Below are positions 1 to 64,000 of a stretch of DNA of 64,000 nucleotides, in pieces. The position numbers and the translations under genes are program-made. How positions within the stretch are numbered: position 1 is the stretch's first letter; every line of letters starts with the position of its first letter. The DNA lies in the NCBI GenBank assembly GCA_001600175.1, contig BCJC01000008.1, positions 126,781-190,780 of the forward strand, in the 5' to 3' direction. The notes beneath the pieces were generated by a model. That model was not told where the DNA came from, ran no database searches, and was given only the letters and a program-made list of their open reading frames with translations. The stretch comes from Erythrobasidium yunnanense (Eukaryota > Basidiomycota > Cystobasidiomycetes > Erythrobasidiales > Erythrobasidiaceae).

Positions 1-1284
1 GGTTGTTACCTTTTCCTTCAGCTTGTGCAGCATGTCTTGCGATTCTCCGTCCAGAACATGCGGAATAGGGACTTTCTTGACCTGATCGGTCATCATGGAC
101 CATGTTTCTGACTTGCCCACAAGCTCCGCTCTCTTCAGTCTCAGGTATGCAACTGTCCCGATATCGTCTCTGCTGCTGCCAGCCGAGAGGACCACAGGTT
201 CTGTTTCGAGGCTAGTCGAAAGAAAGAGCATCATATATCAGTTTCTAGTGTTTAGCGAAGCCCACTTGAGTATAATGAGGCTAGCCTTACAGATTGATCC
301 GTTTCTTGAAGAGCGGGCAGTCGATTGTAAAGGTTTCGTACTCGCCGCCTTCGCCTGCCGGATGAGTCCCCCATTTCTGATTCTGCAGACGATACGACAT
401 TGTGTATCAGCGAGATATGCACATCGACAGCTGCCGCTTCGACTTACCAGCTTCTGCAGAATATCCCGCATCTCCTCGCCGCAGACATTCTTGTTCAGAT
501 GCCGCACACCCAAGCCTGCTCCTGCAACTTTGATGATGACGCTCTCTAGTCCTGCTGCATCCATATCTTCTAGTAGCTGACTTTGGTCATATTGCCAGAG
601 GTAGGAAAGTGCTTGTAAGCCCAGACGTGCGCATCTATAGTTAAGATTAGCACAGAGAGGAACTTAGCATGCGTATATGCTCTTATGAGCTGCTGTTATA
701 GCCTCACACATGCTCCACCCTGACACGCTGATAATTGGAAAGGATCGCACCGACTGAGACTGCTTTCACATCGGGATGCGCTGCCTAAGAAGGATCAGGA
801 CGTGTCGGACTAGGCGGAAGGGGGAGCGACAGACCAGGACATCTTGAAGTAGCATATAAAGGTCTTCCGTCTCATCGCCTTCGACATGGCCGACCACTCT
901 CGCATTAGAGGTAGAAGCATAGTCACTTGACTGATCGACAGCAGAACCATCTATGGTCCGGCGAAAGAGAGGAAGATCCATAGCTTCTGCAATGTAGTGG
1001 ATGCCATCTTGCCCTACCGTCTGGTACATGTAGGAATCGATTTCCTCTGGGAACAGAACAGGAAGAGCAGGGGTAAGAGCGTGTTACGGGAAGCATCGGA
1101 AAGATGTCTTTGCACAACGTAGAAGGGGGAGCACGTCGTGATCGTTTGTTTGGTCCTTCGCCATACCTTTTCCGCCCTGCGGCTGCAGGCTTGCCAGAGC
1201 GACTATCTCATGACCGTTTGCGACGCAGTGACACAGATTGAAGCAGCTGTCCTTCCCACCAGAGAGCAATCCTACGGTCTTCAT
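1..1284 (-). CDS. DPH6: Diphthine--ammonia ligase (partial, C-terminus beyond the left edge)
   Basis: This enzyme makes the last step of diphthamide on elongation factor 2, amidating diphthine with ammonia and ATP in the cytosol. The ATG at 1282-1284 opens [16 protein letters not shown], the PP-loop ATP-binding motif (SGGKDS) of N-type ATP pyrophosphatases. Later exons carry [32 protein letters not shown] and [18 protein letters not shown], all family hallmarks in the expected order. Several short introns interrupt it, for example one after DVL near 830. The frame is still open at base 1, so the 3' part, where yeast Dph6 carries YjgF-like domains, lies outside the window. It is divergent from the reductase that starts at 1731. 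Identification is firm; exact exon edges are inferred. Confidence 0.9.
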
Positions 1285-1730
1285 GGATGGGTGGCCTGCG
1301 AAAGAATCAAGACTGGACGAAAAAAGTGTCAGAATATGTATCTCGGCTTCTATGGCGTTCAATCATGGCGTTTAGGCAGTCTTGATAGCCTCAAACTGCG
1401 AGGTATAAGGTGTTCTTGCAGACAGCATGTGTAAGGATCTTGCGAAACAAGAACCTAATCCAGCCTGGCGGAGCGTGAGGGTTTGGTCGCGCTGGACAAG
1501 GCTCGCCATACGAAAGCTGGATCGCTGTCTGCGTGCTTTGTGGATGTTTTCTTGATGGATCCTACGCTCACCCTATCCTAAAAACGCGATAACTTTCGGT
1601 CGGTTCAATGATGACAGGCTTCTTTCTTCTTTCTCTCCGTTGACTAATTCTGTAAAGCTTTCAACGCATCTAAAGACTAATCTGTATACATCAAAATCCA
1701 TCATACAGTAAAGCTACCCTCCCAACAACA
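1285..1730. promoter_or_regulatory. Divergent intergenic region DPH6 / SDR reductase
   Basis: About 446 bp lie between two divergent start codons. No gene, tRNA or strong repeat was seen. It presumably holds both promoters and 5' leaders; this is inferred from position only. Confidence 0.5.
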
Positions 1731-3114
1731 ATGCCTTCCGTCCCTGCTGGTTCTTTGGTCCTTGTGTCCGGCGCAAGGTGAGTAGATCTCCCGGTTTCGA
1801 TGTCGAAAGTAGGGCCAGAACTCATACTCTCGCGCAGTGGATTCATCGCGGTTCATGTCGTACAACAACTTCTAGAAGCTGGCTACAAAGTCCGAGGAAC
1901 TGTCAGAAGCTCTGAGAAAGGAGACTATTTGAAGAACAAGTTCGCAAAGGACTTTGAATACGTGTAAGCTTGTACACTTTGTAACTTAGACATTCCACTC
2001 ACTCTGAAGCTATAGTATCGTCGAAGACCTCGAAAAAGAGGGAGGCTTCGATGACGCCGTCAAAGACGTAGATGCTATCGTACGTGCTTCCACTTGTTAC
2101 ATAGCCCAAACCGCTACTAATCATTCAAATTGCAGCTCCATACAGCTTCTCCCTTCCATTTTAACGTGACAGATCCATACAAGGATCTAGTCAACCCGGC
2201 TGTCAATGGAACTGTCAGCATCCTCAAGAGCGCCAAGAAGTATGGCCAGAAGGTTCAACGTGTAGTCATTACATCTTCCTTTGCCGCCGTCGTCAACAGC
2301 AGCATCAAGCCTGTTCATACTTTCACTGAGAAGGACTGGAACGACTATTCCCCAGCTGTGAGCTCACGTCGGACAGGTTCCTAGTTCCAAGGCTGACTAG
2401 TCTCCTCCTCCTACCAGCAACTCAAAGAGAAGGGCAAGGACGTCGCTCCTGCAGATGCTTACAGAGCTTCTAAGACTCTAGCTGAGCGAGCTGCCTGGGA
2501 CTTCCTCGAGAAGGAGAAGCCTCAGTTCGATTTGGTCACCATGAACCCGCCTTTCGTGCTCGGACCCGTCATCCACCAGATCACAAAGCCGGAGTCCTTG
2601 AACACATCAGTTGCAGGCTGGTATGCTTGCTTGACCGGCAAGAAGACAGCCGAAGAGGTTAAGGGGCCGTAAGCAGTCGTCACACTGAATAGGTGACTCT
2701 CAGCTAATAGCATCTCAACTTACAAACAGCGCTGGAAGCGAGGTCGATGTCCGGGATCTTGCAAAGGCCCACGTCCAGGCTATCGCACTCGAAGAAGCTG
2801 GCAACAATCGATTCGCGATCACCAAGCAGGCTTTCACATTCCAACAAGGTCTAGATGTCCTCGATGGACAGTCCAGCGATGTTTTCCCCAACATCACAAA
2901 GGGTGAAAAGGGAGCTGGCGATGACGTCAAGCAGAATCGTAAGTCAGTTGTAATGTACACACGGGCGGGAGTGCTTACTGTTGGTATAGTCTACGATGGT
3001 TCGAAGAGCATAAAGGTCCTCAAGCTTGAATACCATTCATTCAAGGACACAATCCTCGACATGACCAAGAGCCTGGCTGAGAGAGAGCAAGGAAAGTGGT
3101 CAGCAGACATCTAG
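1731..3114 (+). CDS. NAD(P)-dependent extended SDR reductase (GRE2 / dihydroflavonol-reductase-like)
   Basis: The spliced protein begins MPSVPAGSLVLVSGASGFIA. It has the glycine-rich Rossmann motif in the first 25 residues, then HTASPFHF, VVITSSFAAV (the catalytic Ser/Thr region) and YRASK, the active-site YxxxK. This is the intermediate/extended short-chain dehydrogenase family that includes yeast GRE2 and plant DFR, which reduce aldehydes and ketones with NADPH. About five introns split it; the last exon ends KWSADI before TAG at 3112-3114. The length (about 340 residues) is normal for the family. The physiological substrate cannot be read from the sequence. The start is the first ATG and is directly followed by the Rossmann strand. 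Confidence 0.9.
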
Positions 3115-3689
3115 ACTGCCTAAACGCCCAATCTACGCGGGTTGATGTCACCTGGTGACTGTTTACGCTTGAATGCAACATCGTTTATTGGGGTTTATAC
3201 TACTCACAGCCTCACGGACTGCTTAGTCCTGGTCACGTTACAGCAAGACCGATACCGCTAACCCAGACTTTTGATCCTATGGCCTGGCTTACGCGTATGC
3301 TCATGATGATCTGTCGGCACCAGGGCATCTCCGATGCGGTCCCAATGTCACACTGCATTCAGTAACTCCTTTTTCTCTAACAAGGGGGGAGACATCCGCT
3401 ATTCTCAGCTTCACATCCACAGACCGCCTTTCATAAACACTCGTCCATTGAAATCCTGCACAGCGCCCGCTCCAGCCGAGATGGAGCAGTGCGGAGTCCA
3501 GCGCACGAAACGCCTCTGGATCTCTGCTCCCCGCTCTTGCTTCTGCAGCCAACAAAACACAAGAATATAACCTAGCGCCATCACAGCTAAAAGCGACGCA
3601 AGTACGCTATATCGCTCTCATCCTCCTCCCTCCAAGCTGACAGCTATCAAATCTCTGTTCCTTTCACTCCAGCGCCACAAACATCGACA
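3115..3689. other. Intergenic region
   Basis: It lies between the SDR stop and the next start on the same strand. Short ORFs occur on both strands but none has a recognisable domain or a coherent exon pattern. It probably holds the 3' UTR of the reductase and the promoter of the small gene that follows. Confidence 0.4.
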
Positions 3690-4304
3690 ATGCCGTAAGC
3701 TAGATCTTATCCGCGTGGTGTCCCTCATTAGGGTTTGCTGATGTCCAGCATATAGGACACATCCAGCTCTGCTCACCCTCGACGCAACATTCGGTAACCT
3801 TACATCCGGCAAGTTTGCATGGGGCCAGCACCGTGAGGGTGTCAACGATATGCTTCTGCGAGGTTCTTCTGTCGAGGGCCCGGCCTGCTGGATGACTCGC
3901 CAGGGGGTGATGACCTGCACACTCTTGCCGGATGACCCGCGCCCTCAATACCGATTAGCCACGAAGGAGGAATCGAGATTCTACGCTGATAGGTTCCCAA
4001 ACCGTCGGCTTCCCGTCCTTCCCAAAGTATGAACACATGTCGAACTGCTTGATCAGACGTGTAGCAATCCCCACCGTCGATCTTAGTATCGCCTTACCTC
4101 ATCTACTTCTCACCTCATGTCGTATTACTGCCTCTTGTCACTCTAGACATGGCAGATTTAGTATGACTTGGGACTTCCCGATGAGACGAGAAGTACAGCG
4201 CTCCGTGCTTACCGAGGACGATGTTATCGTATGTCCAATTGCGAAGCTAAATACGCCAAGCAGATCCTAAGTCTGCTCAAGATGCGGGTGCGGAGCATCA
4301 TTGA
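3690..4304 (+). CDS. Small unrecognised protein, probable multi-exon model
   Basis: I do not recognise this gene. The model starts with a five-base exon (ATGCC) followed by GTAAGC. It continues through GACACATCC... to CCCAAA at about 4026, rejoins at TATGACTTGG after a TTTAG acceptor, and crosses a last intron of about 35 nt (GTATGTCC to AAGCAG, with GCTAAAT as a possible branch site) to a TGA at 4302-4304. The product would be about 130 residues, basic and without an obvious signal peptide, containing RFPNRRLPVLPK and YDLGLPDETRSTALRAYRG. A tiny first exon is common in fungal genes for small mitochondrial or ribosomal proteins, but that role is only a guess. The reading frame holds through all junctions, which supports a real gene; other splice choices in the second half remain possible. 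Confidence 0.5.
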
Positions 4305-4619
4305 CGGCTTGACTGGGCATCACAAGTCTTCAGTCACTCTCGACGGAATCATATCTGGGCTAATTGGCTGATTTGGCAACAAACTTCCTGACTAGGCGAT
4401 ACAAGCTTTACATTGGAGATGGGGTGCGTCTGAAGGGACATAAACATGATTAAAAGTAGGTTGCCAGGAGGAAGAATAGAAAGGCCCGAAAATGCACAGA
4501 GAGGTGAGCTTGCCAAATAGAGAAAGGGTATTGATGTAGACTTTGAAAAGGCGAAGTCTACGAGTTTGCGAGAGACGAAGAATGCTAAAAGTGGAAAGGT
4601 TCAGGCGTTTGCGACATGT
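4305..4619. other. Convergent intergenic region
   Basis: About 315 bp separate the end of the small plus-strand gene from the stop of the minus-strand Ras-GAP. Nothing beyond likely 3' UTR sequence is visible. Confidence 0.4.
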
Positions 4620-7570
4620 CTACTTGCGTCTGAAGGTCTTGTTGAGGAGGTTGAGTACTTTGTCTACGTCCAGCGAGACATACTCTAGATCTAAGGCAGT
4701 GATGTTTTCCTGTCGCTTCTCGAGCAGATCGTCAATCTTGAGATCCATTTCGAGAATGGCCTTCTCCCGGCCCTTGTAGTGCAAAGCAATGATGAAGGTA
4801 CCAGGAGTAGGTGAGGATATTTGGCTGCATTACGACAGTTGTCAGCATTTGGAGTGCTCAAACGCATCTGGACCGAACTCACAAGAAGATATTTGCGCGC
4901 CTGTTGTCGGGCACGTTTGTTTCGACGATCACGCCATCCTTCTCGAACTGAGCGTGTGTGAACTTGTATGGGCCAAGCGACTGGCTCTTGCCGGCCTTCT
5001 TCTCTTGGCCATTGACAGAAACGACACCGACTCCAGCAATCTTACCCATCTGACCGACCCCAGCGCTGTTCGCTCGTACATTCTGCAGATATGCTTTGTA
5101 CTGCTCAAGCTGGGATCTGAGGTAGTTGTTGTGATCGCCGATGGTCTTGTAGACGGCGTCTAAGCTTCGCGTCTCCAGAACGACCTTCTCCTTCAAATTT
5201 CCCAGATGGAGCAGCTCTGCGGCAACTTCGTCCGCAAGGAGCTTGAACCCATCCTTCCTGTCCAGGAGCCGTAGTTCTTCCAGCTCCCGTAGCATCTCCT
5301 TCGTTTTGATGCCTTTCCGGACTAGGATCGCATCTTTTGCTGTTGCTGCTTTCTCCGCGATTGCAGGCAGATTGAACGGCCGCCTATCCGCTAGAGCAGG
5401 TATCGAACGTAGCAGGAATACGAAATGCGACTTGGTCTCCATGTACAGCAGATCATTCTGTGTCACGCTGTTCTCGCCAAGCATAACGGTGCCGATGTCG
5501 CCAACTGGGTTCTCCCACCGACTGTACAAGGGGAGCTCAATGCCTCGATTCTCTTTCCGCGCCACTTGAGCTGGCGCCGGGCCTAGTTCGTCAAGGAGTG
5601 TACGGAGGTGCGCCCGCTCGTTAGGTGCCTGCAGAGAAGATCAGCATTAGCACACAAATTGTAAACTCAATCGCTGACTTACTAGTACGTCAACATGCTG
5701 CACAAGCAGTGATTGCGTATTGTAGATTTCGTTCAGCGTGATGTTCAGCTGAAGGTCCTTCTTCGACAACGCCATATATTGGTCCATCTGATGAAAATCA
5801 ATCAGCATATGATCAAAGTACTCATAAATCTTGGCTGGTGAGCCCACCTCCAGCGTCTCGTAGAAATCGCCAACGTCACATAGTGCATTCAAGAATTGGT
5901 TTATCCTCGCCTTGTTCGACTCCACGAAGGGATTCAGCGTGAGCATATATTGTTCCTTTGCGTAGCTCGGTTTATTCGCTAAATTCTGTAGCATCTTGGC
6001 GATGAGCGTCAATGTCCGTCTTGGGTGTTTGGCGGATGTAGGTAGGCTGTCGATGAGCATGTAGGCTTGAGGAGTGACGATTGCTGGATTGATAAAGCGT
6101 AGAAAGAAGAAGCCGCCGATCAAGGAACATATCGCATAATCTGTCGCTTCAGGGTATTTGCGCTGGACAGGCGAAAGAATGTCAATTATGACAGCTGTAT
6201 GCATAAGAGGTGATGACATCTACCTTCGTCAAACTTCTGATTTGCTTGCATATCCACCTGATACCGTACGGGACGCTCTCTATGCTTTCCATTATCGTGA
6301 GAAGAAAGCTCTTCGCGATCTCCATGAGCATCGTCAATCTGGGCGCAATGATCTTCTGCACTTCTTCATTTGCAGCAGCCACTTCGGGCGAGACGTGTCT
6401 CGCCAGCTCTTCTGGGACCGAGCCAGTTTCATCCTCTATCTGGATGATCATCTGTTCGTAGACTTTCGAGGGGTTGATTTCGAGATTCAGATCTTTATGC
6501 TCTATCAAGCTATTGATGCGCTCCGCTAGCACGGACTTCAGGTAGGATTGCCCTGGACCACGCCGCGTATAGGTCGTCATCATCCTCGAGACTGGAGTAT
6601 TCGCACGTAACAAGGAGCCGAAGTCTGTCGCCGTCTCGAATTGAGCTGAGAGAACGGACTAGAGGACAAGTCAATCAGTAACAGGCCCGGTCAGATAAGT
6701 CTCCGCGATTTACCTGAAACATCGTCAAGAGCAAATGCTCTTCCCGCGACTCGTATTGATTTCCATATAGCGTGAACATTACTGTTTGTAAGAGTGTATC
6801 GATTTCGGATAAGCTGACTAGGCGGCATAGGGACGCAATATGCCGCGGTTCAGATTGTAGAAGGAAGAAGAGGTTGGAGTATAGCTGGCAGACAAGACGC
6901 GTCAGTCTCTCATTGTACATCTTTCGCGAAACTTCCTCACTTGTTGTTTGCGGTCATCGAGGTATTGACCGCTGACTTCTGCAGCTTCTTCCAAATGTTC
7001 GCGGACCTCTTCTTGTTCGTCCAGAGCCATACGCTGCAAAAATAGCCAGTAAGCATGGTGTATTGTTCTTCAAATAAGAGATCGCCACGCACATTCTGGA
7101 TGAGTAGCGCTATCCTGGAATCGAGGTAACGGACGTCCCTTTCTAGCACAAAGTTCTTCTTTGATTGGGTTGAGATCTTGCCCTTGAGGTCGCGTAACCG
7201 TTTCTGAGCTGTGTGTGATCGTGTATGAGCGAAGTGACCTAAGAATGCTAGTTGGAACTGTCGATCTACCCCTCGCGAGTTCATCCTCTATTTCTGTATC
7301 CTGCTCTGCTGCCATCGAGTATAGCGCAGTAACAGAGTATCTGTTTGTATTCCTATGCGACTCTCTCCCGTTACTCCTTCCACTCGAGATTGATCCTCCC
7401 GAGGGACCAGCAACAGGGCCATCGCGCTCAAACAGCATGCTTGCATTTCGTCTGTTTGCGGTGCCAGAGCCGTCGTCGATGAAGGACGGGCTGCCAGGCG
7501 TGACTGGAAAGACAGGCAAGCCAGACGAGTTGAGCTGTCCTGCGCCCGCTATCCCCAGGCCAGCTGCCAT
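4620..7570 (-). CDS. Ras GTPase-activating protein (S. pombe Gap1/Sar1-like, RasGAP plus RasGAP_C)
   Basis: This protein should speed GTP hydrolysis by Ras and so switch off Ras signalling at the membrane. The ATG at 7568-7570 opens a low-complexity Ser/Gly-rich N-terminus. A helical region follows (from about 7200), then the RasGAP domain with [19 protein letters not shown] (the conserved FLR..NPA core) around 6050-6130. The RasGAP_C domain follows, with [18 protein letters not shown] near 4950 and [12 protein letters not shown] just before the stop at 4620-4622. That pairing of domains is typical of IQGAP-type GAPs, but no calponin-homology or IQ segments are visible, so the layout matches fission yeast Gap1 rather than a full IQGAP. 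Several introns interrupt it. The start is the first in-frame ATG of the open N-terminal exon. Confidence 0.9.
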
Positions 7571-8554
7571 GTTTCGACGTCCTGAAGGTCGATGCGCGGT
7601 CCAGACTTTGGACAGATGGACAGCTGATGCTGTTTCTCAGACGTCGGGTGTCTTCTCCTTGACGAGCTGGATGTCCAAAGCAGTAAGGCTGTTGTTTCTG
7701 GCTCGTCCTTTCGAGCTCGACGCGCGAAGATGCCCGGAGACGACGCGTTTGCTGTCGCTGATGAAGGGCTGCTTGAAGATGCTGCTGTCAAGCTCTTCGT
7801 TGTTTCTCTGCTTTTCTCAATTTTCCTTGCAATTCGCCCAAGCCAAACCCCTTTGGGGTTTCGATGCCTCTCTGCTCTCAAGCGACTCGCACAGATCTCC
7901 TGCCTTTCAGCCAGTCAACGGCGCAAGCGCAAAACAATAAACAAGAACGAAGCAGCAACAACAAACGTGCTGATGATGGCAAGAACAGCTTACGAAAGAG
8001 AGCAAACCCCGCCGTCCTTGCTCGTTCGGCAGCTCTCTGAGCGAAGATTGGCAGTTCAGAGGGATGTCGCAGCCTCGACACATAGCTGAAAGTCTTCTGT
8101 CTGTTCAACTGCTCTGGCTGACTTCTGTACACGCTGGCGACGCCAAGGATCTGTTCTTCCTAGCTGACCTTCCAGGCTCCCAGCAGAACGCTCTGCTGCT
8201 GCCCTACCATGTGGTATGACGTCGTATGCTAGCTTACGCGGCCTACATATCTTCCACTGTCATGGAAGTGGAATTCTATATCTTCCGTTTCCGCGAAACT
8301 GGAGTTTGACAGACTGCAATCTTCCAGGCTGCGACTATAAAGAGGGCAGGAATTGCAGCTCACAGGTTCTCTTTCTTCTCTCTCATGCTATCCCCAGATC
8401 TCCAAGAGCCCCCTGTCCTTTCTAACACTTCTTTCATCCAACTCATCCTTAGGTTTCAGTTCACCCTCATTGACACATTATAACGTTTCCTTCCAGTATT
8501 TGCTGAATCGCAGCATCTATCATACACAACGCGTTTTCTTTGGACGTGTCTGTC
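7571..8554. other. Long intergenic/leader region
   Basis: It lies between the divergent Ras-GAP and the hypothetical gene at 8555. The left part is CT/AG-rich and is probably the Ras-GAP 5' leader. The right part has a TATA-like element near 8335. Overlapping ORFs exist on both strands here, but none has domain support. Confidence 0.4.
8333..8345 (+). promoter_or_regulatory. TATA-like box upstream of the hypothetical gene
   Basis: ACTATAAAGAGGG stands about 215 bp before the ATG at 8555. A pyrimidine-rich stretch (TTCTCTTTCTTCTCTCTC) follows, as is usual in fungal 5' leaders. Function is inferred from sequence and position only. Confidence 0.4.
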
Positions 8555-9707
8555 ATGGACGCCTTCTCAGAAATAGGTCTTATCGATGCTGGACCCCGAG
8601 CTGCCGTAACAGATATCATGGATAGATCAGTACGTCAGTCTTTTTCATGCTACTGAGCCAAGCTGACGATGACCTCTGAAGTTCTCAAGATGGCGGAATG
8701 GGAGCATTCTATGGCTCGTACCAATATGGAAATCGCTCTGAACGTCTGCAACTTCATCCATGTTCGTGCAACTTTCCTCAAGAACATCGAAATCGATCAC
8801 GCCTTCATCGTAACCCGCTCAGGTCTTGGCTGCCGGTTGGCGCCTTTCGAGCCAAGCCAATAGCTGTAAGTTTTCCTTCCGTTGCCTCCAAGATGCTGTC
8901 CGTTCAGGTGTGCGACCTGCGGTACTGGAAGGTGTTTACAAGCCGATCGAATCGACGGCACCACTCATCTGGCGAAGCGTTCCGAGGCGCACGAGACTCC
9001 AACTATCCGAGAGAAAGAGCCAGAATACATCCAGGCCCTCTACGAGAACGGAATACAGTCGAAGAGGCACCAATGCTTCTCTATCCCTAAGACAGATGGA
9101 GATCAGCTGCTCCTATCAATCGTCAAGCCAGACCTCCGCATCTTCATAGTTCTTAAGCTGGCCGTACGCAAGTGCATCATTCCCCTGAATGAGTGTGACG
9201 AAAACCTGCACAAGAATTACGATCCAGTCCAGGGAATGGCTTTCAAGTTCAGACTCGGCAAGATGATCCACTGCACTTCGATAGCAGATCTAAGCTGAAT
9301 CAACAGCACGTACTGTCAAGCACAGGGGAAAGTCTGCTACGTGTAAGACGTTTGACGAGCGACGCTCTAACCGCTTTCAACAGCCTGAAAGAGCTGGAGC
9401 TCATTCCAGACCGTGTCGAATTAATGCACATGTGGCGGTCAGGCAGAAATTCGATGCATCCACTCAAGCCGCGGAAGCAGACGACCTGCAGGACGAGGAG
9501 ATGGAGCTTTGTGCCGACTATTATGTCCGCCAGTATAGATTCGCCTGCTCAGATGAAGTGGTAGTCTACTTGGACAAGATTCTCGTCTCCAAGCCTCAGT
9601 CTGCATACCTGGTGTCGAGGATCAAGACTGGCATGTCTCTCTTGGCTGGTCCAGGTCCTCTGTTCTTGAAATATGGCTGGTACACAGTCGCAACCTGTCC
9701 AGCCTAG
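8555..9707 (+). CDS. Hypothetical multi-exon gene, exon structure unresolved
   Basis: I do not recognise the product. Exon 1 (8555-8629) encodes MDAFSEIGLIDAGPRAA and ends at a clean GTACGT donor. A second block reads MAEWEHSMARTNMEIALN and, after an intron starting GTTCGT, VLAAGWRLSSQANS. Later open stretches contain IREKEPEYIQALYENG, LLLSIVKPDLRIFIVLKL and, near 9480-9690, DLQDEEMELCADYYVRQ and VVVYLDKILVSK before TAG at 9705-9707. A good acceptor (CTCTAACCGCTTTCAACAG) lies near 9380. Coding-like segments sit in different frames, and I could not join all of them by splice sites alone. It is either a real gene with small exons or a decaying one. No domain is visible. Confidence 0.4.
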
Positions 9708-10069
9708 AAGGGATCGACACCGTCGCAGGAAGGTGCGATATGCTTCAAGACTTCCTGATCTTTCCGATGTCGACGGAACCTCGTGCCGGCTGATACGCAG
9801 CCTGCCAGATGTTCTACCATCAAATGCTTGAGGGTACATTTCGGTCATTATGCAACGATCTCCACTGCAGGATGATGGTCGACGTCGAGATGACGGACGA
9901 TAGTCTTACGGGAGCGTCGAAAGATAGCGCAGAGAAGGATGGACCGAATGTATCAGCACACGCGAACGAAGAGCTAGGATAGAGGGACGGCTGCAGGTCC
10001 GCCCAAGGCCAAGCACTTCAACTGGCCCGCAGACATCCCGTTCACATCTTCGAAATGACTCTGGCACAG

Positions 10070-10987
10070 GTAGAGTATATTGGACTCCGTTTGCTGGCTT
10101 TGACATCACGCTGGCGGATGAATACGATGGTATGCCTACTTCGAAGCCAATAACAGAACAGACTGTAGTCTTCAAGCCTGGCCACTGCATGCTTGCAGTA
10201 AAAAAGAAAGTATTTGGATCCATCGCCGCGATGGCTGGTGGCACGGGAGCTTCATTGTCAAGGCCAATATACCACATACGTCGTTCAGCCATCAGTAGCT
10301 GTGTTAATCGAGGATTCCGTCGGCTCTTCCGCCTCGACAAACGACCTTCATCAATATCCTCCTGCGCCTTGTTATTCAACTTTAACGGTCGCACATCCGG
10401 ACGATGCCATTCCGATCCAAGCCGAACATATCAACGCAGACAATGCTGTGTATCCCTCTCTTGGCAGGAGACCCGGCGATGCCAGCTTTGTCCAGTTGCC
10501 GACTGCGCTACACAAACGACAAGTCCATGATGCAGGCTTTGTTCGACGAAAGATGCAGCCAGCATGTCGGCAGAGACGCTGGCATGCTGCAGATCTGCCT
10601 CTACTACCGTATCTCAACAAGCCTTCTTTCAGTCATCCCTGCCGAACTCGATGCGACGGCCTATCAACAGGCACAGGCAACACTGCGCGCCATAAGAGGG
10701 AAGGAGCCTGAAGAAATGCTATTTTTCTGGGGATTTGCGCTCTTCAAGGTGTTCACCTTCTTGGTCAAGGCCGCCATCGTCTCGTCGTCGTGGTGTTGAC
10801 AGAGCAGGATGTAAAAGATGCAGGTACCAACGCAGAGCTATATGTAGCCAATTACGGTACAGATACAGCAGCGATATCCGAAAACATAATCCATATGTCT
10901 CCAGCTATTATCGTTCAGTCATCAGTAGCTGTGTCAATCGAGGGCTCCATCGGTTCTTCCGCCCCAACAGACGACCTCCGTCTATAA
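10070..10987 (+). CDS. Hypothetical gene-like region with a duplicated segment
   Basis: No known family is recognised. Protein-like stretches include VYWTPFAGFDITLADEYDG followed by TSKPITEQTVVFKPGHCM (10070-10200), VLIEDSVGSSASTNDLHQ (10300), ALFDERCSQHVGRDAGMLQ (10540-10600) and LTEQDVKDAGTNAELYVAN (10795-10850). They lie in more than one frame, so introns must be assumed. The segment at 10281-10461 is repeated, diverged, at 10911-11103, where the matching frame stops early (SSAPTDDLRL, stop at 10985-10987). Exon limits and start are unknown; treat this as a coding locus of uncertain structure, possibly part of the same locus as the gene before it. Confidence 0.3.
10281..10461 (+). repeat. 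Diverged direct repeat, copy 1
   Basis: It begins TCGTTCAGCCATCAGTAGC and runs to CAATGCTGT. Most bases match 10911-11103, including GACGATGCCATTCCGA and CAACGCAGACAATGCTGT. In one frame it reads VLIEDSVGSSAS, against VSIEGSIGSSAP in copy 2. Confidence 0.8.
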
Positions 10988-11103
10988 CCTCCTGCGCCAT
11001 CTTCCTCTCCCTCTTCCTGAACTCGAACGGTCGCATATTCGGACGATGCCATTCCGACCCAAGCCGAACATGTCAACGCAGACAATGCTGTCTAGCCCTC
11101 TCC
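10911..11103 (+). repeat. Diverged direct repeat, copy 2
   Basis: Second copy of the 10281-10461 segment, offset about 630 bp, with roughly 12 extra bases in the middle and many substitutions. The protein frame that is open in copy 1 is closed here. Confidence 0.8.
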
Positions 11104-11458
11104 CCTTTCCCCTTCGTTTCTCGCTGTCTTACTTTATTCTTGCTCAGTGTCTCCACCGTCACTTTTTAACTTTTTTAGTCCTACATATTCATACTGAGGG
11201 GGGTCCAGAAAGATTGTTCGGATAACGCATTCTACGACAAAGGGGTCCTGAAGAACTCCTCCAAGCAAGAAACAATGTACTGCCGCAAGTATGCTTCGCG
11301 ATGTGTCGCAAGGCCGCTCAGACCAAGAGTAAGCCCAAGTGAAGATTCCAGGACTTTTCGAACGTGTACTGAGATCTGTCTTTGGCTAGGATCTGATGTT
11401 GATAAACCGGAACCAACGACTCGAAGTCAAACTCCCTCAACAAGCGCGTAATCACAAG

Positions 11459-12032
11459 ATGCCACGGAAAAGATCGAAAGGCCTCCAGCGCACAGTAAGG
11501 CGAGCGGCAGGACGAAAGAGCGAAAGAGGAGAAGAGTCTGTCTCCTGATAATCAGCACGTCCTTGTCGCTTTCACTTCCTCTCACTCATCTGTTCCTTCA
11601 TCAGCTCCTCCCGTCCAGAATGCACACCCCACCGCTTCTACTTCTGCGTTCGTGCCTTCACACAATCTACCTTCTCAAGCTCGTTCTTCCTTAAAATCCA
11701 ACGGAAGGGCTTCTATGCCTGACGCCATTGCCCGTATTGAGGAAGATGAAGATGACGAGGTGCCAGGCTTGGCCTCAGACGCCAATGTAGGAGGAGCGAG
11801 ACATATTGATCAGGTGTCTGAAGTTGATAGCGAGGACGATGAGGACTCGGCGGACGGAGACTTACAAGCGGAACAAGATCAGCAGGGCCAAGGTATAGGA
11901 GGAGGATATCATGAGCAGATGTCTGAAGAGGAGAGTGAGAACGAGGAGGACTCGGTCAAACAGGCAGGCTATTCAACAGCAGACACTGAAGCCAATCTCG
12001 AGCGAGCTATTGGCAAAGGCGAAGAGGAGTAG
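11459..12032 (+). CDS. Acidic low-complexity protein (hypothetical)
   Basis: The product is not recognised. A short first exon (11459-11494, MPRKRSKGLQRT) joins in phase across a 61-nt intron (GTAAGG...AATCAG) to a long exon ending at TAG 12030-12032. The exon reads from HVLVAFTSSHSSVPSS through ARIEEDEDDEVPG into repeated acidic runs such as EVDSEDDEDSADG and SEEESENEEDSV. The protein would be about 170 residues, with a basic start and a strongly acidic tail, hence probably disordered and perhaps nuclear. The possible branch point of the intron is unusually near its acceptor, so the first exon is the weak part of the model; an internal ATG at 11716 is an alternative start. Confidence 0.45.
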
Positions 12033-13118
12033 ATGCCGTTGACAGCAGAGACTGCTAACGATAGGAAGCAGAGACAAGTACCTGGACCCCGGGATGATCA
12101 GCTGTCGAGCCGACTGCATCTTCTTGGCGGCATTGTACGAAGTGCCGTCATTCGCAGGCGAGTCTGGCTGTCCGTCTATTCCGATCCGATGATGAGGGCT
12201 GATTGTTTCTCGTCTTCTCGCGCTTGCGAGCGAAAGGGACGTTCATCGAGGATAGTGTGTAAGTGTTCAGATGTTAAGTAAAGGGGAGGGCACGAAGGAG
12301 AGGCTGTCCTGCTGCTTGTGAATTGGCGACCAAGGCCTCGATTCGTTAGGTCCGGAACGCAATGAGACGGTGCAATGTGCAGAGAAGAAGTGATGGGCTG
12401 GTCGAGGAACTTCGGAGAAGATCTTACCAGTGTAGAAGGCATAGCAAAAATCATGCTGAGCACGTCGAGGTGCAGCAGGAGGAGTAGGTTGTGATAGCTG
12501 AGCTGGATGCAATGCGATCTTTACATTCCTCTTCATGTACGCTGTAACTGGATATGCATCTTCCGACAGCGCTGTTGCGAGAGCACCCAGCAAGCGCCGA
12601 GCTGATTTGTCATTTAAGGTCGCATTTCTGAGGGCGGCTTTGCGAAATAGTAGTTTGTTAGATATTGCTGTATATTATCTGCTACCAGTGAAGGAAGTCA
12701 GATATATATTTTGGTTGTCTAGTTCGGCGTAAGCAGAGAGGCGCCATAACTTCAGCAGCTCTTGCTCTTCCTCCTACCATTCCGATAAGAGCAACAAGCA
12801 AGGGAGGAGAAGGCAGCGAGCATCATCTGCACGTAAGCAAGTGTCGACGGCTATCTTCGCGCAAAGAGAAGCACAGAACGACCTCCAAGAAGTCCCTTTC
12901 TTCTAAGCAAGCGGCGACTCAGCCCTGCTCGCATTCTCGCCCGGACAGGCAGCCCGCATACAGCATCTCATCAGCAGGCACACATTATCCAATACCACAC
13001 CGTTTTATAGCACATTAAAGAGGAAGACGAGCCAGTCGCAAGACCGCGCAGTACCCGAATCACACCATTTCCTCGAAACCTGATCGTTCGGAGCAAGGCA
13101 GACAAGATATAGACAATC
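12033..13118. other. Intergenic region upstream of the zinc transporter
   Basis: About 1.1 kb without a convincing gene. Short ORFs on both strands have no domain or splice support. An AT-rich patch lies at 12640-12720, and GTTTTATAGCACATTAAAG near 13000 could serve as core promoter for the gene at 13119. Confidence 0.4.
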
Positions 13119-14875
13119 ATGGCCTTCTCTAAGTCAGCAAGGATATGGACGCTGCTCGTTATCGATACGGTAAGTCATCGCCAATTCGGTCACCCCGGCC
13201 TATCTCGCTCGATGGGTTACGGGCGCTTACTGGTTGCTAACGCTATGTCTTGTCTTGCATAAAATAGGTCTTCCTGGTCATTGAGCTTGTTGTTGGTCTA
13301 ATGGCGAACTCGTTGGCTCTTATATCGGGTCCGTTATTGTCATCATATGAAGTCATTATGAAGCTGAATGTCATACTTAACCCTGTCAATAGACTCTCTA
13401 CATATGCTCAATGATGTCCTATCGCTCGTGGTCGCCCTTTACGCCCTAAAGGTAGGCTGCCAACTCGTATACGAGATACCGGACTTCCTAATCCTTGATT
13501 GCTACAGCTCGCTGGACAAAGCACTCGTTCCAGCAAATACTCTTACGGCTGGCAACGAGCCGAAATTTTGGGCGCCTTGATAAACGGTGTCTTCCTGCTC
13601 GCATTATGCTTCTCGATAGGTGCAGAAGCATTACAGCGTTTATTCGAAGCTCCAGAAGTCGGACAACCACAATTAGTAGTCATAGTCGGCTCCCTTGGCC
13701 TGCTTTCTAATATTGTGGGCCTGTTCTTGTTCCATGATCATGGACACTCGCATGGCGGACATTCGCACTCGCATGGCCCGTCAGCTGCAGAAGAAGGTCA
13801 TTCTCATGCTGTATCTCATAAAGCCGCGAAGCCTTCTGCGATCAAGACGAATCATTCACATGGCTCGAATGCCGAGGCAGACGAGCGATCACCTCTGTTA
13901 GCAAACGGAAACGGTTCACAAAGCAAGCCTATGAACGTGAACGGCGGAGAATCGCCATTCACGGACGAAGATGAGGATGCAGTGAATGATCTGCTGGGAC
14001 ATCCCGCGAGGACGAGAGAAGCGATTGTTCGTCAAGCATACGGCGCAGGGTTCGGCACACCACGTAATGCAGATGGATTCGGACACAGAAGAAGCCTAAG
14101 CGTTCAGTCACAGCACAGGAGGAAGAACAGCGCGGACCCAAATGCAGCGAAGAGCCCCTCTAGCGAAACACCCAGCAGCGGCCATGTACATTTGCATGAC
14201 CATGCAGAAGGCGACGGACACACTCACGAGCATGATCACACCCATGATGGACACGCGCACGACCACGAAGGCGAAGATCACGACCATTCTCATGAAGATT
14301 CGCACGGCGGAGGAGGTGGTCACGGCCACTCCCACGGCAATATGAATATGCAAGGTGTCTTCCTGCACGTCTTAGGAGACGCTTTAGGCAACGTCGGAGT
14401 CATTGTCTCAGGTCTCATTATCTGGCTCACGAAATCACCTTACCGCTTCTATTCCGATCCCGTCATCTCCCTCGTCATCACAGTCATCATCTTCTCTTCT
14501 GCCTTACCTCTTGTCCGTTCAGCAAGCTTCATCCTGCTCCAGGGCACGCCTTCCCATGTCCCGCTTGAGAAAGTACATTCTGCGATTCTACGCATACCGA
14601 ACGTAGTCAGCGTCCACGATCTACACATCTGGTCGCTTTCAGAAAGCAAATTGGTAGCTTCTATGCATATTCTCGTCAGCTCGCAAGATGAGTTTGGCAG
14701 AGTATCGAATGAAGTCAGGAAGCTCCTGCACAGATTCGGAGTACATAGCTCGACTATCCAGCCGGAATTGCTGGATGGGAGCATCAAGCCTGGTAGCACG
14801 ATGAGCAGACAGGGAAGCCAGGAGCGCCTCTACCTACCCAACGGCGATTACGAGATTAGCGTGAGTGCACGATGA
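13119..14875 (+). CDS. ZRC1: Vacuolar zinc transporter, cation diffusion facilitator family
   Basis: This family moves Zn2+ (and Co2+/Cd2+) into the vacuole in exchange for protons. Four exons (13119-13169, 13268-13328, 13393-13451, 13508-14875) join in phase to about 512 residues. The first helices read VIDTVFLVIELVVG and LISDSLHMLNDVLSL, with the H..D metal-binding pattern of TM2. A long cytosolic loop carries His-rich runs (HDHGHSHGGHSHSHG near residue 135, and again at about 290-340). After it, FLHVLGDALGNVGVI is the TM5 metal site (HxxxD). The C-terminal domain (HSAILRIPNVVSVHDLHIWS) is the usual ferredoxin-like tail. The intron 2 donor is the weak GTCCGT, but it restores LISDSLHM exactly. 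ZRC1/COT1 orthology is likely; metal preference is inferred. Confidence 0.93.
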
Positions 14876-15463
14876 CAATACAGACTAGACATGAGCTGAT
14901 ACTCGGTGATGTAGGAGGACGGTGGTGCATGCACTGTTCAGTGTGTGGACGACAGCTGCGTAGACAGTGCCTGCTGCCCTCCAGCAGTGGCTATTCTGGC
15001 TCAAAAGTCGAATGCCTCGCTTAAACCTCCCAGCGACTCTCACGCAGGGCACTCGCACTGATCTAATTATCTTTTCATCACTCTCATTCGTTCATTCTAG
15101 CATGTCTTCCACCAGCGATCCCGTCTTTCGCTTCTTCCCGCTCGTTTTCTTCCGTTCTTTCTTTCCGGGCGTTGTCATCTCATGTACCATACCTTGTCAC
15201 AAACCTAGAGAGCAGACATGCTACCATTCTACTTGCAATCCATGCACTGTGCTGTTTATTCTTCTGTGCTTCCAATGTTTACGTCATTCCCCGATCGCTT
15301 GTTTACCCTAATCAGGCAAATCCCTCGGAGTGTTTCGATCGCAGTGAGAGCAATCCAGCCTCGTACCTCTGAAAGGCAGGAGAGCCTCGACTTCTAACTT
15401 CAACTTGATTTCAGTCCATTTCAAGGCTTTCCTTTGCTTCAAACAACTCTCCAATCAGTAAAG
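14876..15463. other. Intergenic region ZRC1 / SLM1
   Basis: About 590 bp, pyrimidine-rich in places (CTCTCATTCGTTC, TTCTTCCGTTC). It looks like 3' UTR of the transporter plus promoter and leader of SLM1. No gene was seen. Confidence 0.4.
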
Positions 15464-17537
15464 ATGGACACCGACGCACAATCTCACAGAAGCAGAGCGA
15501 CTGGAGTCTCCCGCAAGAGCTCCGTCACATCCAGACAGTCGCAGCTCATCAAGAAGAACACGGGTAAGGCGAACTTGAACGGACGAGAAAGAGCCATGCT
15601 GACAGCTTGTACGCAGGACCCACCGATCTGAGACCCTCAGACATCCTCATTGAGCGATTCGAGGCATGGAAAAACATCACAAAGAACCTCATTGCCTACT
15701 TTGAAGGTAAGCCCAGGCCAAGCGAGCACCGCATGCGGGCGGGCGAGTGGAGAAGAGCGAGCACTCTCCAGCTCGTTCGCAGCAGTGCAAGCAGCATATA
15801 CACGCAACAAGAAAGCTGACACTGCTTCGTGCGTCTTCCAGGCATTGCCGACATTGAGGCCAATACCGCGAAGGAGCTCACAAAGCTCGGAGGTGTCATC
15901 CAAGTTCCCTTCAGATCAGCTTCCAACTTCCTCGGTGAAGGTGGTATGCAAGATATCTTCTACAGCATTGTACGTCTTGTCCAGCCTACTCGAGACGGGA
16001 ACACGCTCTTCCCGCCACCCAATGAAAGCATGCTCATGCCTTTTTGGGACATTTTGGACATAACAGCGCGAGAAGACCCGCAACATTGCAGACCACCATG
16101 CCAACCTCGCAAAGACCGTAGAAGGATCCATTGTTCAGCATCTCCAGAAGCTCCGCGCCGAGATCAAGGCACACATCAAGAACATCCAGATGGACACTGG
16201 AAAGCTTGCTGCCGTGAGCATAATCGCAGTATTCTGTAGTCTAATTCTCACTGACTTGCGAACGTGTTCTAGTCCGTCGCGAAAGAGCGTGAAATGTCAA
16301 CAAAGGTCATCACCGACTTGGCCCGCTCAATCACCATGCTCAAGAACACTCCCATGGCCGTAACCGCCAAGGAGGACCCATGGTACACCAACCAGCTCGT
16401 TGCTGTTCAGCTCCAGAAGCAGGTCCAGGAAGAGAACGCACTCCAGAAGTCCATCATCATCATGCAGCAGAACTCTGCTCACTTCGAGGAGGGTGTCGTT
16501 CGTGCTCTCCAGTCTGCTTGGGAGACCTTCGACACATGGTCAGGACGGTGAGCAATGCTTATCCTCAGCCTAATTCGACCTGTGCTGATTTGTTCGTTTC
16601 CAGCATGTCCGCCTCTGTTCAGCAGACTTGGGAGACTATGGGCCAGGTCATGAAGTCTGTCTCTCCAGACACCGAGTGGATCGCATTCGCTGCCAGATCC
16701 GACCACCTCCTCGACCCAGAGACTCCTCTGCGAAACCCAGACCACATCAACTACCCCGGAAAGGACGATCCTTCCGTCATCCCAGTCCACACTGGTCTGT
16801 TGGAGCGCAAGAAGCGGTTCACAAAGTCTTACAAGGAAGGTTTCTACGTACTCACTCCTTCGGGATACCTGCACGAGCACTCTTCCTCCGACAGCTACAC
16901 CGGCACCTCATCCGCACCCAAGCTGTCTGTCTTCCTGCCAAACTGCACTCTGGGAGCACCTTCCGGCGCCCATGCTACTTCGCACAAGTTCCACATCGAG
17001 CCTTCCAAGAAGGGTATGGCTGGTCAGGCCTTCACCTTCCGTGCTCGTTCGCACGAGGAGATGTACGAATGGTGGAACGACATCAAGCAGCTCTCCAAAG
17101 TCTACCTCACTGCTTCAGAAGCCATGGACAGATCCGGACCCGTACCTGCTGCCGTCCGATCTGCTGGATACCTCTCCGAAGATGAGGACGAGGAGGAGGG
17201 TGGCTCTTCCGTCGAGGAGGATGTCACTGACCGTGAAGACGAGGAGGAAGAAGAGGAGGACGAAGATGAGGATGAGGAGGTTGACAATGCTCCTACCAAC
17301 ACCTCGGCTGCTCCTTCCGTCCGAACCCACACCTCCGAGACCAACAGAGCACCAGCTTACGATGGTCCATCCACCGCCTCTGGTGTTGAAGTTGGATCCT
17401 CTGGATACGCTACCGAGAAGAAGGCTGGGAGCGGAGATGCACCTGCCTCATCTGCTCAGTCCACGCATACTGCCAACACTGCCGACACCGAGACACCTAC
17501 GATGTACCCCGTCGGCGGTGCCAACCAGCAGTCTTAA
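15464..17537 (+). CDS. SLM1: SLM1/SLM2-like TORC2 effector with PH domain
   Basis: Slm proteins bind PI(4,5)P2 at eisosomes and plasma membrane and pass membrane-stress signals to TORC2. The protein starts MDTDAQSHRSRATGVS. A BAR-like helical region follows (LRPSDILIERFEAWKNITK, ANTAKELTKLGGVIQVPF, DLARSITMLKNTPMAV, ENALQKSIIIMQQNS), then a PH domain from about 16800 (GLLERKKRFTKSYKEGFYVLTPSG ... FHIEPSKKGMAGQAFTFRA). An acidic stretch at 17170-17290 and a Ser/Thr-rich tail end it. Six or so exons are needed; the acceptor before SVAKEREMSTKV and the donor after TWSGR are clear. TAA is at 17535-17537. Family assignment is firm; whether it is closer to Slm1 or Slm2 has no meaning outside yeasts. 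Confidence 0.9.
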
Positions 17538-18051
17538 GCAGTCTCCTGCACTGGGAGAAGGGATGATATAGCAACCGATTCGTCGCGTCGTTCATAGATA
17601 AAATTCTGGTCTTGCTTTCTAAGTATCATACCTTCCCCCTCTCTCAGCTACACCGAAGCAAGCTCGATACAAATTCGCTATACATTCTACATCTCATTCC
17701 ATATGTTTTACATATTTACTTTTTCTTTCTCTTCCGTACATACACCCGCGCGTTGTGCTCTCCTCCCATCCTCGAAGCGCATTGCGTGGCGCTCTATACA
17801 TTGTGTACCAATCCGATAATATTATGTGCCCATATATCTTCTCGCAATGTTGCCATTCTTGCGCCAGTCCTTGACTGATCTTAACTTGCTCGACCTGATT
17901 CCGGTCCCCCGGATCAGCTGGTCCTTTGACTCTGACCCATCTTCGCATCCTCTATCGAACATCAGATCTATACTATCGCATCCAGAGAACAACAATCATG
18001 ATGAGTCCTAAGCCTTGCGAGCCAGTTTGAGCGTATCGCCGGCTAACGTCG
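17538..18051. other. Intergenic region SLM1 / UBC8
   Basis: About 510 bp, T/C-rich, with a CCAAT motif near 17805. An ATGATG pair at 17998-18003 is followed by an in-frame stop and fails to splice in phase to the E2 gene, so it is either leader sequence or a first exon I cannot resolve. Confidence 0.4.
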
Positions 18052-18839
18052 GATGGCCTGCCTGCACAGCTCGCCCAAGCGCCGTATCGAGACGGATGTC
18101 ATGAAGATGTGCGATCTTTGAATGATACTTGTGGAAATCAGCGAGCTTATCGACGCTGTCTGCCCAGGCTCATGTCGGATTACGAAGTCACGCTCGTCAA
18201 CGATAACATGCAAGAGTTCTACATTCGCTTTCATGGGCCGGCAGAGAGTGTGTTGCGACTCTTAGGTAGATATACAGCTAGGCTGACAGCGAGCGCCATC
18301 AGCACCCTTCGCTGGCGGTGTATGGAAGATCCACGTTGAGCTGCCGGATCAGTACCCGTACAAGTCGCCCAGCATCGGTCAGCAAGCTCCTACTCTGCAT
18401 TATACTATGCTGATGGTCGACTACAGGCTTCTGCAATCGGATCTTCCATCCTAACATCGATGAGCTATCCGGAAGCGTGTGCTTGGACGTGATTAATCAG
18501 ACTTGGTCACCTATGTTTGATATGATCAATATCTTCGAAGTCTTCCTTCCTCAACTGCTGCGATATCCCAATCCTTCGGATCCTTTGAATGGAGAAGCTG
18601 CTGCCCTTCTTATGCGAGAGCCTAAGAACTACGAGGCGAAGGTCAAGGGTAGGTACAATGACAGTCTACATATAGCCATTGGCTAAGTCTATTGCTCAGA
18701 CTACGTTCAGCGGTATGCAACGAAGGCTGCAGCGGATGAAGCAGCGGAAGACGAAGACGAGGAGGAAGAGGAGGAGGAAGAGGACGATGATGACAGTGAT
18801 GAAGATGGAGATGAGGCTGCCAACGATATGGAGCTATAG
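18052..18839 (+). CDS. UBC8: Ubiquitin-conjugating enzyme E2, UBC8/UBE2H type
   Basis: This E2 carries ubiquitin as a thioester; in yeast Ubc8 works with the GID/CTLH ligase on gluconeogenic enzymes. After [14 protein letters not shown] the spliced frame continues [54 protein letters not shown] and [14 protein letters not shown]. The last contains the active-site Cys. [10 protein letters not shown]-like spacing, [11 protein letters not shown] and an acidic tail ([20 protein letters not shown]) agree with UBE2H. Introns start GTGCGA (18115) and GTGTGT (about 18250). The first residues are uncertain: ATG at 18052 gives [11 protein letters not shown] without an intron, whereas the family norm is MSSPKRR, and CTAAC...CACAG just before it looks like an acceptor. 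TAG is at 18837-18839. Confidence 0.88.
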
Positions 18840-18945
18840 TGCAAGCTGAGTATTTCCTCTTTGCTTTTCCCAGTATTTATATATCGCTGTGTTGTCTGAG
18901 TGCTATGTTGGACAGTATTTGTTGTCATATTTATCGTAACCTCTG

Positions 18946-19180
18946 CTCTTCTATATAGTTCTCAAGCAATCAACTCAAGACTTTATGTTTCCTTCGATGT
19001 TGATCTGGACCTCTTCTTTCCCTCCTGCCAATCGGAAGTTTCTTGATTCTCACGATAGGACGCTGAGCATATCTACTCTTCTATATACTTCTCAAGCAAT
19101 CAGTTCAAGACTTTATGTTTCCCTCGATGTTGATCTGGACTTCTTCTTCCCCTCATGCCAATCGGAAGTTCCTGGCATAT
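18946..19180 (+). repeat. Tandem duplication, two units of about 130 bp
   Basis: Unit 1 starts CTCTTCTATATAGTTCTC at 18946 and unit 2 starts CTCTTCTATATACTTCTC at 19076. Both continue AAGCAATC, AAGACTTTATGTTTCC, TCGATGTTGATCTGGAC and GCCAATCGGAAGTT with about 10 substitutions. It is not evidently coding and lies just downstream of UBC8. Confidence 0.85.
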
Positions 19181-19419
19181 ACATCTAGGGCGCTCGCTTG
19201 TTCAACAACAATAACGATTATACTTCTAAGGCTCTAAATGAAGCTAAAATAATCTGCCCATCTGCCGAGGCAACCCATCTTGGTCGCCTGTCCCTGTCTT
19301 CCCCAATCAAGAGCCTGTTACTCGAGCACAAGACCAGATCGACACTGAGCCACTACCGAATTACCTCTTCTTCAAGACAATGTAGACGTTCGAGATCTCT
19401 CCTGTCTGTCTGCGAGCGT
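19181..19419. other. Intergenic region before the inverted repeat
   Basis: About 240 bp with no recognisable gene; it borders the outer edge of repeat arm 1. Confidence 0.35.
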
Positions 19420-19659
19420 GCTCTGGCCGTCGAGCGGTCTCTCGGGGGCAGCGGTCGAACGAAAAGCAATGAGGGCTTCTGGGACTCTTCTCTATCGATA
19501 CAAAAGCATCAAAACACTACATTGAACACCTTCTGATGTCTAACCCTGCAAAAACGAAGCTGGAAAGCCTGTTTGGGCCGATCTGGCCTCCATCGACTTC
19601 CAGGGCATCTACGACGCTCCAGGACCTCCCAAACGTCGTCGTAACACGCAAAAATTGAG
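19420..19659 (+). pseudogene. Truncated copy of the 3' end of the hypothetical gene at 22717-23553
   Basis: This segment repeats the last 80 or so codons of the minus-strand gene next to the right arm, in inverted orientation. The rest of that gene is absent upstream of 19420. In the frame that is longest in the full copy, this one is stopped early by a TGA where the right arm has CGA. It is therefore a gene fragment carried along by the duplication and is unlikely to be expressed as a protein. Confidence 0.5.
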
Positions 19660-19814
19660 GGAAGTGGGATTCGAACTGCTTAGGACGTTAGTGACTGTAC
19701 TCTCTGGCGGATCTGGCTGGTTTGGCTCACCCCACGCCCTTTCGGACTGCGGAACAACTTCCTAATGATGTAGGAACCTTAACACAGCGCCTTAGACCAC
19801 TCGGCCATCCCCCC
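19656..19814 (-). tRNA. tRNA-Leu(AAG) with two introns (left-arm copy)
   Basis: Identical to the plus-strand copy at 22561-22719. The acceptor stem is GGGGGGA with TTCCCTC (two G-U pairs), and the D arm begins GCCGAGTGGTCTAAGGC. The anticodon stem CTGTG pairs with CGCAG and the loop is TTAAGG plus C, giving anticodon AAG. A class II variable arm is present. One intron follows position 37 (19753-19776); a second, 55 nt long, sits inside the T arm (19676-19730). A run of A at 19650-19654 is the Pol III terminator read on this strand. Both introns must be removed to give a normal cloverleaf. Confidence 0.88.
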
Positions 19815-20281
19815 TGTACGCTTCTTGGATGAAAGCTCTCTCTTCTGCGTCATCTATGACCCAAACGGCGGCTTTCCAGCCAGATTGAGGCCCATCGCGC
19901 TCAGATTGGCCCTATGAACAGTCCACATACTCTTCTTCATCTCTATACTCTATCTATCAACCCTAGTACCAAGATGTCACCTCGCCTTTCGTGAATTCCC
20001 TGGTCCTACCGCCTCGGCTCTATCTCTGTCCTGACCCATGACCGGCAAGCTCGCTCTAGCATTATAACAGCATCTATCAAGTATAGAAATGCTCTGGAAC
20101 ATTCTGTTCGGTATTGCTATGCCCACGCTTTCTCTGGGCGAAGCGAGCGCGACATAGATTCAAGATCGCCCTCCAAAGGACCAAGATCTGTCTGCTGTCA
20201 GGGTACTAGCATGAAACATACATCTACCAAAGAACGCAGAAAAGTAATGATGATGTCTGGGGAAAAGTATCTGTCTCCTCT

Positions 20282-22093
20282 GCATATCGACTTCTTCTCG
20301 TGTGTCTCCCTAAAGAATGCTAAACCACCCAAACGGCGCCGGCACACCTACGTCGTATGTATATCTTCTCAAATCACTACAGCGATGCATGAACCATTCG
20401 GGAGTTACAGTGGTCCTCCGCCAGCTCCGACGCAAACTTTCTGGGCGGCTTCCACAATTGACATGATGATGCAGCATTGGCACGTAGACAGCATAAGAAG
20501 CAACAGCAGCTCATGGATGCAGATAATATGGTTCACCAGTGGAGGATCCCGACATTCGCCGCCAACACGCCCACACATGAGGTCTATATTGTCCAAGTCC
20601 TACAGTTGGCGTGGATGACGACCACGCCAAGAGGAATGCAAATATCGCAGTACATACGCACAATGTGGACAACCTCAGTCGCTCAACTCAGTATCCCGCA
20701 AGAGCTCCTCGACTCGGTAATGATCTATAGCATGCGGTTTTTTTACGACTTCCCTGCCGGGGACTAATTTACTATGTGATCCCAAGAACTTGAAACGCCT
20801 TACTTATGGGCTCACGAATAATGATATGTTATCAATGTCTACAAGGCCGAGGGCTCGTTATGGCGTTTCGTAGCCAGATTGTACGCACAGCAGTCGTGCT
20901 CTCCCACATCTCGTATGGACTCAGATCCACAGCATCTTCCCGAGGCGGGTTTCTTCAGTTTCTTCTGCAAGGGTGTTTCGGGTTAATTCCCTTACAACTG
21001 CTTCAGCAATTTCTCCCATTCCCCTTACACCTCCGTGTGTCAATCGTTCAAATGGTATTGTAAGCTGAGAACGGTTTCGCTTCGCCCCAATTTAGCAGCA
21101 TTACTAGAATGTCAGGCTTATCGATAGGCTTGTAACCTTGCTGTTGCCTCTTAGGCAGCTGTTAGGTAGTTGTCAAAGGGGCATATGTTCTGAAAGCCCA
21201 TCGGGACCTCATTTCGCCATACTTGGTCGGATTCGCGCAGCCATAGCATTTCTGTCAAGGAAACTTGGCGCAGGCAAGCGGTCACGAAACAGGATACTAG
21301 CGGTAGCAGAGGCGGGCCAATGAGATCCATATTCTTCACATGATCTCCAATGCCTTACAGGCAAGCAGGATCAACATGTCTGTCTGCTAGGTTGCTTCGA
21401 GCATGCGCTACGAGTTTTCGTCCTTAGCCCTCAAGCTGAGCGGAGCGAGTACAATATACTCTTGATGCTCATGAACGCTGATTTGCGCGTGCACTGTCCT
21501 TGCATGCGGACTTATGACTTCTGGTCGGAGAGGATGTCTCATCATTAACCGCGGTCGTGATTATTTTTGGTGACAGTATACAGTGTGCCCAGAGAACCCC
21601 AGGTATGCTGAATTCTATAAACGTAAATTCAGCCTTTATCCCAAAGTGCCATTGGGGACATCCGAGTGCAGGGCTTTGCGGTAGTCGCCAGGTCGCGACA
21701 TGGGCATTTTAAGAGTTCATAGACTCTTTCTACAAAAGAGGTATAGTGCGTTGGAGGCGGAGGCAATGGGCGACGTCGGCGTCAAAAAGCCCCTTCCGAG
21801 AAGATGTGTTTGTTGAAACGGAACAGGGTGAGATTGCACGCATCGACGGCTAGACCAATAACAGACGGATGGATTTCTTGATGTCCCTTTAAAGCCGCTC
21901 CTACCCCTATCCAAATATGCGTGGGAAGAGGGTATTGTTGAGGCCGGCTATTACAAGATCCCAACGGCATTTTGTCCCACTTCTTGTACTTGTGGAGGCT
22001 CATGTTGCTGTCTGCGGCCGCTCTAGGCTCTCTTTGGGGTTTCGATATGCTCAAAGGACACGAGCGTGAAACCGAGAGGGAAATGGATACCGT
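20282..22093. other. Unique spacer between the inverted repeat arms
   Basis: 1812 bp with no recognised gene. The most protein-like stretches are plus-strand 20513-20767 (ATG at 20513; LMDADNMVHQWRIPTFAAN, QYIRTMWTTSVAQLSIPQE, stop TAA) and minus-strand 21782-22012 (THIWIGVGAALKGHQEIHPS). Neither shows a domain or clear splice sites, so they may be relics or small unknown genes. No transposase motif or target-site duplication was seen at the arm ends. Confidence 0.4.
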
Positions 22094-22598
22094 AGAGGAG
22101 ACAGATACTTTTCCCCAGACATCATCATTACTTTTCTGCGTTCTTTGGTAGATGTATGTTTCATGCTAGTACCCTGACAGCAGACAGATCTTGGTCCTTT
22201 GGAGGGCGATCTTGAATCTATGTCGCGCTCGCTTCGCCCAGAGAAAGCGTGGGCATAGCAATACCGAACAGAATGTTCCAGAGCATTTCTATACTTGATA
22301 GATGCTGTTATAATGCTAGAGCGAGCTTGCCGGTCATGGGTCAGGACAGAGATAGAGCCGAGGCGGTAGGACCAGGGAATTCACGAAAGGCGAGGTGACA
22401 TCTTGGTACTAGGGTTGATAGATAGAGTATAGAGATGAAGAAGAGTATGTGGACTGTTCATAGGGCCAATCTGAGCGCGATGGGCCTCAATCTGGCTGGA
22501 AAGCCGCCGTTTGGGTCATAGATGACGCAGAAGAGAGAGCTTTCATCCAAGAAGCGTACAGGGGGGATGGCCGAGTGGTCTAAGGCGCTGTGTTAAGG

Positions 22599-22622
22599 TT
22601 CCTACATCATTAGGAAGTTGTT
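22599..22622 (+). other. Canonical tRNA intron after position 37
   Basis: A 24-nt insertion between G37 and position 38, the standard place for introns cut by the tRNA splicing endonuclease. It contains a CCTA...TAGG inverted pair. Confidence 0.8.
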
Positions 22623-22644
22623 CCGCAGTCCGAAAGGGCGTGGG

Positions 22645-22699
22645 GTGAGCCAAACCAGCCAGATCCGCCAGAGAGTACAGTCACTAACGTCCTAAGCAG
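22645..22699 (+). other. Ectopic 55-nt intron in the tRNA T arm with spliceosomal signals
   Basis: It lies between tRNA positions 53 and 54. It starts GTGAGC, a donor also used by the CBF1 and proteasome alpha-7 genes in this window. It has CTAAC at 22684-22688, whose A is 12 nt before the end, and it ends GCAG. This is the form and size of local mRNA introns. Whether it is cut by the spliceosome or by the tRNA endonuclease is not known. Confidence 0.8.
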
Positions 22700-22716
22700 T
22701 TCGAATCCCACTTCCC

Positions 22717-23553
22717 TCAATTTTTGCGTGTTACGACGACGTTTGGGAGGTCCTGGAGCGTCGTAGATGCCCTGGAAGTCGATGGAGGCCAGATCGGCCC
22801 AAACAGGCTTTCCAGCTTCGTTTTTGCAGGGTTAGACATCAGAAGGTGTTCAATGTAGTGTTTTGATGCTTTTGTATCGATAGAGAAGAGTCCCAGAAGC
22901 CCTCGTTGCTTTCCGTTCGACCGCTGCCCCCGGGAGACCGCTCGACGGCCGAGCATCTTCTCATACTTGTTATGAAGCTTTTCTCGTTCTCCATAGCTCT
23001 CTGGCTTCTCTTCTGCTCGCTGGAACACAGAAAGTCTTCTTTGAAAAAGCTGGCATGAATGATCGAAAATTTTGGGCGGGCACGAGACACCAGCTCGACA
23101 GGCAGTCCATTTGGGAGGATCAGTGTCGATAGATAGTCTTCTGAAGATCTTGAAGCATTCAGGAAGGTACCGCAAGCTTGCAGGGATTCGCTCATCGAAG
23201 ATTGGCCAAATTCGCGGCTCTGGCCTTTCCAAGGTGCAGCGGACTGCTTCGTGAATGGCGAATTGGTGCAAGTATACTACACAAGCACAAATTCGAAGAC
23301 GCTGCGAAAGATGATGGTCGTCCCGACTTCCCCCTTGAAGAAGCCTCTTTGCGATTTTGCGTATCTTTCGAGATCCACAAGGTCCAGCAGTCAGGCAAAC
23401 GTTGACTAGATGCGACGGGCAGACAGCAAGATATCCCAAGAGCATACGATACGCGATATGAGACCAAGGGCTGTCCAACCTCCAGAGATTACAGCTTTTC
23501 TGGGTGCTGGGATGCAGCTGTTCCTGGCTGAGGGTCGAAAAGCGTAACGGCAT
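22717..23553 (-). CDS. Hypothetical protein whose stop codon overlaps the tRNA-Leu end
   Basis: No known family is recognised. One frame stays open for about 1 kb (to 23724), unlikely by chance at this base composition. The first ATG is at 23551-23553, giving MPLRFSTLSQEQLHPSTQ and about 278 residues ending LPNVVVTRKN. It is rich in Arg, Leu and Cys, with no signal peptide or clear domain. The TGA (rc of 22717-22719) shares its bases with the 3' end of the convergent tRNA gene. Other frames in the same stretch also look protein-like (for example SEDYLSTLILPNGLPVELV), so an intron-bearing model in another frame is possible. The last quarter lies in the inverted repeat. Confidence 0.4.
   Translation of the reverse strand: MPLRFSTLSQEQLHPSTQKSCNLWRLDSPWSHIAYRMLLGYLAVCPSHLVNVCLTAGPCGSRKIRKIAKRLLQGGSRDDHHLSQRLRICACVVYLHQFAIHEAVRCTLERPEPRIWPIFDERIPASLRYLPECFKIFRRLSIDTDPPKWTACRAGVSCPPKIFDHSCQLFQRRLSVFQRAEEKPESYGEREKLHNKYEKMLGRRAVSRGQRSNGKQRGLLGLFSIDTKASKHYIEHLLMSNPAKTKLESLFGPIWPPSTSRASTTLQDLPNVVVTRKN
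22721..22725 (+). terminator. Pol III terminator of the right-arm tRNA-Leu
   Basis: TTTTT begins two bases after the discriminator base; the mirror run lies at 19650-19654 for the left-arm copy. Confidence 0.8.
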
Positions 23554-23961
23554 TAAGACTAGCAAGATATTTCGATGAGCGGTGGTGGGAGTGCTTGCGT
23601 CCCAGCAAGACCAGAGTAGAACATATCGCAGTGAGCCGGTGGATGTTGATTCTCCCTGAGAAGCTGGACACCTTGCACGAAAGCAGGCAGAACAGATCGT
23701 TGGAGGAGTTAGCTTTAACAACAAAGTGGACAGGCAAGAGCGAAAGCGATGACTTCAAGGCAGCAGTCTTCAACAATCCCCCTTCGCCCTCCCGCCGTGG
23801 TTTTCTCAAATTCTGCAAGAATATCTTGTTTATTTCGACGAACCGTGCTGCTCTGTATGGCTACTCAATAGAGCTCACTCTGTCTGACACGATTCAGGCC
23901 GGGACGGGAGCGGTCTGTGCGAAGTAGAATTTCTGTTGATACAACTGCTACAAACTGCTGC

Positions 23962-24998
23962 TTACTCCTCCATCTCGCTCTCTAATTGCTGCTTCGCCCA
24001 AGTCTCGGCTTCGTTCAGGATATCCTTCGGTATAGGCTGATGTTTTTGCCCTGTCCTGATCCACGACATCTCCAGCTCAAACTCCTTGTCCTTGACCTCA
24101 TCGTGCACTGTGTGAATGATAAGAGCTGCATGCTTGACTGCCTCTTCGCAGGTCATGTTGTCTAGGTCCAGCTTCTCGATCGCAGTCTTGGCCAATTGTC
24201 GACCCTTCCCTGTTGCGCAACCTCGATAGCCCCAGTACACGCCATTCGGCTCGATCATATAGAGAGCAGGTCCACTCTTGTCGACGACACCCATGATAGC
24301 GGTCACTCCGAAAGGACGGACAGAAGAGTAGAGGGTGTATGCTTGCATGTATTGGCCCATTCGGTCGGCTAGGATCTGCATAGAAAGGTCAACATGTGTA
24401 TGTCCAATATGGAAGCCTGTATACCTTAGCTGGCACCTGCGTTCGGTAGGTATCACGATAGTTCTCGGCCTCTTCTCGCGCTCTGTTGCCCAAGTGTCGC
24501 CCGTCCGCAACGAGTCCAGCTGTAGCCTGTACAATAGCATCAGTACAGTTCAATCATAGTAATCGCTATACCTACAATCCCGCAATGCGTGTCGACTGAC
24601 GCTATCCTTCGATTCGCGCCTGGCACCAGCAGCTTGCTCGTCACCAGCTTCTCTACAGCCAGAATGATTCCATCCTTGAGTTTGATTCCAATAGCCGTTC
24701 TTTGTTTGTTGAGTTGCCAGCGTCAGAATGCAAGTCCATCGCATATCCTCGTAAGCGGGTGCCTTTCTCACCCTGCGTTTTCGACGGCCTTGTTTGCGTA
24801 TTCCAGCTAGAAAGTAATAGCGTAAGCATATATAGATCCCTCGTATTGTTTCAGTAACTGCAGCTAACTTGAAAGAGTCGACCATCCGGCGAGTACGTGC
24901 TGGATCACCCAAACGTCTCAGATCCAGCCGTAGCACCCAGCTATCCCTGCTTCTGCTCACCTCACAGACAGATCATAACCTGTTCCTATCGATGCCAT
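23962..24998 (-). CDS. PRE10: 20S proteasome alpha-7 subunit (PSMA3 type)
   Basis: A structural subunit of the outer alpha ring of the 20S proteasome. The ATG at 24996-24998 opens MASIGTGYDLS, and a GTGAGC donor follows. The next exons give STYSPDGRLFQ and LEYANKAVENAG, the proteasome alpha-type signature. Then come GIKLKDGIILAVEKLVTSK, RIASVDTHCGI, MGQYMQAYTLYSSVRPFG and YMIEPNGVYWGYRGCATGKG, all as in PSMA3/Pre10. The C-terminus is acidic (QQLESEMEE). About five introns are present and TAA is at 23962-23964. The length of about 250 residues fits the family. Identification as alpha-7 rests on the N-terminal SIGTGYD and the YEMSWI-like tail (ELEMSWI). Confidence 0.93.
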
Positions 24999-25356
24999 GG
25001 TCGAAGCGGTTGTGCAGAGTAGAGAGCATGCGTAATCGCGAACTTTTGGCAGTGCTCCAACTCATGATATTATATCTAGCAGCTTATCTAGCAGCTAGAA
25101 GCCGATACTGCTTATCACAACGGTACTGATCTCGCCAGACTGCTCTGGTTCTGAACAACTACTGCCCTAGGCACACTCATCCTTTAACCCTGCTTGCACT
25201 GCTACAGCATCCGAAAGTGCCATCGTCCCTTCAAGGGTATTTCTTCCATGCTCTCGTGTTCGCACTATGCGTATCGCTTTGACAATGGCAAGATGATTGA
25301 CGCGCCCAGCATACTATGCTGGATTCCCCGGTCCTATCGCTTTGATGGACGCCAGT
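24999..25356. promoter_or_regulatory. Promoter region of the proteasome alpha-7 gene
   Basis: 358 bp between the aprataxin stop and the alpha-7 start on the same strand. I see no exact copy of the yeast proteasome element GGTGGCAAA. It probably holds the aprataxin 3' UTR and the alpha-7 promoter. Confidence 0.4.
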
Positions 25357-26372
25357 TTATGCCACTTTCGACTTCTTCTTGCTCGGCTGCTTTGCTTTCT
25401 CTTCCTCTTCATCGCTGCTCCCCCCTTCCTCAGCCTTAACTTCGCTGCTTCGCTTCTTATTAGCAGAGGCAGGCGTAGCGACTGCTGGAGCTGCTTCGCT
25501 TCGCTTCTTGAAGTCACGCACGAGGTGTTCTTTCAGCTTTGGTATCGTAGTAAAGGTCTCGTCGCATTCATAGCATTTTAAGGGATCGGTAAGCAGTTTC
25601 TCATATGCGGACTTGGACTTGTTGTGCTAGTAGTGCGAAGAGGGTGAGAAGGTGCTTCAGAGGATACAGATGCAACAGCGGACATACCTGCTTCAGCGTT
25701 CCCTTCTCAACCCAATCAATCACATCATCAAGGTGTAGAAAGAAGCCTACAGCCAGAAAGACTTGCTTAGCATCTCTACGCAATCAGTATTCAGGTAGAG
25801 GTAGGCACCATGCTGCGGACTAAAGGAGTTCCAGTGTTTCTTGTTCTTCAGCGAGTCGGATATGAAGTCTTGCGAAATAATATGGCTGATATCGCCTGAA
25901 TGAATCAGCCCTGTGGGCTAAGGCTACGCCCATCGACTTACAGGTGCACATGCGCCATCGACTCGATAGAGTGAAAGCCGACCGAAATCGGCCACTTGAA
26001 GCCTTCTTGCTTCAGCATTTCTTCCTCTATTGTCTCGACGATCTTCGAACACTCGTCAGATACAGTGTAGAGACTGATCAGTATAAGTCGCTTCACCTCC
26101 AAGCTTGCTTCTTTCAGCAACTTCAGCATGGCCAAACCATGTCGGCTTGCTATGAGAGCAGCCAGGTTATTCAGAGTAGATTGCGGTACATCCATATCGC
26201 TCTTAGGCTCGAGAAAAGGCAGTCGGGGCAGACATAGGGCGTGGAACATTGCTTTGGGATACTTATCAAAGATCGTGATTGTGAAGTCATTGTGCAGCAT
26301 GAGCACTTCGCGAGGTAGCTTCAGAGGATCTTTGGTCTTCGCATAGTTGATGAGGGCATCTTTCCAGGACAT
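25357..26372 (-). CDS. HNT3: Aprataxin-like DNA deadenylase (HIT domain plus zinc finger)
   Basis: Aprataxin removes AMP from 5' ends of DNA left by abortive ligation and acts in the nucleus. The start MSWKDALINYAKTKDPLKLP leads into the HIT domain with LMLHNDFTITIFDKYPKA and LCLPRL. The catalytic histidine triad is SMAHVHL spliced to HIISQDF (HxHxHxx). A zinc-finger region follows (LKCYECDETFTTIPKLKEHL, with C-x2-C and a downstream His), then a Lys/Ser-rich nuclear-type tail ending KKSKVA. There is no FHA domain, as in yeast Hnt3. The chosen ATG (26370-26372) begins the conserved segment; the frame is open further upstream without conserved sequence. TAA is at 25357-25359. Confidence 0.9.
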
Positions 26373-26480
26373 CTTGAAGGTGACGAGATCGGGACAAGCG
26401 CAAAGAGCTGATGTAGTAAGAAAGTTGATTACGAGGAACGAAAACAAATATAGTCTAAATGCGAAACGACCGACAGAACT

Positions 26481-27930
26481 CTACTTGCTCCGCTTGTATA
26501 CCTTGGCTAAGAAGCTGCGCAAGATATCCTTCTTGAGACCGGTCGTTTCGTCGACATCATCTATCATCGTGTTTACCTTGCTATAAAAGTCTGCCTCGTA
26601 CGCCGCGTACTTCGTAGGGATATCTACTTCCTGGAACACCTTTTTGCATGCAGCTTCACTTGTAGCGTCTTTGCGACCGTAGTTGGCCTAGAGTAAATGT
26701 AGTCAGTACGTATTCGCGAACGACGCGATGCCGCCTTCTTACATCGAGAACCGCACGCTGCTCGGGTGTAACGTGCGCCAGAGCAGTATTGATGACCCAG
26801 CTACACTTGTTGTCCAGGATATCCGTACCGATCTTGCCTAGGACTTCAGGGTCCGCGTAACAGTCAAGGAAGTCGTCTTGTATTTGGAAGTACTCCCCCA
26901 TAGGAATGAGAATCTTCTCGGCAGCTTTGTATGCATCGTCATTTGTGATTCCGAACATCTGCATAGCAAGGGCGACAGGCAGATAGAAGGAATAGAAAGC
27001 GGTCTTGTAGATGACGATAAGGGAATGTTTCTTGAGAGAGAATTTGGAGAGGTCAACACTGTCTTCAGGCGCTGTTATGAGGTCGATAAGCTGTCCGAGT
27101 TCGGTTTGGAAGGTAGTCTATTCTCGATATCAGCATAGCACGATTCGCAAGACGGCATGATACTCACATCATGGAAGAGCTCGATGAGGCCGACATAGTA
27201 GGGCATCTTGCGGAAATGCTTCTTGAGAAGGAAGTATATAGCAGCTTCGAGCATGAAAGCATCGTTGATTGCGATGTTGCTGACGCCGTCCTGCATCTCC
27301 CGCTCAGCAGAGACTTCATCAACGATATGGAGTGCTACTGACCACTCTGTACCAGCACGGCTGTCCTCGTCGCGTAATGCTTTGATCCATCATATCGTCT
27401 GCGACCAGGAAGTAGGCTTGAAGCTGTGCGCATAGAAGAGTCTTAGGCATAGCCAATAAACGAAGCCATGACTACTTACCAGCTCTACACACCATCCGAG
27501 CAATGCAGCGTGCAGATATTCCGTCTCGCTTAATTCGGCGCCTTTCAAGATCTCGACTGTGTCTACGACGGAAAGACCTCTGTTGAGTTTGCCTGTGTAT
27601 CGTGCGTGTTAGTGTCTAACTTGATAGGATGGCCAGACTTTCTTGACAGAAAGTGTCAATTCGTTCACGCACCTCTAGGGCTGTTGTATTCGAGATTCTG
27701 CATAAAAGTATCAGCATTTGGGTCGCAACATCGCTAGATGACAGCCTGATCCCTACTCTATCGTACCAGTCGCGCGCGTCTTGAGGCATCCCATTCTGGT
27801 CGAGGTACTCGAGGAGCTCGCTCTTGAGGAGTGGAAAAACATCTTCGAACCGCTTGCGTCGGGCGGCCTTTTTGGCAGCAGCGTCTACCATCGAAGCTGG
27901 CGCGTTGGCTATGTTGAGCTGGTCACTCAT
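26481..27930 (-). CDS. ERG20: Farnesyl pyrophosphate synthase
   Basis: This enzyme condenses IPP with DMAPP and then GPP to make farnesyl-PP, the branch point to sterols, ubiquinone and prenylated proteins. Both Asp-rich motifs are present: [16 protein letters not shown] (near 27370-27415) and [15 protein letters not shown] (near 26850-26890). [10 protein letters not shown]-like [20 protein letters not shown] lies between them. The C-terminus is LAKVYKRSK, with the basic end usual for FPP synthases. The start [14 protein letters not shown] (ATG 27928-27930) precedes [16 protein letters not shown]. Several introns split it. The stop is at 26481-26483, only about 108 bp before the aprataxin start, so the aprataxin promoter is very short or overlaps this 3' UTR region's opposite side on the same strand. 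Confidence 0.94.
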
Positions 27931-28110
27931 CAGGAGGGTTTGGGAGCAGTCGAGCTGAGGGCAAAGAAGAGCCAACAAAAACGCACGGGTGCCTGCCCCT
28001 ATACTGCACTCTAACGATGTTGCTGCATTCTACTTCTGCACTCGAGTATACTTCGCACAACAACTCCCTACTGATTGACTGATCGACTGATTGTCCGTCG
28101 CGGAGGCGCC

Positions 28111-31100
28111 TCAGATCCGCTTCCCAATCCGCATACCTACTCGTACGAGAGTCTCGATGCAAGCCCTTGAGTTGGCGACCAAGTCCTGATGAAAGACTGT
28201 AAGCATCAAGAAGCTCTCGACTCAGGCGGACTTACCTCGTCGAACTCTACAGTGTTCGGCTCGAAGAGCAAGACAATAGTGCTACCGCCGAACGCGAAAT
28301 ACCCTGCAGACAGAGTCAGTGCGGCTTCTGAGATATATCCTACCCTACTCACCATATTCTTCGGCCCGCTTCACCTCATCCCCCTCTTCCTTCGTGAAAC
28401 AGATGGTACCGACCATCATTGCACCGATGCATACGTTCATGACCTTGCCGAAGGTAGGACTGTCCATTGGCACAATGACGCGCGTATTGTCCGCGTACAC
28501 GTCGAGGCTGCGAAATAATGTTGGCGAAAGCATTCTCAGATAAGCGTGTTGAAGCAGAACTAACCTTGAACGGATTGCAATAGGGCTGAGATGACACGAC
28601 ACACACGATCAGATTTGGCGAAAGTAGACTGATGAAATGCCCAGCTTACTTGACGGTATAGTATTCTCCTGGAATACGTGACATTTTTCCAATCTTGCCG
28701 TCAACGGGGGAGTGATATCGATGATAGTCTTGAGGAGCCAGCCTGAAGATCGCTAATGCACCGCCATCGTATCTTGACGCCTCGTGTTCCAGCTCTTTAC
28801 CGAGCAATTTCTTAATACTGAAAGTTCGGCCTTTGATCCAAAGAGTTGTCGCTTCATTAATGGTCGGAAAGCAGGTCATTCGGCAATCAGCACTGGATAC
28901 TAGCGTTCCAGGATCGTCCGGATTTTCGGCTGGTCTGGCGTCTGCTTTGAGCTTGCGATAGAAGAAGGCATTGAAATGTTCTAACAGCCTTCATGAGTAT
29001 GCGTAACCTCGAACATGGTCTAGGATGCTTACCAAATGATTCGATAGGATCGCGGACTTCGCTCATGTTGAGGCCGTGGAAAGCGATGAACCTCGGAATC
29101 TCGGCAACAGATTCTGGTGCATTGAACTTGGTTCCTTGTTTGACCGACATGGATCGCAGCAGCTTCTTGACTGCAAAAGATCGTTAGTGCCTCATACTCT
29201 TTCTTCCTTACGGCGAAAGCATACTTCTATTCGCTTCCATTCTACTTGAGCTGCCTGCAGCTCGGTACCAGAGTCTGATACCTACTCGAACGTATACTTG
29301 CATCTTTTCTTCTTCGAGCTGACCTGTCATTCGGTTCTGTACCAGGATGTTCGCAGAGTCCTGCATCATTGCGGATGAGCCAACCGAGCCGACAACCGGA
29401 CAGTTCTATACCGCCAATACGTACCGCTCCTAACTTGTATGATCCATTTGATACTTTGTTTACCAGCTTCGTGAACCATTTGCGGTGTGCTTGCGAAGTT
29501 GACACAAAGTTGGCAACTAAATTCTCAAACATTGATCAGGACGATGCGTGTCTTGTAGAGAAGCCGAACTTACCAGTGAGACTGCTCAATGAGCTCCAGT
29601 CCTGACTTGCACACACGGCAAGGTGGGACACCAGGTCGACCTCGGCCTTCTTGGTGAGCTTCTTATGACAGAGAGGGCAAGTCTTGATGTTGATGAGCTT
29701 TTCGAGCTCATGACTATCGCCCTCGCCAGCAGTTCCGGTATCGCTCAAGGCCAAAGACGACTGTCTGGAAGGAGGCTTGCGCGCACCAGATGACAAAGAG
29801 CTCGTGCTCGAGCCAGCAGTAAGGGCATCGTTGGGACCTAACGAGGATCGACCGGACGCCAGAGTGTCCTTAATCTCTACCCCTTCTTCAGGTTCTCCGG
29901 TGATAGGCGGTCCAGTATAGGACATGCCATTGCCAGCTACGTTGTCTCCCAAAGTCAAAGTAGAGTCTACACTCGGTGTAGCAAGGCCCGACTGAGTAGC
30001 TTTGGAATAGTAGGGGTTCATGCTATCGACCTCTCGTTTCTCACTCCGCGGTTTGGTAAGCTCATCTTCCAAGCAGATAATAGCTTCGTCTACTGTGAGA
30101 GAGTCTTCAGGCGACTTGTCGAAGCGAGTGAAGAACGACTCGATAGTAGCGCGGGTCAAAGTAGATCCAAGCGAGTCTAGAAGAGAGTATAACTCGACGT
30201 ACGACCAGTTCTGGGAGTCATCTGTGTCGTACTGTGCCAAGCTGATGAAAGAAGGTCAGATGTCTGGTAGCTTCGGTAGATAGTAGACAACTTACTAGGT
30301 ACGCCAAAAGCGCTGTCTCAGAGCGCTGTAAGGGGTGAATTTCGCTCTAATTTGCAGTTGCGGTTGATCTTTGGCATCCTCTTCGAGGTCTGCAGATTTT
30401 GATGCAAGAGTCAAGTTAAAGTCGTGCAGTTGGTCTCCGATAATCTTGCCATCTTTGTCGACGGGGAACACGCCGCTTCTTTCGTCAGGTTTAGGAGCTT
30501 TGGCCGTTAGCTCGTTGAGGAGTACAGTCACTTCTCCAACGAAATCCTATAGAAGTGTAAGATTGTATGCGTCGCTTCGCAGTTGGGTAAGCCGACTTAC
30601 GTTGCTGCTCATTTTATCCCAGTCGAACAAGGAGAAAAGGATCTGATAGGCGTGCTCGTGACGCTTGATGTGAAAGAAAAGCTTTTCATCCCATATTGGA
30701 CTACGAGAGTGTCGAATAACTCTGGTTCGGAAGACCTTCTTGCCGAAACTGACGATACAGAAGGGATCCATGTCCCAGCCTAGTCGTGTCATGTTTCTCC
30801 ATCTAGGTAGATTTTTAGCACCTTTAACTGATGGTTCCAATGTTATACTTAGCTTGCTTGCAGTCGGAGTCAGTAAAAGATGCGTACCTTCGATGAAGAC
30901 GACACCCAGGAAGTCCTGACTCGTCGCACCAGTCGATAAGCTGTAGCCGCCTGGACCCTGAACTGGAGAATCCTCGGAAGACTTGCGACGTTTGCCAGTT
31001 TGGCTCTTCTTGCGCTTATGTCTCTTTTTCTTCTTGTCTTTTCCACTTACGTCCACTCCGCCAACCTCGCTTGAATCATCTACGCCAAGCTTGACCTTTC

Positions 31101-32836
31101 TTCTAGTGAACTTCTTCCTGCGGTACGCTGGCTCGGAAGCCGGAGTACCTGCATCGGAAGAGTCGTCGATGGTCGAAGAAATGTCCAGGTGGGATTTTTG
31201 ATTGCCGGAGCCACTCTGCGAAGTAGAGTTGACGGACTTTGTCGAGCTATTCGTGCGTTTGAAGAAGCCTGGTATTGGCAATTTTCGCCTGGACCCTCCG
31301 GGCGTCGTCGCACCAGGAGTGGGAGGCTGAGATGTCGCGACCAGCAGCTGAGGTTTCAGCGAGTCTCCAGAGTCGTCGGTGGCCGCAGGGGCAGGTTTCG
31401 GCGCGTCAGACATGCCTAGAGCAGTATCGAAATAGTCATTCGCCTCGACATCGCCTTCGGAGTATTCGTCGATGTCCTCCAACATAGATGATGCTTCGCT
31501 CGAAGCAGAGAGCTCGTCGTCCCTAATATTGTCCAGCATATCTTCTTCATCCTCGTCAGCGCTCGCAAAGGAAAATTCGGAGTCGGAATCGCTGCCAGCA
31601 TTGGTAAGCTCGTTAGATAGTGCTCCTTGGGTCTTGTCGCCTATTCGAAGCGTTCCAACGCCTTCACTCTAAGCAAGAGAGAACCATTTTGTCAGTTCGG
31701 TCTCCTGCTATATATAGGGGATATTGCGTTCGCGTACCGCTGGTGCATTGAAGACCATCTCCGAGGCCATAGAAGCACGATTGCTCCTGACGGATGCAGC
31801 GCTCTTCTCGGCGCCTGCTTTGCGATCAAAAATACCAAACATGCTGAGTTTCCGGTTAAGTATCGCCTCGTTGAGAGCAGATCGGATCTGTGCTTCCTGT
31901 CCATACGCAATAGTGTTGTTTTGAGCATACTGGCGAATACTTGAGGCATTGATCTGCGAGATTGCGGCATTCACGGCCGATTGAGAGGTGGCATTGCCGT
32001 TTGAAGATTGAGGATCGTGCTTCTTGTCTCTGCTGCTCTGCTTCTGCAAATCCGGGACAGATGCAGGGTATGCTAGCCATCCTACTTTGACAAGCAGTTC
32101 TCCCGATACCTTGGATTTAGTTCGTGAGGTGGAGATGGATGTCCAAACAGCCTGCAGAGGTCACTCCGGCATCAGAGACAGTACAGCGGAGTCATGGAAT
32201 ACAAAGAGCACTCACGATGTTTTTCGGATCATGATAAAGCACCGGCAACTCGGCCGCAGACGTGTCCAGCCAGTCTTCTATGCCCAGACTGATTTCACCT
32301 AGATATTCGCTTCGCCTGAAGCTATCCTTGTCCCAAGCTACTACTTCGATTCTTGCGTTTGATAGCGTCTCTGCCCATATGGGTGCGACACAGAAGGCCT
32401 CCTTGTCTGATGTTCCATCAACTTGGTCCAAATCTATGCCAATGCCTTCGTGCTTTCCCCAAACAGGATTCAAGCAAGCTTTGATACACTCGCTCTCTGC
32501 TCTTGCTTCACCGACTCTGAAGACAAGGAACGGGTCACTCTTGCCGTTGCGGTCCTTGCTTGCTAGATTGCGGGCCGCGATAACTCGCACGCATAGCAGA
32601 CCTAGTGGTTCTGATTCTGATTCTGTAGGTGCGCCTGAACGATGGCTGCCTCGCCGCAAGTTAAGCTTGAGCGCACTGGGCAAGCTCGATAGTTTGGCCT
32701 GCAGTTTTGGGCGATTCTTGCCAGACGAAACATTGCTCGCAGAAGGTGCTGCGTCAGCAAGTCCTCCGGCAGTAGCTGGCGCATCGTAGCTCGTGCTCAG
32801 AACGATAGCGGGGTGTCCAGGTTTGGACGACGACAT
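28111..32836 (-). CDS. PSD2: Phosphatidylserine decarboxylase, PSD2 type with C2 domains
   Basis: It converts phosphatidylserine to phosphatidylethanolamine on Golgi/endosome membranes. From the ATG at 32834-32836 come a low-complexity leader and a first C2 domain ([40 protein letters not shown]). A long Ser/Lys-rich linker and a second C2 domain follow ([28 protein letters not shown]). An EF-hand-like loop ([12 protein letters not shown] near 30100) and an [14 protein letters not shown] zinc-binding-like segment lead to the decarboxylase domain. That domain contains [15 protein letters not shown] and ends with [18 protein letters not shown] is the self-cleavage site that makes the pyruvoyl group. 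The last exon restores [20 protein letters not shown] through a GTAAGT...CATCAG intron. TGA is at 28111-28113. The GGST form and C2 domains favour Psd2 over mitochondrial Psd1. Confidence 0.92.
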
Positions 32837-33078
32837 CGCGTCCTGACTATCAAAGGTGTACCCTCAGGACAGTAGGCGTAGGCAGAGCTAGGTGAATAGG
32901 ATAGTGTTGGTCAGGAAGTAAGAAGTAGTTGCCAATTGGCACAAGAAAACAAGAGCGCAATGAACGTTCGGCTGCGAAGAGGCCGTGCATGCAGAGTCGC
33001 TTGCGGTCGCGCAGCCAAATTTGTGTGCCCGACAAACAACGCAGACGGGATTGCATACACAGTGCTGTCGATTAGAAG

Positions 33079-34197
33079 CTACAAGCCCTTAGAGAGAAAG
33101 CCTCGCTTTAGCCCGCCCGATCCACCTGTCACAGGCGCTTTCTTGACATTCGATGCTGCTGGCTTTTTGGCCTGCATATCGTTTCCCTGATCTTGAGGAC
33201 TAGCCTGGTCTGCAGTGGCCTTGTCCGGTGCCGGCACCTTTACTTGGGACTGACCTTGCGTAATCTCGTATATGCCATTCGCCTCTCCACTCAGCTCCCA
33301 CGCGTTCCTCCGCTTCAGTACCTCGCTCCAGAATTTCATTATAGGCTCCCATTCTTTCTGATCTTTAGGCATAGCCGTATATTCCCTCCGCCCCGGCAAT
33401 TCTGCTACTTCCACTCTCGTATAAGCTCTTTGAAGTGCAGAAATGGCAGACTGCGATTGCGCTGCAGACTTTTGTCTGCATATGTATAAAATAGGAGTTG
33501 GTGTCTTGGATGTGGAGGTAGTAGGAAGAGACAGAAGGGGACCATGAACAGATACGATGGATCCGAAAGTTTGGTCTTGCATGCGTTCTTTGCCCTTGTT
33601 CTTACGATAGAACTCTTGTCCAGCTTCAGAGCATAGTGTACCACCTTGTCCGAAGCCGAAAAGGTGTATGTCCTGCGCACTCCAGCTATAGGGCGGTGCG
33701 ACAAGCTCGTCGACTATACTGCAGAGCAGCTTGATCGCTGGCGATGGATTGCTGGGCACGTCTTTGTTTAACGATGATTAGCTTAAATACGTAATATTCC
33801 TAAGAGCTGCTTACCCATGCCTAGCATGTCTGTCTCATTCCACCATTCTCGTTCATGCTCGTCCAGCAAAGGCACGATCTGCGGGCCTCTTACAGCCAAC
33901 GTAGCAGTCTGAGGTAGATTCAAAGACTTTGCTAAACGCGCAAAGGGAGCCTCCGAGTCGCCTACGTATGCGAAGTCAGCCTTTCACCAAATCGCAGCTC
34001 TTGATCGGCTTTCTACCTCTTCCATGTAACAAGATTAGCAAGTTAGTATCAATACCGTCTGGCGAAGAGGCATAGGTGAAGGGCATATTCTTGTCGTAGG
34101 CGAAAGATCTCGGGACAGGTCGTTTTGCAGGAACGGCATTTCGGCTTGCGCTCGCGGACGAGGGTCCAGCTCGAGCTTCCAAATGTATCTCAGACAT
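33079..34197 (-). CDS. Alpha/beta hydrolase, phospholipase/carboxylesterase-like, nucleophile position changed
   Basis: Start MSEIHLEARAGPSSASASR (ATG 34195-34197). The core fold signals are TNLLILLHGRGDSEAPFARL, LAVRGPQIVPLLDEHEREWW, and IHLFGFGQGGTLCSEAG at about 33640-33670. In catalytic relatives (LYPLA/acyl-protein thioesterase group) this elbow is G-F-S-Q-G; here the codon is GGA (Gly) in place of Ser. A later Asp/His pair is not obvious. A Pro/Ala/Lys-rich tail (KKPAASNVKKAPVTGG) ends at TAG 33079-33081. It may be a non-enzymatic relative or use another nucleophile. I recall similar GFGQGG or GFAQGG forms in fungal homologues, but cannot verify this here. Confidence 0.75.
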
Positions 34198-34418
34198 GAG
34201 GGATGTATATAGAGGTCAAACAGAGGACGGAGTCTTGGGAAGGATAGGTCTGGTAAGGCAATGGGGAAGGATAGATTCGGTGTAAAGTAAGAAGACAAGC
34301 GCAAACTTCTAGCATGAAGAGCAACTACAAATTGACAACAACCAGACCTGGTCCTCGGGTCCTGCACAAAAGGCCGGGAACTACTGTCTGGGCTCGGGAA
34401 CTAAACTCTCTCTAGAAC

Positions 34419-35420
34419 TCAGGACGCCTTGCCATTGATCCCATCCATCATCCCTGCTAGCTCCTCGAGCTGTCTATCTCGCTTTTCTAGCGCTCGCTTG
34501 AGCTCTTCATTCTCCACCTCCAGATCTCGTATCTTCCTTTCCGTCATGAGCTTGTCCAGCGTCCATTTCTCCAGGTTGCTCGTCTCGCTGCGCTTCAGGG
34601 CCTCGATATAGTAGGATGCCTGCATAATGATCTTGGACTTGTTCTTGTCTGCACCCGGAACAAGATCGGACAGACGCTTAATTCCGTCGTTTATCGTCTC
34701 TCTGCGCTTCTTCTCTACGTTTTTCTGGGCGTACATCATCCATCAGCATGTACTTCAATACCGCGTAGACTGTGAACAGACATACGTGATTTTCCTTTCG
34801 AAGTTTCTGATATTCGTTGGAGTCCTTGGCCAGACCCGTACCGAAGTTCTGCTTTGGCTTGCGCCCTCGCTGTTTGAGGTTTTTATTGCTGGAGGGAGGA
34901 CTTTCGCTTCCCTCAGCAGACACTGCAATGTCTTGTAGCTTGGAAGTGCTGGCGCCGCTGGCGTTGATGAGGCTCTGCTTGATCTGCTCTGGCGGGTCGA
35001 AGACATCGTCGTCGTTGGCCTCTTCCTGGTAGTACTCGTCGCCTTCGTCGTCAAAGTCTGATTCTTCACCGTCTTCGTCTTCTCCTTGTACGCTGTACAT
35101 GCCTGTTGGGACTGAACCCCTTGAGCGTCTCAGGGATCTCGTGCTCCCAGCTGCCGGCGACTGCTGCTGCTGTACGGCGTCGAGAAGCTGAGACTTATAG
35201 GTGAAATCAGGAGGCGGAAGCGGTGGAATGCCTTGCATGGACGTAGCATTGCTGCTGGAGCCGCCAACAACATATCAGCAATTTCGCCCGTGCCGTACAA
35301 AGGCTTTGCTCACGTGGATGGTTGCGTTTGAAAGTAGAATTGTTGCTGAAGATGGACAGGAAGCTGCATTGGTTGTTGCTGCTGCTGCTGCTGCGGCTGC
35401 CCGGTCCTTCCTGGATCCAT
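34419..35420 (-). CDS. CBF1: bHLH-leucine zipper transcription factor, CBF1-like
   Basis: Cbf1 binds CACGTG at centromeres and at sulfur and respiratory gene promoters. The ATG (35418-35420) opens MDPGRTGQPQQQQQQQPMQL. A GTGAGC intron leads to TSNATSMQGIPPLPPPDF. Acidic runs follow, then a basic stretch QRGRKPKQNF, and EYQKLRKENH joined across a GTATGT...CCCAG intron to KNVEKKRRETINDGIKRL. Loop and helix 2 (VPGADKNKSKIIMQASYYIE) follow. SNLEKWTLDKLMTERK closely resembles the corresponding part of yeast Cbf1 (NIEKWTLQKLL). A heptad-like coiled coil follows, ending NGKAS at 34419. The DNA-contact residues (H, E, R of the basic region) are present. Confidence 0.88.
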
Positions 35421-35854
35421 CTGTGACCGCCCAAAGGAGGATTGAAAAAGAGAGACAAGGCAGAAACGACCAGGGCATTTTCCACAATGTTTAGCAGGAT
35501 TTCCTACCGTTTTCTAGATGTTGCATACCTGCGATAGAATCAGGGAAACTTCCTGCTCGCTCATGGCCGCTTTGCTGCTGCCAGGCAGTTTGCGAGACGA
35601 AGAAGTCCGATTTTGAAGTCACGAGACAGCATGAAGAGCGCGGAAGTACGTATGGATAGACGACAGGGTGTATAGATACATTGCATAAGCTTGATACTAC
35701 TGCTTCTACAGGCTGGCAGCCATTGCTGAACGATATCTACAAGATCCTCGGTGTCAGCAGCACGTGCGACGACACTTTGCGTAAAGCAGAAGAGCTTGAA
35801 GCCTAGGACGCTACAGAGAGCGCGAGTCGCACACATATACTGTGCAGAGATTGC
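35421..35854. other. Intergenic region RRP44 / CBF1
   Basis: 434 bp between the RRP44 stop and the CBF1 start on the same strand. Short ORFs without support; it probably holds the CBF1 promoter. Confidence 0.4.
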
Positions 35855-38800
35855 CTACAAGCCCTTCGAGTCGACCGGCTCGACCAAGGCCATCTTGACC
35901 CTACCTCGCTTAGAGTGCTTGTCTTTCTCGACTGAGATCTCGACAGTGACCTTGTCGAAGACTCCTAGCTTGACGTGAGGACCGTCGGGCTTTGTTATGT
36001 CCTTAGGCAGGAACAGCTCGTACGTCTCTGAATCGTAGCGGTTCTCCCGCTTGAAAGTGATTAGGCCTTCCAAGCCGAATCTATAAGCAGCATGTCAGTA
36101 CATGCTTCATAGTGGGAAGGAACTGCGATACTGACTTGCTCACGAAAACAGCGAGACCGTTCCTGAACGCCCTGATGACAAACGCTTCCGCTCGGACTTT
36201 GCCCTCTCCCCTTGCGATAGATGCCTTCTCTTTGTCTTGTAGTGCTAGAGCGGTATAAAATTCCACACTTGCACGACCAGCTTGTTGAGCGCTTCTATGC
36301 CGCTTGTTTATGTTGTCCATAACGCGATCGACAAACTGTTTGCTATGCAGGGTTGCATGCAAAGAGCTCGCATTGATAGCTGCTGTAAGTTGGCGATGCA
36401 CGAGAACATCGGCATATCGTCGAATTGGCGACGTAAAATGCGTATAGATGGTTGATGCCAGTCCATAATGCCCGAAGGTATCGCGAGGCACACTGCCAGA
36501 GCAGAAGTATTCTGCTGAAAGCATGCACCGGGTCGCCATGATTCGCACAAGTGTATTGAACTCTGGCAAGTTGGGGTCGACACATTTGTCGAGCGATGAT
36601 GCTAGTGCACCAGAGCTGGAAACGTCCAGTTCTAGACCTCTCCGCTTCTTTAGCACATCTGAAAGTACTTCGAAGTTTGTCGCAGGAGGCGGAAGATGGC
36701 GACGCAGCACGGCCGTCTGAGGGAAAGTATCGTAGATCTTCTGAGCTACGCTGATATTGGCAAGCAACATGAACTCTTCGACCAGACTGTTTGTCTCGAG
36801 GAGCTGCTTCTGCTCAACATCGATGGGGCCTGTACTCTCGCTGCTATCTTGGTGTATCTTGACTTCGGGAGAAGCAAGGTTGAGGGCGCCGGCTGCCATT
36901 CTCTTCGCTTTGAGCTTGATTGCTAACGTGTTAAGAAGCCTGACACTCTGCGTGAGGGGATCACTGAGCGAGCTGCAAACGGACAACGATTACCTTAGCA
37001 TTTAGCGGAGAAGCGCAAGTGTTACTCACAGGTCATCCTTGCGGATTTGGGCAGCCTCGTAGGTGAACGCCTCTTTCGACGCAATCACTGACTTCGTGAA
37101 GCGCACATTGACAATGTTGGCGTCTTGATCCATTTCCTACAAGTCCAGCTCTTTGTTAGCCAATCAATTTGGCGAGCTGACATAGACGACCTACCCATAT
37201 CACCGAGAAGGCTAGGCGCTCGACATATGGCCTCAGTGAACATAGATTGGTACCAAGCAGTGATGGAAGCATATCGATACGCTTGTCGACAAGGTAGACT
37301 GTCGTTCCTCGCGACTCAGCTTCAGCGTCCATAGGGTTGTCCGGATGGACAAAGTAAGAGACGTCGGCGATGTCTGAAAAATGTCTGTTTAGCTGCAGAT
37401 TCAGAAGTACCAAGGGTCCAAAGACAATACTTACGGACGCCTGCTTCGATATTACCGTTGGGCAGCTCTCTAGCGTGTAGCGCATCATCGATATCCTGAC
37501 ATCCTACCGGATCTATACTGCAGATGATCATCTCCCTTAGATCTTCTCTGCCCTTCCATGCCTTGCTCGTATCGCTCTTTGGCGGGACTACCCACTTGTC
37601 ACCCTCAGGCGGTAAACAGCTGAGTATAGCTTTGCTGAAGGGTCTATACGGGACATCGTGCTCCAATAGCAAAGACTCGATCTCCGCTTCTTTAGTCTCG
37701 ACTTTGCCGAGTGCTCTGACTAGATGGCCCTCGGGATGTCTTGACGTGACTTCCCAAGAATCGATAGATACTAAAAACTTCTGCTCGAGTAGATTGTTCG
37801 CCTGACGCGTTCTCAGCCGAATCTTAGGGATCTTCCGGTCGAGAGGCGTCGCGAAGACAGATTGAGGTGCGGTAGAATTGAGGGCATTCGGAGAAAGGGA
37901 AGAACGGTCCAGATGGCATACGTACGACCGCCAGCCTCGCTTGACTATACCAACCACCCGTCCGGTCGGCTGCCTCTCCTTGCTTGATATCTGCGCTTTC
38001 CTTGCGGTCTCTTTCTGCAGCCGGCGTTCTGCCTGTAAGTCTGCGAGATCACCTTCCGCACCATCCTCGTCTGGGTTGTCGTCCAAGTTCGCATCGGCTG
38101 TGAAGTTCGGTCAAGACGCATATCTCTGGCAGAGCATCATTTATTGCTTACCTTCTTCGTCCATGACTTCGTCAGCCGGGGCTCTCCATTCGCTTTCTTC
38201 TAGTACTTCCACGATGACCAAGTCACCCGTAACGCTTCTGTTTGTGTTCTCGCTACCGACAAGAAGGACAGGCTTGCCGTATGAGGGGACTTTGACTGAT
38301 CCTTCTCTGAAGTTGTACGGATCCAGATTGAAGTAGCCTTGGTGAAGCGTTCCGGCTTTTACGCCTGCTTGTAAGGTCGATTGAGGTAGGTAGTCGGGTG
38401 CATACGTAGTCTTGGGTCCTCTCGCAGCAGCACCTTCTTGGCCTGTCAGGTTGGCTGAAGAGATCTCGCCAAGCTGAGCGACAAGATCGCTGAGAACGAC
38501 CGAGACACTGTCTGGCATGGATGGTACATAGTCTTTGACGCTCTTCACTTGTAAACCTAGAGCTTCTGCCTCTCGCCGGTTTCCTGCATCTTCGGATAGC
38601 AGAATGATATTGACTGGGGCTTGAGGAACTTCGCCTGACTGGGTCTTGCGTTTTTTGCCAGGTGGAACTGGAGCTAGATGTTGTTGGTACCACATTGCGG
38701 CTTCACGGATGGCTGCAAGGTATAAAGTGTGAGATATCGTCGATCTCGCTCGACCTTGTCCGTACCTCTGTCATTTCTGTCATTGGGGCTTTCGCCCTCG

Positions 38801-39539
38801 CGTCTTCCTGCGAATGTGTCACTGTACGCAACAGAGCTGTTAGCCTTTTGCATCACAAAGGACGAGATTAACGCACGATCTGGCTTCATTGTAGAAAAGC
38901 CATATCCGGCGCTCTTCCTCTTGCAGTAGAGATTGTAGACGATTGTAAAGCGGTAAAGATCGATGGCGAACCTCTTCAAGGACGGTCTGCAGTACGATGA
39001 TGTCGGCTCCGAATGAGGCGTGTTCCAGCAAGTCCATCTGCAAGGAAGCTGTACGTCAGCTCAAAGCAATACATGGCTTATGATCTTAAGATACCTGATG
39101 CAAAGCTACGTTTGTATCGATGACCAGATAGTGGCCTTTGTCGGTCTCTTCCCATCTTCTACCTTGCATACTGAGTAAGGGCGCAAGCTTGTGCTTGATG
39201 GCAGCACTGCTGGATCCACCATCTTCGTCGGCGTCAGGCAGTGCGAGCTGTCCTTGGTTCAGTACGGTGTATAGAGGGTCGCATTTTTCGCAGAGTAACG
39301 AGCCGCAGGGTATGTCAGCTCGAAGGTAGTGCTCCCGAACAACTGCAAGAGAGATACTTCAAGGATCAGCAGATGCTCAATCTTCTATGCCCGGCTTCTG
39401 TATGCTGACCTTTCTGGACACGGCCTTGACGAGTCTTGCGCAAGAACTGCTTCTGCGCCTGCTGGATCCCTGCTTTTCCATCGATAGTCGCAGCGTACGG
39501 ACGCTTGCGGAGAAGAACTATGCCGTCCTCGATGGCCAT
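35855..39539 (-). CDS. RRP44/DIS3: Exosome 3'-5' exoribonuclease and endonuclease
   Basis: The catalytic subunit of the RNA exosome in nucleus and cytoplasm. ATG 39537-39539 ([14 protein letters not shown]) leads to [20 protein letters not shown] and a CxxC-type segment ([12 protein letters not shown]). The PIN endonuclease domain has [18 protein letters not shown], with its catalytic Asp. Cold-shock domains follow ([33 protein letters not shown]). The RNB domain has [19 protein letters not shown], with the catalytic Asp cluster, and [19 protein letters not shown]-terminal S1 domain ([18 protein letters not shown]) ends at TAG 35855-35857. Many introns are present. The CR3-like Cys segment and PIN domain separate it from DIS3L2. 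It is divergent from the omega-amidase gene. Confidence 0.93.
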
Positions 39540-40118
39540 GATTGCTGGAAGTACTGGTCTGAGCAAGATGAGGGGATGACGGTCCGCCGAATTCGCCATC
39601 AACAAACGCCTTAAGAGACACTCTGTGAATTAAGCTTTCTTCTCTTAGTTACACCTACTGCACCCATCGCTCGAACCTCCCTCACTTGGCTGTCCACCTC
39701 CAAATCCCAGACTTTCGATAACCTAAGCTATGACATACATATGCTCTTTCACAGCTGAGCCCCTTCACACGAACTTGCGCTTCTGGTAGCAAGTGGCTCC
39801 AAACACTGGGATATGTTCTCTGGAGTATGGACTCAGCGAAACATCGCGTGTCCCATGCCAAGCTTTACTGCAGCCTGCGGACTCCGAGCATACTCGTACA
39901 TATCTTGGCGACATATGAGTGGTAATCGATGTTGCAGTGCATTCAAGGCAGACAGCTTACTACCTTCGCTGCACGGAGTTTCGCGCTTGACGCGTAATAT
40001 TCTAGCGAGAGGTATTACCTTAGGCTAGACACGAACATGAACAGATGTTGTAATGAAATCATGAAGTCAGCAGCATCCAATAAGATGTCCGCGGCCATAT
40101 GGTTCTGATCCACTCCGA
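39540..40118. promoter_or_regulatory. Divergent promoter region RRP44 / omega-amidase
   Basis: About 580 bp between divergent starts. No gene was recognised; the short plus-strand ORF at 39813-40028 has no support. Confidence 0.45.
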
Positions 40119-41444
40119 ATGCTACGGGCTGTTGGTCGGCTCTTGAACCTCACTCGCACTATGTCATCTGCAGCACAACCTTCACCCGTTCAAGGCCGTA
40201 ACTTCAAGCTTGCCCTTGTCCAGCTGGGCGAGACGTCGGCCCGGAAAGCAGACAACCTGAAACGAGCTCGCGAGCTTGCCTTGAAAGCTGCGAAAGGCAA
40301 GAACGGAGATGGAGATGTCGACCTGATTGTCCTTCCGGAATGCTTCAACAGCCTGTACGGCGCATGCGAGTTTGCAGAATGTCGAGGATGCCTAAAGCCC
40401 GTCTGATCGAAACTGCCAGACCACTTCCCTGAATATGCTGAAACTATCTCGGGGGAAGCTGGTGAAGGAGGAGAATCGACAAAGATGCTTCACGAGCTTG
40501 CGAAAGAAACGAGTCGCTGGCTGATCGGCGGCTCTATACCCGAACGAGATGACGCTGGCAAACTTTACAACACATCGTGAGTGAGCTAGACATATTCAGC
40601 GACATCTTCTGATATACTGCAGAACTATCTGGGATCCAAAAGGCAAGATGGTCGCGAGATACCGAAAGATGCACCTCTTCGATAGTGAGCTCTTACCTTC
40701 CCTACTACCTATTGGGAACCAAGCCATCGTTATTCGGACTAAAGTCTTTACTTAGTCGATATCCCCGGCGGAATCACTTTCCAAGAATCAAAGACTCTGA
40801 CTGGCGGAGACGACCTGGTCACCTTCGACACAGGTACGCTAGACAGGGTGCGAGTCGATATTATAGCTAATGTCATACCTCACAGAGTTTGGCAAGATCG
40901 GAATGGTGAGTCTGTGCTATTTCTCACGACATTCCCTAGTTGAAAAATCGCGATTTCAGGGTATCTGCTACGATGTTCGCTTCCCTGAGCCTGCCATGAT
41001 AGCTGCAAGGCAAGGCGCCATCGCCATGATATACCCGGGTGCTTTCAACACGACTACTGGCCCGACATATTGGTCATTGCTGCAGCGTGCGAGGGCAGTA
41101 GATAACCAGATATATGTCGCTATGTGCAGTCCAGCAAGGGCACCCGAAGGCTATCCTGCCTACGGACATTCGTAAGTCTATTTATCAAAGGGGATGTATG
41201 CTACGCTGATGAATTGTGCATCTGCAGCATGCTGGTTGACCCATCCGGCCAGATCCAGACAGAGTTGGATGAACAGGAAGGCATTGCTTTCGGAGAAGTC
41301 GGTAAGCTGATATACGTCGTCTTGTATTGTTATCAGAGCTAACTTGAGACTGCAGATGTCGACTTCATCAACAAGACTCGGCGCGGTATTCCGATATCAG
41401 TTCAGAGGCGGTTAGACTGCTACCCAGACGTTGCAAAGCGGTGA
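40119..41444 (+). CDS. NIT3: Omega-amidase / Nit protein (nitrilase superfamily branch 10)
   Basis: It hydrolyses alpha-ketoglutaramate and related amides (metabolite repair). [20 protein letters not shown] gives an Arg-containing leader that could target mitochondria; the second Met (40161) would give a cytosolic form. The triad is visible: Glu in [13 protein letters not shown], Lys in [10 protein letters not shown], and Cys in [13 protein letters not shown]. The last is rebuilt across an intron (GGAATG, GTGAGT...TTTCAG, GGTATCTGC). [20 protein letters not shown] is also typical. After exon 1 the junction giving [17 protein letters not shown] uses a GTCGAG donor, which is weak but fits the frame. 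TGA is at 41442-41444. It ends about 127 bp before SPT6. Confidence 0.92.
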
Positions 41445-41571
41445 TACACAGCCTTGTAGTAAGCTCGTAGAAGAGTGCTTGAAAAAGCGGGCCGTCTCGA
41501 CACCAGAGCCAGCTTGACATCTGGCTTTCTTGCTTGTTTCGACTTGCAACTTTCTTGCTTCGAGCTGCAGC

Positions 41572-44500
41572 ATGGAGGCAGCCAGCAGCCGTCGTCGTGA
41601 CCGGGACGACGAGGATGGCGCAGCGAGCAGCGACGAGGAGGGCATCGACCTGATGAACGGCTCTGAAGGGGACAGCAGCGAAGAGGAGGACGAGGACCCA
41701 GATGAGGAGGCCAAAGTGCGCGAAGGTCAGCGCAGAGGAAGCTACGAACAGCAACAATGTTAGAATATTGAGCATTACGCACACCCAGGCTTCATCGAGG
41801 ACGACGACGACGACTCGCGAGAACGGCGCAGGCGCAGAAAGAAGAAGAAGAGAAAGGCCCGCGAGCGTGAGCTGGACACTTCGACATCTCAAGGACATAC
41901 AGAACAACGACTTATGTGCATTCCAATCTAATTCCAGGCGACTTTGAAGCGCTCTCCGAAGATGACCTCGAACTCGTCGAGCAAAACACGGGAGTCAGGA
42001 TTGAGAGGCCAGAAGCTGTATGTCGCAGTCATTGAATATTGTATGCGGCGCTTTGGCTAAGTAGCGCCCTGTCTAATCGCAGCGCAAGGTCAAGAAGCTC
42101 AAACGCGCTGGAGCAGCCGACGAGTCTGACCCGGACGACGACGAAGAGCAAGAACAAGATCTCGCAAACCTATTCGATGATACTGCAGCCCGGCGCTCGA
42201 AAGACAAGGGCAAGAGAAGAGCAGATGCCGATACAAACTTGCTTGCAAAGGCAAGCAGGGCAGCCGACCTGGACGATATGGACGAAGACGACATGGCAGA
42301 CTTCATCGAAGAAGATAGTCCTGATGAGAACGAAGACGAGAACAGGGAGGCTCGGGTCGAGAGGAAGCGAGCTGAAAAGGCCGCCCGTCGCAAGAAGACT
42401 GCTGGCTTTGCTATGAGTGGACTAGACATTACTGCAGAGTGAGTCTATCCTCCCTTGTACTGTTGCCGCCAACTAACTGACTTTGTTACTTAACAGAGCC
42501 TGGGACGAGATCCAAGAAGTCTTCGGAGACGGGCACGACTACGACGATGCGCTGGACTCAGATGACGAGAACGCCAAGCCTCGACCTACCATCAGAGATG
42601 TGTTCGAACCTTCTGAGATCGCAGAGCGAATGATGACGGATGCAGACGATATCATCCGTGCTATCGACATACCCGAGCGCATGCAGATTGCCCAAGCCGG
42701 CATACACTCAAGAGAAGTAGGACCTATAGACGAGACTGGTCGCCAAGAAGCTTCCGACCTACTCTTGGAGCCGGACGAGCTAGATGCCGCAACGAGGTGG
42801 ATCTCAACCAGAATATCTGAACGCGCAAACGAGGAGTATATCTACGGAAAAGATGGATTGGATCCTCCTCTTCATCAACCTTTCCAGACAGCAGTCAGAG
42901 AAGTCCTCAAGTTTCTGTGCTGCGACTACTTCGAGGTGCCTTTCATCTGGGTCCACCGAAGAGACTTCTTCATCCATCACGACCCAGATGCGCCAAACCC
43001 AGCAGACCGTTCAAGACTGCTGCTTACGCGGGAAGATTTGTGGAAGATCTACTCTCTGGCCATCAAGTACCGCGCTATGCTAGACCGCAAAGCTCATCTC
43101 CTCAAGCTCTGGAACAAAATACAAGCCGACGACCAGTACTTTAGCGAGAGCTACGAGTTGGCCGAGTCAGCAGAAGAGGTCGCGGATCTTGTCGAGTTCA
43201 TCTCCCTAAAATACCAAGGGAAGCTGAAGGAGCTGGCGCACCGAAGCGATGTGGACCTCATTCCGGAAGACGCGGAGGGCGATGCAGTCAGGAATGGACC
43301 AGACGGAGTCAAGTATAAGCGGGCTACAAGCGCATCGAAGTACGAGAAGGCCAAGAATTCGATGGTTGCGAGATTTGCCGAAGTAAGTAAATACCCTATT
43401 ACCGTCGTGAGACTAGTTACTGATAGAACATCACAGCAAATCGCAATCTCGGCAGAAACGCTAGCGCAAGACTTCATCGCTGGGGCTCGGCAACATTTCC
43501 CAGATGATCCACCTGCGGGTCCTGAGCACTTCGCTGCCGAGTTCACAGACCCATCTTCTGCTTTCCCAGACTCTGGCTCTGTCCTTGCTGGCGCCAAGCT
43601 CATTCTGGCTAGCGAGATTGCGAAAGACCCGTCGCTCAGAAAGGAGATTAGGAAGGCTTTCAAGTTCTATGGAGCAGTTACTGTCCGACCTACTGACAAG
43701 GGCGCACAGAAGATCGATGAAATGCATCCTTATTACGTAAGTCTTGCTACACTAACGCGATCATGGCACCGTACTGACTCGCCTTCTCACAAACAGGCCT
43801 TCAAGTACTTGCAGGAGAAGCCTGTTGACGAGTTTAAGGGTCAAGGCCAATTCTTGCAAATACTCGATGCCGAAGCAGAGGGCCTGGTCGACATCAATAT
43901 TCACGTACAGAAAGAGCCACTGCGAAATCTGACACTGGAATTCTACAAAGTCTACTTGACAAGTATGGAAGCGGAAGAAGCGAAAGCCTGGAACAAAGTT
44001 CGTGAAGATATCGTCGTGGAAGCCCTTGCGCAGCACCTTCTACCCTTGGGAGCTCGGTGGATCCGGGATCGCCTCAAGGAACAAGAGGAAGAGGAGATCT
44101 CGTTACGTTGCGCCGCCAAACTTGACGAGGTAAGCACTTCGTCTGCAATGCCCCATAAGGCGCTGATTCAGCTTCGACCGCAGCACATCGACATGGCACC
44201 CTACCAGCCGAAGGACAAGCAGCGCGGCGATGTACCAAAGGTCATGGCTATCTCCAACGGACAAGGCGATATGAGGCGCGACTCTGTATTTGTGATATGC
44301 CTAGACGCGACGGGCAGACTCGTCGATCATCAGCGATACGACGATATCCGGCACGCCGACCACAAAGAGCGTCTGCGACGCGAAATAACTCGCTTGAAGC
44401 CAGACGTTATTGTCGTGGGTGGGTTCACGCCAGCTACACAAAGACTCAAAGGCGACCTTCAAATCTGCACGGGAGAAACGATGCCTGGTAGAGCGGACGA

Positions 44501-46871
44501 AGACCTGCACCCGCCGGAGGAGGTGATCGCCACTTCAATCTTCGTTTATGACGAAACCGCCAGACTGTATCAGAATAGTGCTAGGGGTATGGCAGAGTTC
44601 CCTGATATAACGCCCACAGCAAGATACTGCATAGCACTTGCAAGATTCGCTCAGAATCCTCTGTGCGAGTATGCATCTCTTGGACAAGATATCACTGCTG
44701 TTACCTTCAACCCGCTGCAGAGATTGGTAAGTACCGCCATCTACCGTATGAAATTTACTGCGCTGATGTGCGCTTTCGAACACAGGTACCGAAAGACAAG
44801 CTTCTTCCGATTCTCGAGCAGTCAATCGCTAATGTCGTCAACATCACCGGTGTCGAGATCAATCGCGCCATCAGAGATCCATACTACCGCTCGCTGCTGC
44901 CCTTCGTAGCTGGGCTTGGTCCACGAAAGGCGAACGGCATGGTCAAGCGGATCAGCGTGGTTGTGAGTACTGAGTAGGGCTTTCCAGGCATACATTGGCT
45001 GAACCTTCGCTTTCTTAGTGCGGCGGTACCTTGAGTTGCCGAGCGGACCTCGTCAAGCGTGATATCTGCACATCGCGGATATTCATGAACTGCGTTGCCT
45101 TCCTGAAGATCAAGCGGGAAGCCAAGGACGACGAAGAGTACGACATTCTCGACAGCATGCGGATACACAGCGAAGACTACCATATTGCCCGCAAGATGGC
45201 TGCCGATGCGGAAGATCTGGACGAAGAGGATATCGAGATGCTTACGCATCCGTCTGATTCTGTGGTCAAGCTGTTGGAGGAAAATAATGCTGGAAAGCTA
45301 GACGAACTCAGCTTGGACGACTTCGCTGCGGCTTTGCTGCAGACACAGCAGATCCGCAAACGACTGACTCTGTACATGATCAGAGATGAGCTTCAACGAC
45401 CTTATGCAGAGCGAAGACCGGACTTCCGTGTCCCATCTAGCGAAGAAAAGTTCGCCATGCTCACTGGCGAGACTAGCAAGACTTTGGATCTCGGCTTCAT
45501 CGTTCCCATCGTCATCGTTCGAGTTTTGGACAAGGGAGGTCTTCTGTGTCGCCTAGACTCTGGCGTCATGGCCCAAGTCGACGGAGGTTATAAAGAGCCA
45601 GGCCAGGAATACAGAGCGGGACAGACGGTGCGAGGACAAGTGATTGCGATTGACCATGCAGAGTTGAAGGTGGAGCTGTCGCTCTTGCGACAGAGCGTGG
45701 ACGTAGACGATTCTCAGCGAAGACAGTTCAGACCTGACAAATACTACGATCTCACACAAGCCAACATGGACAAGCAGGCTTACGAAGCGAAGTCGAAGAA
45801 GAAGGAAGGCAGACAGCGCAGAGTCGTACAGCATCCAAACTTCCACAACATGAATGCCGGTCAGGCCGAACAATACTTGGCAAATCTGCAAAGAGGAGAC
45901 TGTGTCATTCGGCCGTCTTCTCGTGGAGTCGATCACCTGGCTGTCACCTGGAAGGTAGATGATGGAGTCTATCAGCATATCGGTAAGCTCGGACACCTCT
46001 GTAAGATGCAACGATGCTGATGAGTACTTTCTGTAGATGTGCTTGAGCTGGACAAGCCGAACGAATTCTCACTTGGTCGTCAACTGCGCATACAAGGCAA
46101 ATACACATACTCAGATCTGGATGAACTGATCGTGTCGCACGTACGAGCGATGGCGCGTAAGGTCGACGAGATGATGCACTCGGATAAGTACAAGGGCAGC
46201 GAGGGAGATCTTCGTAAGCTCTGCGTCGCGGTCCATTCTACAGTTACTCATGCTTTGAATCACAGGAAAATGGCTACAAACGTCAATCATGGCTGAGCCT
46301 GCTCGGAGTTTCTACGGTTTTGCGCTCGATCCCCGCAAGCCTGGCAACTTCCTGCTCAGCTTCCTTACAAAAGGTTACGAAATACAGACTTGGGTAAGTC
46401 GACCAACAGCAAGGCGATATTCGATGCTGACATGCAATGTGCTTCAGGGTGTGACTGTCGAACCGGATGCATTTATACTAGCAGGCAACAGCGATCCAGC
46501 CGCCAACGTCACGATGCTCTGCAATGCTTTCAAGGTATGATGAGAATGGCTCTAATACACACAAATGCTCATATACGCCTATCAGTCTGTCTACGTTACC
46601 AAAATGGCGCTTCAAGGCGGAGCACAAGCTGCTGCTATGGCTGCGCGGACACCGTATCTCGGTGGGCGCACGCCTGCTCCAAGTAGGTCAACGAGTCACA
46701 GGAAGTATGATGTAGGTGCTGACGTTTGTTCTGCTTCCAGTTCCTGGCGGCATGACACCGTATGGCGCGTCAGCTCGGAGTCCGTACGTCGGCAATGCAG
46801 GCCATGCACGCCCAGCTCAGCCATACATGAACCCTGACAGAGCAGTCCAAGCTGGCTTTGGCTACCGATAA
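41572..46871 (+). CDS. SPT6: Transcription elongation factor and histone chaperone
   Basis: Spt6 binds histones and Pol II during elongation in the nucleus. The ATG at 41572 begins [19 protein letters not shown], a very acidic disordered N-terminus with basic patches. It continues through [19 protein letters not shown] to the core. YqgF-like fold: [18 protein letters not shown] and [16 protein letters not shown]. Hh[19 protein letters not shown]1: [18 protein letters not shown]. Tandem SH2: [19 protein letters not shown] and [19 protein letters not shown]. The tail is [19 protein letters not shown], ending at TAA 46869-46871. About a dozen introns are spread along the gene. At roughly 1,400-1,500 residues its length is normal for the family. 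Confidence 0.93.
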
Positions 46872-47171
46872 GCTAACCAAGCATCATTCCCTGTAAAGTT
46901 CCTCTCTATTCGTGCATGCTGGGCGTAGTTGTATCAGGCCTCTGTATCGTTCCGCAGTAACATTCATCTGTACAGTCTATACTAACGCTGATGGTCTGTT
47001 GTTCTCGCTGATCTGCCATGAATGCGTCTCGCTGACATTCCGTCGTCAAGGTAGCAGATGTCTCCGCAACGGCAAAGAGGCTTCCTCGCAGCAGGATTTC
47101 TTTCTGTTCCTTCTTCTTCCTCTTCTCCTTCTTTCCAACCCTCTCCCTCGCCTTCGCATTCCCCTTCCACA
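46872..47171. other. Intergenic region SPT6 / YP-repeat gene
   Basis: 300 bp, pyrimidine-rich toward the right (CTTCTTCCTCTTCTCC), fitting a fungal promoter/leader. Confidence 0.4.
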
Positions 47172-49266
47172 TATGCAAACTTTCGCACCCCGAGGAGCGC
47201 AGGCCGCTCCAACAGGTTATAGCCGCAGGACGCCTAGCATACATTACACAACCAACGCTGGTGACTTCACCCAGCCTCCCAAGGCAGTCAGGCCACGACC
47301 GCAATGGCTGCTCCTGATCAGTCCCTCTACAAAATTGGCCACCTCGTTCGGGCTGGACTCCCAACAAGGTGTCTTATTCCCTTTAAAACCTTCCCTACAA
47401 GCACAGTTGGTATCTGCAACTCGGGAATTTGGTCTTCAACAGTGTATGCTTCCCCAATCCAGCGGCACAATCGCAAGCTGATGTACTAGCGCTCAGCGAT
47501 GGCCTTTTCACTCCTTCTCAACCTTGGCGAAGGATCTTCGTATGCTAAAATCACGGACGAAAGCTGGACGGCCACATGGGCTCAGTTGCCGGCCAGCGAT
47601 TCGTGGTCTGCAATCACATCTGGATCTGGAGTTATGCCAAGAATCAATCTCCGTAGGTGCCTCGATTCAAAACTTGCGTGTGGCCGTCTAACTATCTGTC
47701 CTCTGCAGCCATAGCTGCGAGTCTTCTGCTGGATTTTTCGGCAATCGCACATACTGGCGAACTTCGATCTCTCCCGGAACAGAAGCAAGACGCCGCCATG
47801 ACTGTCAATCAGCATCGGCGTCGACCTTCGAAGCCGCTCTTCTTGCGTTCGTCCTTGCCGCAATTGGTAGCATCCCCTGAACCTCTGTCCCTTCCGTTCC
47901 CTGGCCAGCCTTCTCCTTCCCTTACTCACCAAGTATCAGCTACAGCGAATGTCGCGGCTGTCCTGGAAGCCTCAACATTGTCTGCGGACAGGTCGATTGG
48001 CGATGCAACGGAAGATTCGGACGTAATTCAGACCGCGTCCTGGCCTCCTACACCAGCTAGCCCAGATCGACTGCCATCAGCCTCCTTGATGGATCGCTTA
48101 GTGGATTCTGCTAGTCCCTGCCGCCCCTTCTTCAAGGACACAGAGTCGAATTTCTCCAAGATGAGCGTCAGCCGAGACATGGGCCCTCTCATCGAAGTCA
48201 GCCGGAATACGATAGTTCGACCTCTGGCTCAGTGCTCAGAACCCAGTCCTATCGTCTCGACCTTCGCTTCTGTCGATAGGCTGCCGTTTGTGCAGACCAA
48301 GCTGCAGGCTATATATCCATACAATCTGAGCAACATTTACGAGCCAGTATGGCCATACATCTCTGTATATCCAACCCTGCAGCTGCACCAGCCACGCCCG
48401 TCTCCCCAGCGATCATACAGGCAGGCAGACTCGACGCCTGCAGCATCAAAGCCTTGCATCAGCACCAAGCTGCAGTCGGGCTACCCGTACAATCTCGCTC
48501 ACATCTACGAGCCAGTTTGGCCGTATCTCAGCATCTACCCCTCCGTCACCTGGACGCAAACTTTTCCTTGTCAGTCACGCACTAGACCGCTTGCCAGATC
48601 AGCGAATGTCACGAGGCAGGTCCTGGCACATTCTGTTTGTCTGAGAAGCGAAGACGATCGGTGCGTGGAGCCTAAACCATCTGAGAGCCTGACTGAGCAT
48701 TTCATCAGACCGGCATACCCGTTCAACCTGGCATCCATCTATCCTGCCGTCTACCCTCATTTCAATCTGTATCCATCCATTCAGGCCTCCTCGTCACGTC
48801 CTTCGCACATGCGAAGCCCTTCATACCAAAAGCAACTAGTCTACATCACCCAAACCTACGAGACTGACATCAAGCGGCCTTCTGAGGTTCAGCGACCGCC
48901 GCAACAAAGAAAGACATCGAGATCCTCGTCTCTCAGTCAGGAAGTCGATGCTGCTCCTAAGCTTTCGTCATCAAGCAAAAGGGTGTCCATCGACCATGGC
49001 GAAGCTATTCATGCTATGAACTTCAGGCATCGAAAGAGTGGGTACAGCCTATCACCAAGCTAAGCCTAGTTGCTGATCGCTGTCTGGCAGTCCCAGCACC
49101 CATCTCACCTGTCCCGCAGGTCGTGCCTCTCATGCTTGCAAACGATAGTCAAGCGAGAAGAAGTTCAGTCAGTAGTACGACTGTGAAGTCGCCCTTCCAT
49201 CTTGCTTCTCCTATGCTAGGGCACTATAGTCCCATGTCACCGAGCAACCCCGTCTTTGTAGCTTAG
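47172..49266 (+). CDS. Uncharacterised protein with three 21-residue YP-rich repeats
   Basis: I do not recognise the family. The model starts MQTFAPRGAQAAPTGYSRR and contains RPRPQWLLLISPSTKLA. It crosses an intron (GTATGC...GCTCAG) to give LQQSMAFSLLLNLGEG and DESWTATWAQLPASDSW, and a second intron (GTAGGT...CTGCAG) to NLPIAASLLLDFSAIAH. A long Ser/Pro-rich exon follows. A final intron (GTGGGT...GGCAG) leads to IPAPISPVPQVVPLM and the stop at 49264-49266. Three exact-length repeats (48314-48376, 48482-48544, 48716-48778) follow the pattern YP(Y/F)NL..IY..V(W/Y)P....YP(S/T). Everything splices in frame, so the gene is well supported, but its role is unknown. The Ser/Pro-rich body suggests disorder and phosphorylation. 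Confidence 0.7.
48314..48778 (+). repeat. Three coding 63-bp YP repeats
   Basis: Units at 48314-48376, 48482-48544 and 48716-48778, each 21 codons. Units 1 and 2 share IYEPVWPY; unit 3 has IYPAVYPH. The spacers between them are unrelated Ser/Pro-rich sequence. Confidence 0.9.
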
Positions 49267-49378
49267 TCTGACTTGTTGGCGTATACTCAGAGCAGACGTG
49301 CGGTGGGGGCTATCAGAACAGCTAGAATAACAAGTTCGCGTATGCAGGAGCTGCCGCAAATGTCTGATGCTATGAAAA

Positions 49379-52300
49379 TCACCTAACATACTTGATCTTT
49401 GCTAGGTTGAGCAGATCTCGAAGCTCGATCCAAAGCCTCGTTGGTGGCTGGCTCAGCTGGTCCTTCCACTGCTGCATGACATAGGCCGCTTCTTCGTCCT
49501 TGCGCTTGCGTCTTTCCTCACGATCACCAGGTATTTTGGCTGGCAAGCGCGATCGCTCCCTACACTCGTCGAAGACCTCCTGTGCGGCATGATACATGAA
49601 GTCTGCAAAACGGACATGCTCAGCAGATCTGGCGGGCACACAAAAGTAATCTACACTTACGCCTTAGCTGAGTGTGTATCCTCGCTCGTTCGGCGCAGAA
49701 GCATCCCAGCTCAAAGATCTGCTCCTCGTCCTCAGAGCCAGATTCCTCTTCGAATGTAAGCGAATCGTATCTCTTGCCCTGGAATAGATTAAAAGTCAGC
49801 TCCTATCGTCGTGGTGCAACAGATGGCGGACTTACCGATATCGCGCTGCGGATGGATGCTATTCTGTCGTGTCTGTACACCAATAGACTTACGGTTAGCG
49901 TAAGTCTTATATCTGTCTTACGTAGAGGACCGACCTCGAGCAGCCATCGCATCCTGGCCTTTTATCGAGGAAATCTTCAATATAGATAGGTCGGGTATCT
50001 AACGCTTTCCTGAACTCTTCTTTCCAGATACTACTAGCGACCGATGAATTTATGACGCCTCCTACAGCCTTTCTGACTGCCTCGAGCGAGAACATATAGT
50101 ATTTGTCCTTGAGGACACGCTTATCTCGCGGCAGGAAGAAGAGATAGACTAGATAAGTAATGAAGACTTTGAAGTGCTGCTCTAGCTCCAGCTTTCCATG
50201 GCGTGTCAGTTCGACTGAAAAGTCCAGACTTTAGCATTAGTGCCAATCAGGACTGGACCAACACTTACTTGGTATATTCTTTTCCATCTGCTCACGCTCA
50301 TCATCATCCATCTCCTCATCACTGATGATGAAGTTTTTGACATTGCCATCCAAATCTTGATCATCGTCTTCATCGCTAGTGTCCGATCCCTCCGACTCTC
50401 CAGACCCACTCTTCTCTTCGTCCTTGACTTTGTCTTCGTCAGATTCGATGATGCCCTTTCTTCGGCGTTCATCCTTCCCTACAAAGTACCATCATCAGCC
50501 AGCTGTCACTAAGAGTACTCTGTGGAAAAAAGCTCACTCTGCTTGGCCTCTCTCGCCACCTTCAGCTTGTCAAGTCTGGAGCCTTTGGAGAGGTCTTTCG
50601 GGCGCAGCTTCTCCTTCTTCACAGCTGCAAACGGAACTGTCAACATAGCCCTTCTCCCATTGCGGCGGGTACGGTACTCACGATTGAAATCAAGCTCGAT
50701 ATCTTTCAGGTCATCCACTAATTCCGAATCTTTCGAACTAGCGTGGGAGACAGGTTTACCAGCATCTTCGTCGCTCGATCCGCTGGAGGATGACGACTCC
50801 GATTCGGATGATTCGTGCTCAAAGCGCTTACTTCTCTTCTTTTGCGGGGCTTCTTCTGAAATGTTACTCCCGCTCTCATCCTCTTCTTCATCATCATCGA
50901 TCTGCATTCGACTCGAGGCTTTCTGTTTGCCTTTGCCCTTCTTTCGTCGAGGCGGCGGAGGCGCTTCATCGTCTTCGCTATCGATAATAGGAGAGGGCGC
51001 CCTCTTCTTTCTAGGTGCTGGAGCGTCTGACTCGTTATCTGAGCTTCCGATAAATAGAGGTTTGCTGGAGCTCTGTGTTTGACGCGATGCTGGCTTACGA
51101 ATACGCTTCGAGCTTGTCTTGCTGGGAAGAAAGGCATTTTCATCGTCTTCTGAAACGATCTGTCGCTGTGGAGGAGGCGATTCGGAAGGACTCGCTACTA
51201 CACGCTTACGAGCTTTCTCCTTCTTCTTTCGAGCGGACGATATGGTGCTTAACTGTGAGGAGCGGGAGGGCACGGCAACACGAGGAGGGGAGAAGTGCGA
51301 AGCCATCTCTTGTTCAGATTCTGGCTGAAGACTCGGCTCATGATACTTTGTCTTGGGCTTTTTGAACTTCTTCTTCTTCTCTTTCTTCTGCTTCTCAGGT
51401 GCCATACTTTCCTCTGTCTCACTACGATTCTCTCGAGACTTCCTTTTATTCTGCTTATTATCCTTCTTGGCGTCCTCCTTGCCTCCATTCTCTACCGACT
51501 CTGGCGCCTCCGACTCCGTATCGTGTATACTCACTACCTCATCGTCGGGTACTATGAAGTCTCCATCTTCTTCGCTTGCCGTTGATGGTGCGTGTCGTGC
51601 AGGACGCTTCGATTCACTCGTAGAGGCGATAGGCTCAGCAGCTTTCCGTTTTCGCGGGCTAGAGGCTTGCTTGGAGGATGAAGGACGAGCTTTGCGTTTA
51701 GCAGACGGCAGGTCTTCGCTCTCGTAGGCTGTATCTTCCGACTCGCTCTCGAAGCGCTCATCGGCCAGCGGCTGTCAGACTCATATGATTCAGCCTCAGC
51801 TTCACGTTATCAGCATAAGACCTCACAATAGAGGTATCGTTCCTAGACTTGACTCTGGCTTTGAAGGCCGAGCTAAACTTGGGGGTAGCATTGTCCTCCA
51901 GTCTCTCCAGAAACGACTTTCTGGGCGTAGCTTCATTATCATCATCTTCTTCATCATCGTCAGGAATAGCTTCTACTGCAGTCTTGCCTTTCTTGCCGTG
52001 GTCCTTTCGCTGTTTCTCGCGTCGGACAGAAGGACCGGCTGCAGCTTCGCCGTTTCTGCTTGATCCAGTCTCATCATCAGACAATACGATACGTGTAGAC
52101 TGAGCAGCAGATAGATTCTTGGGCGATTGGGCTGTCTTCTTGCGTTTCGAACCTCTCGAGACAACGATTGCCGGGCCAGATGCAACGACGACGACGCTGT
52201 CATCGCTGTCATCGGAACCATCGCCATCTTCTTGTGCTGTATGGCTGCTTGCTCGCTGTTTCGCGGGTCGTTGTTGTAGCTGTTTCCTCAAGGCCTTGCT

Positions 52301-52537
52301 CGGCTTTGTATGCGCGTCGTTTGTTGCCTTTCCTTTTCCTTTACTCGAGCTGGCATTGCTACTCTGACTGTTGACCTTGACGCTGCTGCTGCTGACCTTA
52401 CTGCTGGACGCTGCGTTCGGTCTGCTTCTGGTCCCTCCTCCTGCGCCTTTACTGACTGGCGGCGGTCTCGCTATCTCTTGGATCTCATTGCTGTCTTCAT
52501 CGCTGCTGTCTGAAACCCGCTGGACATTTCTGCCCAT
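49379..52537 (-). CDS. DUF4211-domain nuclear-type protein with long acidic/basic N-terminus
   Basis: ATG 52535-52537 opens MGRNVQRVSDSSDEDSNEIQ. Some 700 residues of alternating acidic and Lys/Arg/Ser-rich sequence follow (for example DDDEEDDDNEATPRKSFLE, RENRSETEESMAPEKQ, ESSESESSSSSGSSDEDAG). The C-terminal part is folded: IPIELTRHGKLELEQHFKVF, YLVYLFFLPRDKRV, SSIWKEEFRKALDTRPIY, CDGCSRSG and ELGCFCAERARIHTQ. This Cys-bearing order is what I know as the fungal DUF4211 domain. Function is unknown; composition suggests a chromatin or nucleolar protein. TGA is at 49379-49381, convergent with the YP-repeat gene 112 bp away. Its start is only 38 bp from the divergent transferase start. Confidence 0.82.
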
Positions 52538-52575
52538 CCTGGCGTAATCTCCAGTGCCAGCTGGATCTTTGCGCG
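52538..52575. promoter_or_regulatory. 38-bp gap between divergent start codons
   Basis: The start codons of the DUF4211 gene and the phosphopantetheinyl transferase are 38 bp apart, so each promoter must overlap the other gene's leader or coding sequence. Both starts are the first Met of conserved or well-formed N-terminal exons. Confidence 0.6.
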
Positions 52576-53713
52576 ATGTCGTTCAAGAATGTCGGCGATG
52601 ATGCCGTCAAAGCACAAGAGTCGCCTTGTGCTGATGGCCTAAGGGTCGTCGTGGTCGACATCCAAGAGTGGTCTCCCTCCCATCCTGTACTTACTTATGC
52701 CCTCCCTAACATGATTGTGATTCATACTGACCGTTTGACGGTCTACGTCGACCGTTAACATCGCAGCTCATGGAAGACCTTCTGGACGGCTTGAATGACG
52801 AAAAAGCAAGCAAGAGGATACGCGCTTTCAGGTATCCGAAAGATGCTCAGCGTGTGTGTAGTCCCACGTTCCAAATGCTTGAACGCAATAACAGTTCTGA
52901 CTCGTTTCTCTGTGGAAAAAGGCGCACTGGTAGGGAGACTTCTTCCACTATGGGAGCTCTGCTATGATACACCTACCTACCCTTGGAACACCCTACGGCA
53001 AGATACGACGCCAAAGGGTCGCCCGTTCTTGGTAAGTTCTGCCTCTTGAATTAGGCTGGCGCTGATTAGGCTACTCAAGGTGCATTCTGGGACAACCGAA
53101 CGTATAGACTACGACTTCAATATATCACATGATGGCCCTTGGGTCGCCATGCTATCGAAACAAGGGTCTTCGCAGTGGCAGCTAGGCGTGGATGTCGTGC
53201 CGCTCTCGCTACCTACAGGTATTCCAAGTGTTAGAGAACTGGAAGAAACAGTATATCCAATGGTAAGGAGCGAATAACCGCCCTCAACTTTGCGAAGCTG
53301 ACTCAAGCTCGGTCCAGCTTTCTTCCGCCGAAAAAGGCCTTCTGGCTCTGTCGGCACCTTCAGACGCTCTCAAGCTGCTTCTTAATGCATGGGCGGCTAA
53401 GGAAGCTGTCTCGAAAGCCCTAGGAGATGGGCTGTCCTTTCCATACGAAAAGATCGATACGCATGACCTGCTCATCGGTAATAAGCAGCAAGCCAGCATC
53501 ACAGTGAAGGATACGCAATGTGCAGTAGCATATCACTTCTTGGTCAGTCAGGGCGGCGAGGAGTCTATCTTAGCCTTGGCCGTTCTCGGTGCATCGGCCA
53601 CTGCGTCCGTACAAAGAAGCCTGTCGAGTATACGTATCGAAAGAGTTTCAGTAGACACAATAGTCAACCAGGTGCTTGGACAAGCCGGCAAGAAAAGCCC
53701 AGCAGAATCGTAG
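52576..53713 (+). CDS. 4'-phosphopantetheinyl transferase (Sfp/Lys5/PPT type)
   Basis: It moves phosphopantetheine from CoA to Ser of carrier domains, such as Lys2 aminoadipate reductase or polyketide synthases. The frame splices as DGLRVVVVDIQEWSPSHP, then LMEDLLDGLNDEKASKRI and FRYPKDAQR, ALVGRLLPLWELCYD, RIDYDFNISHDGPWVAML and QLGVDVVPLSLP, with the Mg-binding Asp. LLNAWAAKEAVSKALGDGLSF follows and holds the WxxKEAxxK motif. TAG is at 53711-53713. The intron just before FNISHDG joins in phase (TTG, GTAAGT...CTCAAG, GTGCAT). The exon junction after DAQR is the least certain. Sfp-type size and motifs suggest the single broad-range fungal enzyme. Confidence 0.87.
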
Positions 53714-53926
53714 CCCGTGCGCATGCAGCAAAGAAAATGGGTCATTATCGATGATACAATACGCCTGGCCACAAAACAACAAGTCACAATCCCTTCAAGT
53801 CACCAATTCGGCATTATATTCAGTCGTAATCGTCGTGGCCATTCTTCTTGGCATTTCTACTTCGCCCAAGAATGGACGTAGACTGCAAGAGAGAGTAGGA
53901 TCAGATCAGGAGGACTTTACATAGCA

Positions 53927-56615
53927 CTATAATGATAGACTCACGCCCTCTCCTTCATCATCGTCCAGGTTGGCTTGTCCGAAGACGCCTTCCAGCTCGG
54001 CATATGGGTCGTTCCCACTTGCAGCGTTGATAGGCGAAGAAGGACCATGTTCTTCATTATCGTCTCCACCAAGTAGATTACCTTCATTATGCGTTGCGAT
54101 ACCCATATTGTCGTAGGCAGACATAGTCGTGTCTGCTCGTTTGGGAGGAAGAGGCGGACCAGAGGATTTACGTTGTATGGGCTCGCTGCTGCCTGCTCGA
54201 ACGGGCATTGGTGGAAGCGCTATGGGTTGAGAAGCATTCATGGAGCTGCGAGCAGCCTCATTAAGCGCTTCCGAGTCTGCTAGTCGTTTCGGCTTCGTAT
54301 TTCGAATGAACTGGCAAGACGAATTCAGCAGGGTTTTCTTGTATCGCGTAGACAAGACATACCGTTTCTGGTGCTTGGTGATAGACTGATGCCAAAGATC
54401 CAGTATGCAGTAGCAGCCTATCCAGCACCGACCTATCCATCATCTCCGTCTCCGTATTGATAGCCGGCTTATCGCTCAGGACTATATCCTTCGCAGCCGC
54501 TGGATCCGTCGACAGTAATCTCCAGTATATGTACCCTCTATCTCTCAGATCTGGGTTATCCACTTCGTCCGTTGCCCATTTCAGGACTTTCGGCAAAAGA
54601 TCTGACCCTGCTGTTGGACGCTTGATGAATAGCTTGACAGTAGCTGTGAGCAAAGCTAGCTGGACTTCCACGGGTTCCGTCAAGAATGTCCGCAAGAAAT
54701 CCTCGAGCAGTTCATCCGAGTTCTCTATCCTATCTGCGTATTGCCCGACTATCCAGATCATTGCTGCTTTGGCTTCAGGCGTATCCAGGGCGTCCAGATG
54801 CTCGCATAGCGTTGCAATGATGCCTTCATACTGGTCTGGGTATTTGCGGAAGACATCCTTGATGACCACGACCGCTTCTTGCACGACATAGCTGATCTTC
54901 GTAGAGACCAGCTCAAGAAGGACAGCTATACATTTATCTGCAGCTGGTTGGATCTTGATAGCCAGTCTTCCGATGGACCGCACTGCTTTTCGAACGAAGT
55001 CTACATCCACTTCGGATGCGTATTCTTGGAGCTCTGCCAGGACTTGTGGGACGTTTGATCGATCTGCTAGACGATACATGATCTCGAGCTTCGAAAGCTT
55101 CACGTAGATTGGGTCGTTGTATTTGCAGAAGAATACTTTCACATCGTTCTTGAGGACTAGGGGATGCCGTTGTATGATCAGGAGGATGTTACGGAGAGCT
55201 ACGTATTGCACTTCGTAGCCGGAGGAGAGAAGAGTGACTGTATCGAAGCCTCAGCATCTACCGATAGCATATGCAAGATTCGCATGGAATTACCTAGAGG
55301 TGGGCTGAGTTTTCGACATAGACCGTCTATCCGATCTTGATCGATGATATAGTTCATGAGGTATATTATGACTTTTACAGTCGTGAGTACCACAGCTGAA
55401 TTTGCATGCTGTAAGCGGATAGCTATGCGCTCGGCTAGCAATTCGGCATCTGTCGGATCTTGCGGGACGAAGTACATGAGCGCTTCGAGGATATATGTCT
55501 GGCCCCATCTGTCATCGATAATCGAGTTTAGCTTGTCGCGACTGACGTGAGTACGCTAGACTTACTCTGAACATTCGCCCATGGCACTGACGAGCTTGCT
55601 CGATATACTGGCATTGAGTCGAAGCTGTATGCTATCGCTTCTCTCACTGATCTCGACAAGCGCTGCTACTGCATTTGCAACCACTGTAGGATTGGCATCG
55701 GCCAGCAGGTCTCGTAAGCTATTGACGAAGCTTTCCCGCTCAACGAGTCTCTTGTCTATCATAAAGAGCTTCGCAACACATATTGCGGCTGTCTTGCGAA
55801 CGTATGGATCGGAATCTTTTAGGGCGTGTCGTAACGGGTCTACTAGGGCTTGTATGACCTGGTGCGGGAGTGAGTCTCAGTTGTTCGTGTCATACTGTAC
55901 AAGTGGTTATGACATACTGCAGGGACCTGTATATATGACATTGTTCGTATGGCCAACGCACGTATAAGCGGATTCCGGTCACTCGAGTCCTGAAAAGAAA
56001 GTGGCTCAGAGCTGCTGTAATCGGACCTTATGTGAGATCCCTACTGAAAGAAAGCCTTCCATGGCGTAGCGAACGAGATCTGGCTTGATTCGGGCGTAGT
56101 TGACTGTCGGAGCATGTCAGGCGTATCCGTAGTGTCCCTGCTAGGGAGACCTACCAAGGTAGAGATACACCTAGAGCACACGTATCAGTGATTGAGCGAT
56201 CCATCGGTATTGCAGTACGCACCATCTTCTTGATCTCGAGGACCTGGATGTTCATGCACGAGACGACTTCGCTGAAGACCGGGCTCATGTCGATCCCCAT
56301 AGTCATGTTGGCGCTGCGCATATGCATGGATTATGAATATTCTATCGCCATTCCGTGGACATTGTGCATGACCCGCTTACACGACCTTCTTGAGGACGCT
56401 CTGTGACCGGCAAATCAGCGAACAACTCTGTCGTTCCCACAATGCGCTCACCGTCGTCTTTACATATCCCTTGTCCTTCCTGTCGCCGGCCTGCTGCAGC
56501 TCGACCTTCAAAGCCTCGACCTTGCCCTGTAGTCCCGCTTGTTTCCTCAGCTTCAACTCGTCAAGAATGCTGGCAGATCCCGCCTTACTCGCGCAAAGAA
56601 CTTGCTGTCAGACAT
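53927..56615 (-). CDS. Beta-adaptin, large subunit of the AP-1 (or AP-2) complex
   Basis: It links clathrin to cargo at the trans-Golgi/endosome (AP-1) or plasma membrane (AP-2). ATG 56613-56615 gives MSDSKFFAR and joins across GTAAGG...CTACAG to [20 protein letters not shown]. The order is that of beta-1/beta-2 adaptin N-termini. HEAT-repeat trunk sequence follows: [13 protein letters not shown]-like blocks, YVRKTAAI-like region near 55790, [15 protein letters not shown] region, [16 protein letters not shown] and [20 protein letters not shown]. It ends in a short Pro/Asp-rich linker ([19 protein letters not shown]) at TAG 53927-53929, with no appended ear domain, as in some fungal beta-1 subunits such as the short yeast Apl2. 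AP-1 or AP-2 cannot be decided by eye. Confidence 0.88.
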
Positions 56616-56849
56616 GCTGAAACAGCTACCGTCGAAGCAGCGTGGCCGCCGGAGGTGACTTTCGGATTTGTCTGATGTGATGCAACAAAGAGCAAGACAA
56701 GACTGGTTTAGCAACGGCTATAACAGAGGGACAAGGAATATGCTTGAATTTGCGTCCTCGGGCACCAGTAACACCCTTCCTACTCAGCTCACTCGCTAGT
56801 ACAGATGCCGAACCATGTCCTGAAAGATCTGGAAGAAACCCCTCCTCCT

Positions 56850-57242
56850 TCAGTGCTGCTTCCCTTCCCATTGAATACTGCCAATACTAATGCGCCAGTA
56901 CCTGTCGGTTCCTTCGGTCACGCTGCATAGGCACAAACTCGACCTCTCGTGGCTGAGCCTGCTGGACAAGATCCTGGTGTTCTGCGCTGCTGCCTCCATC
57001 ACGCAAGCGATCATGTCGGGGTGGAACTCATCGATAGGATACCCCTCCGTCCTGAAGAGCACAACCCTACCTTTGCCTATCTTCTTTATCAAGATACCTC
57101 GTCCGGGCACCTTGTGGAAGACGATGCATCCGTCAGCGGCGGTAGCATTGACAGGAGCTGCCTTGTTCTGTTTGGCTATTTGATCTCGCTCATAATTGAG
57201 GCGAGACACGTCTCTGACCATCGGCACGATCTGTATCTGCAA
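56850..57242 (-). CDS. Tandem small-protein family, member 4
   Basis: An unrecognised protein of about 130 residues; the 5' part is uncertain. The first ATG in the open frame is at 57219-57221 (MVRDVSRLNYERDQIAK), and an upstream exon is possible because the frame continues to an AG acceptor-like site near 57242. The core reads DGCIVFHKVPGRGILI, PIDEFHPDMIACVMEAAAQ and CLCSVTEGTDRYWRISIGS, ending IQWEGKQH. It aligns with three neighbours on the same strand: an I.F.KR.DG.I.V strand, a middle D...C...AA block and the C-x-C...W...I..I.W end. This member has TDRYW where the others have GGWY/GGWW. No signal peptide or known domain is visible. Confidence 0.6.
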   Translation of the reverse strand: MQIQIVPMVRDVSRLNYERDQIAKQNKAAPVNATAADGCIVFHKVPGRGILIKKIGKGRVVLFRTEGYPIDEFHPDMIACVMEAAAQNTRILSSRLSHERSSLCLCSVTEGTDRYWRISIGSIQWEGKQH

Positions 57243-57673
57243 AGTCTTGCCGTGAACGTATTTTCTGCAAGTGCTCTTGCTAGCGCCGTTTTATGTCACA
57301 ACTGTGATGCGGAGCAGAGCCAACGTGAGTTCTGCTCACAATGTTCGAGTCACACAAATGACGGTAGGCACATGAGACATAGCCTCAAGACGAAAGGGCT
57401 GGCCTGACAAGGGCCGGTTGGCTTGGACGAGGAGCTCTGACACATCACGAAGCATGCAATAGCCAGCTGTGCCTGCTTTTAATCGGATTGACCTTGAATC
57501 TGCGATTGGTATGAAGGAGCCGCAGTGCTAGCTGAGTGCCCCGCAGGTTACAAGTACAGGTAGTCAGCGGGATCGCTTGCTCTGATATATGACAAAGTCC
57601 AACAAGGAGAAGCCGCACAGATTATTGAGAGAAATTTCGAGTCGTTACCGAAACTTTCAGGAGGTGCAATAGC

Positions 57674-58162
57674 TCAAGGCATGCGTCTGGGCCACTCAAT
57701 GGATCTGATAGGGACCGAATACCAGCCCCCAACTTCGGTAAGAATGCATGGACACGCGACGGCTCCGCTCGAGATCTGAGGCTCCAAGCAGTAACTATAG
57801 TTGGCGGCAGCCTGGGAGAGACAGACCATCGTGTCTTCAGAGAAGCCTGCCTCTCGAGGAGCTTGGCCATGCTGATAGTAGTATTGACGGGTTTTGTAGA
57901 TTCCTTGCACGATGATCCTTCCATCGGGTCTTTTGGCGAAAACAACGAATGCACGGTCGGCTCTCGCAGCCATTTCTCGTGCATGATGGCCTTCCATCAG
58001 AGTAATGTATCTTGCGTGACCTCTCTTCCGTTCCGAGGATGCCATTTCTTGCTCGTCGGCTGCTTGGATGGGCAGAAGTTGTTCAGGATAAGTTGGGGTA
58101 GAGACTTGCTCTCCTAGTAGTAGATCCAGATGGAAGCAGTTGGAACAGAGGTTTTCTACCAA
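57674..58162 (-). CDS. Tandem small-protein family, member 3
   Basis: An unrecognised protein. The open frame contains EQVSTPTYPEQLLPIQAAD, then MASSERKRGHARYITLMEG. The family core follows: AFVVFAKRPDGRIIVQGIY, FSEDTMVCLSQAAANYSY and VACPCILTEVGGWYSVPIRS, ending IEWPRRMP. The frame has no ATG before MASSERKRG, so the true start is either that Met (codon near 58045) or an unseen upstream exon. Similarity to the member at 59401-60002 is the strongest within the cluster (VFAKR.DG.IIV...; GGWY.V.IRSI). Function unknown. Confidence 0.6.
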   Translation of the reverse strand: MVENLCSNCFHLDLLLGEQVSTPTYPEQLLPIQAADEQEMASSERKRGHARYITLMEGHHAREMAARADRAFVVFAKRPDGRIIVQGIYKTRQYYYQHGQAPREAGFSEDTMVCLSQAAANYSYCLEPQISSGAVACPCILTEVGGWYSVPIRSIEWPRRMP

Positions 58163-58517
58163 TTGTAAGGTTCCATTGCGTCCTGACAGGCATAGCTTTG
58201 TGAGAACATATGGAAGTTTTTGAAGGGAAAGTACTGCTTCAGAAAGGGACCGGTGAGAGAACCTAAAGACTTTGTCCCGAGAGCGGAGATACAGCTGAGT
58301 AGCTGTAATGAGAGTCTTGTAAGTAGCGATGCATTGAGCATGGCCTCAGCATGAGCAAGTCTTCAAACTGTCAAGAAAGACGAAAGGAAAGAGGCAGAGG
58401 TATAAGGAAGGCATGGGTGCGCTGAGCATGGTAGGACATGGCTACCAGCTGCCGAGAACGCTATAAAGATGTGTTGTAAGAATGAAGTCATCATGGCCGA
58501 AAAGTCTACAGTTCAGA

Positions 58518-58883
58518 CTATCGAGATCCTGTTGGCCGCAGTTTACCCTCCCAGTTGATGTCCCTTATTATCCACCAGCCTCCGCTTTGTAGTAGGCGGC
58601 ACCTGCATGTTATTTGTGCACCACTCTTCAGATGGGGTCTCACGCTGGAAAGTCTTCCTTCCGCCGCTCGCGAGAGATCGTCCCATACTGCATCGGTAAA
58701 ATGTCTGTCATATGGATCTTGTCCGTATCGGTAGAGAGTGTTGTCGGCTTTCGTGATCTTGAGGACGGTAATTGCGGGGTTATCCCGAATGCCAAACGTA
58801 ATGGAGCCCAGGGTCTCATGCGCCTTCGCCTCTCGCTCCTGCTCTACGCGAAGTACCAGACCCCGCCACCCACCTCCAGGCAT
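58518..58883 (-). CDS. Tandem small-protein family, member 2
   Basis: An unrecognised protein. ATG 58881-58883 gives MPGGGWRGLVLRVEQEREAK, then the family core ITFGIRDNPAITVLKITKA, DNTLYRYGQDPYDRHF, VWDDLSRAAEG and ITCRCRLLQSGGWWIIRDI, ending NWEGKLRPTGSR. It would be 121 residues if this ATG is right; an upstream exon is possible, as in its neighbour. It keeps C-x-C, GGWW and the NW end, but it has lost the FAKR motif of members 1 and 3. Function unknown. Confidence 0.6.
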   Translation of the reverse strand: MPGGGWRGLVLRVEQEREAKAHETLGSITFGIRDNPAITVLKITKADNTLYRYGQDPYDRHFTDAVWDDLSRAAEGRLSSVRPHLKSGAQITCRCRLLQSGGWWIIRDINWEGKLRPTGSR

Positions 58884-59400
58884 GACCGGTGCAACTGAGG
58901 AGTAGCAGAAATTTCGATGTCGATGTACTTGACACTGCTTCCTCCAGCAAAGCTACCGATCGTGCAAGCCGTGACTGCCTGATCTTTGATCGCAAAGTTG
59001 GACACTGCGATGGATTGCGATGATAAGAGACACGAGTGTGCCGATCAACGGAGGTAAGTGACTTGAGTTGTCGAGTCTGGGTTGTGGGTGGGATCGGACG
59101 GAAGCCAGATAGCGGAGGCTTGTACCGATTTGTAGCGTTGAAATTTCGTCCCGCCCGCAATCACGTCCGTGCTCTGCATGAGCATAGCTCGATATTGAAG
59201 TGAAGTGAACATGAGAAGACTGCGCTCGGGAAGGCGGTGGGTGTGAGCTTTCTGGCCAAGGACGAGTATAAAGGGTACGGCAGCCAGGGAGTGTGATGTA
59301 CAGGGGTTGATAGCAGGACACGCAGGGCATCAGATAGCTAGCGGGATGTGCAGACGATGGAGGGATAACAATGATAGCCTGGGAAGAACGAATAGTGAGA
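58884..59400. other. Intergenic stretch inside the paralogue cluster
   Basis: About 517 bp upstream of member 2. A minus-strand frame is open across much of it but shows no family motif. It may hold the promoter and a missed first exon of member 2. Confidence 0.35.
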
Positions 59401-60002
59401 CTATCTAGGTGCCCGTATCGATCGTATAGAGACCGTATACCACCCACCCGCCTCGCTCAGAACACATTTGCATTTCACCGCATTGCCTTGCTCAATATAC
59501 TGCCCTACCGAAAAGCCAGACTGGTAGTAATCCGCCCGCCGCAAAGCATCCCTTACGCTGCGATTCCCAGCTGCTTCCAGACAGATACAGTTAAGGTTGT
59601 CCGAGGTGATTCCTGCATCTTCCGGCGTGCCTCGTCCAAGTTTATAGAGGGTGCTGTCGCCCTTTTGAATCGCTAGCACAATGATAGTACCGTCTTCGCG
59701 CTTAGCGAAGATGATGTAGCCCTGGCGATTGGTCTTCCAGTCTTGATCGTTCTTGCGCATTTCGCTATTCCAAAGCTTCGCTTTCATATTTTGACTACTG
59801 GGGGGCATCGTAGTATCTACCCTTGCCTTGGAATGGACTGTCCGGTGTGTATTGTGGTCTGCTACTATGCACGATGTGTAGTGTCCTTGAACCTCTTTGC
59901 TGTTGAGCTTGAAGCCAAAGGACCAGATAGGCTGGTTTTTGGCTCGACTTCTTGCAGCAAAAACTCAGCCTCATCGTAGTACCGTTTGAGCGGTGTCTGC
60001 AT
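59401..60002 (-). CDS. Tandem small-protein family, member 1
   Basis: An unrecognised protein; probable two-exon gene. Exon 1 starts at ATG 60000-60002 (MQTPLKRYYDEAEFLLQEVE) and ends STAK. An intron starting GTTCAAGG and ending CCCCCCAG joins it to SSQNMKAKLWNSEMRKNDQ. The core follows: GYIIFAKREDGTIIVLAIQ, STLYKLGRGTPEDAG, LNCICLEAAGNRSV and VKCKCVLSEAGGWYTVSI, ending RSIRAPR before the stop at 59401. It is the best-formed member of a four-gene tandem family (56850-60002), all on the minus strand. No targeting signal is evident. Role unknown; lineage-specific expansion is likely. Confidence 0.62.
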
Positions 60003-60277
60003 AGCTTGCTGAGAATGGGAAGCACAAATGAAGGGTAAAGTCTCATGGAGGGCGGTGGATGGGGAAGGCTGCCGCAAGTCCGTGGAGAAATGGGCCGTAG
60101 CTGTCGATAGATATTGGTGTGAGCCGCATCTCCTGGTGATATCCCGAAGGCGGATATGGATTGACGGTAGGAGGCAGCACTGATCGTTCAGCGCACAATT
60201 AGCCACTCTGATTAGCATATAGTTCGACGAACGACAACGTGCATCAGTCGATGTATTGGGTGAAGCTAGATAGCGCA

Positions 60278-62702
<2,425 letters not shown>

Positions 62703-62976
62703 GGTAGATGTGTAAAGCTATAAAGCTGTGGGAAGGAAGGGAAGCTCGGGCTTGACATTATTAGCGCTTGTCATGCCAGATTAAGTCTGCGCGTATCGGT
62801 TGACAGCGGCGGTAGGTACCGAGTAGCGAGAGCATCGCGTAACAACACCATCAACACAGACATTTCTACTGTTGGTCTGACCCAAGGCGTACATTATGGC
62901 TTTCAGTGCGATGTTTGAGCTGGATGGTCCCGCGACTTTGGCTTGTTTCGTTATCTATACGCGTTGATTTCAATGC
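62703..62976. promoter_or_regulatory. Divergent promoter region alpha-glucosidase / GUP1
   Basis: 274 bp between divergent starts. No motif is clear enough to name a regulator. Confidence 0.4.
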
Positions 62977-64000
62977 ATGGGCCACGACGATGCTGATGCT
63001 GCAGCCATACGCGCTGCTGCTACTGTCGACGAGAACGAGCTCGAGCTGGCCTTGCTGAAATCAGAGCGCGACAGCAGCATGATGAAGAACGACCTGGAGC
63101 TGCATGGCGATACTGCTCGCAATGCCAATGCTAGGCCATGGATGCCCAAGAACGGCATCGCATCTCTCACTGTCAATGTCGAACCCAACAATGCACCTGC
63201 GACTGCTCGCAGCCCGTCCAAAACGCGGTCTTCATCCGCGATGTCTACGCAAGAGCGCCCGTCCAGATGGAGGACACCAGAACACATCGTCCACTACGCC
63301 ATCGTAGCCTACTTCATCTTCTACAAGATGGTCCAGATTCCTATACGCTTGAGCCAGGGTGGGCGAAACGAGCCAGCATTCGAAATGCATGAAAGGATTG
63401 ACCTTCGTTTGGTCACGCAGAATCGCATCCCAACTATTGGATATACAGCAAGAGACTCTCAGAAGGTTGGATAGCTGGTCGTAAAGTGGTGTGTATTCTC
63501 CTTTACCGCATCGAGACAAATACTGAGCCAGTCGCAGGACAACACCGACGCGCAATTCAGGTCCTTCCGGAATGGCTTCCCTTCCCTTATAGCTCTCTCA
63601 AGTGTCTATCTCATCGCATCCTATACCTACTCCTACCTCAAGCGCAAGCGGGCTCTCCCATCTTCTCCCAATAATTCTTCGCATAACCCATATCATCGCA
63701 TTCCCTTTCTTGCAGTCTCATCCATCTTGATCATATTCATTCTCTTCGGCACATCAGCATTCAAGATCCTGTTCATCGTCTATCTAAACTACAAACTCGT
63801 CGAGGCCGTGGGTATACACCCAATAGCGCCGTATGCCATTTGGTCATTCAACATTGCTATCTTGTTCGCAAACGAGATCTTCTCAGGATACAAGTATGCA
63901 AGTCTCTTTTCTGGTCTGGCGGTGCTGGACAAGCCGTGGGTGTCGGGTGTAGGGCCACGATGGCATGTATCTTTCAATTTCTCCATGCTCCGCCTCGTTT
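62977..64000 (+). CDS. GUP1: GUP1-like membrane O-acyltransferase (partial, C-terminus beyond the right edge)
   Basis: Gup1 is an ER membrane protein of the MBOAT family that remodels GPI-anchor lipids and affects glycerol uptake. MGHDDADAAAIRAAATVDEN begins a soluble N-terminal tail (a second ATG lies four bases upstream in another frame). The first membrane segment is HIVHYAIVAYFIFYKMVQIP. An intron (GTGGGC...ACGCAG) leads to ESHPNYWIYSKRLSEGW, and the next exon opens DNTDAQFRSFRNGFPSL. Hydrophobic segments follow: FLAVSSILIIFILFGTSAF and PYAIWSFNIAILFANEIF. PRWHVSFNFSMLRLV is the start of the conserved MBOAT core. The catalytic His lies beyond base 64000. Confidence 0.9.

Follow-up and report, generated by a model that had tools for sequence, protein, structure and literature searches.

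The analysed stretch of 64,000 nucleotides (hereafter referred to as the window) contains two copies of a tRNA-Leu(AAG) gene. The first copy, identified on the forward strand from the sequence and an ARAGORN model (22561..22718), carries two introns: a 24-nt intron of the 37/38 type in the anticodon loop, called by ARAGORN and with ends other than GT-AG (22599..22622), and a 55-nt insert of spliceosomal type in the T arm, between tRNA positions 53 and 54 (22645..22699). The insert reads GTGAGC...CTAAC...CAG, so that the three signals reported in the first-pass annotation are all present in the sequence. CTAAC (22684..22688) is the predicted branch site, with the putative branch A 12 nt upstream of the intron's final base. 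The gene has an intact predicted A box, TGGCCGAGTGG, recognised by a box-pattern match (22568..22578). The core of the putative B box, GTTCGAATCC (22699..22708), is intact in the DNA because the terminal G of the intron supplies its first base. A TTTTT run resembling a Pol III terminator is found at 22721..22725. All these features lie on the forward strand. The second copy, on the reverse strand (19657..19814), is identical to the first and has the same T-arm intron (19676..19730) and anticodon-loop intron (19753..19776), also on the reverse strand. Each copy lies in one arm of an inverted repeat, the left arm (19425..20281) holding copy 2 and the right arm (22094..22950) copy 1. The arms are 857 nt long and 1812 nt apart, with 854 identical positions and three mismatches, all outside the tRNA; the earlier statement that both copies have the same sequence therefore holds, and the arrangement looks like a recent duplication or gene conversion. 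An assembly error at one place was rejected as the origin of the insert, given the two copies in the window and the 23 further interrupted genes on other contigs described below.

No tRNA was detected in the unspliced sequence of the window by ARAGORN or by Rfam at the gathering threshold. Once the 55-nt insert is taken out, ARAGORN recognises a tRNA-Leu(AAG) with a 24-nt anticodon-loop intron and a score of 109.0; the excision between positions 53 and 54, with the insert exactly at 22645-22699, restores the T stem GTGGG-TTCGAAT-CCCAC, as had been proposed. All distinct removals of at least 25 nt within 45 nt of the site were also scored with ARAGORN, with no GT-AG rule imposed. Only 83 of these 5631 removals yielded any tRNA, and the GT-AG removal was the unique best. 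Applied to 400 segments of 350 nt drawn at random from the window, a solver allowing zero, one or two GT-AG introns found no tRNA, whereas both Leu(AAG) copies, used as a positive control, scored 109.0. The unique best removal and the null result for the random segments argue against a chance origin of the model, and a pseudogene with a decayed cloverleaf was rejected on the basis of the score after removal and the identity of the two copies. A search for the first 18 bases of the intron elsewhere gave three bacterial matches and no viral match, roughly the number expected by chance (estimated at seven for 18 bases in 257 billion).

The first-pass annotation had called for a genome-wide scan allowing introns at any tRNA position, and the Leu(AAG) case proved to be one of many. 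The genome searched comprises 20.9 Mb in 10 contigs and encodes proteins of fungal affinity: among the matches to its proteasome alpha-7 protein, the best was an unnamed protein (72%), with Glomus at 71% and Mixia at 69%, and Spt6 was closest to an unnamed protein (48%), its best named match being from Ceratobasidium (34%). An Rfam tRNA scan returned at least 23 matches (63 of 397 candidates scored), and was unfit as a census because it missed genes found later, such as that for tRNA-His (L096). Candidate regions were collected with B-box patterns (51, 96 and at least 179 matches) and A-box patterns (38 and 15 matches). All members of the two smaller B-box sets were taken except C1:4843596, the matched string of which is that of C1:4824939 (L094), and 16 of the 38 and two of the 15 A-box matches were left out as not tRNA-like. 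The pattern YAGTTCRANYCC had 23 matches, of which those in Leu(AAG) (twice) and, after later modelling, the one in Leu(TAG) (L038) were accepted as tRNA genes. For 158 regions, some of which overlapped in that several genes fell in more than one region, the solver excised zero to two GT/GC-AG segments and the product was scored with ARAGORN; up to three segments were allowed for regions with no solution and some others, with the choice among solutions made by hand. Names were reassigned from the anticodon loops for Phe (Ala(GGC) in ARAGORN), both Ile(AAT) genes (??? and Thr), Leu(TAG) (Phe or Leu(TAA)) and Leu(CAG) (Arg).

The main set contained 34 introns in 23 genes, and the addition of Lys(TTT) L009 brought the total to 35 modelled introns in 24 tRNA genes (34 GT-AG and one GC-AG), with the Leu(AAG) pair counted once. 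The interrupted genes are Leu(AAG), Leu(CAA), Leu(TAA) and Leu(TAG), together with Lys(CTT) (two genes), Lys(TTT), Arg(CCT), Arg(TCT), Asn, Gln(TTG), Gln(CTG), Gly(GCC) (two genes), Thr(AGT), Thr(CGT), Pro(TGG), Trp, Ser(TGA), Phe, Ile(AAT), Val(CAC), Tyr and Cys. A further 17 tRNA genes were found without such an intron. The introns occupy 19 sites extending from the acceptor stem to the T arm (5/6, 9/10, 13/14, 14/15, 15/16, 16/17, 18/19, 20/20a, 22/23, 23/24, 25/26, 26/27, 35/36, 48/49, 51/52, 53/54, 55/56, 57/58 and 59/60), in a numbering that was assigned manually and in which some junctions can shift by one base or more. Site 53/54 is used five times, in the four interrupted Leu genes and in Ile(AAT), and Leu(CAG) (L015) has no intron there. 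This recurrence may be due to the AG of the intron providing the G of the B-box core. In Lys(TTT) and Thr(AGT) (L009, L057, L070), the anticodon itself is interrupted, with the intron at 35/36.

The uniformity of the intron ends is partly built in, because the solver requires GT or GC and AG. When 34 of the modelled introns were tested without this rule, the modelled removal was the unique best for seven, including Leu(AAG), tied for best for nine and was beaten by another removal for 18; the model for Arg(TCT) was beaten by a removal that includes the anticodon-loop intron. A rule-free scan of the 158 regions yielded no tRNA at all in 101. The unique best removal was GT-AG for Gly(GCC) L058, Tyr, Gln(TTG), Leu(AAG), Val and Leu(CAA), and was not GT-AG for several others, some of which are real genes. 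Five of the 24 models scored below 106 (Val(CAC), 102.6; Thr(CGT), 103.3; Leu(TAG), 104.2; Pro(TGG), 104.5; Lys(TTT), 105.9), close to the 100-104 of the solutions at L031, L037, L145 and L152, which were taken for chance and not accepted as tRNA genes. A likely Arg(ACG) gene (L098, G000:C4:1080960-1081320), with a GT-AG insert in the D arm and a long insert at the anticodon loop, was not accepted into the set. By eye, L108 (G000:C2:632850-633240) is a second copy of Lys(TTT), truncated just past its GT-AG intron. Repeated Glu(TTC)-like genes with an anticodon-loop intron lie near the ends of contigs C6 and C9 (L083, L084, L089 and L090), and in two of these genes the 3' end is altered. Within this incomplete census, tRNA genes appear to be few for a genome of 20.9 Mb, with mostly one or two per anticodon.

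Comparisons between gene copies bear on whether the interrupted genes are functional. They could be tRNA pseudogenes that have caught intron-like DNA, with unseen intact genes supplying the tRNAs. For Trp and Ile(AAT), copies free of such introns indeed exist: spliced Trp L086 (two introns) agrees with the uninterrupted L013 in 80 of 87 alignment columns, and spliced Ile(AAT) L101 (three introns) with the uninterrupted L095 in 90 of 95. Intact genes could also have been missed, since several expected species are absent from or unsettled in the census: initiator and elongator Met, Ala(AGC), Val(AAC), Pro(AGG) and Ser(GCT) were not seen in this search by general box patterns and tRNA models, and Arg(ACG) is likewise among the species concerned. 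Against this, tRNA scores are regained in gene after gene, and these two are the only anticodons for which an uninterrupted copy was found alongside an interrupted one; interrupted copies are the only ones found for 20 of 22 anticodons in the incomplete census. Both copies found are interrupted for Lys(CTT), Gly(GCC) and Leu(AAG), and the two Gly(GCC) genes are identical at all 70 spliced bases, with introns at different sites (9/10 and 14/15). The earlier annotation had named an intact Leu(AAG) gene elsewhere as an observation that would speak against its reading. A DNA search of the genome returned only the two known copies, and a pattern search returned these two plus three places yielding no tRNA, within the same incomplete census. 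The T-arm introns of Leu(AAG) and Leu(CAA) occupy the same site and have their first 11 bases in common, the rest having diverged (38 of 58 alignment columns overall). Only this common start and site argue for common descent, because other freely gapped intron pairs align about as well (Leu(AAG) and Leu(TAG), 37 of 59; two Lys introns, 35 of 58). Within the incomplete census, we consider it very improbable that the interrupted copies are pseudogenes.

The tRNA introns resemble the mRNA introns of the window. For comparison, we used 16 mRNA introns, eight from the AP-2 beta gene and five from the proteasome alpha-7 gene, obtained by spliced alignment, and three from Spt6, delimited by eye; two of the AP-2 beta introns, around a 20-nt exon at the 5' end, are less sure. 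The tRNA introns are 51-69 nt long (median 55) and the mRNA introns 49-72 nt (median 56.5, n=16). G stands at the fifth donor position in 27 of 34 tRNA introns and 13 of 16 mRNA introns, and C or T precedes the terminal AG in 30 of 34 and 15 of 16, respectively. The donor GTGAGC of the Leu(AAG) insert was said to occur also in the proteasome alpha-7 gene, and spliced alignment places it there, in an intron on the reverse strand (24900..24960, read from 24960 to 24900) the removal of which gives a product that reads as alpha-7. Of the 34 tRNA introns, 27 contain the motif CTRAY with its A placed 8-45 nt before the 3' end, compared with 5.7 on average and at most 14 in 2000 shuffles, and the motif had no role in picking these introns; it is present in six of the 16 mRNA introns, a count reached in 51 of 2000 shuffles. 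The single GC-AG case, in Arg(CCT), has the donor GCAAG, the usual form in spliceosomal GC-AG introns. The ends, branch motif and length of the tRNA introns thus agree with those expected of U2-type spliceosomal introns, with the GT/GC-AG ends dictated in part by the solver.

Alternatively, the inserts might be recognised through a bulge-helix-bulge (BHB) fold and excised by a tRNA endonuclease of the type found in Archaea or red algae, with less strict positional requirements. PMC4090602 describes archaeal introns at non-canonical sites that include 53/54 and 59/60, together with non-canonical introns in nucleomorphs and Cyanidioschyzon. In the genome studied here, the endonuclease domain PF01974 is present in two genes, and the 4-bp central helix of a BHB can form in two of the 35 introns (mean of 0.6 at random places). 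However, a strict BHB was found at the junctions of none of the 35 introns, and the GT/GC-AG ends, CTRAY motif and mRNA-like length are foreign to that class. None of the 35 introns lies at 37/38 in our manual numbering. ARAGORN predicts anticodon-loop introns in many of the same genes, and these are shorter (24 nt in Leu(AAG), for example), which also counts against a single endonuclease-type mechanism. We therefore consider this explanation highly unlikely. The presence of anticodon-loop introns of another kind and of PF01974 in two genes suggests instead that two splicing systems serve one pre-tRNA, with the T-arm insert handled as a spliceosomal intron.

The internal promoters and the U6 snRNA gene bear on the polymerase involved. 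The action of the spliceosome is usually coupled to Pol II, and the genes might be made by Pol II, or lie within longer Pol II transcripts, and be spliced as ordinary Pol II RNA. The A box had no match in 12 of the 24 interrupted genes (in Thr(AGT), the intron is not the cause) and the B box had none in three (Gln(TTG), Val and Tyr), the B box of Ser(TGA) being intact; both counts would fit transcription by Pol II. However, no interrupted gene lacked both boxes (0/24) and T runs lie 3' of many genes, an argument that is weak because box or T-run patterns were used in finding the genes, so that the former count may be biased. TATA-like words within 60 nt upstream were found for six of 24 interrupted genes, seven of 17 other genes and 3% of 1049 background windows. 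A precedent is also provided by the gene for U6, a Pol III product according to PMC10484740. The U6 gene of this genome (L178:35-312; G000:C3:381984-382261) is interrupted by at least three GT-AG introns of 52, 59 and 56 nt and by a likely fourth of 55 nt, one of the introns lying directly 3' of ACAGAGAAG. With the GT-AG segments removed, 57 of 60 bases spanning the first three junctions are identical to human U6, and the best local score rises to 108, versus 46 without removal. Spliceosomal introns therefore seem to be tolerated in some Pol III-type genes of this lineage. The two 5S genes read were uninterrupted, and a third 5S match lay below the cut-off. Overall, transcription by Pol II appears unlikely, and Pol III transcription remains the favoured reading.

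Given the observed sequence, boundaries and splice signals of the insert, its recurrence in the genome, the absence of a strict BHB and the presence of endonuclease domains, we consider it very likely that the insert is an intron of the U2 spliceosomal type within a functional nuclear tRNA gene, that it belongs to a set of no fewer than 35 such introns in 24 tRNA genes, and that it is removed by the spliceosome from a Pol III transcript. The first-pass annotation had left a choice between processing of a Pol III transcript by the spliceosome and removal of a lookalike intron by a different enzyme. As far as can be judged from sequence, the former is favoured by the 35 inserts in 24 genes, their mRNA-like donor, acceptor and length, the branch motif in most of them, the single GC-AG case, the lack of a strict BHB and the interrupted U6 gene. 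In the proposed pathway, Pol III would transcribe through the insert, both internal promoter boxes surviving in Leu(AAG); the spliceosome would excise the 55-nt intron from the pre-tRNA, and the tRNA endonuclease and ligase would excise the separate 24-nt anticodon-loop intron. The spliceosome would probably act first and the endonuclease after it, because the T arm must fold for the endonuclease, RNase P and RNase Z to measure the tRNA.

In the textbook view, tRNAs are spliced by protein enzymes at a single fixed site. Should the introns described here be spliced in the way that their signals suggest, tRNA maturation would involve the spliceosome, the range of which would extend beyond Pol II products and U6, and tRNA genes would be able to acquire introns in the manner of mRNA genes. 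Much or most of the tRNA supply would then probably pass through the spliceosome, including all the Phe, Asn, Tyr, Cys and Lys tRNAs that were detected and four of the five Leu tRNAs, as would U6; translation would hinge directly on the capacity for splicing, with Pol III transcripts as routine substrates of the spliceosome. Because this genome contains paralogues that differ in the presence of introns, intron gain into genes of known RNA structure can be tested directly. Scans allowing a single anticodon-loop intron may miss such genes, as in the window, where ARAGORN and Rfam reported none.

A search of open-licence PMC papers returned no report of spliceosomal introns in tRNA genes, and tRNA splicing is treated as spliceosome-independent in PMC13149111. 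A close likeness is with the mRNA-type introns of fungal U6 snRNA and U3 snoRNA genes; PMC5832005 names U3 and U6 as the only small structured RNAs in which introns are known to be frequent. The introns of U3 and U6 are also spliceosomal introns in small structured RNAs, U6 being made by Pol III, and U6 is itself interrupted here; the difference is that the introns described here affect many tRNA genes, at 19 sites, often together with an anticodon-loop intron of another kind. The canonical eukaryotic 37/38 introns removed by the tRNA endonuclease have their counterpart in the anticodon-loop introns of many of the same genes, such as that of 24 nt in Leu(AAG). However, eukaryotic tRNA genes are described as limited to one intron in PMC8450103, whereas a second intron, of spliceosomal type, is present here in the same gene. 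The non-canonical tRNA introns of Archaea, nucleomorphs and the red alga Cyanidioschyzon merolae, reviewed in PMC4090602, likewise lie outside 37/38, with several per gene and, in Archaea, at sites including 53/54 and 59/60. As that review presents them, the introns of Archaea and Cyanidioschyzon rest on a BHB and the tRNA endonuclease, and those of the Guillardia nucleomorph are 3-24 nt long, whereas the introns described here have GT-AG ends, a branch motif and a length of 51-69 nt, with no strict BHB.
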